A DNA stretch of 43,850 bases from Nitrosomonas sp. (GTDB lineage: Bacteria > Pseudomonadota > Gammaproteobacteria > Burkholderiales > Nitrosomonadaceae), in NCBI RefSeq assembly GCF_022842015.1, contig NZ_JALHQJ010000017.1, positions 1-43,850 on the forward strand. The letters run 5' to 3'. The position numbers and the translations under genes were made by a program. The stretch's first letter is position 1, and each line of letters starts with the position of its first letter. Shown piece after piece: positions 1 through 43,850 of the stretch. A model generated the notes under the pieces. The model saw nothing but the letters and a program-made list of their open reading frames with translations, did no database searches and was not told the DNA's origin.

Positions 1-365
1 GGTGACAAAAAAGAGCATGCACAGAGAAATTCCGTTTGCGCGTGCCTGCCAATTCATCTCAAACCAGAATTTCTACTTGGCAGCGCATAACTGATCGCTG
101 AATTTCTGAGTAAGCTCTACTTATAATTCTCCATGGCTGACTACGATTATTGCTTTAGGGTTTATTGAGAATAACATAATCTCATGAATATTAGTAGGTT
201 TCTACCTTTTTCGCTCTTTTAATTTCTTCTACGGCAATCCCTATTTTTAATGGACGTTTAGAACGTGACCTCACTTGATTGGACAATTTTTCCCCTATCT
301 TAAGCGGATAAATTGCATTAATGCCTACCCTGCTCTTTGTATTGTATGAACGATTAGCATCGCTA
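1..365. other. Left-edge stretch without a convincing gene
   Basis: This stretch lies downstream of rapA. A minus-strand reading frame starts with ATG at 57 and runs off the left edge (first residues MNWQARANGISLCMLFFVT). It could be the start of a gene outside the window, but 19 codons are too few to judge. On the plus strand a short hairpin (GTAG/CTAC, about 196-207) is followed by a T run near 208-212. It would work only as a plus-strand terminator and does not serve rapA. No tRNA, repeat or recognisable protein remnant was seen. Confidence 0.4.
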
Positions 366-3266
366 CTAGGTTGCCACAATCACCCGCACGGCATCGAGTC
401 GCAAATTGCTGGATTTCAGCGCACTGGTCAGTTGCAGTAGTTGCTGTTCAAAGAATTGGATTTCTTCGTCGCGCACATTTGGGTTCACTTGTTGCAGCGC
501 CTTGAGGCGTTCGATTTCCGGGGTGAAGGTTTGTTGGATGCGCGCTTCGGCTTGGGCGACGAGTTGCGGTGCCTGCATTGCGGCTGTCTGTTCGCTCGCG
601 GTCACTAGCTCGCGGATCGCGTCTTCTTTCAGTTGAATGACTTGCTTGGCGATTCCTATCGCTACCAGTTCCAGATGTTGATTGATCGAATCGTGATCCA
701 AGTATGGATAACCCTCACCGCCTTGCTCATCCAGCAAAATACGGATAACTGCGGGCGGTAAATAGTGGTTACTTTGCTGTACGTTTTGCCCGCCCGCCTC
801 CAGCACGAACAGACTTTCCAGCAATACAATACCCGGTTTTACCTTTGGATGCTTCAGTGCAACGACCACTGCATTGCCGGTTTCCTGGTTCAGGATTCGT
901 TCCATCGCGTGGATAACCATGGGATGTTCCCAGGTCAGGAAATGCATATCCTCATTGGCCAATGCAACGTCTCTTGAATACGTGATAACCGAGCCTTCGT
1001 CCATCAAACCGGGAAATGGCATGCTCATGTGTTCGCTCGGCTCGATCAAATAACTGTTGGCGCGATGTTCTTCAATATGCACGCCGCAACAATCAAATAC
1101 CGTTTCCATATACTGCGGCAACGTGAAATCATCGTCCTGTACGTGTACTTCCTGATATAACCCTGCTGCAACAGCCGGACGAAAAGAGTTGTACTCGAGT
1201 AATTTATCGCGTCCGCAATCCAACGCTTCATTCAGTACTTGATTGGCCGATTGGGTGGCACTAATCAAATCCGAAAATGCATCGGTATCAATTTGTCGTT
1301 GATGAAGCGCATTAATGAGCGCATCTTCCACTTGCAAGAAAACGGTCTGTCCTCCCGGGCAGGTTTTCTCAAACGCATTCAATCCTTCATGACACCAATG
1401 AAACATCGCCGCCAATGCGCTGTTTTCCAGATAAGGAACATGAATCTGAATGGTTTCTGTCTGGCCGATACGATCCAACCGGCCAATACGCTGTTCCAGC
1501 AGATCGGGATTGAGCGGCAAATCAAACAACACCAGGTGATGAGAAAATTGAAAATTGCGGCCTTCGCTACCGATTTCTGAGCATATCAATATTTGGCTGC
1601 CGGTTTCTTTATCGGCAAAAAAAGCGGCGGCGCGGTCGCGCTCAATCAAACTCATGCTTTCATGGAATACCGGAATATGCTGTCCCGTCAGTACCTTGAG
1701 CGCCTGCGCGATATCGCGGGCAATTTGTGCATCGGCGGTGATGACTAACACTTTTTCTGGTCTCAGCTGCTTGAGTGTCGCGTTTAGCCAGTTGATGCGC
1801 GGATCGATTTCTGTCCAATAGGGTTGCTCCGGCTCGGCTCTGACCTGATAGAGTAGTTCAGGACACAACAGCAATTTTGGTTTTGACAGAGGGATCGTTT
1901 CAAAAGCTGTCAGACATTGCTGATATTCGAGAGGCAGTGCCAGCGGGATAGCTAAAAGTTTGCGTTCAGGAAACCCTTTAACAGCTGCACGCGTATTGCG
2001 GAACAAGATACGGCCGGTACCATGCCGATCCAGCAACAATTCCGCCAGCATTTTTCTCGCTTGCTGGAGTTGCTGCGTACCAGCAGTATGATCTTGCAAT
2101 TGTGCAAGGAATTCTTGAGCTTGTGCAGGATCAATGGCTGACAAGATGATCTGTCTGATTTCATAATTCAAATCCTGATCTTCGAGCAAAGCTTCTACCA
2201 CTTTGGCAATCGGTTCGTACGATTGTTCTTCAACCAAAAAAGCCGCAAAACTACTGAAGCGGTGCGGGTCCAGCAAGCGCAGGCGCGCGAAGTGACTGGC
2301 CTTGCCTAATTGCTCCGGGGTCGCGGTTAATAACAGCACTCCCTTGGTACAGGCGGCTAATTGCTCAATGATGGAATATTCCGGACTGACAGCTTGTTCA
2401 GACCAATGCAAATGATGGGCTTCATCGACCACGAGTAAATCCCAATGACCATTCAATGCAGCTTGAAACCATTTGGGATAGTGACGCAGAAAATTCAAGC
2501 TGCAAAGTATCAACTGCTCGCTCTGGAAAGGATTTTCCCATTCCTCGCTCTCTTCCAGCGATAAACATCGCGCTTCATCAAAGATACTGAATTGCAGATT
2601 AAAGCGCCGCAACATTTCCACCAACCATTGATGAATCAAGGTCTCTGGAACCACAATGAGCACTCGCTTGGCGTGCTCGGTTAACAATTGCCGATGCAGA
2701 ATAAGACCGGCTTCGATCGTTTTGCCCAGTCCCACTTCATCAGCCAGCAAGACGCGCGGTGCATAACGGCGTGCAACTTCGTGGGCAATATAAAGCTGAT
2801 GCGGAATCAAGCTGGTGCGAGTTCCCACCAGTCCATACAGCGGCGCGCTTGCTAACTGATTGCGTATCCGCAAGGTTTGATAGCGGATCTTGAACCATTT
2901 ATCCTGATCAAACTGACCTGTAAACAAACGTTCTGCCGGACGATTTAATAACAGATTATGCGCTAATTGTTCCTCGGCCAGTTCTATTCTGACGCCACTT
3001 TCATTCACTCCCGAATAAACCACTATACCACTGTGTTCCTGTACTTCAGTGATCTTGAATGCAACATCATCATAACTACTGATAATGTCCCCGGATTTAA
3101 AAATTACACGCGTCAATGGCGCAGACTGTTTGGCATAGGAACGAATTTCACCCGTGGCTTTAAACATAATGGTGACAATTCTATACTCGACAGCCTGAAC
3201 AGTGCCCAATCCCAATTGTAAATCAACATCGCAGATCCATCGTTGACCCGGCTTAAAATCGTGCAT
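366..3266 (-). CDS. rapA: RNA polymerase-associated SNF2-family ATPase RapA (HepA)
   Basis: RapA is an ATP-dependent Swi2/Snf2 translocase. It binds RNA polymerase and promotes polymerase recycling after termination. The 966-residue length is almost that of E. coli RapA (968). The N-terminal tudor-like region (FKPGQRW, residues 4-10) is followed by the helicase core: Walker A DEVGLGKT at 176-183, DEAH at 281-284, the LLTATPEQ motif, and motifs V/VI as SEIGSEGRNFQ and QRIGRLDRIGQ. The C-terminal tail ending LRLDAVRVIVAT also resembles the E. coli end. Translation starts at ATG 3266, preceded by 'gagtaatacATG' with no strong Shine-Dalgarno. The gene stands alone: its 3' neighbour is empty DNA and the gene upstream is an unrelated outer-membrane protein. 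No missing motif or frameshift is visible. Confidence 0.97.
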   Translation of the reverse strand: MHDFKPGQRWICDVDLQLGLGTVQAVEYRIVTIMFKATGEIRSYAKQSAPLTRVIFKSGDIISSYDDVAFKITEVQEHSGIVVYSGVNESGVRIELAEEQLAHNLLLNRPAERLFTGQFDQDKWFKIRYQTLRIRNQLASAPLYGLVGTRTSLIPHQLYIAHEVARRYAPRVLLADEVGLGKTIEAGLILHRQLLTEHAKRVLIVVPETLIHQWLVEMLRRFNLQFSIFDEARCLSLEESEEWENPFQSEQLILCSLNFLRHYPKWFQAALNGHWDLLVVDEAHHLHWSEQAVSPEYSIIEQLAACTKGVLLLTATPEQLGKASHFARLRLLDPHRFSSFAAFLVEEQSYEPIAKVVEALLEDQDLNYEIRQIILSAIDPAQAQEFLAQLQDHTAGTQQLQQARKMLAELLLDRHGTGRILFRNTRAAVKGFPERKLLAIPLALPLEYQQCLTAFETIPLSKPKLLLCPELLYQVRAEPEQPYWTEIDPRINWLNATLKQLRPEKVLVITADAQIARDIAQALKVLTGQHIPVFHESMSLIERDRAAAFFADKETGSQILICSEIGSEGRNFQFSHHLVLFDLPLNPDLLEQRIGRLDRIGQTETIQIHVPYLENSALAAMFHWCHEGLNAFEKTCPGGQTVFLQVEDALINALHQRQIDTDAFSDLISATQSANQVLNEALDCGRDKLLEYNSFRPAVAAGLYQEVHVQDDDFTLPQYMETVFDCCGVHIEEHRANSYLIEPSEHMSMPFPGLMDEGSVITYSRDVALANEDMHFLTWEHPMVIHAMERILNQETGNAVVVALKHPKVKPGIVLLESLFVLEAGGQNVQQSNHYLPPAVIRILLDEQGGEGYPYLDHDSINQHLELVAIGIAKQVIQLKEDAIRELVTASEQTAAMQAPQLVAQAEARIQQTFTPEIERLKALQQVNPNVRDEEIQFFEQQLLQLTSALKSSNLRLDAVRVIVAT

Positions 3267-3413
3267 GTATTACTCTGTAATTGATCGGAGCAGTATAGTA
3301 ATAGAAAGTGTATCGTAATAAAAAGTGGAAAAATATTCTCACTCTTTAAATCATACACTTACTTCCGCCCAAAAATACAACCAGCTGTGACGATTAGTGA
3401 TAACAGGAAAATT

Positions 3414-3454
3414 TGAGCCGGTAATTTTTTGACCGTAAGGAAATTACCGGCTCA
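3414..3454 (-). terminator. Perfect 14-bp inverted repeat, likely terminator of the DUF2490 gene
   Basis: The arms TGAGCCGGTAATTT (3414-3427) and AAATTACCGGCTCA (3441-3454) are perfectly complementary around a 13-base loop. The repeat lies 46 bases past the stop codon of the minus-strand outer-membrane protein gene and before rapA. Only a short AATTTT follows on the minus strand, so it is not a textbook U-tract terminator. It may instead act as an mRNA 3'-end stabiliser. Confidence 0.55.
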
Positions 3455-3500
3455 GAGAGTACGGGGTATGTCTAAATAATCAGTGCTGCACGATTGATCA

Positions 3501-4253
3501 TTAGAAATTCAGAAACAAGCTGGCAATAAAATTATGCATCATTTGATCGGGGCGCGCACTGTGCGGCCGATTGATAAATTGATTCATATAACCCACTTCA
3601 ACGGTTGCATACTGGTTGACTTTGTATCCCAATCCTACGAATGCGCGGTTCTGATCGTAACCACGAGAAATGAAAGCAGGATTATCAACGCTATTCATCG
3701 CAATAAACAATTCACTCTGAACGATAAAACTGAGATTTGGATCTATTGACGGCATTGGAACCGCTAGTTTAACCAGTTGACGGAATCGATGACCCACATC
3801 ATCATTACCAGGATTGGCTGCATGATGATCAAAGAAGCGCTGCTCAAACCGGCTACGCGCTGATAATCTACCGAATGAAAAATTATCGGCCCAGGTCACC
3901 TGTTGCCAGATTCGGTGTTCATTAAATGGACGTGCCGCCAGCGGTTCAGCTGTGGGTGCCCACGCATAACCGGCCCATACCACCACCTTATCAGTTAACG
4001 CATAACCCAGACCCGGGCGGATCAGGGATTGTGAGAATTGCGTCGCATCATTACCAAAGCGACCTTGCCCTTCCATCCACCATCTGAATTTTTTTAAGTC
4101 CGGATTGTTAGGATTGACGAAACCAAAATTACCTTGTGAGAAAACACCTCCCCACACTTGAAAATCTTCAGCTGTGGCATCGGCGGCTGCCGGATTACTG
4201 AAAACGAAGCCAAGCGCAATAAAAATAGCAAAAATGTTTATTTTCTTGAACAT
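3501..4253 (-). CDS. DUF2490-type outer-membrane beta-barrel protein
   Basis: This is a 250-residue exported protein. It has a signal peptide (FKKINIFAIFIALGFVFSNPAAA, cleavage probably after AAA/ADA). The mature part alternates aromatic and polar residues, has a RWWMEGQGRF motif like that of DUF2490 proteins, and ends in a terminal phenylalanine (SLFLNF), the usual signature for insertion by BamA. The start was placed at ATG 4253 rather than an in-frame ATG at 4268. AGAGGA lies four bases upstream of the later start, and that choice removes five residues preceding a normal signal peptide. DUF2490 members are predicted barrels of unknown function, so no substrate can be assigned. The upstream DNA carries a dyad and direct repeats that suggest regulated expression. 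Confidence 0.75.
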   Translation of the reverse strand: MFKKINIFAIFIALGFVFSNPAAADATAEDFQVWGGVFSQGNFGFVNPNNPDLKKFRWWMEGQGRFGNDATQFSQSLIRPGLGYALTDKVVVWAGYAWAPTAEPLAARPFNEHRIWQQVTWADNFSFGRLSARSRFEQRFFDHHAANPGNDDVGHRFRQLVKLAVPMPSIDPNLSFIVQSELFIAMNSVDNPAFISRGYDQNRAFVGLGYKVNQYATVEVGYMNQFINRPHSARPDQMMHNFIASLFLNF

Positions 4254-4312
4254 AAGATCCTCTTTCAAAACAGTTTGATTCTATAAAATAGTTAATCGGA
4301 AATACTTGTTAC

Positions 4313-4327
4313 TTTTACTGAGTAAAA
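4313..4327. promoter_or_regulatory. Perfect dyad, possible operator of the DUF2490 gene
   Basis: TTTTACT (4313-4319), one central G, then AGTAAAA (4321-4327) form a perfect 7-bp inverted repeat. The dyad lies 59 bases upstream of the chosen DUF2490 start, where a promoter would be expected. The binding protein is unknown. The low sequence complexity means chance cannot be excluded. Confidence 0.35.
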
Positions 4328-4381
4328 AAACTTACCACATTCATACTCTTATAATTTCGCTTGCCACCATAACATAGCAAT

Positions 4382-4403
4382 TGTTAAGAAAGTGTTAAGA
4401 AAT
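4382..4403. promoter_or_regulatory. 11-bp direct repeat, response-regulator-like site A
   Basis: TGTTAAGAAAG (4382-4392) is immediately followed by TGTTAAGAAAT (4393-4403). Two half-sites in tandem with one helical turn of spacing are the usual architecture of OmpR/PhoB-family binding sites. TTAAG repeated every 11 bp is closest to the PmrA/QseB-type consensus as I recall it. It lies about 130-150 bases upstream of the DUF2490 start. Confidence 0.45.
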
Positions 4404-4534
4404 TCAGCCACATCAAATAATGTTATTCTCAAAAATTCTAGTTAAAGTTTAATGGCTTAAACTAAGAATCAAAGAATTTTGATCCCTTCTTTTTAGATTA
4501 CGTAGCAATAGGGCGTAAACAATAACAAAACAAA

Positions 4535-4556
4535 TGTTAAGAAAGTGTCAAGAAAA
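4535..4556. promoter_or_regulatory. 11-bp direct repeat, response-regulator-like site B
   Basis: TGTTAAGAAAG (4535-4545) is followed by TGTCAAGAAAA (4546-4556). This is a near copy of site A, 153 bases away and in the same orientation. Its recurrence in one intergenic region makes chance less likely than for either site alone. It could cooperate with site A on the DUF2490 promoter or act on the cytochrome side. Confidence 0.4.
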
Positions 4557-4618
4557 AATAATTTTTCAAAGAATTACATCCGGTGTTGTTTTTATCACAA
4601 CTTTATGAATTATCTCAA

Positions 4619-4666
4619 ATAGATATTACGATATCTATGCTTCTGTAGCTTGGGAACGTCGCCAAG
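4619..4666. repeat. Two adjacent hairpin-forming inverted repeats
   Basis: ATAGATAT (4619-4626) and ATATCTAT (4631-4638) form an 8-bp perfect stem with a TACG tetraloop. Just after it, CTTGG (4649-4653) and CCAAG (4662-4666) form a 5-bp stem with an 8-base loop. No T run follows either stem, so intrinsic termination is not supported. They could belong to a small RNA or an operator. Confidence 0.35.
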
Positions 4667-4726
4667 AGTCTCCCTGGCAGTAAATAACAATGTTTAGAAC
4701 CAATCCGTATTTTCTAAAACATTTGT

Positions 4727-4756
4727 TTGACAAGCTGTCATAATACTGGCTATCTT
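4727..4756 (+). promoter_or_regulatory. Candidate sigma-70 promoter for the cytochrome lipoprotein
   Basis: TTGACA (4727-4732), an 18-base spacer and TATCTT (4751-4756) form a plausible promoter reading towards the cytochrome gene. It would give a 5' leader of about 135 bases containing the 15-bp tandem duplication. The perfect -35 is the main support, and the -10 is only moderate. Confidence 0.4.
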
Positions 4757-4792
4757 AAGTCTACTAATTCATTAAATCTGATTAATAAATAA

Positions 4793-4822
4793 ATTCAAAA
4801 ACATCACATTCAAAAACATCAC
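4793..4822. repeat. 15-bp tandem duplication
   Basis: ATTCAAAAACATCAC occurs twice back to back (4793-4807 and 4808-4822), in the leader of the cytochrome lipoprotein gene. It looks like a simple slippage duplication. Its copy number may vary between strains. Confidence 0.6.
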
Positions 4823-4898
4823 ATTTATGTTGAGTAGCTAAATACTGAATCGGGATTACTCTCGATATTAATTGAACTAAATAAACTGGAGCCAGGAA

Positions 4899-5213
4899 AT
4901 GAAAATAACATATATTTTAGTAGCAGTATCAGCACTGTTTATCCTTGTCGGTTGTGGCGGAACCGCCAATGACTATAGCCCGCCAGCAGATGCTTCCGGC
5001 GAGAGAATCTTTAGCACTGTCTGCAGTGAATGTCACAAGCCTTTGAGTGCAAACAAGGCAATGATTCTGAGTGAAAAATCTGCCAATAAGGAAGCAATCA
5101 TTAAGAAATTTCAATCAGGCAGCATGCGGATGCCCGCTTTCAAAAATATTCAAGGCGAAGCCGCTGACCGATTGGCCGAATATATTTTAACCAACAGTGA
5201 AGTCCAACAATAA
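4899..5213 (+). CDS. Small monohaem cytochrome c lipoprotein
   Basis: This is a 104-residue exported c-type cytochrome, probably a periplasmic electron carrier anchored by lipid. The signal peptide ends in a lipobox (LVGC, Cys19). A single haem-binding motif CSECH lies at 42-46, and a Met-Pro (Met78) is the likely distal axial ligand. The length fits a minimal class I cytochrome. GGAGCCAGGAA lies just before the ATG. The gene is monocistronic, with a hairpin separating it from the convergent HemN-like gene. The electron-transfer partner cannot be deduced. It is a different protein from the cytochrome at 23344-23814. Confidence 0.8.
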   Translation: MKITYILVAVSALFILVGCGGTANDYSPPADASGERIFSTVCSECHKPLSANKAMILSEKSANKEAIIKKFQSGSMRMPAFKNIQGEAADRLAEYILTNSEVQQ

Positions 5214-5219
5214 ATCATC

Positions 5220-5251
5220 GCGTCTGAGAATCTGCCTCAACTCTCAGGCGC
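5220..5251. terminator. Hairpin between convergent genes, probable bidirectional terminator
   Basis: GCGTCTGAGA (5220-5229) and TCTCAGGCGC (5242-5251) pair over 10 bp with one G-U wobble and a 12-base loop. The hairpin begins 6 bases after the cytochrome stop and 30 bases beyond the stop of the converging HemN-like gene. Neither strand has a strong U tract, so termination is inferred from position and stem stability. Confidence 0.5.
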
Positions 5252-5281
5252 ATTACAATCAGCAGCAGACTATTGATTACG

Positions 5282-6664
5282 CTAATGATGTTTACGCAAA
5301 TACTTATCAAAAATTCTACAGATATCGCCGACAAATAATTGCCCCTTCGATGTAACGGCAATCTCCTCATTATCCAAAGCAACTAACCCGGCTTCTGCAT
5401 ACGCCTGTAAATCTGTCAATTCAGTTACAAAGTACTGCTTGAAATCTATCGGAAAAAAAGCTTCTACTGAATCATATGAAATAACCAAATGACAAATCAG
5501 CGCATACATGATTGAACGACGTAACAGGTCATCCGCATTTAATTCTAGACCGCGCAAAATAGGAAGAGTGTTTTGTTCTAACTTATCATAGTACTGTAAT
5601 AGGTCACAATGATTCTGATGTAAAGTCGGGCCTATACGCCCTATTCCTGAAACACCTAATGCAACATGGTCACAATCAGGATGAATTGAAAAACCGCGCA
5701 AGCCATAGTGAAGCCTTCCTTGGCGCTGAGCAACTGCCAGCGGATCATCATGCCTGGCAAAAAGATTCATACCAATATGGCTGTAGCCAGCTTCTGCTAA
5801 GCGAGAAATTGCCAACAGCGTCATTTCATACTTGGTTACTGTTGCAGGTAATCCAGTAAGAATATTATTCCTTTGCGGCTTAAATTCTTCTATAAGATGC
5901 TGATAATTTAAAAGCTTAACCTGATCTGGATCCGCCGCAATAATTTTATCTAGCCTAGAAGCAAATTTATCCAAATCTTTCCCAGTCAATCCATAGCTTA
6001 ATTCTACTCTCACCGACTTAAATCCTGCCCGCCGGATATTGCGGACAGTATGAACGGCAGCTTCTTCAGATTGAATACACTGCTCAGAATGTTGCGCTTG
6101 TTGATCAAAATCTTGAATGCCTACAATTGCACAATTAAATCCCATTTCGTTTAAAGCTCGCATTGAGCAATTGATTAATTGTCGCGTATCAATCTCAACA
6201 CAAAAGTCACCGCCTTCAACTAAGGTAAAATACCGCTTGATCTCTTGGGTAAGAGTATTTAGTTGGGAGTCATTCAAAAATGCCGGACTACCCCCTTCGA
6301 AATATATCTGTTCAACTTTACTATCCCCTTTGAATAATCGCCCTTGAAGCCTTATCTCTCGAAGCAAATAATTCGAATATGTTTCAGTACTGTGATTAGC
6401 AGGGATAAGCTGATTAAGATGGCAATAAAAACATGAGGAGCTGCTATTAGGGGCGTATAAATCTAATGATAAAGGACGACGAAAGCATCCTAATTTTCGA
6501 TTATTTATCCAATCTGAATACTCATACGCATCAGATGCTTCAATCAAATAAGCAGCCCCGGGGTATAAACAACGATCAGATAAGTAATTTCCAAAATCAC
6601 ACATAAGATCCGAATTAATCTCAAGCAAACTTGAAGAAGAATTAGGGAATCGTAATGAATACAC
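5282..6664 (-). CDS. HemN-like protein lacking the first radical-SAM cluster cysteine
   Basis: The 460-residue protein aligns over its whole length with oxygen-independent coproporphyrinogen III oxidase HemN (E. coli 457 aa). Shared stretches include PLSL before the cluster site, GIQDF, YGLT, FARHDDPLAVAQRQGRLH, GVSGIGRIG and the C-terminal VTSKGQLF region. In HemN the 4Fe-4S cluster is held by CxxxCxxC. Here the aligned segment is SSSSCFYC: the second and third cysteines remain (Cys78, Cys81) but the first is Ser74. The SAM-binding GGTP motif is GGSP (124-127). Normal radical-SAM chemistry is therefore doubtful, and a haem-binding or regulatory role is possible. The start is a GTG at 6662-6664 with AGGAA upstream, both inside a hairpin. 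It is divergent from fnr, and Fnr commonly controls hemN. Confidence 0.75.
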   Translation of the reverse strand: MYSLRFPNSSSSLLEINSDLMCDFGNYLSDRCLYPGAAYLIEASDAYEYSDWINNRKLGCFRRPLSLDLYAPNSSSSCFYCHLNQLIPANHSTETYSNYLLREIRLQGRLFKGDSKVEQIYFEGGSPAFLNDSQLNTLTQEIKRYFTLVEGGDFCVEIDTRQLINCSMRALNEMGFNCAIVGIQDFDQQAQHSEQCIQSEEAAVHTVRNIRRAGFKSVRVELSYGLTGKDLDKFASRLDKIIAADPDQVKLLNYQHLIEEFKPQRNNILTGLPATVTKYEMTLLAISRLAEAGYSHIGMNLFARHDDPLAVAQRQGRLHYGLRGFSIHPDCDHVALGVSGIGRIGPTLHQNHCDLLQYYDKLEQNTLPILRGLELNADDLLRRSIMYALICHLVISYDSVEAFFPIDFKQYFVTELTDLQAYAEAGLVALDNEEIAVTSKGQLFVGDICRIFDKYLRKHH

Positions 6665-6682
6665 TAAGTTTCCTACTTAGTG
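6662..6682 (-). promoter_or_regulatory. Hairpin enclosing the ribosome-binding site and GTG start
   Basis: On the transcribed strand CACTAAGT and ACTTAGTG form a perfect 8-bp stem around the five-base loop AGGAA. The loop is exactly the Shine-Dalgarno sequence and the last three bases of the stem are the GTG start codon. Such a fold could limit initiation, for example as a thermosensor-like element. As DNA, the palindrome could be an operator. Confidence 0.5.
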
Positions 6683-6834
6683 GAGAATGCATCTAAATAG
6701 GCCAGACCGATATAATCGCCTAAGCTTAATCCCATCGGATCAATCATTTATTTCCTGCGCTCTTGCAATCCAAAAATATTATCCACTTCTTGCAGTATTC
6801 ACGTAGAATTATAAAGGGGTTGAAAGTATTAATA

Positions 6835-6848
6835 TTGATTAAGATCAA
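6835..6848. promoter_or_regulatory. Perfect Fnr/Anr box in front of fnr
   Basis: TTGAT-TAAG-ATCAA matches the Fnr consensus TTGATNNNNATCAA at every fixed position. It ends 8 bases before the TTG start of fnr, so bound Fnr would sit across or next to the promoter and leader, which suggests autoregulation. It is also about 170 bases upstream of the divergent HemN-like start and could affect that gene. Confidence 0.8.
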
Positions 6849-6856
6849 TCAGAGTA

Positions 6857-7642
6857 TTGATAAATGGGGCCCCATATTTGGAAAATAATTTGTTACACGA
6901 TAGTTCACAACAAAACCTTCTTGATGTTACGCACATTAAATCAAGCTGTGCGACTTGCAGTTTGCGTGAATTATGTCTGCCTGTTGGCCTCAATGACCAA
7001 GAGATTCAGATTCTTGGCGATGTTGTTAGCCATAAACGTAAAGTTCGGCGCGGCGGTTATCTACATCAATCAGGCTTAAAATTCCAATCACTTTTTGCCA
7101 TTCGTAGTGGATTTCTAAAAACCTGCGTCCTTGAAGAAGATGGACGCCAACAAGTTACAGGTTTCCATATGACCGGAGAGCTGCTGGGGCTAGACGCTAT
7201 CAGCTCAGAAATTCATATTTGTGATGCGATAGCGCTTGAAGACAGCGAGGTTTGTGAAATTCCTTTCACCAAACTAGAAGAAATTAGCATTGTTATTCCG
7301 TCGCTTATGCGTCATTTCCATAAAATCATGAGCCGTGAAATAGTACGGGATCATAGCGTAATGTTGTTACTGGGCAGCATGAAAGCAGAAGAACGCTTAG
7401 CATCATTTTTACTTAATTTATCGCGTCGCTTTTCTATGCGCGGTTATTCCGAATCCGATTTTAATTTACGCATGACGCGCGAGGAAATTGGCAGTTATCT
7501 TGGGCTTAAGCTAGAAACAGTCAGTCGTGCATTTTCCAAGCTGCAAGATGAAAATATCATCACCGTAGATAATAAGCACATTCAGATAAATGATATTAAT
7601 CGATTAAAAATGAAAATGGGTAATTCATCCTGCATCACTTAA
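6857..7642 (+). CDS. fnr: Fnr-family oxygen-sensing transcription regulator
   Basis: The product is a CRP/Fnr-family regulator of 261 residues. Cysteines 31, 34 and 40 have the C-x2-C-x5-C spacing of Fnr, and Cys133 in VCEIPF matches the fourth cluster ligand (Cys122 in E. coli), so an oxygen-labile 4Fe-4S sensor is expected. The cyclic-nucleotide-like beta-roll (about 50-150) is followed by a dimer helix and a winged helix-turn-helix. Its recognition helix carries Glu220, Ser223 and Arg224, the Fnr residues that read TTGAT. No ATG or GTG precedes the cysteines in frame. TTG 6857 follows an in-frame stop at 6836 and is the longest option, with later TTGs at 6878 and 6890. A perfect Fnr box lies directly upstream. 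Confidence 0.9.
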   Translation: MINGAPYLENNLLHDSSQQNLLDVTHIKSSCATCSLRELCLPVGLNDQEIQILGDVVSHKRKVRRGGYLHQSGLKFQSLFAIRSGFLKTCVLEEDGRQQVTGFHMTGELLGLDAISSEIHICDAIALEDSEVCEIPFTKLEEISIVIPSLMRHFHKIMSREIVRDHSVMLLLGSMKAEERLASFLLNLSRRFSMRGYSESDFNLRMTREEIGSYLGLKLETVSRAFSKLQDENIITVDNKHIQINDINRLKMKMGNSSCIT

Positions 7643-7898
7643 TAACCCACATTTCGTGTGGATTGGAATAATAGTCTGCACAATCCATCATTGATTGTAG
7701 CAAAAGTTTCTTTGCTGCTAAATAAATAGATTTTCAACATTTTTCCGCGATTAACCAGCTTGAGTAAGCACAAGAAAATGTTATAATAAAAAGATAATTT
7801 GGTAATTTTCATGATGCGCACGCCAAATTAAATTCACACATCCACCTAAAATAATTGGATATCAAGGTGAATGGAGGCTCAATCCTTAAGGAGAACTT
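7643..7898. other. Leader region of rpsB with small hairpins
   Basis: Past the fnr stop there are two small stems: CCACA/TGTGG (7647-7661) and AGCAAA/TTTGCT (7699-7716). Neither has a convincing U tract. The rpsB promoter follows at 7760-7787. The roughly 105-base rpsB leader contains AAGG (7864-7867) able to pair with CCTT (7884-7887), extended by TGA/TCA across a bulge. Leaders of rpsB operons are known targets of S2 autoregulation, but I cannot show that this element is one. Confidence 0.4.
7760..7787 (+). promoter_or_regulatory. Sigma-70 promoter of the rpsB-tsf operon
   Basis: TTGAGT (7760-7765) and a perfect TATAAT (7782-7787) are separated by 16 bases. Transcription would begin near 7794, giving a leader of about 105 bases before rpsB. 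This is one of the best promoter matches in the window and fits a highly expressed ribosomal gene. Confidence 0.75.
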
Positions 7899-8624
7899 AT
7901 GTCAGTAACTATGCGGCAAATGCTGGAAGCAGGTGTACATTTTGGACACCAAACACGCTTCTGGAACCCCAAAATGGCACCCTACATTTTCGGCCATCGT
8001 AACAAAATCCACATTATAAATCTTGAAAAAACCTTGGTGATGTATGAAGAAGCCATGAAGTATGTGCGCCAATTATCAGCAAACAAGGGAGTCATTTTAT
8101 TTGTTGGTACTAAAAAACAGGCGCGAGATATTGTGCGCGAAGAGGCGATACGTTGCGGATCTCCCTACGTAGACCAGCGATGGTTAGGGGGCATGCTGAC
8201 TAATTTCAAAACCATTAAACAGTCTATCAAGCGTCTACATGAGATGGAAACAATGGTACAAGATGGAACGTTAGATAAACTGGTAAAAAAAGAGGCGCTT
8301 GATCTTCAAAGAGAACTAGATAAGCTAAACAGTAGCTTGGGTGGCATCAAAGACATGAAAGGCTTACCGGATGCTATGTTTATTATCGATGTTGGATATC
8401 AAAAAGGTGCCATCACAGAAGCAAGAAAGCTTGGCATCCCTGTAATCGGTGTAGTCGATACCAATCACAATCCGGAGGATCTGCACTACATTATTCCTGG
8501 AAATGACGATTCCAGTCGTGCAATACGCTTATATGCCCGCGGTGCAGCAGACGCCATTCTAGAAGGGCGCAATCAGGCTATTCAAGAAATCGTTGAAATG
8601 ACAGCTGAAACTGAGGCTGAATAA
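7899..8624 (+). CDS. rpsB: 30S ribosomal protein S2
   Basis: S2 is a structural protein of the small ribosomal subunit needed for S1 binding. The 241-residue product has the standard family length. It opens with [20 protein letters not shown] and contains the conserved [15 protein letters not shown] and [14 protein letters not shown] segments. AAGGAGAA is correctly spaced before ATG 7899. It begins the rpsB-tsf-pyrH-frr operon, with a strong promoter just upstream. Confidence 0.98.
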
Positions 8625-8670
8625 AGTCATATAATTTCTTTTATTAACTAATTTGGTATTTGGAGTAAAT

Positions 8671-9555
8671 ATGGCGGAAATTACCGCAAGCATGGTAAAA
8701 GAATTGCGTGAAATGACCGGGCTAGGCATGATGGAATGCAAAAAAGCATTGACAGAGACTAGCGGCGATCTGAAGGCAGCGGAAGATCTGTTAAGAATTA
8801 AAAGTGGCGCCAAAGCAAGCAAAGCCGCCGGTCGAATTGCAGCAGAAGGTGTAATTGGTGCATATATCTCAGCAGACAGAAAATGTGGTGCCCTGGTTGA
8901 AGTAAATTGCGAAACAGACTTTGTCGCCAGAAATGAAGATATTATTAATTTTGCCAAAAACCTCGCTGAACTAAGTGCAACAAAAAATATAATCGACACC
9001 GTTGCTTTAAGTGATACAAATTTGCCTAGCGGTGAAACTATTGAAGCAATTCGCAAGGCATTAATTATGAAATTGGGCGAGAATATCAGTATTCGCCGTT
9101 GTGGTCGCCACGAAACACAAGGACAGTTGGCTTATTATCTTCATGGAACCAAGATTGGCGTAATGGTAGATTTTACCGGAGGAGGTGAAGCTTTAGGCAA
9201 GGATCTGGCCATGCACATTGCGGCAAGTAAGCCCATTTGTGTATCTAAAGCGCAAGTATCTGCTGATGTCTTAGCGCATGAGCGCGAGATTTTTACTGCT
9301 CAGGCTGCTGAGAGTGGCAAACCAGCAAATATTATCGAAAAAATGGTTGATGGGCGTATCACAAAATATCTTGCTGAGATAACGTTATTAGGTCAGCCTT
9401 TTGTAAAAGATCCAGAACAAACGGTAGAAAAATTATTGGCCAGCAAATCCGCAACAGTTAATGATTTCACTATGTTCGTGGTAGGCGAAGGCATTGAAAA
9501 GAAAACTGAGAATTTTGCAGATGAGGTTAAGGCTCAGATGGAACAAGCCAAGTAA
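8671..9555 (+). CDS. tsf: Translation elongation factor Ts
   Basis: EF-Ts is the guanine-nucleotide exchange factor that recycles EF-Tu. The 294-residue protein has the N-terminal UBA-like domain ([19 protein letters not shown]) and the conserved [13 protein letters not shown] motif, followed by the two core subdomains. ATG 8671 was chosen because TGGAG lies just upstream and [13 protein letters not shown] is the family N terminus. A frame opening at 8653 would add six unsupported residues. It follows rpsB by 46 bases and is presumably co-transcribed with it. Confidence 0.97.
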
Positions 9556-9580
9556 ACTGAGTTCTATCAATACATTATCA

Positions 9581-10297
9581 ATGACTGCTGCAATCTATAA
9601 ACGTATTTTATTGAAATTATCCGGCGAAGCCCTGATGGGCGACGATAAGTATGGTATTAATCATACTGTCATGGGAAGAATTGTTTCAGAAATTCATGAA
9701 GTTAGTAAACTAGGGATTGAAATTGCCATTGTCGTTGGCGGAGGAAACATTTTTCGCGGAATGAAGTCAGCCAATGATGGATTGGAACGCGTTACTGCGG
9801 ATTATATGGGCATGTTAGCTACTGTAATGAATGCCTTAGCACTGCAAGATGCTATGAAAATGGCTGGGCTGGTGCCGCGAATACAATCCGCTTTACGCAT
9901 TGAGCAAGTTGTAGAACCTTATATCCGTGGGCGTGCTATGCGTTATCTGAAAGATGGCAAAATAGTCATATTTGCGGCAGGTACCGGTAATCCGTTTTTT
10001 ACCACTGATACCGCAGCTGCTTTGCGCGGCATGGAAATGAATGTAGATATCATGCTGAAAGCTACTAAAGTAGATGGAATCTATACTAGCGATCCTAAAA
10101 TTGATCCTGAAGCAACACGTTTCCACAAATTAACATTTGACGAAGCTATTGCCAAGAATTTACAGGTAATGGATGCGACGGCATTAACACTATGCCGTGA
10201 CCAGAAATTACCGCTTAGCGTATTTAGTATTTTCAAGGCTGGTGCACTTAAACGTATAATAACAGGCGAGGACGAAGGAACTTTGGTAACAGTCTGA
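9581..10297 (+). CDS. pyrH: Uridylate kinase
   Basis: PyrH phosphorylates UMP to UDP in pyrimidine biosynthesis. It belongs to the bacterial hexameric amino-acid-kinase-fold family. The 238-residue product shows [14 protein letters not shown] at its start, the [10 protein letters not shown] glycine loop, and the acceptor-site [19 protein letters not shown] 9581 gives the family length. A longer frame starting at 9494 would overlap tsf and add 29 basic residues with no homology I recognise. It lies 25 bases after tsf in the operon. Confidence 0.97.
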
Positions 10298-10346
10298 ATG
10301 AACAATAATTGAAACCTTGAAAATCGAAGTATGAGGGAACGATATT

Positions 10347-10904
10347 ATGATTGCCGATGTAAAAAAATCTGCTGAACAAAAAATGCAAAAAAGTCTTGAA
10401 GCATTAAAAGCAGATTTAAGTAAAGTCAGAAGCGGACGGGCTCATACGGGGTTTTTAGATCATGTAACCGTTGATTATTACGGAACACAAACACCCATCA
10501 ATCAGGTAGCTAATATCAATCTAATTGATGCACGCACGATCGGCGTAATTCCCTGGGAGAAGAAAATGGGTAATGCGATTGAAAAAGCCATTCGTGAATC
10601 TGATTTAGGTTTAAATCCTATGCCCGTAGGTGAGACTATTCGCGTACCCATGCCTTCTCTCACTGAAGAACGTCGCCGCGATCTGATTAAAGTAGTTAAG
10701 CAAGAAGCAGAGCATGTTCGTGTCGCAATGCGTAATATTCGCCGAGATGCCAATGCTCACTTGAAAGATTTATTAAAATCCAAAGAAATTTCTGAAGATG
10801 ATGAGCGTCGTGGTCAAGATGACATTCAAAAATTAACTGATCGCTATATCGCGGAGATAGATAAAATTTTGCAAACCAAGGAAACCGAACTAATGGCTGT
10901 TTGA
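10347..10904 (+). CDS. frr: Ribosome recycling factor
   Basis: RRF, together with EF-G, splits post-termination ribosomes. The 185-residue length is standard for the family. Landmarks are [27 protein letters not shown] and [15 protein letters not shown], and the C-terminal three-helix bundle ends in [13 protein letters not shown] lies upstream of ATG 10347 (slightly long spacing). It sits between pyrH and uppS, which begins two bases after the frr stop codon. Confidence 0.97.
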
Positions 10905-10905
10905 T

Positions 10906-11661
10906 ATGCCGCAAGGTCTAAGCTCAACTAGAGAAATACCTGAAACTGGCTTAATACCAAAACATATTGCTATTATTATGGATGGTAATGGCCGTTGGGC
11001 TCAAACTCGCTATATGCCTCGGATCGCTGGACATAAACAAGGTGTTGAAACAGTTCGTGGTATTATCAAGGCATGTATAGAGCGTAATATTCCATACCTG
11101 ACTTTATTTGCTTTTAGCAGTGAAAATTGGCGGCGCCCAACAGATGAAGTAACATCTTTAATGCAACTTTTCCTTGGCGCATTGGAACAAGAAATCTCTC
11201 GGCTGCATGAAAACGGTATTTGCTTCAAAGTTATCGGTGATTTATCAAAATTTGAACCCAAGATAATAGAATGCATCCGCATTGGCGAACAGCTAACCGC
11301 AGAAAATAAACGTCTTACCTTCACTATAGCTGCCAACTACGGCGGGCGCTGGGATATCATGCAAGCCGTGCGTAAAATGATGGCACAATCAACCGAGCTA
11401 CCCTTTAATTTTGAAGAAGAAAATTTAGCGCAATATCTTGCGCTGAGCTATGCCCCTGAACCGGACTTGTTTATCCGAACTGGTGGTGAATATCGCATTA
11501 GTAATTTTTTATTATGGCAGCTCGCTTATACTGAATTGTATTTCACCGATACATTATGGCCTGATTTCGATGAGCATGAACTTGAACGAGCGATCCAATC
11601 TTATCAACAACGTGAACGTCGGTTTGGCTGCACCAGTGAACAGATTCAAGTAGCAGGATAA
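10906..11661 (+). CDS. uppS: Undecaprenyl diphosphate synthase (cis-prenyltransferase)
   Basis: UppS condenses isopentenyl diphosphate with farnesyl diphosphate to make the C55 carrier lipid for peptidoglycan and polysaccharides. The 251-residue protein contains MDGNGRWA (catalytic Asp26), the AGHKQG motif, FSSENWRRP, and the C-terminal LFIRTGGEYRISNFLLWQ and YFTDTLWPDF signatures. It begins two bases after frr ends, implying translational coupling, and cdsA follows by 13 bases. Confidence 0.97.
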   Translation: MPQGLSSTREIPETGLIPKHIAIIMDGNGRWAQTRYMPRIAGHKQGVETVRGIIKACIERNIPYLTLFAFSSENWRRPTDEVTSLMQLFLGALEQEISRLHENGICFKVIGDLSKFEPKIIECIRIGEQLTAENKRLTFTIAANYGGRWDIMQAVRKMMAQSTELPFNFEEENLAQYLALSYAPEPDLFIRTGGEYRISNFLLWQLAYTELYFTDTLWPDFDEHELERAIQSYQQRERRFGCTSEQIQVAG

Positions 11662-11674
11662 AAGACCACCTTTC

Positions 11675-12499
11675 ATGCTTAAGACCCGTGTCCTTACTGC
11701 AGTTATTATTCTTCCATTGTTTTTATCCGCGTTATTTTTGTTACAGGATATTTTTTGGGCTATCGTGCTACTTGCGCTTTCGATTATCGGATCTCGCGAA
11801 TGGTGTCGATTAGCTGGGTTTTCTGTAAAAAACACAATAATTTTTATGCTCCTGACCACCCTTGCAGGAGGGGAATTATTGTTCCAAATGAGCGAGTCTA
11901 TAAAAACTAATGCATATTCTGCTGATTTGATCTGGGTCTATGCCTTGTCAGTTGTTTTCTGGATTATTGGTGTACCACCGTACCTGAAGCAAGTTTACAC
12001 GATAAAAAGTCCATTAATCTTAATGCTAATCGGTTGGATAGTATTGTTACCCACCTGTCTCGCACTTTATCAACTACGTGCTATCAGTCCGCTACTTTTA
12101 TTGGGCCTTATGGCGGCAATCTGGATTTCCGATACAGCAGCTTATTTCACAGGAAAAACATTTGGCAAACACAAACTTGCTAACCAAATTAGTCCGAACA
12201 AAACTTGGGAAGGTGTCGCCGGAGCCTTAATTGCAGTATTAATTTACGGTCTGATCTGGGACTTCTGGTTTATTGAAGAATCTTTAGCGATACAATTAAT
12301 ACCACTGCTTTTATTGATGGCCATATTAGGCATTATCGGAGATTTATACGAATCACTTATGAAACGTCATGCTGGAATTAAGGATAGTGGAAGTATTTTG
12401 CCAGGCCATGGCGGTATTTTAGATCGAATTGACGCTTTAATTTCATCGTTGCCATTTGCTATTCTGGCCTTACTAATTTTTTATTCTCCCGCATCATGA
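11675..12499 (+). CDS. cdsA: Phosphatidate cytidylyltransferase
   Basis: CdsA makes CDP-diacylglycerol from CTP and phosphatidic acid in the inner membrane, the committed precursor of phospholipids. The 274-residue polytopic protein has about seven or eight hydrophobic helices. The family signature is near the C terminus: [18 protein letters not shown] followed by [21 protein letters not shown] and ISPNKTWEG are also typical. The stop overlaps the dxr start by four bases (ATGA), so the two are translationally coupled. Confidence 0.96.
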
Positions 12500-13683
12500 A
12501 AACAATCCGACAAATTACTATACTTGGCTCCACCGGCAGTGTCGGGGAGAGCACTTTGGATGTAATCGCACGACATCCTGATCGATTTCGGGCTTTTGCA
12601 TTAACTGCCAACAATAATGTTGAAAAAATGTTGGCGCAGTGCCAAAGTTTTCAACCAAGATTTGCAGTCATGCTGAATCAGAAAAGCTCTGAGCAACTAG
12701 CTAGCGCAATTAAGACAGCGAACATCAAGACTGAAGTTTTATCGGGAATAGAATCTTTAGAAAAGGTAGCTTCTCTTCCAGAGGTTGATACCGTAATGGC
12801 AGCCATCGTTGGAGCTGCCGGTATTCGCCCAACATTTGCGGCAGCACAGGCAGGAAAACTAGTATTGTTAGCCAATAAAGAAACGCTGGTAATGGCCGGC
12901 CATATTTTTACGGATTTGGTAAAAAAACACCATGCAACACTGTTACCAATTGATAGCGAACATAACGCAATCTATCAATCACTGCCACATCACTTCAATG
13001 GAAATTTAGCAGCAGCAGGCGTCAGCCACATACTGCTCACAGCTTCGGGCGGTCCGTTTCGATGCGCATCGTTAGATTCCCTGGAGAACGTGACTCCGGA
13101 ACAAGCATGCGCTCACCCTAATTGGGATATGGGGCAGAAAATTTCCGTAGATTCCGCTACCATGATGAATAAAGGGCTAGAAGTCATCGAAGCACATTGG
13201 TTGTTTGAAGCGCCTCCAGATAAAATTCAAGTAGTCATTCATCCACAAAGTGTGATCCACTCTATGGTTGCGTATGTAGATGGCTCGGTTATCGCGCAAC
13301 TTGGCAATCCAGATATGCGAACCCCGATTGCACATGCGATGGGTTATCCTGAGCGAATAGAAAGTGGAGTATCGGCATTAGACATGTTTAAGATTGCTCA
13401 TCTTGATTTTGAACAACCTGATATTAAAAGATTTCCATGCCTGGACTTAGCTTATCAAGCGCTGCATGCCGGTGGCAATATGCCAGCAGTATTGAATGCC
13501 GCTAATGAAATAGCAGTAGAATCTTTTCTTCAAAGACGCATGGCATTTACAGCTATTCCCACCATGATTAAACATGTTATGCAAACAATACAACGAGAAG
13601 AAATGATGACACTGGATGATGTTTTAAGAACGGACAAACTGGCTCGCGCTAAATCACACGAATGGCTAGCAAATTTGCAATAG
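12496..13683 (+). CDS. dxr: 1-deoxy-D-xylulose 5-phosphate reductoisomerase
   Basis: Dxr (IspC) converts DXP to MEP with NADPH, the second step of the non-mevalonate isoprenoid pathway. The 395-residue length is usual. Seen are the NADPH-binding loop [14 protein letters not shown] (11-24), [10 protein letters not shown], the metal-site region [19 protein letters not shown] and [12 protein letters not shown]. It overlaps cdsA by ATGA. With uppS in the same cluster, isoprenoid supply and carrier-lipid synthesis are co-located. Confidence 0.97.
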
Positions 13684-13777
13684 GGTTGTCAAGTAAGAAA
13701 ATATGTGGGTAAGTGGCCCGATTCAATTTTTCTTAATTAATGGTAGTATCCCTGCAATCATTTTTAGAAGTAATAAG

Positions 13778-13834
13778 ATGAAAAATATCGTGAAGTTAAA
13801 ATTAACCTACACTTGCAATAATCGCAATCATTAG
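13778..13834 (+). CDS. Possible 18-codon leader ORF ahead of rseP
   Basis: ATG 13778 opens a frame encoding MKNIVKLKLTYTCNNRNH. Its stop codon ends two bases before the rseP ATG. A weak AGAAG precedes it. Because rseP itself lacks a Shine-Dalgarno, ribosomes finishing this short frame could restart on rseP. No homologue is recognisable and chance is possible. Confidence 0.25.
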   Translation: MKNIVKLKLTYTCNNRNH

Positions 13835-13836
13835 AT

Positions 13837-15204
13837 ATGTCAATAACTTACACAATTATTTTTTTTATTATTGCCTTAGGCACACTGATAACTTTTCACG
13901 AATTTGGCCATTATTTGGTAGCACGATGGAATGGCGTAAAAGTATTACGGTTTTGCATTGGGTTTGGTCAGCCCATCTTTCGTAGGCGATGGGGAAAAGA
14001 CCAGACTGAATGGGTAATTGCCGCGATTCCATTAGGTGGTTATGTCAAGATGCTCGATGAAAATGAAGGCAAGGTGGCATCTGAAGACTTACCTCGTGCT
14101 TTTAACCGCCAGCCTGTATCTCGTCGTTTTGCAATCGTCGCAGCCGGTCCCATTGCCAATTTCTTACTAGCCATTGTTCTATATTGGTTACTTTTTATTC
14201 TAGGTGTTCCTGGAATGAAGCCCATACTTGGTTCAGTCGAACCCGCCACACCTGCTGCCAAAGCAGAATTTGTATTAGGTGAAACCATTGTCAGCATAGA
14301 AAATGAATCCGTTGCAAGCTGGCAGGATGCGCGCTGGGCTTTATTGCGGTATGCCATCAATCGGTCAGCCGATGTAAAAGTGCAAACCATCAATAATAGG
14401 GGTGAAATGAACTTGCGGCAGCTGGATTTAAGCCAGGTCGACCCCGATAAGCTCAATGAGAATTTTCCAGGCATCATAGGATTTAGCAGTTACCAGCCGG
14501 TAATAAAACCCGTAATCGGACAAGTTATTTCTGATGGCGCTGGTTCTCACGCTGGTTTGTTGACCGGCGATGAAATTATTGCGGTCGATCATATTGAGAT
14601 ACATACCTGGATGGATTTTGTGCAAGAAATACGTACAAACCCCGAACGCTCGCTAGAACTGGATATTTTACGCAATGATCAAATGATCATGCTGACAGTT
14701 ACCCCTGAGGCAACCATAGAGCATGGTAAGCGAGTGGGCAAGATAGGAGTTGCGCCCGTCGTCAATCAGGCAGAATTTGAAGAGTTACTTGTTACTGTCA
14801 GTTATTCACCCGGCAAAGCATTACAGAAAGCTGCCGAGAAAACCTGGGAAACAACTGTACTGACATTACAAATGCTCTCTAAGATGATTACGGGTGATGT
14901 ATCCTGGAAAAATATCAGCGGACCGATCTCTATTGCTGATTATGCCGGACAATCGGCACAAATGGGATTAGTATCTTATCTCGCTTTTCTTGCACTGATC
15001 AGTGTTAGTATTGGCGTGTTAAATTTATTGCCAATTCCAATACTTGATGGCGGGCATCTCATGTATTATCTTATTGAAATAGTCAAAGGAAGTCCGGTTT
15101 CAGATAAAACAATAATAATCGGTCAAAAAATTGGTTTGATTATGCTGTTTACACTCATGACGTTTGCCATCTACAACGATATTAGTCGCCTTATTACTGG
15201 TTAA
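13837..15204 (+). CDS. rseP: Site-2 intramembrane zinc protease RseP
   Basis: RseP cleaves anti-sigma factors such as RseA, and remnant signal peptides, within the inner membrane. The 455-residue protein has the zinc motif HEFGH at 21-25 in the first transmembrane helix. Two periplasmic PDZ domains occupy roughly 115-310, and the third zinc ligand lies in PIPILDGGH (Asp404). Length and layout match E. coli RseP (450 aa). There is no Shine-Dalgarno before ATG 13837. A tiny upstream frame ends two bases earlier. bamA begins three bases downstream, the conserved order in proteobacteria. Confidence 0.96.
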   Translation: MSITYTIIFFIIALGTLITFHEFGHYLVARWNGVKVLRFCIGFGQPIFRRRWGKDQTEWVIAAIPLGGYVKMLDENEGKVASEDLPRAFNRQPVSRRFAIVAAGPIANFLLAIVLYWLLFILGVPGMKPILGSVEPATPAAKAEFVLGETIVSIENESVASWQDARWALLRYAINRSADVKVQTINNRGEMNLRQLDLSQVDPDKLNENFPGIIGFSSYQPVIKPVIGQVISDGAGSHAGLLTGDEIIAVDHIEIHTWMDFVQEIRTNPERSLELDILRNDQMIMLTVTPEATIEHGKRVGKIGVAPVVNQAEFEELLVTVSYSPGKALQKAAEKTWETTVLTLQMLSKMITGDVSWKNISGPISIADYAGQSAQMGLVSYLAFLALISVSIGVLNLLPIPILDGGHLMYYLIEIVKGSPVSDKTIIIGQKIGLIMLFTLMTFAIYNDISRLITG

Positions 15205-15207
15205 ATA

Positions 15208-17520
15208 ATGAAATTCCAGTATTTCTTTGCATTTATCAGCTTATTCTGTGCATTTTCATCTTGGGCCGGCGATTCTTTCATTGTTGAGGATATTCGTGTT
15301 GAAGGCATACAACGTACTGAGGCAGGCACTGTATTTAGTTATCTACCCATTAAAGTCGGTGAAGTGTTGGATGCAGAAAAAGCAACAGAAGCGATTAAAG
15401 CACTATATGCCACCGGTTTTTTTAAAGATGTAAAATTAAAAAATGAGAATAACATTCTGGTTGTGGAAGTTATTGAACGTCCTGCAATTGCAGAAATTAG
15501 TATCAATGGTGCCAAAGAATTTGAGAAAGACAAACTGCTTGAAGGCTTAAAACAAGCGGGTATATCCGAATCCCGGATTTTCAGTCGTTCGCTACTGGAA
15601 CGAGCCGAACTGGAATTAAAACGACAATACATTAGTCGCGGCAAATATGCCGTCAAAATTACGACCACTTCAACACCACTGGAGCGTAATCGTGTCGGAA
15701 TAAATTTTGATATTAATGAGGGTCGTACCGCCAGAATAAAAAGAATAAGTTTTGTTGGCAACGAAAAATTCGTTGATAAAGAATTGCGCAGCTTACTGGT
15801 TCTTAGAAGACCCGACCTGCTCAGCTGGTTCACCAAAAACGATCAGTATTCAAAACAAAAACTCTCCGCAGACCTTGAGACACTTCGTTCGTATTATCTT
15901 GATCGCGGTTACCTGGAATTCAATATCGAATCTACTCAAGTTTCCATAACGCCTGATTTACGCGACATCTATATCACAATCAACATAACCGAAGGTGCTC
16001 AATATTCAATCTCCGATATTAAAGTGGCGGGAGAAACCATCGTACCGGAAGAAGAAATTTACAAACTGATACTACTAAAAAATGGTGACGTTTTTGTACG
16101 CGAGAAACTAACCGAGTCCATTAAATTAATAACGGATCGACTAGGCGATGACGGCTATGCTTTTGCTAATGTTAATGCTTCCCCTGAGATAGATTATGAA
16201 AATCGGCAGGCTGCTTTCACATTTTTTATTGATCCGGGCAAGCGAGTTTACGTTCGCCGTATCGATATTGAAGGTAACGATCGCACCCGCGATGAAGTCA
16301 TACGCCGTGAATTTCGTCAAATGGAAGGAGCTTGGCATTCCACAAGTCTAATTAATCTCTCTAAAGTCAGGGTTGATCGTTTAGGTTTTTTCAACAGTGT
16401 CAATGTAGAAACGCCAGCGGTACCCGATAAAACCGACCAGGTAGACATAAAAGTTAGGGTCGAAGAAAGACCCACAGGATCTATTATGTTCGGCGCAGGC
16501 TACTCTGATCGTCAAGGGATCATTCTAAACGCTTCAATTTCTCAGAACAATATTTTCGGAACTGGCAATTTTTTTAGTCTTGATGCTAACCGAGGTGCCA
16601 TTAACGAAACCTATTCTGCATCGTTTACCAATCCTTATGCCACAGTTGATGGCCTAAGCTTTGGTCTGGATGCATACAAGCGCGTTTTGGATACGCGTGC
16701 ATTAACACAGTTTGGCGCATTCAAAACAGATACTTTAGGTGCCGGTTTTAGATTTGGAGTACCCATCGCAGAAAACGATATTGTTTCCCTTGGCCTGGCT
16801 GCAGAAAACACCTCGATCGGTACATTTGCGGACAGTCCACAGCGTTATAGGGATTTTGTTGACGAATTTGGTAAAACAACTAATAATTTTCCGGCGACCA
16901 TAAGCTGGGCACGCGACCGACGTGATAGCGCAATTTGGCCAACCTCTGGAACAACTCATCGATTATTTGGCGAAGTCAGTGTGCCGGGTGGTGATTTAAA
17001 CTACTACAAAGTCAGTTACAACCAGAGGTGGTACTTTCCGATTACTGATTTCTTTACGCTTCTGGTAAACACGGAATTCGGCTATGGTGATGGTTACAGC
17101 GGAAAAAATCTCCCTTTCTTCAAAAACTTTTTTGCTGGGGGTAATAACTCAGTAAGGGGCTATGATCTAAATTCTTTAGGTCCCCGTGATGACACATTGC
17201 TTCCCGGTAACATCACTACTGTCAATCGAAGATTACTAGCAGTAGGCGCTAGCAAGCGTGTAGTCGGAAATATTGAGCTAATGTTCCCAGTCCCATTTCT
17301 ACGAGATGATCGATCATTACGCTTTAGCGTGTTTGTTGATGGAGGTACTACATTTAACCAATTCAATCAACTTAACAATTTCATGCGCTACTCAACCGGT
17401 ATTGCATTAACCTGGGTATCCCCTATGGGGCCATTGAAAGTTAGCTTAGCAGAACCATTAAATGATGTGCCGGCGGATAACCTGCAAAGATTCCAATTCA
17501 TGTTCGGTCAACAATTCTAA
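15208..17520 (+). CDS. bamA: Outer-membrane protein assembly factor BamA
   Basis: BamA is the core of the machine that inserts beta-barrel proteins into the outer membrane. The 770-residue precursor has a signal peptide cleaved near SSWA-GD. Five POTRA repeats follow (roughly 24-420; the first opens FIVEDIRVEGIQRTEAGTVF), then the Omp85 barrel. The VRGYDLNSLGPRD loop carries the conserved VRGY/F motif, and the chain ends in FMFGQQF with a terminal Phe. It follows rseP by three bases and precedes skp. Confidence 0.96.
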   Translation: MKFQYFFAFISLFCAFSSWAGDSFIVEDIRVEGIQRTEAGTVFSYLPIKVGEVLDAEKATEAIKALYATGFFKDVKLKNENNILVVEVIERPAIAEISINGAKEFEKDKLLEGLKQAGISESRIFSRSLLERAELELKRQYISRGKYAVKITTTSTPLERNRVGINFDINEGRTARIKRISFVGNEKFVDKELRSLLVLRRPDLLSWFTKNDQYSKQKLSADLETLRSYYLDRGYLEFNIESTQVSITPDLRDIYITINITEGAQYSISDIKVAGETIVPEEEIYKLILLKNGDVFVREKLTESIKLITDRLGDDGYAFANVNASPEIDYENRQAAFTFFIDPGKRVYVRRIDIEGNDRTRDEVIRREFRQMEGAWHSTSLINLSKVRVDRLGFFNSVNVETPAVPDKTDQVDIKVRVEERPTGSIMFGAGYSDRQGIILNASISQNNIFGTGNFFSLDANRGAINETYSASFTNPYATVDGLSFGLDAYKRVLDTRALTQFGAFKTDTLGAGFRFGVPIAENDIVSLGLAAENTSIGTFADSPQRYRDFVDEFGKTTNNFPATISWARDRRDSAIWPTSGTTHRLFGEVSVPGGDLNYYKVSYNQRWYFPITDFFTLLVNTEFGYGDGYSGKNLPFFKNFFAGGNNSVRGYDLNSLGPRDDTLLPGNITTVNRRLLAVGASKRVVGNIELMFPVPFLRDDRSLRFSVFVDGGTTFNQFNQLNNFMRYSTGIALTWVSPMGPLKVSLAEPLNDVPADNLQRFQFMFGQQF

Positions 17521-17532
17521 TTTCTGTCGAGT

Positions 17533-18078
17533 ATGCTTCAGGTAAAAATATATAAACGAATCTATCACTGTTGCTCCATGGCGATGATGGCCTTTTTCGC
17601 CGTAGCTTTCACTAGCAGTTTCGTAGCCGCCTTTGCCAGCGATATTAAAATTGGTGTAGTCAATACCGAACAAATCCTGCGCGAATCCAAACCAGCCATA
17701 CAGGCCCAGAAAAAAATCGAACAGGAGTTTGTTCCACGGGATGAAGATATCAAAAAAATGGCGATGAAAGCCAAGACGTTGCAAGACAAGCTAGAAAAAG
17801 AAAGCATTAACATGGAAGAATCTGAGCGACGCAATATGGAAAGAAATCTTGCCAATTTGAGTCGCGAGTACCAACGCGCCCAGAAGCAAATGCGAGAGGA
17901 CCTGAGCGTACGCCAGAATGAAGAATACAGTATGATTTTAGAGCGCACTAACCGTGCTATTAGTAAAATCGCAGAAAATGAAAATTATGATCTAATTTTG
18001 CAATTACAGGACTCCGTTTACAGAAGTCAGCGTATCGACATTACCGACAAAGTAATTAAAGCACTCAATAACGAATAA
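17533..18078 (+). CDS. skp: Periplasmic OmpH/Skp-family chaperone
   Basis: Skp is a trimeric periplasmic holdase that escorts unfolded outer-membrane proteins to BamA. The 181-residue precursor has a signal peptide ending near AAFASD, then DIKIGVVNTEQILRES, the usual beginning of the mature domain. Long charged helices (about 60-150) form the coiled-coil tentacles. The first ATG (17533) is kept because it supplies the basic N region; ATG 17578 is an alternative. In relatives the next gene is lpxD, but here fabZ follows directly. Confidence 0.92.
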   Translation: MLQVKIYKRIYHCCSMAMMAFFAVAFTSSFVAAFASDIKIGVVNTEQILRESKPAIQAQKKIEQEFVPRDEDIKKMAMKAKTLQDKLEKESINMEESERRNMERNLANLSREYQRAQKQMREDLSVRQNEEYSMILERTNRAISKIAENENYDLILQLQDSVYRSQRIDITDKVIKALNNE

Positions 18079-18154
18079 GGCACTACTTTCAGTATGCGCT
18101 GTTAATCAAACAGTACCTAACTAAGGAATCCAGGGCCAAAAAGGAAATAAAGCC

Positions 18155-18598
18155 ATGAATAGCATGAATATCCACGAAATATTAAAATATCTTCCGCATC
18201 GCTATCCACTCTTGCTAGTAGACCGGGTAATTTCATATGAAACGGGAAAAGATATCGTTGCGTTAAAAAATGTTTCTATCAACGAACCTTTCTTTTCCGG
18301 ACATTTCCCTCACCATCCAGTGATGCCAGGGGTTTTAATTGTTGAAGCATTAGCCCAAGCAGCAGCTATTCTGACACTTAGAACAGAGAATACGACTAAC
18401 AAGGAAGATACAGTTTATTACTTTGTAGGTATCGATGGTGTTCGTTTCAAAAAACCTGTCATGGCCGGCGATCAGTTAATTCTCAAAGTTTCTATCCAAC
18501 GACAAATCAAAGGATTATGGAAGTATTCAGCGCGTGCCGAAGTGGATGATCAGCTAGTTACCGAAGCACAGCTTATGTGCACTTCCAGAAATGTGTAG
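18155..18598 (+). CDS. fabZ: 3-hydroxyacyl-[ACP] dehydratase FabZ
   Basis: FabZ removes water from 3-hydroxyacyl-ACP in fatty-acid elongation. The 147-residue hotdog-fold protein has the catalytic pair His50 (in [11 protein letters not shown]) and Glu64 (in EALAQA), 14 residues apart as in E. coli (His54/Glu68). [11 protein letters not shown] is the family opening. AAGGA lies upstream of the ATG. Normally fabZ sits between lpxD and lpxA; both are missing here, with only 76 bases to skp and fewer than 65 to rnhB. Confidence 0.96.
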
Positions 18599-18662
18599 CC
18601 ACCACGGTTGAAATAACTGCCAGCATCAGGGGTATTCAATCATTGAAACGTCAACAATCGAA

Positions 18663-19235
18663 TTGATTTGCGGCGTCGACGAAGCAGGCAGAGGACCGCT
18701 GGCTGGCCCAGTTTATGCGGCTTGTGTTGTCTTAAACGTGGCCTTTACAATAGATGGATTAGCTGATTCCAAGAAACTGAGCGAAAAAAAGCGCAACGCA
18801 CTGGCAGTCACCATCAAAAAACATGCTAAAGCATGGTCAATTTCCTATGCCTCGGTACAGGAAATTGACCGGCTGAATATTCTTCAGGCAAGTTTGCTGG
18901 CCATGAAACGTGCTGTCGAAAGCCTTCCTTTCACACCCGATATAGTACTGATCGATGGCAATCAGAGCCCACGCTTACACTGTTTAATGCGAACAATCAT
19001 TCGCGGCGATAGCTTAATACCCGAAATTTCAGCGGCTTCAATATTGGCCAAAACTGCTCGTGATGCTGAAATGCAAAGATTGCATAGGTGTTTTCCCAAC
19101 TATGGATTCGATAAACATAAAGGATATCCAACCAAAGCGCATTTGGCTGCGCTGCAACAGTACGGGGCTTGCGAAATTCACCGGCAAAGTTTTGCGCCGA
19201 TCAGAACATTGCCATTCAACGTAAAAGAAGATTGA
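18663..19235 (+). CDS. rnhB: Ribonuclease HII
   Basis: RNase HII cleaves RNA in RNA/DNA hybrids and removes single ribonucleotides from DNA. Catalytic acidic residues are visible in [15 protein letters not shown] (Asp6, Glu7) and LIDGNQ, with the [13 protein letters not shown] and [11 protein letters not shown] motifs. About 190 residues is normal. The start is uncertain: between the upstream in-frame stop (18609-18611) and the catalytic motif there is no ATG or GTG. TTG 18663 has no good Shine-Dalgarno. ATT 18642 has AGGGG nine bases upstream and would add seven residues, giving a more usual N terminus. In relatives lpxB precedes this gene. Confidence 0.93.
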
Positions 19236-19268
19236 ATCATTCATTGTTCAACTCCGCGTCATTTCGGA

Positions 19269-19297
19269 TTAAGGAAAAATAACTTTGTGCGTATAAT
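19269..19297 (+). promoter_or_regulatory. Candidate promoter of slyD
   Basis: TATAAT (19292-19297) lies 17 bases after a weak -35, TTAAGG (19269-19274). It would give a leader of about 85 bases before slyD and separate this gene from the upstream operon. Confidence 0.5.
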
Positions 19298-19389
19298 AAT
19301 GACTGTTCAATCACTGCTTGCCAATAAATAATCGCTCTGATTGCTATAAGCGTTTCAACTTTTGATCAAACTCAGCAAGGAAACTTAAT

Positions 19390-19869
19390 ATGCGCGTGGA
19401 AAAAAATACTGTGGTTTCTCTCAACTATGAATTGTCGGATGCTTCAGGAGAAATTCTGGAAAAAACAGATACACCGATCAGTTATTTGCATGGTGGCTAC
19501 GGAGGTATTTTTCCTTTAGTTGAAGAAGCATTGCACGAAATGGAAATTGGCTATTCATGCTCAATCTCCATGGAACCGGAAGACACTTTTGGTGAATACG
19601 ATGCCGAATTGGTTCGCGTTGAACCACGCGACTCTTTTCCTGCTAATGTGACTGTTGGCATGCATTTTGAAGGCGGCGCTGAAGATTCCGAAGACTTTAT
19701 CGTCTATAAAGTCACCGATGTCACCGATGATAGTGTCATTGTCGATGGCAATCATCCTTTCGCAGGTATGAAACTAAATTTCGCATGCACGGTAACCGAA
19801 GTCCGTCCCGCCACAGCAGAAGAAATTTCTCATGAACATGTGCATGGCGCACATGGTCATGAGCACTAG
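19390..19869 (+). CDS. slyD: FKBP-type peptidyl-prolyl isomerase SlyD
   Basis: SlyD combines prolyl isomerase and chaperone activity and can deliver nickel to hydrogenase or urease assembly. The 159-residue protein has the FKBP core split by the insert-in-flap domain (about 66-130). It shows YELSDASGEILE, the GYGGIFP segment, and ends in a short histidine-rich tail (HEHVHGAHGHEH). The tail is shorter and lacks the cysteines of the E. coli metal-binding tail. AAGGAAA precedes ATG 19390. It converges with mutS. Confidence 0.93.
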   Translation: MRVEKNTVVSLNYELSDASGEILEKTDTPISYLHGGYGGIFPLVEEALHEMEIGYSCSISMEPEDTFGEYDAELVRVEPRDSFPANVTVGMHFEGGAEDSEDFIVYKVTDVTDDSVIVDGNHPFAGMKLNFACTVTEVRPATAEEISHEHVHGAHGHEH

Positions 19870-19896
19870 ATTTCAAGTACCCGATTGGATAAAAAT

Positions 19897-22497
19897 TTAG
19901 CTGCCATGTTCGGTATCTACCACCTTTTTCAGTAAATAAATCTGCTCTAATGCCTGCTTGGGACTTAGATCATCAGGCGAAAGATTCTGCAGTATTGCGA
20001 TTACTGGATGTTCCCGAATAACATTTTCTTCCAGCTTCGGAACGGAAAAAGCAAACAAATCCAACTGCGGTTTCCTACTTATACTTTCCTGCTCGAGATT
20101 AACCAGGTATTTTCTTGCTACTCTGATCGCTAGCTCAGGAACGCCTGCCAGCGCTGCTACTTGCAAACCATAGCTCTGGCTCGCGGGACCTTCAGTGACT
20201 TTATGCAAGAAAACAATACGGTGTTTATACTCCACCGCATCCAAATGAACATTCTTGACTTGTTTAAACTCTTCTGCAAGTTTTGTCAGCTCAAAGTAAT
20301 GCGTAGCAAACAAGGTAAAACTACAGTTTTTTGTCAGCAAATGCCGAGCTATTGCAAATGCTAAAGCCAAGCCATCAAAAGTCGAGGTGCCACGGCCGAC
20401 TTCATCCATAAGCACCAGACTATGCGCTGTCGCATTATGGAGTATATTGGCTGTTTCCGTCATTTCCACCATAAACGTGGAGCGGCCGCTGGCAAGATCA
20501 TCAGCGGCTCCAATGCGGGTAAAAATTTGATCAAGTACGCCGATATGCGCCTTTTTAGCTGGGACATAACATCCACAATGAGCCAGCAAACTTATCAGCG
20601 CAATTTGTCGCATGTAAGTCGACTTCCCACCCATGTTAGGACCGGTAATCAACAGCATTTGTGGTTTTCCAGTTTGCCCAGCACCTAATTGAACATCGTT
20701 AGCCACAAAATTTTCAACCTGATTTTCTACCACCGGATGACGACCAGTATCTATGCTAACAATCTCCTCATTGGATAAATATGGCGCAGTATAATTAAGT
20801 GTTTGCGCTCGTTCTGCCAGTGTGCACAGAACGTCGATCTCAGCAACGCTTTGCGCCATTTTCTGTAATACAGGAATATACTTTAACAACGCCTCTATTA
20901 ACGCATCATATAAATATTTTTCCCGTGCCAAGGCTCGATCCTGTGCGGATAATGCCCTGTCTTCGAAAGTTTTCAGTTCAGGTGTAATATAACGTTCGGC
21001 ACTTTTTAAAGTTTGCCTACGTCGATAATCCGCAGGAATTTTCTCGCTATGTGCATGCGTGACTTCGATATAGAAACCATGCACACGGTTATATTCGACT
21101 TTCAGATTAGGAATACCCGTGCGTTCCTTTTCACGAATTTCCAGTTGTAATAGAAATTCCCCGCAATTGTTCTGCAACGCTCGTAATTCATCAAGTTCAG
21201 CGTCATAGCCATCGGCAATCACATTACCTTCGCGCAACACCACACCGGGCTCTTCCAACAAGGCTGTATTCAATAGCTCAACGAGCACAGGCTCAATTTG
21301 CATCGCCTGAATCAATTGATCAATTCTCTCGCTGTGACACGGCGCAATCACAGTCATAATTTCCGGGAATAGTTTCAAGCTATCACGCAAACTTGATAAA
21401 TCCCTCGGACGTGCTGATTTGAGCGCAATACGTGCAGTAACCCGCTCAATATCTACGATTTGCCGCAAAAGACCGCGCGCAGCCAAATAACTTTTTGACT
21501 CATTTTCTCCGATCAAGGCCGCAATACTATCCAGTCGTTTTTGAATTACACCACGATCACGCAATGGATGATGCAACCAAAATTGCAATAAGCGGCTACC
21601 CATATTCGTTGAACAAGTATCCAGCAGAGAGAATAACGTGGGCGATCTTTCACCGCGGATGGTTTCAGAAATTTCGAGATTGCGGCGCGTTGCTGCATCC
21701 ATACGGACATAAATACTTTCCCGCTCGGCTTGCAATGATGTGATATGAAGCACATCTGACCCTTGCGTCAAGCGCGTATACTCCAGTAATGCACCAGCTG
21801 CGCACAGAGCCGTAGGCAAATCTTCACAACCAAAACCGGAAAGATCATAAGTTTCAAATTGTCGTGTCAGACTACTGATCGCACTATCACGATCAAACTG
21901 CCACGAAGGTAATTGCTTTAAAACCCAATTTTTTCCTTGTAATTCACCTAATATAAGTGCTTCAGGTAAAAGAATTTCTGCTGGCTGCAAACGCTCCAAT
22001 TCACTAAGCATATTCTGTGGTGATGACTCCATCATCCGTAATTGACCTGCGGCTAGGTTCAACCAAGCCAAACCCAAAACCGACTCATGTACCCATAATG
22101 CCAGCAAAATGCAATCGCGCTTATCCTCGAGTAATGCTGCATCCGTTAATGTTCCAGGTGTAATGACGCGGACAACCTCGCGAGCTACCGGTCCTTTACT
22201 GGTCGCCGGATCACCCACCTGTTCGCAAATCGCGATGGACTCGCCGGCTTTGACCAACTTAGCTAAATATTGCTCAGCTGCGTGATAGGGCACCCCCGCC
22301 ATCTTAATCGGCTCACCTGCTGAAGCACCGCGCCGGGTTAAAGCAATCCCAAGCAGTCTTGCAGCTTTATCCGCGTCATCAAAAAACAATTCATAAAAAT
22401 CCCCCATGCGATAAAACATCAACATATCCGGATACTGAGCCTTAATGCGTAAATACTGCTGCATCATCGGCGTATGTTGTTCTTTATTGGTTTTCAT
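19897..22497 (-). CDS. mutS: DNA mismatch repair protein MutS
   Basis: MutS recognises base mismatches and short loops and starts methyl-directed-type repair with MutL. The 866-residue protein is full length (E. coli 853). The mismatch-reading Phe-x-Glu lies in GDFYELF near residue 35. The core and clamp follow, then the ABC-type ATPase with Walker A GPNMGGKS (619-626), STFMVEM, Walker [17 protein letters not shown] and the FATHYFEL switch. The C-terminal tetramerisation tail is present. It is convergent with slyD and stands alone. Confidence 0.97.
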
Positions 22498-22870
22498 CTT
22501 TTAGTTATAGGGTTATGCTGCATGAAAGAAATCACTATCTGCCGCAACTAGCATTAAACTAATTGCAAATTGATCCTGCGCAATCGCACCCGTCCTGGAA
22601 AATAGGATAAGCTATGGTATTAGTAGCGCTAAGAAAAAACATTGGCTCGCACATATTACCAAACGAATGAATGTGATCGCAGTAATTCCGTCAAAGTAGT
22701 GCCGCATACTTTATTGAATCATGAAAAACTCGAGGTCTGAAACAAAATATTTTTACAGAACTCTAAAGTAGAAATTAACTCCAGTGATAATGAGTGTAAA
22801 ATTGTGCTTATAGCATTTTGGAAAATCTCTTATTGAACAATAAAGCTCTGCCACCAAGCGCTTAAAATAT
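22498..22870. other. Divergent intergenic region, no gene seen
   Basis: These 373 bases separate mutS from the secreted coiled-coil gene. They are AT-rich and have no reading frame, tRNA or strong terminator. Several weak -10-like hexamers occur (for example near 22786-22830), but none has a good -35. I see nothing else in it. Confidence 0.5.
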
Positions 22871-23314
22871 ATGAAAAACAATAAGTTATCTATTAACACT
22901 CAAGTCATGCAGCTAATTCTTTTATGCGTGTTTTTTGTTACCGCTAATACAATTTGGGCTGATACGGAAACGCCTGATCAGGAGGCGCAGATCCGTGAGC
23001 TTGAAAAAACGTTGACTCGCATACAACAAGAGTCTCAATCGACTTATCAGCAATTTCTGATGATTCAGGAAATGCGCCGCAACGAAATGGCCGAAGTGCC
23101 TCAAACTTTGAGGCAGCCCAATATTCCACTCTCTCAGAGCATTCCGATTCCGAACTATGAAGATTTAATTCAGCTTAAGGAGGAAAAACAAGATCGAATT
23201 GATAAATATACAACGGATTTAGATCGCCTTTATGCGCGCTATCGAGAGCTGGAAAATGAAAAACAAACGATCTTTGAGCAAATCCGATCACTTGAAAAAA
23301 AACCAAAGGAATAA
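22871..23314 (+). CDS. Secreted coiled-coil protein of unknown function
   Basis: I do not recognise this 147-residue protein. Its N terminus is a signal peptide (hydrophobic VMQLILLCVFFVTA, cleavage probably after TIWA). The mature part is highly charged and predicted helical, with heptad-like stretches at about 35-70 (QIRELEKTLTRIQQE) and 105-145. A proline-rich linker (about 77-95) separates them. It has no cysteine after the signal, so it should be a soluble periplasmic coiled coil, possibly a scaffold. No Shine-Dalgarno is evident. It converges with the copper/cytochrome operon. Confidence 0.6.
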   Translation: MKNNKLSINTQVMQLILLCVFFVTANTIWADTETPDQEAQIRELEKTLTRIQQESQSTYQQFLMIQEMRRNEMAEVPQTLRQPNIPLSQSIPIPNYEDLIQLKEEKQDRIDKYTTDLDRLYARYRELENEKQTIFEQIRSLEKKPKE

Positions 23315-23343
23315 GGCGGATTCAAGTCTGAAACGCATGTTTA

Positions 23344-23814
23344 CTATTTATCCTCAAAATTTTTATACCAGATATCGTAAATTTCATCTGACCATAAGGA
23401 TTTTATCCAGGCGATCACATCATCGACTTGATGTTCAGTCAATATACCTTCCCACGCAGGCATAGAGCCTATTTCTGGGGGAGTTCCTTTGAGAATTGTT
23501 TTTTTCAAAACATCGGTGGAATGGTGCCAAGCATGCGCCGAACTGTCTAGTGGCGGAGGTGGATATTTACCATCAGGATTCGGTTTGCGCCAATCCGGCG
23601 TTGCCTCTCCATTGGGGCCATGGCACCCCACGCAATTGGTCGCATAAACAGCTTCTCCACGCATAATTTGGGCAGCGTCCAAATTTCTTATCACCAACCC
23701 TGTTTTAGGATTAATCTGATGCTGCCCCAATGCAGTATCCGGCGACGAGAAATTACCGCACCCGATCAGAGCCATTGTAGCAGCGCCATAAATCAAAAAA
23801 TGTCGCATTCTCAT
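23344..23814 (-). CDS. Monohaem cytochrome c lipoprotein
   Basis: This is a 156-residue c-type cytochrome with a lipobox (ALIGC, Cys19), so it is probably anchored in a membrane facing the periplasm. The haem motif CVGCH lies at 61-65, and Met118 in MPAWEG is the likely axial ligand. A long prolyl loop between them (KYPPPPLD) resembles class I cytochromes of oxidase-type systems. The tail is aromatic (YDIWYKNF). It is the last gene of a cupredoxin-DUF411-cytochrome operon, 15 bases behind its neighbour, so electron transfer involving the cupredoxin is an inference worth testing. Confidence 0.85.
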   Translation of the reverse strand: MRMRHFLIYGAATMALIGCGNFSSPDTALGQHQINPKTGLVIRNLDAAQIMRGEAVYATNCVGCHGPNGEATPDWRKPNPDGKYPPPPLDSSAHAWHHSTDVLKKTILKGTPPEIGSMPAWEGILTEHQVDDVIAWIKSLWSDEIYDIWYKNFEDK

Positions 23815-23829
23815 AAAAATCGCTTACTT

Positions 23830-24366
23830 TTATTTTAAGCGCATAACTGAACTGCTTTTTTCTGCTTCTACGTCTTTAGGTAATGGCTCAGCCTTTTTGG
23901 CATACGGATCATAGCGGTTGTAGATGGTGGCATCCATACGGGTTTGATTGCGCTCTTTAAGCAACAAAACATTGTAGGGATCACTACGAGATCCTTCCAT
24001 ACCTGGAGACCCATGCGGCATATCTGGAACAGCCAACCCTATCGCTTTGGGTTTTTCCTTGAGTAACCTGATGACATCAGGTGCCGGTACATGCCCCTCA
24101 ATCGCATATCCATTCACCAACGCCGTATGACATGAACCAACGGTTTCAGAAATACCCGACTTCTTTCTGATCTCTTTATTACCTACATCATGCGTTTTTA
24201 CCGTAAAACCATGGTCGCGCATATGGTCGATCCATTTATCACAACATCCGCAAGTCGGACTCTTATAAACTTCTACGGTTGCCGTAGCTGTCGCCTGTGT
24301 TGCAACACTCAATAAATTGACTGTCAAGATCGACCCAATTAGCAGGGTACTCATTCGTATTTTCAT
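23830..24366 (-). CDS. Periplasmic DUF411 protein, copper-associated
   Basis: This 178-residue exported protein (signal peptide to about residue 28) carries a DUF411 domain. It has a thioredoxin-like start VEVYKSPTCGCCDKW with Cys39-Gly-Cys-Cys42, then GSCHTALV (Cys79, His80) and GHVPAPDV. DUF411 proteins are often encoded with copper-tolerance genes and are thought to bind copper. Residues beyond about 135 form an extra C-terminal tail. Its ATG overlaps the cupredoxin stop (ATGA), so the two proteins are translationally coupled. Confidence 0.85.
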   Translation of the reverse strand: MKIRMSTLLIGSILTVNLLSVATQATATATVEVYKSPTCGCCDKWIDHMRDHGFTVKTHDVGNKEIRKKSGISETVGSCHTALVNGYAIEGHVPAPDVIRLLKEKPKAIGLAVPDMPHGSPGMEGSRSDPYNVLLLKERNQTRMDATIYNRYDPYAKKAEPLPKDVEAEKSSSVMRLK

Positions 24367-24827
24367 TTTTTCTCCACAAAAATTTTTCCACGCATTTTTT
24401 TAAAATGACCGGGCAACGGGCAGGCAAAATCAATGATTCCTGCGCGAGTAAACTGCCAAATCAATTCCTTTTGCTCACCAGGCTCCAGTTGTAACAATTG
24501 GGTCTCAGGAGGATACGCTTTATCAGGATACATACGCCGCATCTTAGCAATTTTTTTAAGTTCAGCCATCGAACCCATCAACATTTCGTGCTTGTGATTG
24601 CCACCATTTTTGACCACAAACTGGATCGTTTCACCCTCATTCACTTCAACTTCTGCAGGTAAAAACATATTATCCACCTGCGTCAATTTAATAATGCGCG
24701 ACACTTTATCAGAATTACCCGGCCTGCCAATATCGGATTCCAAATTAGAATGATTTGCAGTCGCGTAACTTTCGGTTGAAAACAAGACTAAGATTACCAA
24801 TGGTATAATTCTATTTATGATATTCAT
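24363..24827 (-). CDS. Periplasmic cupredoxin (type 1 copper protein)
   Basis: The 154-residue precursor has a signal peptide (cleavage near SYA-TA) and a plastocyanin/azurin-like domain. Candidate type 1 copper ligands are His80 (in GGNHKHEM) and Cys136, His141 and Met145 (in FACPLPGHFKKM). It has the C-x4-H-x3-M spacing of the mononuclear blue site. ATG 24827 was chosen because CAGGAGA lies just upstream; a frame from 24863 has no ribosome-binding site and puts a poor sequence before the signal. It is the first gene of the cupredoxin-DUF411-cytochrome operon and probably shuttles electrons or copper. Confidence 0.88.
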   Translation of the reverse strand: MNIINRIIPLVILVLFSTESYATANHSNLESDIGRPGNSDKVSRIIKLTQVDNMFLPAEVEVNEGETIQFVVKNGGNHKHEMLMGSMAELKKIAKMRRMYPDKAYPPETQLLQLEPGEQKELIWQFTRAGIIDFACPLPGHFKKMRGKIFVEKK

Positions 24828-24988
24828 AGAATTCTCCTGAAAATAATTTCCAAACTTGTTCATCCGTCTTATTTAGAAGACGGCTATGCTAAATTGTTCC
24901 AATTCATTTGTCTAATATTCCGCTATAACCTCTATACTACTCGCCTTATCATCAATGAGCTTTTGCTTCTTCAGATTTATCATAAAGT

Positions 24989-25897
24989 ATGCTTAAAAAA
25001 CAACAATATAATGCCAATAAGCTGCAAAAACGCCTGAGACGACAAGTAGGAACGGCTATTGCTGATTTCAACATGATCAAAGCCGGCGATCGAATCATGG
25101 TGTGTTTGTCTGGAGGTAAGGATAGCTATGCATTGCTGGATATCCTGCGTAATCTTCAGAACCATGCCCCTGTAGACTTTGAGCTGATCGCAGTGAATCT
25201 GGACCAAAAACAGCCCGGCTTTCCTGAACAAGTATTACCCAGCTATCTGACGCAAATCAGCATGCCTTTTCGGATTGTAGAACAGGATACCTACAGTGTC
25301 GTTAAGCGTGTCATTGCCGAGGGAAAAACTACCTGCAGTCTGTGCTCCCGACTACGCCGTGGTGTGCTATACCGCGTGGCCGGTGAACTTGGGGCCACTA
25401 AAATTGCCTTGGGCCATCACCGCGATGATATCCTTGAAACCTTATTTCTGAATATGTTTTATGGCGGTAAGCTCAAAGCAATGCCGCCCAAACTGGTCAG
25501 CGATGACGGTAAGCACATTGTGATTCGGCCGCTTGCTTATTGCAAAGAAAAGGATTTGGCGGCTTATGCGGAAATTTCGGATTTCCCGATCATTCCGTGC
25601 AATCTGTGCGGATCACAAAAAAACCTGCAACGCCAAGCCATCAAAGAAATGATGCAGCAATGGGATAAAAAATTCCCCGGCCGGTTGGAAACCATGTTCC
25701 GTTCTATACAGAATATCCAGCTGTCGCATCTAGCCGATACTTCTCGCTACGATTTCGTTAACTTGCAAGCGCAAGATCGGCCATTCGAAAACGGCGATAC
25801 AGCATTTGATGAAGAAACATTCGAGCCTAATGTTGAAGAATTGTTCAGTCTTGAAACTGAAGAAGCAGATGTTCGCCAGATAGTTTCAGAAAACTAA
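24989..25897 (+). CDS. ttcA: tRNA 2-thiocytidine(32) synthetase TtcA
   Basis: TtcA uses ATP, an iron-sulfur cluster and cysteine-desulfurase sulfur to thiolate cytidine 32 of tRNA. The 302-residue protein has the PP-loop SGGKDS (41-46). Two CxxC motifs, CSLC (116-119) and CNLC (204-207), mark the cluster site. [20 protein letters not shown] is the family stretch after the PP-loop domain. The terminal TGA/TAA overlaps the convergent DUF2784 gene by four bases. The upstream copper operon is divergent. Confidence 0.95.
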
Positions 25898-26286
25898 TCA
25901 ACTCTTATGCGTCTGGGCGGCACCCATTTGAAAGTCATTGCGACCAAACCGGCGAACAAACAATAGACAACAGCCAAGATGGCTTCCGGCACATTGTAGA
26001 ATATGATGAAATGAAGCCAGCGCTGAATAAAACTACTATCCCTTTCTATCTGGCGCAAGCTATTTTCCCACACAGTTAATGGACAAGCGACACCAAATAA
26101 CGATTCAGCCACCACGAACAAAATAGCGGCAAGGTGCAGATAGCGAAACCAAGGGTTGGTGACAAACATCATCTTCAGCCACGCACCTACCCAAATAACT
26201 GGCAAGCTCCCCACCACAAATAGGACATAAAGAAAATGAACGATCAGTACTATATCAGCTAAAAGCATTTCTACTCGAATCAACAT
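25894..26286 (-). CDS. DUF2784 family inner-membrane protein
   Basis: The 130-residue protein has three or four hydrophobic helices (about 10-35, 48-68, 88-115). It matches my memory of DUF2784: a conserved [17 protein letters not shown] opening, a [10 protein letters not shown] loop, and an [16 protein letters not shown] helix. Function is unknown for this family. The second methionine (MLLADI, residue 7) is an alternative start. It ends inside the last codons of convergent ttcA. Confidence 0.8.
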
Positions 26287-26479
26287 TTATTAATGAGTGA
26301 CTTGCAAATGCTTCCCGATAATCACTGATAAGCTATTTACAGGCCATTGAGAATGTTTTCGAAGCGGCTAATACTAGGCAAAAACAGGTGAAAAAGTGCA
26401 GTTTATGCATAATAAATGAGCATTGTGAGTCTGTTATTAACACCGAAGTAGCAATGCAGATAGTTTTTCAACGAATCTG

Positions 26480-26815
26480 TTAATAATCATCATTAATCGA
26501 CCCAATCAGCATGTCATTTCTGATCGATTTTATACCATCGATAGTACGAGCAATCGCTATTGCTTTGTCCATGTCGTTACGGGAATTGACGTAACCACTT
26601 AGTTCTACAACCCCTCTGATTGTTCTGACATTGATATCAAAACGTCTTAGCGACGGTTCATCAATAATTGCTTCATAGATTTTTGTGGTAATACGAACAT
26701 CATTAAATTTTTCTTCCATCCCCGTTTGCTCGGGTATTGATGTACAGCCTGAGAGCATGGCTATTTGAATAATTAAGAAGAAAACAATGAATTGACTGCT
26801 ATCACGTCGTATCAT
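26480..26815 (-). CDS. BON-domain periplasmic lipoprotein
   Basis: This 111-residue protein has a lipobox (LSGC, Cys24) followed by one BON domain (about 38-105: DVRITTKIYEAIIDEP, RGVVELSGYVNSR and DGIKSIRNDM). BON proteins such as OsmY and DolP bind phospholipid membranes and respond to envelope stress. OsmY and DolP have two BON domains, whereas this one has a single domain. AGGAGA stands before the ATG. It is isolated from its neighbours by about 190 and 330 bases. Confidence 0.85.
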   Translation of the reverse strand: MIRRDSSQFIVFFLIIQIAMLSGCTSIPEQTGMEEKFNDVRITTKIYEAIIDEPSLRRFDINVRTIRGVVELSGYVNSRNDMDKAIAIARTIDGIKSIRNDMLIGSINDDY

Positions 26816-27144
26816 AATGTGGTCTCCTAAATGATTATCGGAAAAACATCCTCCTCACACTTAGATTAAAAACCCGTGCCTTCCCACCTTCAGCACTTCA
26901 TTCAATCCAAAAAAACTTAACCGGGTATTTGTTTGGTAAGTATTCGCAACCATCAAAATGCGAGGTAGTGCATGGACAGAGTAGCTCGCATATACGTCAA
27001 TGAACAAAGCATTCCATTCCTGTTGACAATATTACATCATTATCTTTGATAGAAATTGCTTTTTTGGCAGAGTAGCCTGATTAGATTATGCCTTGATAAT
27101 ATTTATTATTTGACTGAAGTTATTTTCACGTTCCAGCAACACAT
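26816..27144. other. Gene-free stretch between the BON and TlpA genes
   Basis: These 329 bases hold the BON gene's upstream region and the 3' flank of tlpA. A plus-strand TTGACA (27023-27028) is followed 17 bases later by TTGATA. It points into the 3' end of tlpA and has no downstream gene, so it is unlikely to matter. No hairpin with a U tract and no RNA gene was seen. Confidence 0.45.
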
Positions 27145-27732
27145 TCAACTGGTTTGTGTCGATTGCTCGATTTTCGGTGGCTCCTTCAATAATGGAATTA
27201 CCATTTTTTCTAGCTTTTTCAGATCGACACGTCCCAAATAGTTTTCGACCAACTCTCCAGAGCGATTGATCACCACAGTATAAGGTAGCGCAGAATGACG
27301 ATTTCCCGCAGCCTCTAACAATGACCAAGTATCAAAACTACCGACCAATACTGGATAATTGATACCAAATTCCTGGCTAAACATTTTGACCTTATCCGCT
27401 TGATCAATAGCGATACCGATAAAAATCAACCCTTGTTCCCCATATTTTTTTTGTGCTTCAATGAATTCTGGAATTTCCTCGCGGCACGGCGTGCACCAGG
27501 TGGCCCAAAAATTCACTACCATAACTTTTCCCAACCATTGCGAAATCTCCTGATTTTCTCCCTGTAAATCTGGCAAGCTTGCAGCAAGAATAGCTTGAGC
27601 GCCTTGCTGACTTTCTTCACTGGATAATTCAGTTTGATATGCTTCAGACAGCAAGGTACGTAAGAACGAGCCTGCTCCCAGAGCAAATATCGCGACGCAA
27701 GAATACAAAATTATCTGCTTGAACTTCGACAT
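27145..27732 (-). CDS. TlpA/ResA-like periplasmic thioredoxin
   Basis: This is a membrane-anchored thioredoxin-fold reductant. The 195-residue protein has one N-terminal hydrophobic anchor (8-22). Its redox motif is WCTPC (79-83), and the cis-proline is in SALPYTVV (Pro150). A REEIPEF helix follows the active site. Proteins of this type reduce apocytochrome c or copper-chaperone thiols. It is the last gene of cutA-dsbD-tlpA and lies 63 bases behind dsbD, its probable electron donor. Which substrate it reduces is not visible from sequence. Confidence 0.88.
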   Translation of the reverse strand: MSKFKQIILYSCVAIFALGAGSFLRTLLSEAYQTELSSEESQQGAQAILAASLPDLQGENQEISQWLGKVMVVNFWATWCTPCREEIPEFIEAQKKYGEQGLIFIGIAIDQADKVKMFSQEFGINYPVLVGSFDTWSLLEAAGNRHSALPYTVVINRSGELVENYLGRVDLKKLEKMVIPLLKEPPKIEQSTQTS

Positions 27733-27795
27733 TGTTTTATCCTTAGAAAATATTTTAAGAGGACGTCGCGACTAATTATTTGACAGTAGCTAGCT

Positions 27796-29724
27796 TTAAA
27801 TCAAAACAGCGTTCAGTACTGTTAAGAAATCATTGTTATTGAGAAATCCAATGATTTTAATATCAGGAACATCATGGCCTTGACGATCAATAAATAAAAT
27901 ACCCGGTGGCCCAAATAACTTAAATCGTTTAAGTAGCGCGGTGTCATCCGGAGTGCCATCAGTGACATCAACCTCCAACAGAACCACATCTTTCAGTCGA
28001 GCTTGAACTTTGGCATCAGAGAACGTAAATCGATCCATTTCCTTGCAGGAAACACACCAATCAGCATGAAACCTGACCATGACGTATTTTTCTCTGGATA
28101 ACTGAATCTGTTCATCCAGTTCAGCGATAGTTTTTACCCGCTGAAATGGCAGTGTTGCATAACTCGCAGGTCCCGCCTCCCCTGAACTTGTCGCATCTGC
28201 CAGATTAAGCTTTGAGAGTGGCTGCAGAACATCCCGGCCACCGGACAAAACGCCGATCAATAACGCAACACCAACCAGTAAAGCGATAACACCCACACCT
28301 TTGAGAAATTTCTGCACACCTGAGGCTCTTTCCGGCAATGGATCAATCGCATGCAAATAAATCGCCGAGATGATTAATAACACGGCCCATAACAACATGT
28401 ACACCACTTCATTAATCAACGGGGAGATAATCCAAATTGCAACCGCAATCAGCAACACGCCAAAGAATCGCTTAATCGACTCCATCCATGCGCCAGCTTT
28501 CGGCAGTAAAGCGCCGGCTGATGTTCCCAATAGCAACAGTGGCACGCCCATACCCAGTGCCATGACAAACAATGCCGAACCGCCCAGAACCACGTCCCGA
28601 GTCTGGCTAATATATAGCAAAGCACCCGCCAGCGGCGCGGCGACACAAGGACCGACAATCAAAGCAGACAATGCCCCCATACCAAACACGCTGGTTAAAT
28701 GCCCACCCTTCAACTGACCGGCTTCCTGGGATAACTTGGTTTGCAACGACCCGGGCAGTTGCAGCTCATAAAAACCAAACATGGAAAAGGACAATAACAC
28801 AAACATCACTGCAAACGCGCCTAGTACCCATGCATTTTGCAAAGTCGCAGACAGCATTGCGCCCGATAATCCCGCCGCCACACCGATGATGGCATATGTA
28901 ATTGCCATACCAAATACGTAAGCCAGTGCCAGAATAAATCCATGCCGCTTTGTTACGTTCTTGCCTTGATTGGCAATAATCCCCGATAGAATTGGAAACA
29001 TCGGAAACACACAAGGCGTAAATGACAGAAATAAACCAACCACGAAGAACCCGGAGAGAATCAACCAGTAATTGCCGGTTTCAAACATACGCTCAATTTT
29101 GTACGATTCGGTTTCAATCGCGGGTGATCTGGACGGCATCTGAAACAACTCGGTGGTTGCATCAATTTCTGCTGCCGTAGCTTGACTACTCACTGCCTCG
29201 GCAACCGCTCCGATTGCTGCCTTTACTGCCGGTAATGTCAAATCAATCACTTTATGTATCGGTGCGTAACACACCCCCACCGGTTCATTACAACCCTGAT
29301 AAGTTGCCTCCAGTGTCAGCGGCTCACTTGCCGAGCCTTCGCGCTTTAACGAAATGACCGCCTGAATTGGAGTGTAATATACCTCCGTATTACCAAAAGT
29401 CATGTCTTCTTTCATTTTGCCGGATGGCAACGTTACCTTTTCAATCGCCATGCCTTCTTGCTTGGGTTCAAAGGCAATTTTGTCGCGATACAGGTAATAA
29501 TTCTTCGCGGGTGTCAAATGGGCAATTAACGTATTTCCGTCCCGCACTTCTACGGCGATCTTGAACGCCTCATCCGGTGGCAAAAGTTCTTGTGGATTAC
29601 TTTGGCCCAGATTGATACCTAAGCCCTGTAATTTCTGAAACAAATTTAAAGATCCGCCTTCCTGAGCGAAAGCTTGCGGACAGGATAAACATAACATTAG
29701 TAGCAAAAGTTGGATTAATCGCAT
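27796..29724 (-). CDS. dsbD: Thiol:disulfide interchange protein DsbD
   Basis: DsbD carries electrons from cytoplasmic thioredoxin through the membrane to periplasmic partners. All three modules are present in the 642-residue protein. A signal peptide (to about 20) leads to the alpha domain with Cys145/Cys152. The eight-helix beta domain has Cys238 (FTPCVFP) and Cys360 (GPCVAAP). The C-terminal thioredoxin-like gamma domain has WCVSC (Cys557/Cys560). cutA lies 15 bases upstream and tlpA 63 bases downstream in the same direction, suggesting one operon that supports cytochrome c maturation and copper handling. Confidence 0.96.
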   Translation of the reverse strand: MRLIQLLLLMLCLSCPQAFAQEGGSLNLFQKLQGLGINLGQSNPQELLPPDEAFKIAVEVRDGNTLIAHLTPAKNYYLYRDKIAFEPKQEGMAIEKVTLPSGKMKEDMTFGNTEVYYTPIQAVISLKREGSASEPLTLEATYQGCNEPVGVCYAPIHKVIDLTLPAVKAAIGAVAEAVSSQATAAEIDATTELFQMPSRSPAIETESYKIERMFETGNYWLILSGFFVVGLFLSFTPCVFPMFPILSGIIANQGKNVTKRHGFILALAYVFGMAITYAIIGVAAGLSGAMLSATLQNAWVLGAFAVMFVLLSFSMFGFYELQLPGSLQTKLSQEAGQLKGGHLTSVFGMGALSALIVGPCVAAPLAGALLYISQTRDVVLGGSALFVMALGMGVPLLLLGTSAGALLPKAGAWMESIKRFFGVLLIAVAIWIISPLINEVVYMLLWAVLLIISAIYLHAIDPLPERASGVQKFLKGVGVIALLVGVALLIGVLSGGRDVLQPLSKLNLADATSSGEAGPASYATLPFQRVKTIAELDEQIQLSREKYVMVRFHADWCVSCKEMDRFTFSDAKVQARLKDVVLLEVDVTDGTPDDTALLKRFKLFGPPGILFIDRQGHDVPDIKIIGFLNNNDFLTVLNAVLI

Positions 29725-29739
29725 AGGTATCAGTATTAT

Positions 29740-30063
29740 TTAGTCAGATAGGGTTGTTTCGTCGACGATCCACTGCAAATATGCAGGTAATCCGTCCAAT
29801 ATAGGAACCATAATTACTTCCGGAAGTTCATAAGGATGCACCTTCTTGATCAACTGTTCAATCCGTTCATAATATTGCCGCTGGGTTTTAATTAGCACTG
29901 GGGTTTCCTCAGCCGACTCAATGTTATCTTTCCAGCGATAAATCGAAACACACGGACTTAAGGTGTTAACACAAGCCGCCAAATGTTGATCGACTAAAGC
30001 CTCTGCCAACGCTAAGGCGCTTTCCTTATTGGGAAAATTGGTAATAACAAGTACGGGTTCCAT
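29740..30063 (-). CDS. cutA: CutA family divalent-cation tolerance protein
   Basis: CutA is a small trimeric ferredoxin-like protein linked to copper tolerance; its exact activity is unsettled. The 107-residue protein shows CVNTLSPCVSIYRWKDNIE and the C-terminal HPYELPEVIMVPI signature. It is the first gene of cutA-dsbD-tlpA, as in E. coli, where cutA and dsbD are adjacent. Confidence 0.94.
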   Translation of the reverse strand: MEPVLVITNFPNKESALALAEALVDQHLAACVNTLSPCVSIYRWKDNIESAEETPVLIKTQRQYYERIEQLIKKVHPYELPEVIMVPILDGLPAYLQWIVDETTLSD

Positions 30064-30208
30064 GCATGTTATGCAGTTGCTGCAAAAAGATTAATATTAC
30101 CCTGCATAGCACCTCCATTGACAAGTGATTTTGAATTCTTACGTTCTGGGCATACCCTGCCAATAGGCATATACTCTAAAAAATAATTTACCAAAAGGAT
30201 CTTAACAA

Positions 30209-30406
30209 ATGAAAGGATTATTTAATTTAGTAATAACACTCTCAATTATCACCCCGGTCACGATATTTTTTGGCTACATCATTATGGATGAAGGCGATCA
30301 ATTCACCGCAGAGCATTACATGGTGACAGGACTCAGTACAATTCCGCTTATTTTCGCGCTACTGATTAAATTTTTGATGACGGGCGCAGAAAAGAACAAC
30401 CAGTAA
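30209..30406 (+). CDS. Small two-helix membrane protein, unknown function
   Basis: The 65-residue protein has two hydrophobic segments (about 6-25 and 42-58) joined by a polar loop (MDEGDQFTAEHY). It has a good ribosome-binding site (AAGGAT) before ATG 30209, which supports it as a real gene. I do not recognise a family. It faces the ornithine-cyclodeaminase gene convergently, five bases apart. Confidence 0.6.
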   Translation: MKGLFNLVITLSIITPVTIFFGYIIMDEGDQFTAEHYMVTGLSTIPLIFALLIKFLMTGAEKNNQ

Positions 30407-30411
30407 TTGCT

Positions 30412-31374
30412 TTAGGATTCTATCACCATACCCTGTAATTGCTCACAAGCACGCTGGTAAGCCAGTCCGGCCACGGCCAGATCCCCAAGCGCCAACCCCC
30501 TGAACACAAAAGCGATTCGTTCATCTGTGCTTTGACGGCCAGTTGCACTGCCTATTACCAAATCAGTTAAATCACCACGCACTAACTCCGGATCAACCAA
30601 CGGTTTAGGCATGCTGGCTTCTTGTTCCAAATCATCAACGATAATCTGGTCCAATGCTGGCATGCTCTCAGCCAGCCACGGTGCAGCCAAATCGGTCATA
30701 GTGACGAATGCGCCTGGTTTAAGCCAGCGCGCGTCTAGAAATGGAATCAGTTTTGGCGACAAGGTTACAGATGTAACAATCAAATCAGCATCTTGAATAG
30801 CTTCCTGTGCCGTTTGTGTCGCAACCACCAACAAGCCCATTTTTTCTGCGCTACGGCAAAATTTGTCGCGGCTGGCCGCGCTCCGTCCAAACACATTAAT
30901 CTGTTTTAGCGGAAAAATTTCTGCCAGCGCTCGCAAGTGACTATGGGCTTGCACGCCGCACCCGATAAAAGCAGCAATAGAAGCATCAGGTTGTGCAAGC
31001 CGTTTGGCAGCGACCACACTCAATCCTGCCGTGCGTACTGCAGTAATCCAATTGCCATCAATGATCGCAAGTGGCAATCCGTTCCGGCTATCGAGTAAAG
31101 TCACCAATGCGTTAATGCTTTCTAATCCATACCTTGGGTTATCTGGATTGAGCACTAGCGCTTTGACAGCAAGAAATGGAGGGTCATCGGCTGCCGCTAA
31201 TGTCGCCATCATGTATCTATCATCTGGCGGAGTAATCACAGCCTTAGGTGCATTCCAGGCCTTTTGTTGTGTTTTTGCAAATAGTAAATGCTCAATGCAG
31301 GCAGTGACATCATGTATGGTAAGTTGCAAGTCCTGCAGTGAACTTTGTGATAAGTAACGTATCGATGGCAACAT
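30412..31374 (-). CDS. Ornithine cyclodeaminase / mu-crystallin family dehydrogenase
   Basis: This is a 320-residue NAD(P)-dependent member of the OCD/mu-crystallin family. That family includes ornithine cyclodeaminase, alanine dehydrogenase and ketimine reductases. The Rossmann loop reads AAFIGCGVQAHSHLRAL (134-150). The substrate-binding Lys and Arg lie in FLAVKALVLNP and ITAVRTAGLS, and GDLTDLVIG is typical near the end. Substrate cannot be called from sequence. It is divergent from typA, whose promoter lies between them. Confidence 0.85.
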   Translation of the reverse strand: MLPSIRYLSQSSLQDLQLTIHDVTACIEHLLFAKTQQKAWNAPKAVITPPDDRYMMATLAAADDPPFLAVKALVLNPDNPRYGLESINALVTLLDSRNGLPLAIIDGNWITAVRTAGLSVVAAKRLAQPDASIAAFIGCGVQAHSHLRALAEIFPLKQINVFGRSAASRDKFCRSAEKMGLLVVATQTAQEAIQDADLIVTSVTLSPKLIPFLDARWLKPGAFVTMTDLAAPWLAESMPALDQIIVDDLEQEASMPKPLVDPELVRGDLTDLVIGSATGRQSTDERIAFVFRGLALGDLAVAGLAYQRACEQLQGMVIES

Positions 31375-31434
31375 CAGAATCCCTAATTTTAGAAAACTTA
31401 GCGGATGGTTAAATTAGCCATATTAACAATCAGA

Positions 31435-31443
31435 TGCTATAAT
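31435..31443 (+). promoter_or_regulatory. Extended -10 promoter of typA
   Basis: TG-C-TATAAT is an extended -10 element (TGn followed by a consensus hexamer). No convincing -35 is found at the proper distance, as is usual for extended -10 promoters. It would give a leader of about 40 bases before typA. Confidence 0.6.
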
Positions 31444-31490
31444 GTTGCCCCCACCGCAAGGACTAATAGCTTATATTTGAGGAATAATTT

Positions 31491-33305
31491 ATGTCTCGCC
31501 CGATTCGCAATATCGCAATCATCGCTCACGTTGACCATGGTAAAACCACTATGGTTGATAAACTTCTGCATCAAGCCGGCACTTTTGCCGCACACCAGCA
31601 AATTTCCGAGCGTGTGATGGACTCTAACGATATTGAACGTGAGCGCGGCATTACCATTTTAGCCAAGAATTGTGCTATTGACTACGAAGATATTCATATC
31701 AATATCGTCGATACCCCTGGCCATGCGGACTTTGGTGGTGAGGTCGAACGTGTGTTGTCAATGGTCGACGGTGTATTACTACTCGTTGATGCGGTTGAAG
31801 GACCGATGCCGCAAACCCGTTTTGTCACCAAAAAAGCTCTCGCGCTGGGTTTACGTCCGATTGTTGTCGTCAATAAGATTGATCGGCCTGGCGCGCGCGC
31901 CGGTTGGGTAGTAGATCAAACATTTGATCTGTTCGATAAATTGGGCGCCAGTGAAGAACAACTTGATTTTCCTATTATTTATGCTTCGGCATTAAATGGA
32001 TTTGCCACCTTAGATATTGATAAGCCGAGCACCGACATGCGTCCGTTGTTCGACACTATCCTCAAATATGTACCCGCTCCTGTAGGTAATCCTGATGAGC
32101 CACTGCAACTGCAAATCAGCGCGCTCGACTATTCCAGTTTCGTCGGCCGCATTGGTATTGGCCGCATTCACCGCGGTAAACTGAAACCCGGTCAGGAAGT
32201 CATGGTGCTGACAGGCGACAAACCACCGAAAAAAGCGAAAGTTAATCAGGTGCTCGGTTTCCGTGGTTTGGAGCGGATACAAATGAAAGAAGCTTTGGCC
32301 GGCGATATCGTACTGATTAACGGCGTGGAAGAACTCAGCATTGGCACTACGCTGACCGATATCGATCAACCGGAAGCGCTACCAATCCTCTCTGTGGACG
32401 AACCAACCCTGACCATGACATTCCAAGTCAACACCTCGCCATTTGCCGGCCAGGAAGGAAAATTCGTCACCAGCCGCCAGTTACGCGAGCGCTTAGAAAA
32501 AGAACTGTTGATCAATGTTGCCCTGAGGATGGAGGACACCAATGAAACCGACTCGTTCCTGATTTCAGGGCGCGGTGAACTGCACCTGACTATTCTGCTG
32601 GAAAATATGCGCCGCGAAGGTTACGAACTAGCTGTCTCTCGTCCGCATGTCGTGATTCGTGAGATTGACGGCGTTAAATGCGAACCGTTTGAAATGCTCA
32701 CCGTTGATGTAGATGAAGCAAATCAAGGTGCAGTAATGGAAGCTTTGGGCTCGCGCCGCGGCGATTTACAGGATATGGTATCGGATGCTAAAGGACGTGT
32801 GCGGCTAGACTACCGTATTCCTGCGCGTGGCTTGATCGGCTTTCAATCAGAATTCATGACCATGACACGCGGCACCGGCTTGATGAGCCATGTATTTGAC
32901 GAATTCGCGCCAATGCGCCCGGAAATTCCACCACGCAGAAACGGTGTACTCATTTCAGCTGAACAAGGAGAAGCCGTTGCGTATGCTCTATGGAAACTAC
33001 AAGATCGCGGCCGCATGTTCGTCAGCCCAGGAGACCGTCTTTACGAAGGCATGGTGATCGGTATCCACACCCGCGACAATGATCTGGTGGTCAACCCAAT
33101 CAAAGGCAAGCAATTAACTAATATTCGCGCTTCGGGAACCGATGAAGCGGTCACATTAATTCCACCGATTCAACTCACGCTAGAATCAGCGATTGAATTC
33201 ATTGCCGATGATGAGCTGGTAGAAATTACACCGAAAACGATTCGAATTCGTAAGCGTCATCTGCTGGAGCATGAACGTAAACGCGCATCCCGCGTTGCAG
33301 CGTAA
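31491..33305 (+). CDS. typA: Ribosome-associated GTPase TypA/BipA
   Basis: TypA (BipA) is an EF-G-like translational GTPase that binds 70S ribosomes or assembling 50S particles and is needed under stress and cold. The 604-residue length is usual. G motifs are AHVDHGKTT (12-20), [22 protein letters not shown] and NKIDRPGAR. Domain II ([14 protein letters not shown]), domain III and V elements and the BipA-specific C terminus ([20 protein letters not shown]) are all present. A hairpin terminator follows the stop. Confidence 0.97.
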
Positions 33306-33320
33306 ACACCCAATTTTAGA

Positions 33321-33344
33321 AGCGGGTGACATCCATCACCCGCT
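33321..33344. terminator. Terminator hairpin between typA and a convergent lipoprotein gene
   Basis: AGCGGGTGA (33321-33329) and TCACCCGCT (33336-33344) form a perfect 9-bp GC-rich stem with a six-base loop. The hairpin lies 15 bases after typA and 6 bases before the stop of the convergent gene. The U tracts are poor on both sides, but the position fits a bidirectional terminator. Confidence 0.6.
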
Positions 33345-33350
33345 GTATCC

Positions 33351-34325
33351 TTATGGCAAAGTCACTGAAATAAAAACACCAGCGTGATCAGATACGCTTG
33401 CCTGATCTGGATCAACTAGGGTGTTAAATACCACTCGGCTTTCACGTAAATTCTTTGCCTGATTCATAAAAATATAGTCAATGCGCCTGGCAGATCCCCC
33501 AGCATCCAACGTCGAAACTCCTTTTGTACAATGTGCGTCGGCTTGTTTAGTATTCGTACATAGACTGTCCAGTGGCCTATTCTGCGCATAAGCATCAATA
33601 AAACCAGCACTGACAATCCTGTCATAGAAAATCCCCTCTACAAAAGGATCTACGCGAAATCGGTCGATATTAAAGTCGCCACCAAGAATTGCAATATTAC
33701 CACTTGGAAAAGATGTTTCTAATTCACTAATGAATGGCAGCATAACATTTAACTGAGCATCCAGCTGATCCGCTGTACATGTGGCGCAAAGATGTGTGTT
33801 ATAAATATTCAGTTTACTAGTATTGGGGATATTGATGCGTGTCATCATGACATTTCTTGGCAATCTAATATCATGTCCGCGAAAATTCAATTCAGTCGCA
33901 TGCGGCAAGCGCTTAGTCGTCCTAAAATCAATTTCACAACGACTCAATATCGCATTGGCCACGCCTATCACACCCGGTAATCCAATTTCAAAAGATGTGT
34001 ACAAATCATAATCACGTTTACGCACGAGGAGCTTCTTCTGCAAATCTTCTGCGCTATTTTCAGTATGAGCTAATGCGCCTCCAACCACTTCTTGAAGCAG
34101 AATGACATCGACCGGAGTTTTCTCTGCAAATTCTGCAACCGCTTCCAGACGCTGCTCACGTGTTTCAATTTCCTTGAACAGAAGATTGACAGATAGGACG
34201 TTTAGATAGCCACGGCTAGCAACATCGTCACATTGCACCCGTGGTTCTTCACCGCCACCACCGCTTTTAGCACAACCAGACAACACAATAATGCTAAAAA
34301 TTATGAAAAAAAGTAGGTTTTTCAT
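33351..34325 (-). CDS. Endonuclease/exonuclease/phosphatase-fold lipoprotein
   Basis: The 324-residue protein is exported and lipidated (lipobox LSGC, Cys18, then a GGGG linker). Its catalytic domain is of the DNase I-like EEP family: LQEV with a metal-binding Glu (77-80), NTHLC with the catalytic His (178), GDFN (216-219), RRIDYIF and SDHAG (312-316). The family includes nucleases and phospho- or sphingomyelinases, and substrate is not predictable here. Four cysteines in the second half (180, 183, 256, 266) could form disulfides, consistent with a periplasmic or surface location. A nutrient-scavenging phosphodiesterase or nuclease is plausible. It lies alone, downstream of gyrB. Confidence 0.85.
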   Translation of the reverse strand: MKNLLFFIIFSIIVLSGCAKSGGGGEEPRVQCDDVASRGYLNVLSVNLLFKEIETREQRLEAVAEFAEKTPVDVILLQEVVGGALAHTENSAEDLQKKLLVRKRDYDLYTSFEIGLPGVIGVANAILSRCEIDFRTTKRLPHATELNFRGHDIRLPRNVMMTRINIPNTSKLNIYNTHLCATCTADQLDAQLNVMLPFISELETSFPSGNIAILGGDFNIDRFRVDPFVEGIFYDRIVSAGFIDAYAQNRPLDSLCTNTKQADAHCTKGVSTLDAGGSARRIDYIFMNQAKNLRESRVVFNTLVDPDQASVSDHAGVFISVTLP

Positions 34326-34348
34326 GATTTAATCTCCTGATAACACTA

Positions 34349-34378
34349 CAAACAGGCTTTTCATTTCAAGCTTGTTTG
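34349..34378 (-). terminator. Inverted repeat downstream of gyrB
   Basis: CAAACAGGCTT (34349-34359) and AAGCTTGTTTG (34368-34378) pair over 11 bp with one mismatch and an eight-base loop. It begins 16 bases past the gyrB stop. No U tract follows, so it is a weak terminator candidate. Confidence 0.4.
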
Positions 34379-34394
34379 CTAAGCTAGAGTCAAT

Positions 34395-36827
<2,433 letters not shown>

Positions 36828-36890
36828 TTATGAAATTTACAGATAACGATTCAAGGGTCGCGGTTTTTGTTGATTTTGGCACGGTTATTA

Positions 36891-38006
36891 TTAAATCCTC
36901 ATTGGCATTACGATGTATTTAAATATTTCATTTCCAGGTATTGTCATTAAAACACTACTATTGGCATTTTCAAAGGCGCATCGTACGGTTTCACTCGTAA
37001 CATTGTTTAATAAATCCATCAAATAGGTAATGTTCAGGCTGATGTCCACTTGGTCTTCTTGATAGTTGATTTCCAGTTCTTCTTCAGCTTCTTCCTGTTC
37101 ATTATTCTTGCAGACAATGCGTAAATTATTTTCATCGACGATTAAACGCACGCCGCGAAATTTATCACTTTGATTTGATAGAATGGAAACCCGCTGCAAA
37201 GCTTGCAAAAAGATGAGCCGATTAATTTCAAATAGTTTGTTGTTTCTAGTTGGAATAACCCGATTGTAATCCGGAAACTTTCCATCGATAACTTTAGATG
37301 TCAGAATTATATCTGAAAAAGAAAACCTGACCTTATTTTGGAAATATTCTATCTTGATCAAGTCTTCGCTGTCATTGAGTAATTTGGATAGTTCAAAGAC
37401 TGCTTTGCGCGGAAGAATAACTTCTTGCTTTTTCTGCGTCTTATCTAAACTTGTTGAAATATAAGCAAGGCGATGACCATCAGTACCAACACTGATCAGT
37501 TGCTTACCATCGATCAACAGCAAAAGTCCATTCAAATAATAGCGGATATCCTGTTGAGCTACCGCAAACTGAACCAGATATAAAAGATTCTTGAATTCTT
37601 TTTGCTTGAGTGTAATAACGCTGTCTGATTCCGGTTCTTTGGTTACTTCGGGAAAATCTTCCGCAGGAAGAATTTGCAGACTGAATGCGCTTTTACCGGA
37701 TTTAACCTGTAAGTGATCATCTTTCCGCGTTAATGTTACCTCGGTATCGGATGAAAGCGAACGCAGAATATCCTGAAGCTTTTTAGCAGAAACTGTAAAA
37801 GCAAAATCTTTTTCAAGAGAAAGGTTTTCCGCAGTCTCTGTTTTGATTTGTATTTCCAGATCAGAGGTCAAAAAAGAAGTCTTTTCTTGATTTTGTTTAA
37901 TCAGAACGTTTGATAGGATGGGTAACGTTTGTCGACGCTCTACAATGCCAGTTACAGTTTGTAGTGGTTTTAGCAGTGTGTCTCGGTTAGTTTTTATTAA
38001 AAGCAT
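36891..38006 (-). CDS. dnaN: DNA polymerase III sliding clamp (beta subunit)
   Basis: DnaN is the ring-shaped dimeric processivity clamp that tethers polymerases to DNA. The 371-residue length is slightly longer than E. coli (366). Recognisable parts are the N-terminal ERRQTLPILSNVL, TDGHRLAYIS, FPDYNRVIP and the C terminus YIVMPMRI (usually MPMRL). No clear Shine-Dalgarno precedes ATG 38006. It lies 205 bases after dnaA, and the gap contains DnaA boxes. Confidence 0.97.
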   Translation of the reverse strand: MLLIKTNRDTLLKPLQTVTGIVERRQTLPILSNVLIKQNQEKTSFLTSDLEIQIKTETAENLSLEKDFAFTVSAKKLQDILRSLSSDTEVTLTRKDDHLQVKSGKSAFSLQILPAEDFPEVTKEPESDSVITLKQKEFKNLLYLVQFAVAQQDIRYYLNGLLLLIDGKQLISVGTDGHRLAYISTSLDKTQKKQEVILPRKAVFELSKLLNDSEDLIKIEYFQNKVRFSFSDIILTSKVIDGKFPDYNRVIPTRNNKLFEINRLIFLQALQRVSILSNQSDKFRGVRLIVDENNLRIVCKNNEQEEAEEELEINYQEDQVDISLNITYLMDLLNNVTSETVRCAFENANSSVLMTIPGNEIFKYIVMPMRI

Positions 38007-38211
38007 TGCATTGTATTTTGTATTGATATAAAAATAGTAATAATTAGATAATGTCTTTAATACGTCTGTATAGTTTTTTTATTTATAATAATTTCAACAA
38101 GATAGAATCATTTTTTTGTCTGTATGATAAAGGTATGGAGACTGGATAAATTGTGGATAAAAATAGCAGATTTTTATCCTAGGCAGTTATACACAATTTG
38201 TTAAAAAGTTA
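38007..38211. other. Candidate replication origin / DnaA-binding region (dnaA-dnaN gap)
   Basis: The 205-base spacer is AT-rich, especially 38010-38130. It contains a perfect DnaA box on the minus strand (TTATCCACA, 38152-38160) and a TTATACACA box on the plus strand (38187-38195), facing each other 26 bases apart. A weaker relative is at 38143-38150. The other flank of dnaA has no room for an origin, since panC is at most about 75 bases away. Two good boxes are few for a full oriC, so a regulatory site for dnaN is the main alternative. Confidence 0.5.
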
Positions 38212-39636
38212 TCAGCCTCTTAAAATGAGTATCAAAGCGTTAAAATCCCGACTTATATGGGGATCAGAAATACGCAATTCGTTAATTTTGCGGTAGCCGT
38301 GTAATACGGTAGTATGGTCTCTGCCACCAAAAGCTTCTCCAATATCAGGTAGGCTTAGTGAAGTCAGCTCTTTAGCAATAGCCATTGCCATTTGTCTCGG
38401 CCTTGCAACGACACGTGAACGTTTTTTTGAATACATTTCAGAAACTTTAATCTTATAGTAGTCAGCAACGGTTTTTTGAATATTTTCAATTGAAATTTGA
38501 CGACTTTGTACCGCAAGCAAATCTTTTAATGCATCTTTTGCCAGATCAAGTGTTATGTCCTGATTGACAAAACGTGAGAAAGCCAACACGCGTTTCAATG
38601 CGCCTTCCAGCTCACGTACATTTGAACGAATATGTTTAGCGATAAAGAAAGCGACATTTTCATCCAATCGCATTTTTTCTATTTCAGCTTTTTTTAAAAG
38701 AATTGCGACCCGCATTTCCAGTTCAGGGGGTTCCACCGCTACGGTTAATCCCCAGCCAAAGCGCGAAACCAAACGCTCTTCCAGACCAGTAATTTCTTTG
38801 GGATAAGTGTCGCAGGTGATGATGACTTGTTTATGTGTTTCAATGAGAGCATTAAATGCGTAGAAAAATTCTTCCTGAGTGCGATTCTTTCCGCCAAAAA
38901 ATTGTACGTCATCAACTAGTAATAGGTCCAATGAATGGTAGTAAAGTTTGAACTTGTCAAAAGCTTTGTGTTGATAAGCACTGACAACATCGGAGACGTA
39001 TTTTTCTGCATGAACATAGCGAATCTTTGCACCTTTGTTGTTTTCTTGCACAAAGTTACCGATCGCTTGAATTAAATGTGTTTTCCCAAGACCTACACCG
39101 CCATAGATAAAAAGCGGGTTATAGGCAACTCCTGGAGATTCCGCCACTTGTATAGCCCCGGCTCGTGCTAATTGATTCGCTTTTCCGGTTATAAAGCTAT
39201 CAAAGGTGAAGTTGGGATTTAATCCATTAAGATTTTTTTTAGCAGGATGATGAACAGTTTTAGATTCCGGTGTAGTTTCATTAGAGCTGGGTGTGGAGTC
39301 TAATACCTGATTCAATGTATTATTTTTGGTTTTTGTTTGATCAGCAAGTTTCAGATGGAATTGAATATTTTTGTCAAAATAGGTTTTTGCCATACTTTCT
39401 ATGTGCACGATAAAGTTATCTGCGACCCATTGTGATACAAAACGATTAGGTGCGATCAGTACAACTTTATTATCACTATTTAATGCAAGATCAATTTCCA
39501 AGGGTTTGATCCAGGTGTTAAATTGTTGCGCATTGAGTTCTTTTTGAAAATGATCCAGGCAGGATAGCCAAAAAGTGTTCAGTGATTGCATCATTTTTTG
39601 TTCTTTATTTGTCTGGTTTGAAAAAATAGTCATCAT
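38212..39636 (-). CDS. dnaA: Chromosomal replication initiator DnaA
   Basis: DnaA binds oriC boxes and melts the origin. Coordinates are for the longest frame (474 residues). The likely native start is ATG 39594 or 39591 (MMQSLNTFW or MQSLNTFW), because the family N terminus begins there; neither start has a strong Shine-Dalgarno. Domains: the N-terminal DnaB-interaction domain; a poorly conserved linker (about 100-140); the AAA+ core with Walker A GGVGLGKT (179-186) and Walker [11 protein letters not shown]; and the C-terminal box-binding helix-turn-helix with [15 protein letters not shown]. panC ends only 28 bases upstream, an uncommon neighbour for dnaA. Confidence 0.97.
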
Positions 39637-39664
39637 GCTATGTTTGTTACAAAAAAACCTGATG

Positions 39665-40489
39665 TTAGATTTCTAGGTTATCGATCAATCGTGTGTTTTC
39701 AAGCCAAGCTGCGCCTAAAACGACTAAATCTTGATCTGATGCCTGTGCAAATAAAAGTGTATTGCGGTTATGGGTACTGATGTAATCAACTTTCCAGCCG
39801 TGTTGCTCCAGGTTGTTGACAGCATTATGCTGCAATCTCTGAAAATTCTTACAACCGGAACAAATTTCTTGTTTGATCTGCAAAAGCGATTGGTAAAGCC
39901 TGCAAGCTTCTGCATGTTGTGCTTCATTTAAATACTGATTGCGTGAGCTTAATGCTAAACCATCTGGCTCTCGAATAGTTTCACTCGCAATAATTTCTAT
40001 GGGTAAATTTAATTGTTGTACCATTTTACGCACTATATGCAACTGCTGATAATCCTTTCTGCCGAATACAGCGAGGTCAGGTTGGATAATATTGAATAAT
40101 TTCAATACAATCGTTGCAACACCACGAAAAAATCCTGGTCGAAATTCTCCTTCCAAGATATCTGCTACAGGGGGTAATGCTAACAAGAATTCTTGTGGCG
40201 TTGGGAAAAGAATTTTTTCATCAGGTGCAAAAACTATCTTGACATTTTGTGCCGACAGCGTCCTGCAATCTTCTTCGAATGTTCGAGGGTAACGTTCGAA
40301 ATCTTCATGAGGCTGAAATTGCAATCGGTTGACAAAAATACTGACAACAATGCAATCAGATAATTGATTGGCTTGATCAATCAGAGCAAGATGCCCTGCG
40401 TGTAAATTACCCATCGTTGGAACGAAAGCAATTCTTTGCTCTCGACGAAGATTTTTACGTAATTCTGAGATATCGGTAATTATTTTCAC
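39665..40489 (-). CDS. panC: Pantothenate synthetase
   Basis: PanC joins pantoate and beta-alanine with ATP to make pantothenate (vitamin B5, a CoA precursor). The 274-residue protein shows the HIGH-type loop [29 protein letters not shown] and the [10 protein letters not shown] segment. It follows panB by 14 bases. dnaA follows 28 bases later in the same direction, so read-through into dnaA is possible. Confidence 0.96.
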
Positions 40490-40503
40490 GCGATATTATT
40501 CAG

Positions 40504-41295
40504 TTAAAATTGATGTTCAGTACTTGGAAATTGTTCGGTTTTAACTGCAGCAACATAATTTTCTACTGCCTCTTGAATATTTTGAGCATCCGCCATAAAA
40601 TCTTTTATGAAGCGTGGTTTTTTTCCTTGAAATAAACCCAACATATCGTGTAATACCAGAACTTGTCCGGAGCAATTATTGCCCGCGCCAATGCCGATGG
40701 TAGGAATGGAAAGAGTCTGGGTGATTTTTTTAGCCAGTTTCGCCGGTATGAGTTCCATTACCAGCATACTTGCACCGGATTTTTCCAGACTTTTTGCATC
40801 ATCCAACATCAACTTGGCGGATTTTTCTGAATTACCTTGTAATTTATAGCCACCCAGTTGATGAATGGATTGCGGTGTCAAACCGATATGCGCGCAAACG
40901 GGTATGCCGCGTTGGGTTAAGAACTGAATGGTATCAGTCATGATGTGACCGCCTTCGATTTTCACAATGTGCGCGCCAGCAGCGATAATTTTGCAAGCAT
41001 TGCTGAAAGCTAGCTCTGGCGATATCTGATAAGTGCCGAAGGGCATATCAGTGATAATCAGTACCTTGTCAGTGCCCTGTGCAACGCAGCGGGTGTGATA
41101 AATCATATCATCGAGCGTGACTGATAATGTGGTGTTTTCACCTTGTAAAACATTTCCCAATGAATCACCGACTAGTAGCACATCTACGCCTGAGTTTTCT
41201 AGAATGGTTGCGAAAGTTGCATCGTAACAGGTCAGAACGGCGATTTTCTCATTGTTCTCAACCATTTTTTGCAGCGTTGTGAGTGAGGTTCTCAT
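40504..41295 (-). CDS. panB: 3-methyl-2-oxobutanoate hydroxymethyltransferase
   Basis: PanB (ketopantoate hydroxymethyltransferase) transfers a one-carbon unit to 2-oxoisovalerate, the first step towards pantoate. The 263-residue TIM-barrel protein has YDATFATILENSGVDVLLVGDSLG, HIVKIEGG, CAHIGLTPQS and TIGIGAGNNCSGQVLVLHDMLG with the catalytic residues expected. It forms an operon with panC. Confidence 0.96.
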   Translation of the reverse strand: MRTSLTTLQKMVENNEKIAVLTCYDATFATILENSGVDVLLVGDSLGNVLQGENTTLSVTLDDMIYHTRCVAQGTDKVLIITDMPFGTYQISPELAFSNACKIIAAGAHIVKIEGGHIMTDTIQFLTQRGIPVCAHIGLTPQSIHQLGGYKLQGNSEKSAKLMLDDAKSLEKSGASMLVMELIPAKLAKKITQTLSIPTIGIGAGNNCSGQVLVLHDMLGLFQGKKPRFIKDFMADAQNIQEAVENYVAAVKTEQFPSTEHQF

Positions 41296-41354
41296 ACTCT
41301 ATTTCAATAGTGGCAAATAGTTTTATGACAAAATCTGATTTAGGTTATAAGATT

Positions 41355-41849
41355 TTATCCATTGATTTTTAGTAATTTTTGATCTTTACATGCAGCAAGT
41401 AATGGCGCAATGTGACCGTATCCTGGGATCTGACAATCTGGAGCAATTTCTATCAAGGGCTGTAGTACGAATGCGCGTTGGGTCATACGTGGATGCGGTA
41501 TGGTCAGCTCGCCATCCTGGTATTGCAATGTATCATACAGCAAAATATCGAGATCCAGAGTCCGTGGTGCGTTCAACGATTCACGTAAGCGACCTTGCTT
41601 ATGTTCGATAGTCAGTAACGCAGTCAGTAAATCCAATGGTGCGAGCTCAGTTTTAATCTGTGCCACTGCATTGATGAAATCAGGTTGATCCAGCCGCCCG
41701 ATCGGAGTGCTTTGATACAAAGACGAGCGTTTTATTAGTTGCGTGCCAGGAAGCTGTTCCAATTCATCAAAAGCATGTTGTACCTGAAAAACCGGAATTT
41801 CCAGATTGCTTCCTAAAGCGATAAAAGCCAATCCTTTATTTATTAGCAT
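41355..41849 (-). CDS. folK: HPPK (folate biosynthesis pyrophosphokinase)
   Basis: FolK transfers pyrophosphate from ATP to 6-hydroxymethyl-7,8-dihydropterin before dihydropteroate synthesis. The 164-residue protein has ALGSNL near the N terminus, GRLDQPDFINAVAQI, and the metal-binding PRTLDLDILLYD signature, ending with the family's HPRMTQRAFVLQPL. It sits 11 bases after pcnB, as commonly found (pcnB-folK-panB-panC). Confidence 0.96.
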   Translation of the reverse strand: MLINKGLAFIALGSNLEIPVFQVQHAFDELEQLPGTQLIKRSSLYQSTPIGRLDQPDFINAVAQIKTELAPLDLLTALLTIEHKQGRLRESLNAPRTLDLDILLYDTLQYQDGELTIPHPRMTQRAFVLQPLIEIAPDCQIPGYGHIAPLLAACKDQKLLKING

Positions 41850-41860
41850 GAAATGTACAA

Positions 41861-43246
41861 TTAAGTGCCTGAGTTGTCTATCGGGTTTTCGGAGGTGATA
41901 ACAGAATTGGACGAAGGTTTTTTATGGCTACGTTTTCTTCGCCCTTTTTTGATGGCTGTTTGCTTGGGCAGCATTTTTTCTCGTTCGGAATTATCTGCGG
42001 ATAGAAAGGCTTTCCACCATTCTCCGAACTCAATGCTGAGTTCACCGCTTTCACAGCGTAATAGCATAAAATCATAGGCGGCGCGGAAACGTGGATGTGC
42101 AAGTAAGCGGAAAGGTTTACGCCCGACACGGGCTTCGAATCGCGGTTGCATTGCCCATATTTCTTGTATTACTGCATCAAAACGGCGGGGTACCGCCAAT
42201 TTTTTATGTTGTAGCGAAAGAATATGATCCATTGCTTTAAATAAAGCGGGCAATGGTTTTTCCCCGGATGCCTGGAGTGAATTCCAGTATGCCAGCACTT
42301 CATGCCATAACAATATGGCAAAAAGGAATCCGGGTGAGACCGGTTTATTCTGTCTGACCCGTTCATCCGTATTTTTCAGTGCAATAGTGATAAAACGCTC
42401 GCCTAAGGGCTGTTCCAAGATCACATCAAGCATAGGTAAAAGGCCATGATGCAAGCCACGCGCGCGCAGTTCAACAACACAAGTCAAAGCATGCCCCGAC
42501 AATAGCAATTTTAGCATTTCATCAAACAGGCGAGACGGCGGGACATTTTGCAGTAAAGGTGCCAGATCGCCAATTGGCTTAGCGGTTTCTGTATCAATTT
42601 GCATATCTAGTTTTGCTGCTAAACGAACTGCTCGTAACAAACGCACGGGATCTTCCCGGAAACGCTGTACTGGATCGCCGATAATACGCATTTTTTTGGC
42701 TTTAATATCGTCGTAGCCGTTCAGGTAATCTAAAATTTCTTCTTTGGCGGGGTCGTAAAACAACGCGTTGACGGTAAAATCACGGCGCTTCGCGTCTTCT
42801 TCCTGACTACCAAAGACATTGTCATGCAACAAGCGGCCATGCTGGTCGATCGATTGAATCGACGCAGGACCATCATCATCCGATGACGGTCCTCGAAAAG
42901 TGGATACTTCCACGGTTTCAGAGCCGCACATTACATGTACCAGGCGAAAGCGTCGTCCTATAATGCGCGAGCGCCGAAAAATTTTGTGGATTTCTTCAGG
43001 TGTTGCATTGGTTGCAATATCGAAATCTTTCGGCACCAATCCTAATAACAAATCACGTACCGCGCCCCCGACGAGATAAGCCGAAAAACCAGCCTGTTGT
43101 AAATTGAGGGCGGTTTTTAATGCGCATGGGGTGATCTGGTGACGTTGGATTCCATGGTGTTTGCTAGAAATAATACTCAGCTTTACGAGCGATTCGGAAG
43201 CAGTTGCTTTGCGGCTGAATACCTTGCTAAGAAATTTACGGATCAT
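41861..43246 (-). CDS. pcnB: Poly(A) polymerase I
   Basis: PcnB adds 3' poly(A) tails that promote RNA decay. It is distinguished from CCA-adding enzyme by the RRSRIIGRRFRLVHV-type signature. The 461-residue protein has YLVGGAVRDLLLG, the catalytic DFDIAT, RRDFTVNALFYDP and DPVRLLRAVRLAAKL, with a basic C-terminal tail (KKGRRKRSHKK) typical of PAP I. ATG 43246 is used and its ribosome-binding site is weak; pcnB in E. coli is known for a poor non-AUG start. rnpB lies just upstream on the same strand. Confidence 0.94.
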   Translation of the reverse strand: MIRKFLSKVFSRKATASESLVKLSIISSKHHGIQRHQITPCALKTALNLQQAGFSAYLVGGAVRDLLLGLVPKDFDIATNATPEEIHKIFRRSRIIGRRFRLVHVMCGSETVEVSTFRGPSSDDDGPASIQSIDQHGRLLHDNVFGSQEEDAKRRDFTVNALFYDPAKEEILDYLNGYDDIKAKKMRIIGDPVQRFREDPVRLLRAVRLAAKLDMQIDTETAKPIGDLAPLLQNVPPSRLFDEMLKLLLSGHALTCVVELRARGLHHGLLPMLDVILEQPLGERFITIALKNTDERVRQNKPVSPGFLFAILLWHEVLAYWNSLQASGEKPLPALFKAMDHILSLQHKKLAVPRRFDAVIQEIWAMQPRFEARVGRKPFRLLAHPRFRAAYDFMLLRCESGELSIEFGEWWKAFLSADNSEREKMLPKQTAIKKGRRKRSHKKPSSNSVITSENPIDNSGT

Positions 43247-43334
43247 TGCGATGATTGAAAGTATTCAATGCTAATTTATTAAGTTAACGAATAACCGTTT
43301 TGTATGACGTGTGGCATCATATCAAGCATGTAAA

Positions 43335-43640
43335 ATTGATGAAGCTGGCCGATAAGCCGGGTTCTGTCGTGGACAGTCATTCCTCTAGTTGCACAGTTAC
43401 CTGTGCACTCAAGCAACCTACCCGCAGGCTCCGCGAGCCACATCATTGCCTGCCTATTTGGTCTTGCTCCGGATGGAGGTTGCCGCGTTTCACCGTAACT
43501 GAATACGCTCGTCTCTGTGGCCCTGTTCCTCACCTCGCGGTGGACGGCCGTTAGCCGTCATCCTGCTCTGTGGAGCCCGGACTTTCCTCCCCCTTGAGTT
43601 CAAAAGAAGAACACAAAGCGGCGACTGTCTGTCCAGCTTC
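43335..43640 (-). ncRNA. rnpB: RNase P RNA, bacterial type A
   Basis: RnpB is the catalytic RNA that removes 5' leaders from pre-tRNAs. Read on the minus strand it begins GAAGCTGGACAGACAGTCGC and contains the conserved GAGGAAAGTCCGGGCTCC element (P4-side CR-I). Further on are CACCGCGAGGTGAGGAACA-like stretches, CCGGAGCAAGACCAAATAGG, GGTAGGTTGCTTGAG and the 3' part ACGACAGAACCCGGCTTATCGG. The ends pair: GAAGCUGG (43633-43640) with CCAGCUUC (43341-43348) forms P1. The length of about 306 is somewhat short for a betaproteobacterial RNase P RNA. The exact 3' end is estimated by alignment to E. coli M1 RNA. Confidence 0.96.
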
Positions 43641-43647
43641 GTCGACT

Positions 43648-43653
43648 ATTCTA
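43648..43653 (-). promoter_or_regulatory. Candidate -10 element of rnpB
   Basis: On the minus strand TAGAAT lies seven bases before the predicted RNA 5' end (43640), the expected distance. The -35 region is weak (CAACCG at 17-base spacing). Beyond this, 43654-43850 holds no recognisable gene. Confidence 0.5.
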
Positions 43654-43850
43654 TCATTTGCAAAAATGATCGGTTGGAGAAATAATTTATCAGTGACTGT
43701 TGTGCTTGTCTTCAAAATCACCTGATTTGATATTTACTGCAAAGCATGCTTCCATGTTCAACTTAATTTGTTTTTCCAGTAGATTGTTACTCTCCTATCA
43801 CAACCGATTACATTTATGCTATTGAAATCCTTACTCAGTTTAAAACTGTT

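Follow-up and report, generated by a model that had tools for sequence, protein, structure and literature searches.

Erosion of the catalytic site of HemN in Nitrosomonas, with apparent retention of the fold under purifying selection

The window analysed here is the whole of a 43,850-nucleotide stretch of a Nitrosomonas sp. contig (NZ_JALHQJ010000017.1), in which an orthologue of hemN lies between a small gene for a c-type cytochrome and a divergently oriented fnr. The features of the locus are listed below, with the residue numbers of the canonical enzyme taken from an alignment to E. coli HemN (1OLT).

4899..5213, (+) strand: small c-type cytochrome gene with a CSECH haem site, on the 3' side of hemN
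5282..6664, (-) strand: hemN orthologue, 460 aa; eroded catalytic site, kept HemN fold and C-terminal domain
5696..5707, (-) strand: Y320-G-L-R for R308-N-F-Q (alignment)
6290..6298, (-) strand: E123-G-G for the SAM-binding G111-G-G (alignment)
6416..6418, (-) strand: L83 for the fourth HemN cysteine, C71 (alignment)
6422..6445, (-) strand: S74-S-S-S-C78-F-Y-C81 where CxxxCxxC is expected (codon reading)
6455..6463, (-) strand: D68-L-Y70 for Y56-x-H58 (alignment)
6835..6848, (+) strand: perfect FNR box TTGATTAAGATCAA, in the hemN-fnr gap immediately before the fnr ORF
6857..7642, (+) strand: fnr, divergent neighbour (NF008365, 247.1 bits, cut-off 228)

Elsewhere in the window, positions 43337-43640 (-) encode an RNase P RNA of class A (RF00010, 244.6 bits).

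The hemN ORF begins with GTG and runs without an internal stop. Codons 72-81 read CCT AAT AGC AGC TCC TCA TGT TTT TAT TGC (PNSSSSCFYC), which places Ser74 where the first cluster cysteine belongs and leaves Cys78 and Cys81, as the earlier note on this DNA had reported. The Ser74 change is part of a wider erosion, and more has been lost than the first cysteine: relative to E. coli HemN, the window protein carries Y56->D68, H58->Y70, F61->N73, C62->S74, C71->L83, G111->E123, R308->Y320, F310->L322 and Q311->R323. Among the four residues named as catalytic in PMC10964404 (Y56, H58, G111 and G113), only G113 is kept; the fourth cysteine, in the same paper, is the mark that separates bacterial HemN from HemW (PMC10964404). 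Because several independent essential residues are gone, the window protein is, judged from its sequence, almost certainly catalytically dead.

The family to which this protein belongs is nevertheless recognizable. It scores 334.7 bits on the HemN equivalog model TIGR00538, passing the cut-off of 324.95 by ten bits, and its sequence matches E. coli HemN 1OLT at E 8.1e-73. Its predicted structure (mean pLDDT 79.9, pTM 0.84) likewise finds 1olt in Foldseek (E 7.9e-39, TM 0.86/0.91, 0.86 by query length), with pLDDT below 50 in the loop 74-84 that would be expected to hold the cluster and also at 192-195 and 262-267. The resemblance to HemN/CPDH thus lies in the orthologous locus, the fold, the HemN_C domain and a score just above the cut-off, and the difference in the changes at Cys62, Y56, H58, C71, G111, R308, F310 and Q311; a canonical outgroup HemN (L034), by comparison, scores 605 bits on the same model. 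The earlier note called the gene a paralogue and left room for a canonical hemN elsewhere, but the window gene is the sole HemN match in its own genome and is better termed an orthologue. The next match is a canonical HemW with CxxxCxxCxF, GGGTP and HNMNYW, no second HemN was found, and the oxygen-dependent enzyme HemF is encoded elsewhere in the genome (C64:15514-16389). HemF scores above its cut-off in 81 of 85 Nitrosomonas genomes; among these 85, no match was found in G033 (a 94% complete MAG of the window's trio, described below), G004 or G014, and only a weak one in G107.

A search of the 85 Nitrosomonas genomes, of which the window genome is one (G000), recovered full or nearly full HemN in 46, amounting to 47 sequences since G118, which is 7% contaminated, carries two. 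Five further genomes hold a fragment or remnant (G014, at a contig end, and G026, G010, G114 and G037), and in the other 34 of the 85, some of them incomplete assemblies, no HemN-level match was found, only HemW-level matches or none. Beyond the genus but within the family, at E <= 1e-30, the sole HemN-level match is in G125 (g42), and four g43 genomes have HemW-level matches. Setting aside L029, whose N-terminus is missing at a contig end, 26 of 46 Nitrosomonas sequences keep Y56/H58, the three cysteines and GGG, 17 of 46 have lost at least one cluster cysteine, and three keep the cysteines with Y56/H58 and/or GGG changed. One otherwise Cys-intact gene (L024, from the G028 MAG) contains one or two in-frame TGA codons, which may be errors or a sign of recent decay. 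The eroded sequences group into supported clades, and if loss is taken as irreversible they require at least eight loss events on a tree of HemN, Fnr and the cytochrome and at least seven on a tree of Fnr and the cytochrome, several nodes of these trees having only 45-60% support. Outside the genus, YxHxPFCxxxCxxCxC and RNFQGY are intact at 47 of 47 named loci; these are what is left of the best 80 of 206 loci, in a search seeded with other regions of the protein, once the Nitrosomonas entries are set aside.

The window protein (L001) belongs to a trio with L004 and L005 in which Ser74, Asn73, Tyr70 and Asp68 are common to all members. The nearest two genomes (G030 and G033, 87% protein identity) have the same AGC codon at residue 74, so that the cysteine-to-serine change is fixed among the nearest orthologues beside fnr; residue 75 varies among Ser, Cys and Arg within the trio, with Cys75 in L004. 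Tyr70 and an acidic residue 68 are also common to the trio's sister group (L006, L007 and L072), where the cysteine losses are different ones: C69 in L006, C66 and C69 in L007, and none in L072. L007 is N. ureae Nm13, and its record, like that of Nitrosomonas sp. JL21 (L085), which also carries other cysteine losses, is not marked as a MAG. At the extreme stands clade D, two MAG sequences (L036 and L037, from LK110 and GRE_AOB_2) that lack all three cluster cysteines and yet score 328.6 and 331.3 bits on TIGR00538 against the cut-off of 324.95; the predicted model of a clade D protein has a pLDDT of 85.3. Across the eroded relatives scored, five of seven pass this cut-off and L031 and L060 fail. 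At Y56/H58, L036 and L037 have the tyrosine and histidine swapped (H-x-Y for Y-x-H), and a tyrosine stands at His58 in clade A too.

Some changes run through most of the genus and are older than the losses at the cluster site. The fourth cysteine is carried by 30/30 outgroup sequences and by L034; within the genus it occurs in L021, L076 and L077 only. Tyr320 is found in 25/25 Cys-intact and 17/17 eroded Nitrosomonas sequences, against Arg in 31/31 outgroup sequences; outside the two compared Nitrosomonas sets, the motif reads RNFQ in L082, LNFQ in L084, HHLH in L030 and YSLQ in L020. This pattern at C71 and R308 shows that HemN-specific residues changed early and that the cluster/SAM site was lost later and repeatedly. 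An early loss of HemN-specific residues also means that the Cys-intact sequences used as background below are not necessarily active HemN.

To describe where the changes fall, we took the 59 positions invariant in both the outgroup and Cys-intact Nitrosomonas (L020, L084, L082 and L030 being in neither set) and divided them, by a general list of cluster/SAM residues, into 13 cluster/SAM positions and 46 others. In the 17 eroded sequences, 0.47 of the cluster/SAM cells are changed vs 0.13 of the rest (p=4.9e-6). Some of these positions had themselves served to define the eroded set; with them removed, the five cluster/SAM positions that are left still give 0.44 vs 0.13 (p=0.0019). The direction is the same in clades A, C and D and in the single sequences, but not in clade B (0.05 vs 0.12). 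At the other invariants, 0.29 of the clade A cells are changed as far as residue 270 and 0.01 further on; in clade D the two fractions are 0.10 and 0.00 (p=0.055). Regional omega in clade A drops from 0.57 (N-terminus) to 0.20 (C-terminal domain), but the background drops as well, from 0.26 to 0.08, so the eroded proteins do not stand out in this respect.

Selection after the loss was gauged with a GY94-type branch model implemented in a custom script, with four foreground clades: A (six sequences, including the window's), B (four), C (two) and D (two). Within each of them omega=1 is rejected. The estimates are 0.361 in clade A (2dlnL 116.5 vs 1 and 66.1 vs Cys-intact branches), 0.231 in B (219.6 and 17.5), 0.257 in C (88.0 and 14.6) and 0.118 in D (147.7 and 0.4), the last showing no difference from the Cys-intact branches, for which omega is 0.120-0.134. 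When the tree and the background were changed, A came out at 0.362 and D at 0.118, and Cys-intact foregrounds at 0.103 and 0.155. Fitted alone, the window's trio gives 0.392 (95% CI 0.277-0.520) and the clade D pair 0.134 (0.094-0.177); other pairs or groups give 0.172 (B1), 0.240 (B2) and 0.264 (C), compared with 0.076-0.243 for Cys-intact groups, and the mixed pairs L082/L084 and L018/L020 give 0.367 and 0.178. The neighbouring fnr has omega 0.014-0.124 in the groups where it was fitted, and in clade A vs Cys-intact branches it is relaxed about twofold (0.088 vs 0.043), when hemN is relaxed about threefold (0.361 vs 0.120). The branch on which Cys62 disappeared, the one leading to the trio, has an omega of 0.44 that is indistinguishable from 1 (2dlnL 0.24), and the same is true of the sister group's stem (2dlnL 2.48); a value of 7.4 on the trio stem was discarded as a fit at the bound, which became 0.44 with more species. 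Under neutrality, 41.8 nonsense changes would be expected in clade A, 69.1 in B, 27.9 in C, 19.7 in D and 9.5 in the trio, and no stops were seen in the full-length ORFs of these clades, a comparison that is favoured by the choice of open ORFs and on which the omegas depend less. Loss of catalytic residues with persisting purifying selection, the combination by which a pseudoenzyme is recognized, is accordingly found inside all of clades A-D and is weakest in the window's; retention is best supported in clades D and B and moderately supported in the window's clade.

Fnr was matched at 48 of 52 Nitrosomonas loci; of the four others, three start near a contig end at hemN, and the fourth is the hemN remnant locus L086, where no fnr was found in the stretch fetched. 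The cytochrome c gene was matched at 45 of 52 loci (all but L011, L019, L026, L035, L066, L073 and L074) and is present at all four hemN remnant loci. Among 31 outgroup loci whose HemN is canonical, 17 show this divergent arrangement of hemN and fnr, two have fnr placed differently, and at 12 no fnr was found within the stretch fetched. The pair is thus ancestral, and the adjacency says nothing about a partnership. Beside the hemN remnants L065 and L087 fnr persists, and L067 ends at a contig edge. A perfect box was found upstream of fnr at 39 of 49 loci scanned. We considered this box as a sign that hemN is in use and rejected it as such: it adjoins the start of fnr and so may simply serve fnr, and it is perfect at remnant locus L065 too.

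Several explanations of the eroded gene can be weighed against these observations. That the missing cysteine is a sequencing error or strain-specific mutation is refuted by the serine codon common to three genomes and by the other cysteine losses of Nm13 and JL21. A regulatory partnership with the adjacent Fnr, as the earlier note proposed, would fit the divergent gene order and the FNR box that separates the two genes; the same pairing with canonical HemN, the persistence of fnr beside two remnants and the position of the box, which may serve fnr alone, leave this proposal unsupported and most improbable. Another of its suggestions, that the protein uses a different cluster ligand, would leave it a radical-SAM enzyme whose third ligand is Ser74 or a cysteine elsewhere, such as Cys75 of L004. 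Serine-ligated clusters are known in principle, and the window's trio has kept C78 and C81. Against such an enzyme, the trio has lost Y56, H58 and F61 and the window protein G111 as well, sister species have lost C66 or C69, residue 75 is variable within the trio, and the model, with pLDDT below 50 throughout loop 74-84, predicts no ordered site; we regard a substitute ligand as very unlikely, though a shade less so than the Fnr partnership.

The chief rival is slow decay, whereby hemN, not needed beside hemF in an aerobic ammonia oxidizer, loses its catalytic residues first and disappears as a gene afterwards; on this view the window's gene is headed the same way and serves no lasting purpose. 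The near-universal HemF, the remnants in G026, G010, G114 and G037, the 34 of 85 genomes without a HemN-level match, the threefold elevation of omega in the window's clade and a trio stem compatible with omega 1 are all as decay would have them. Opposed to decay are an omega below 1 inside every eroded clade, values like those of intact genes (0.118-0.134) in the cysteine-free clade D, the lack of stops where neutrality predicts about 10 to 70, and the kept C-terminal invariants of clade A. These data bear out the view in the earlier note that a full-length gene of this kind is not simply decaying, and we hold decay to be a serious but clearly less probable account. On the sequence evidence we lean, by somewhat more than an even judgement, towards a retained and folded, non-enzymatic HemN orthologue, a pseudoenzyme with a non-catalytic function.

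The course of the erosion can be read from the sequences, whereas what the protein does now can be sketched only conditionally. Early in the genus C71 was lost, along with R308 and F310 except in the L082/L084 branch, and the new residues Y320, E221 and I390 were fixed; the [4Fe-4S]/SAM site was then lost at least seven to eight times, with purifying selection continuing inside the four eroded clades. With oxygen-dependent HemF at hand the HemN reaction may have become dispensable, though the lack of a HemF match in G033, of the window's own trio, and in G004 and G014 tells against this account. The protein may bind a tetrapyrrole (haem or coproporphyrin/porphyrinogen), which it would buffer or pass on. 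Ammonia oxidation leans heavily on multihaem cytochromes. A role in haem or porphyrin handling, akin to the haem chaperone-like relative that the earlier note had in mind, is a tentative suggestion drawn by analogy, and we would not call it probable; it is the simplest use of a cluster-free HemN fold because HemW binds haem without its cluster (PMC10320005) and because CgdH2 (Cj0363c) of Campylobacter jejuni, a HemN-family protein without CPDH activity, binds haem and is a carrier (PMC10320005). HemW requires its cluster to transfer haem, however, according to the same source (PMC10320005), and by this analogy the requirement counts against a carrier role.

None of the known relatives is an exact counterpart. 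HemW (TIGR00539) is likewise a HemN-like protein without the fourth cysteine and offers a possible mode of action, but it keeps its own cluster, whereas the window protein lacks the full motif and scores 69.8 bits against a cut-off of 205.4. The haem motif of HemW, HNxxYW (PMC10320005), was not found in the window protein, where the region reads HYGLRGF in an ambiguous HemW register; MAFFT and a profile alignment, for which the HemW reading frame was obtained at 13 of 14 loci, disagree on how Tyr320 stands to the HemW haem ligand His250. CgdH2 differs in that its cluster motif is intact and it falls with MenK (PMC10320005), the window protein being a HemN orthologue with the motif lost. PsgB (TIGR04419, 'HemN-related non-iron pseudo-SAM protein') is by its model name a cluster-free HemN relative, but the window protein scores 15.0 bits on it against a cut-off of 300; it does not belong to the PsgB family and is of independent origin inside true HemN.

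The NCBI cut-off would give the window protein, L036 and L037 alike the name oxygen-independent coproporphyrinogen III oxidase, almost certainly in error. Among the matches listed in the literature on Nitrosomonas hemN and on radical-SAM pseudoenzymes, titles and abstract openings yielded no published account of HemN erosion in Nitrosomonas. If the constraint holds, the genus would present repeated, independent cases in which the same radical-SAM enzyme became a cluster-free protein, and such replicate conversions would make a non-catalytic role of the HemN fold directly testable. It is possible, though less likely than not, that an early Nitrosomonas HemN ceased to act as a coproporphyrinogen oxidase and became a haem or porphyrin handler marked by Tyr320 and its companion residues and that the unneeded cluster was then shed at least seven to eight times. 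Were this true, Nitrosomonas would hold a natural replicate series in which radical-SAM proteins have become cluster-free binding proteins.
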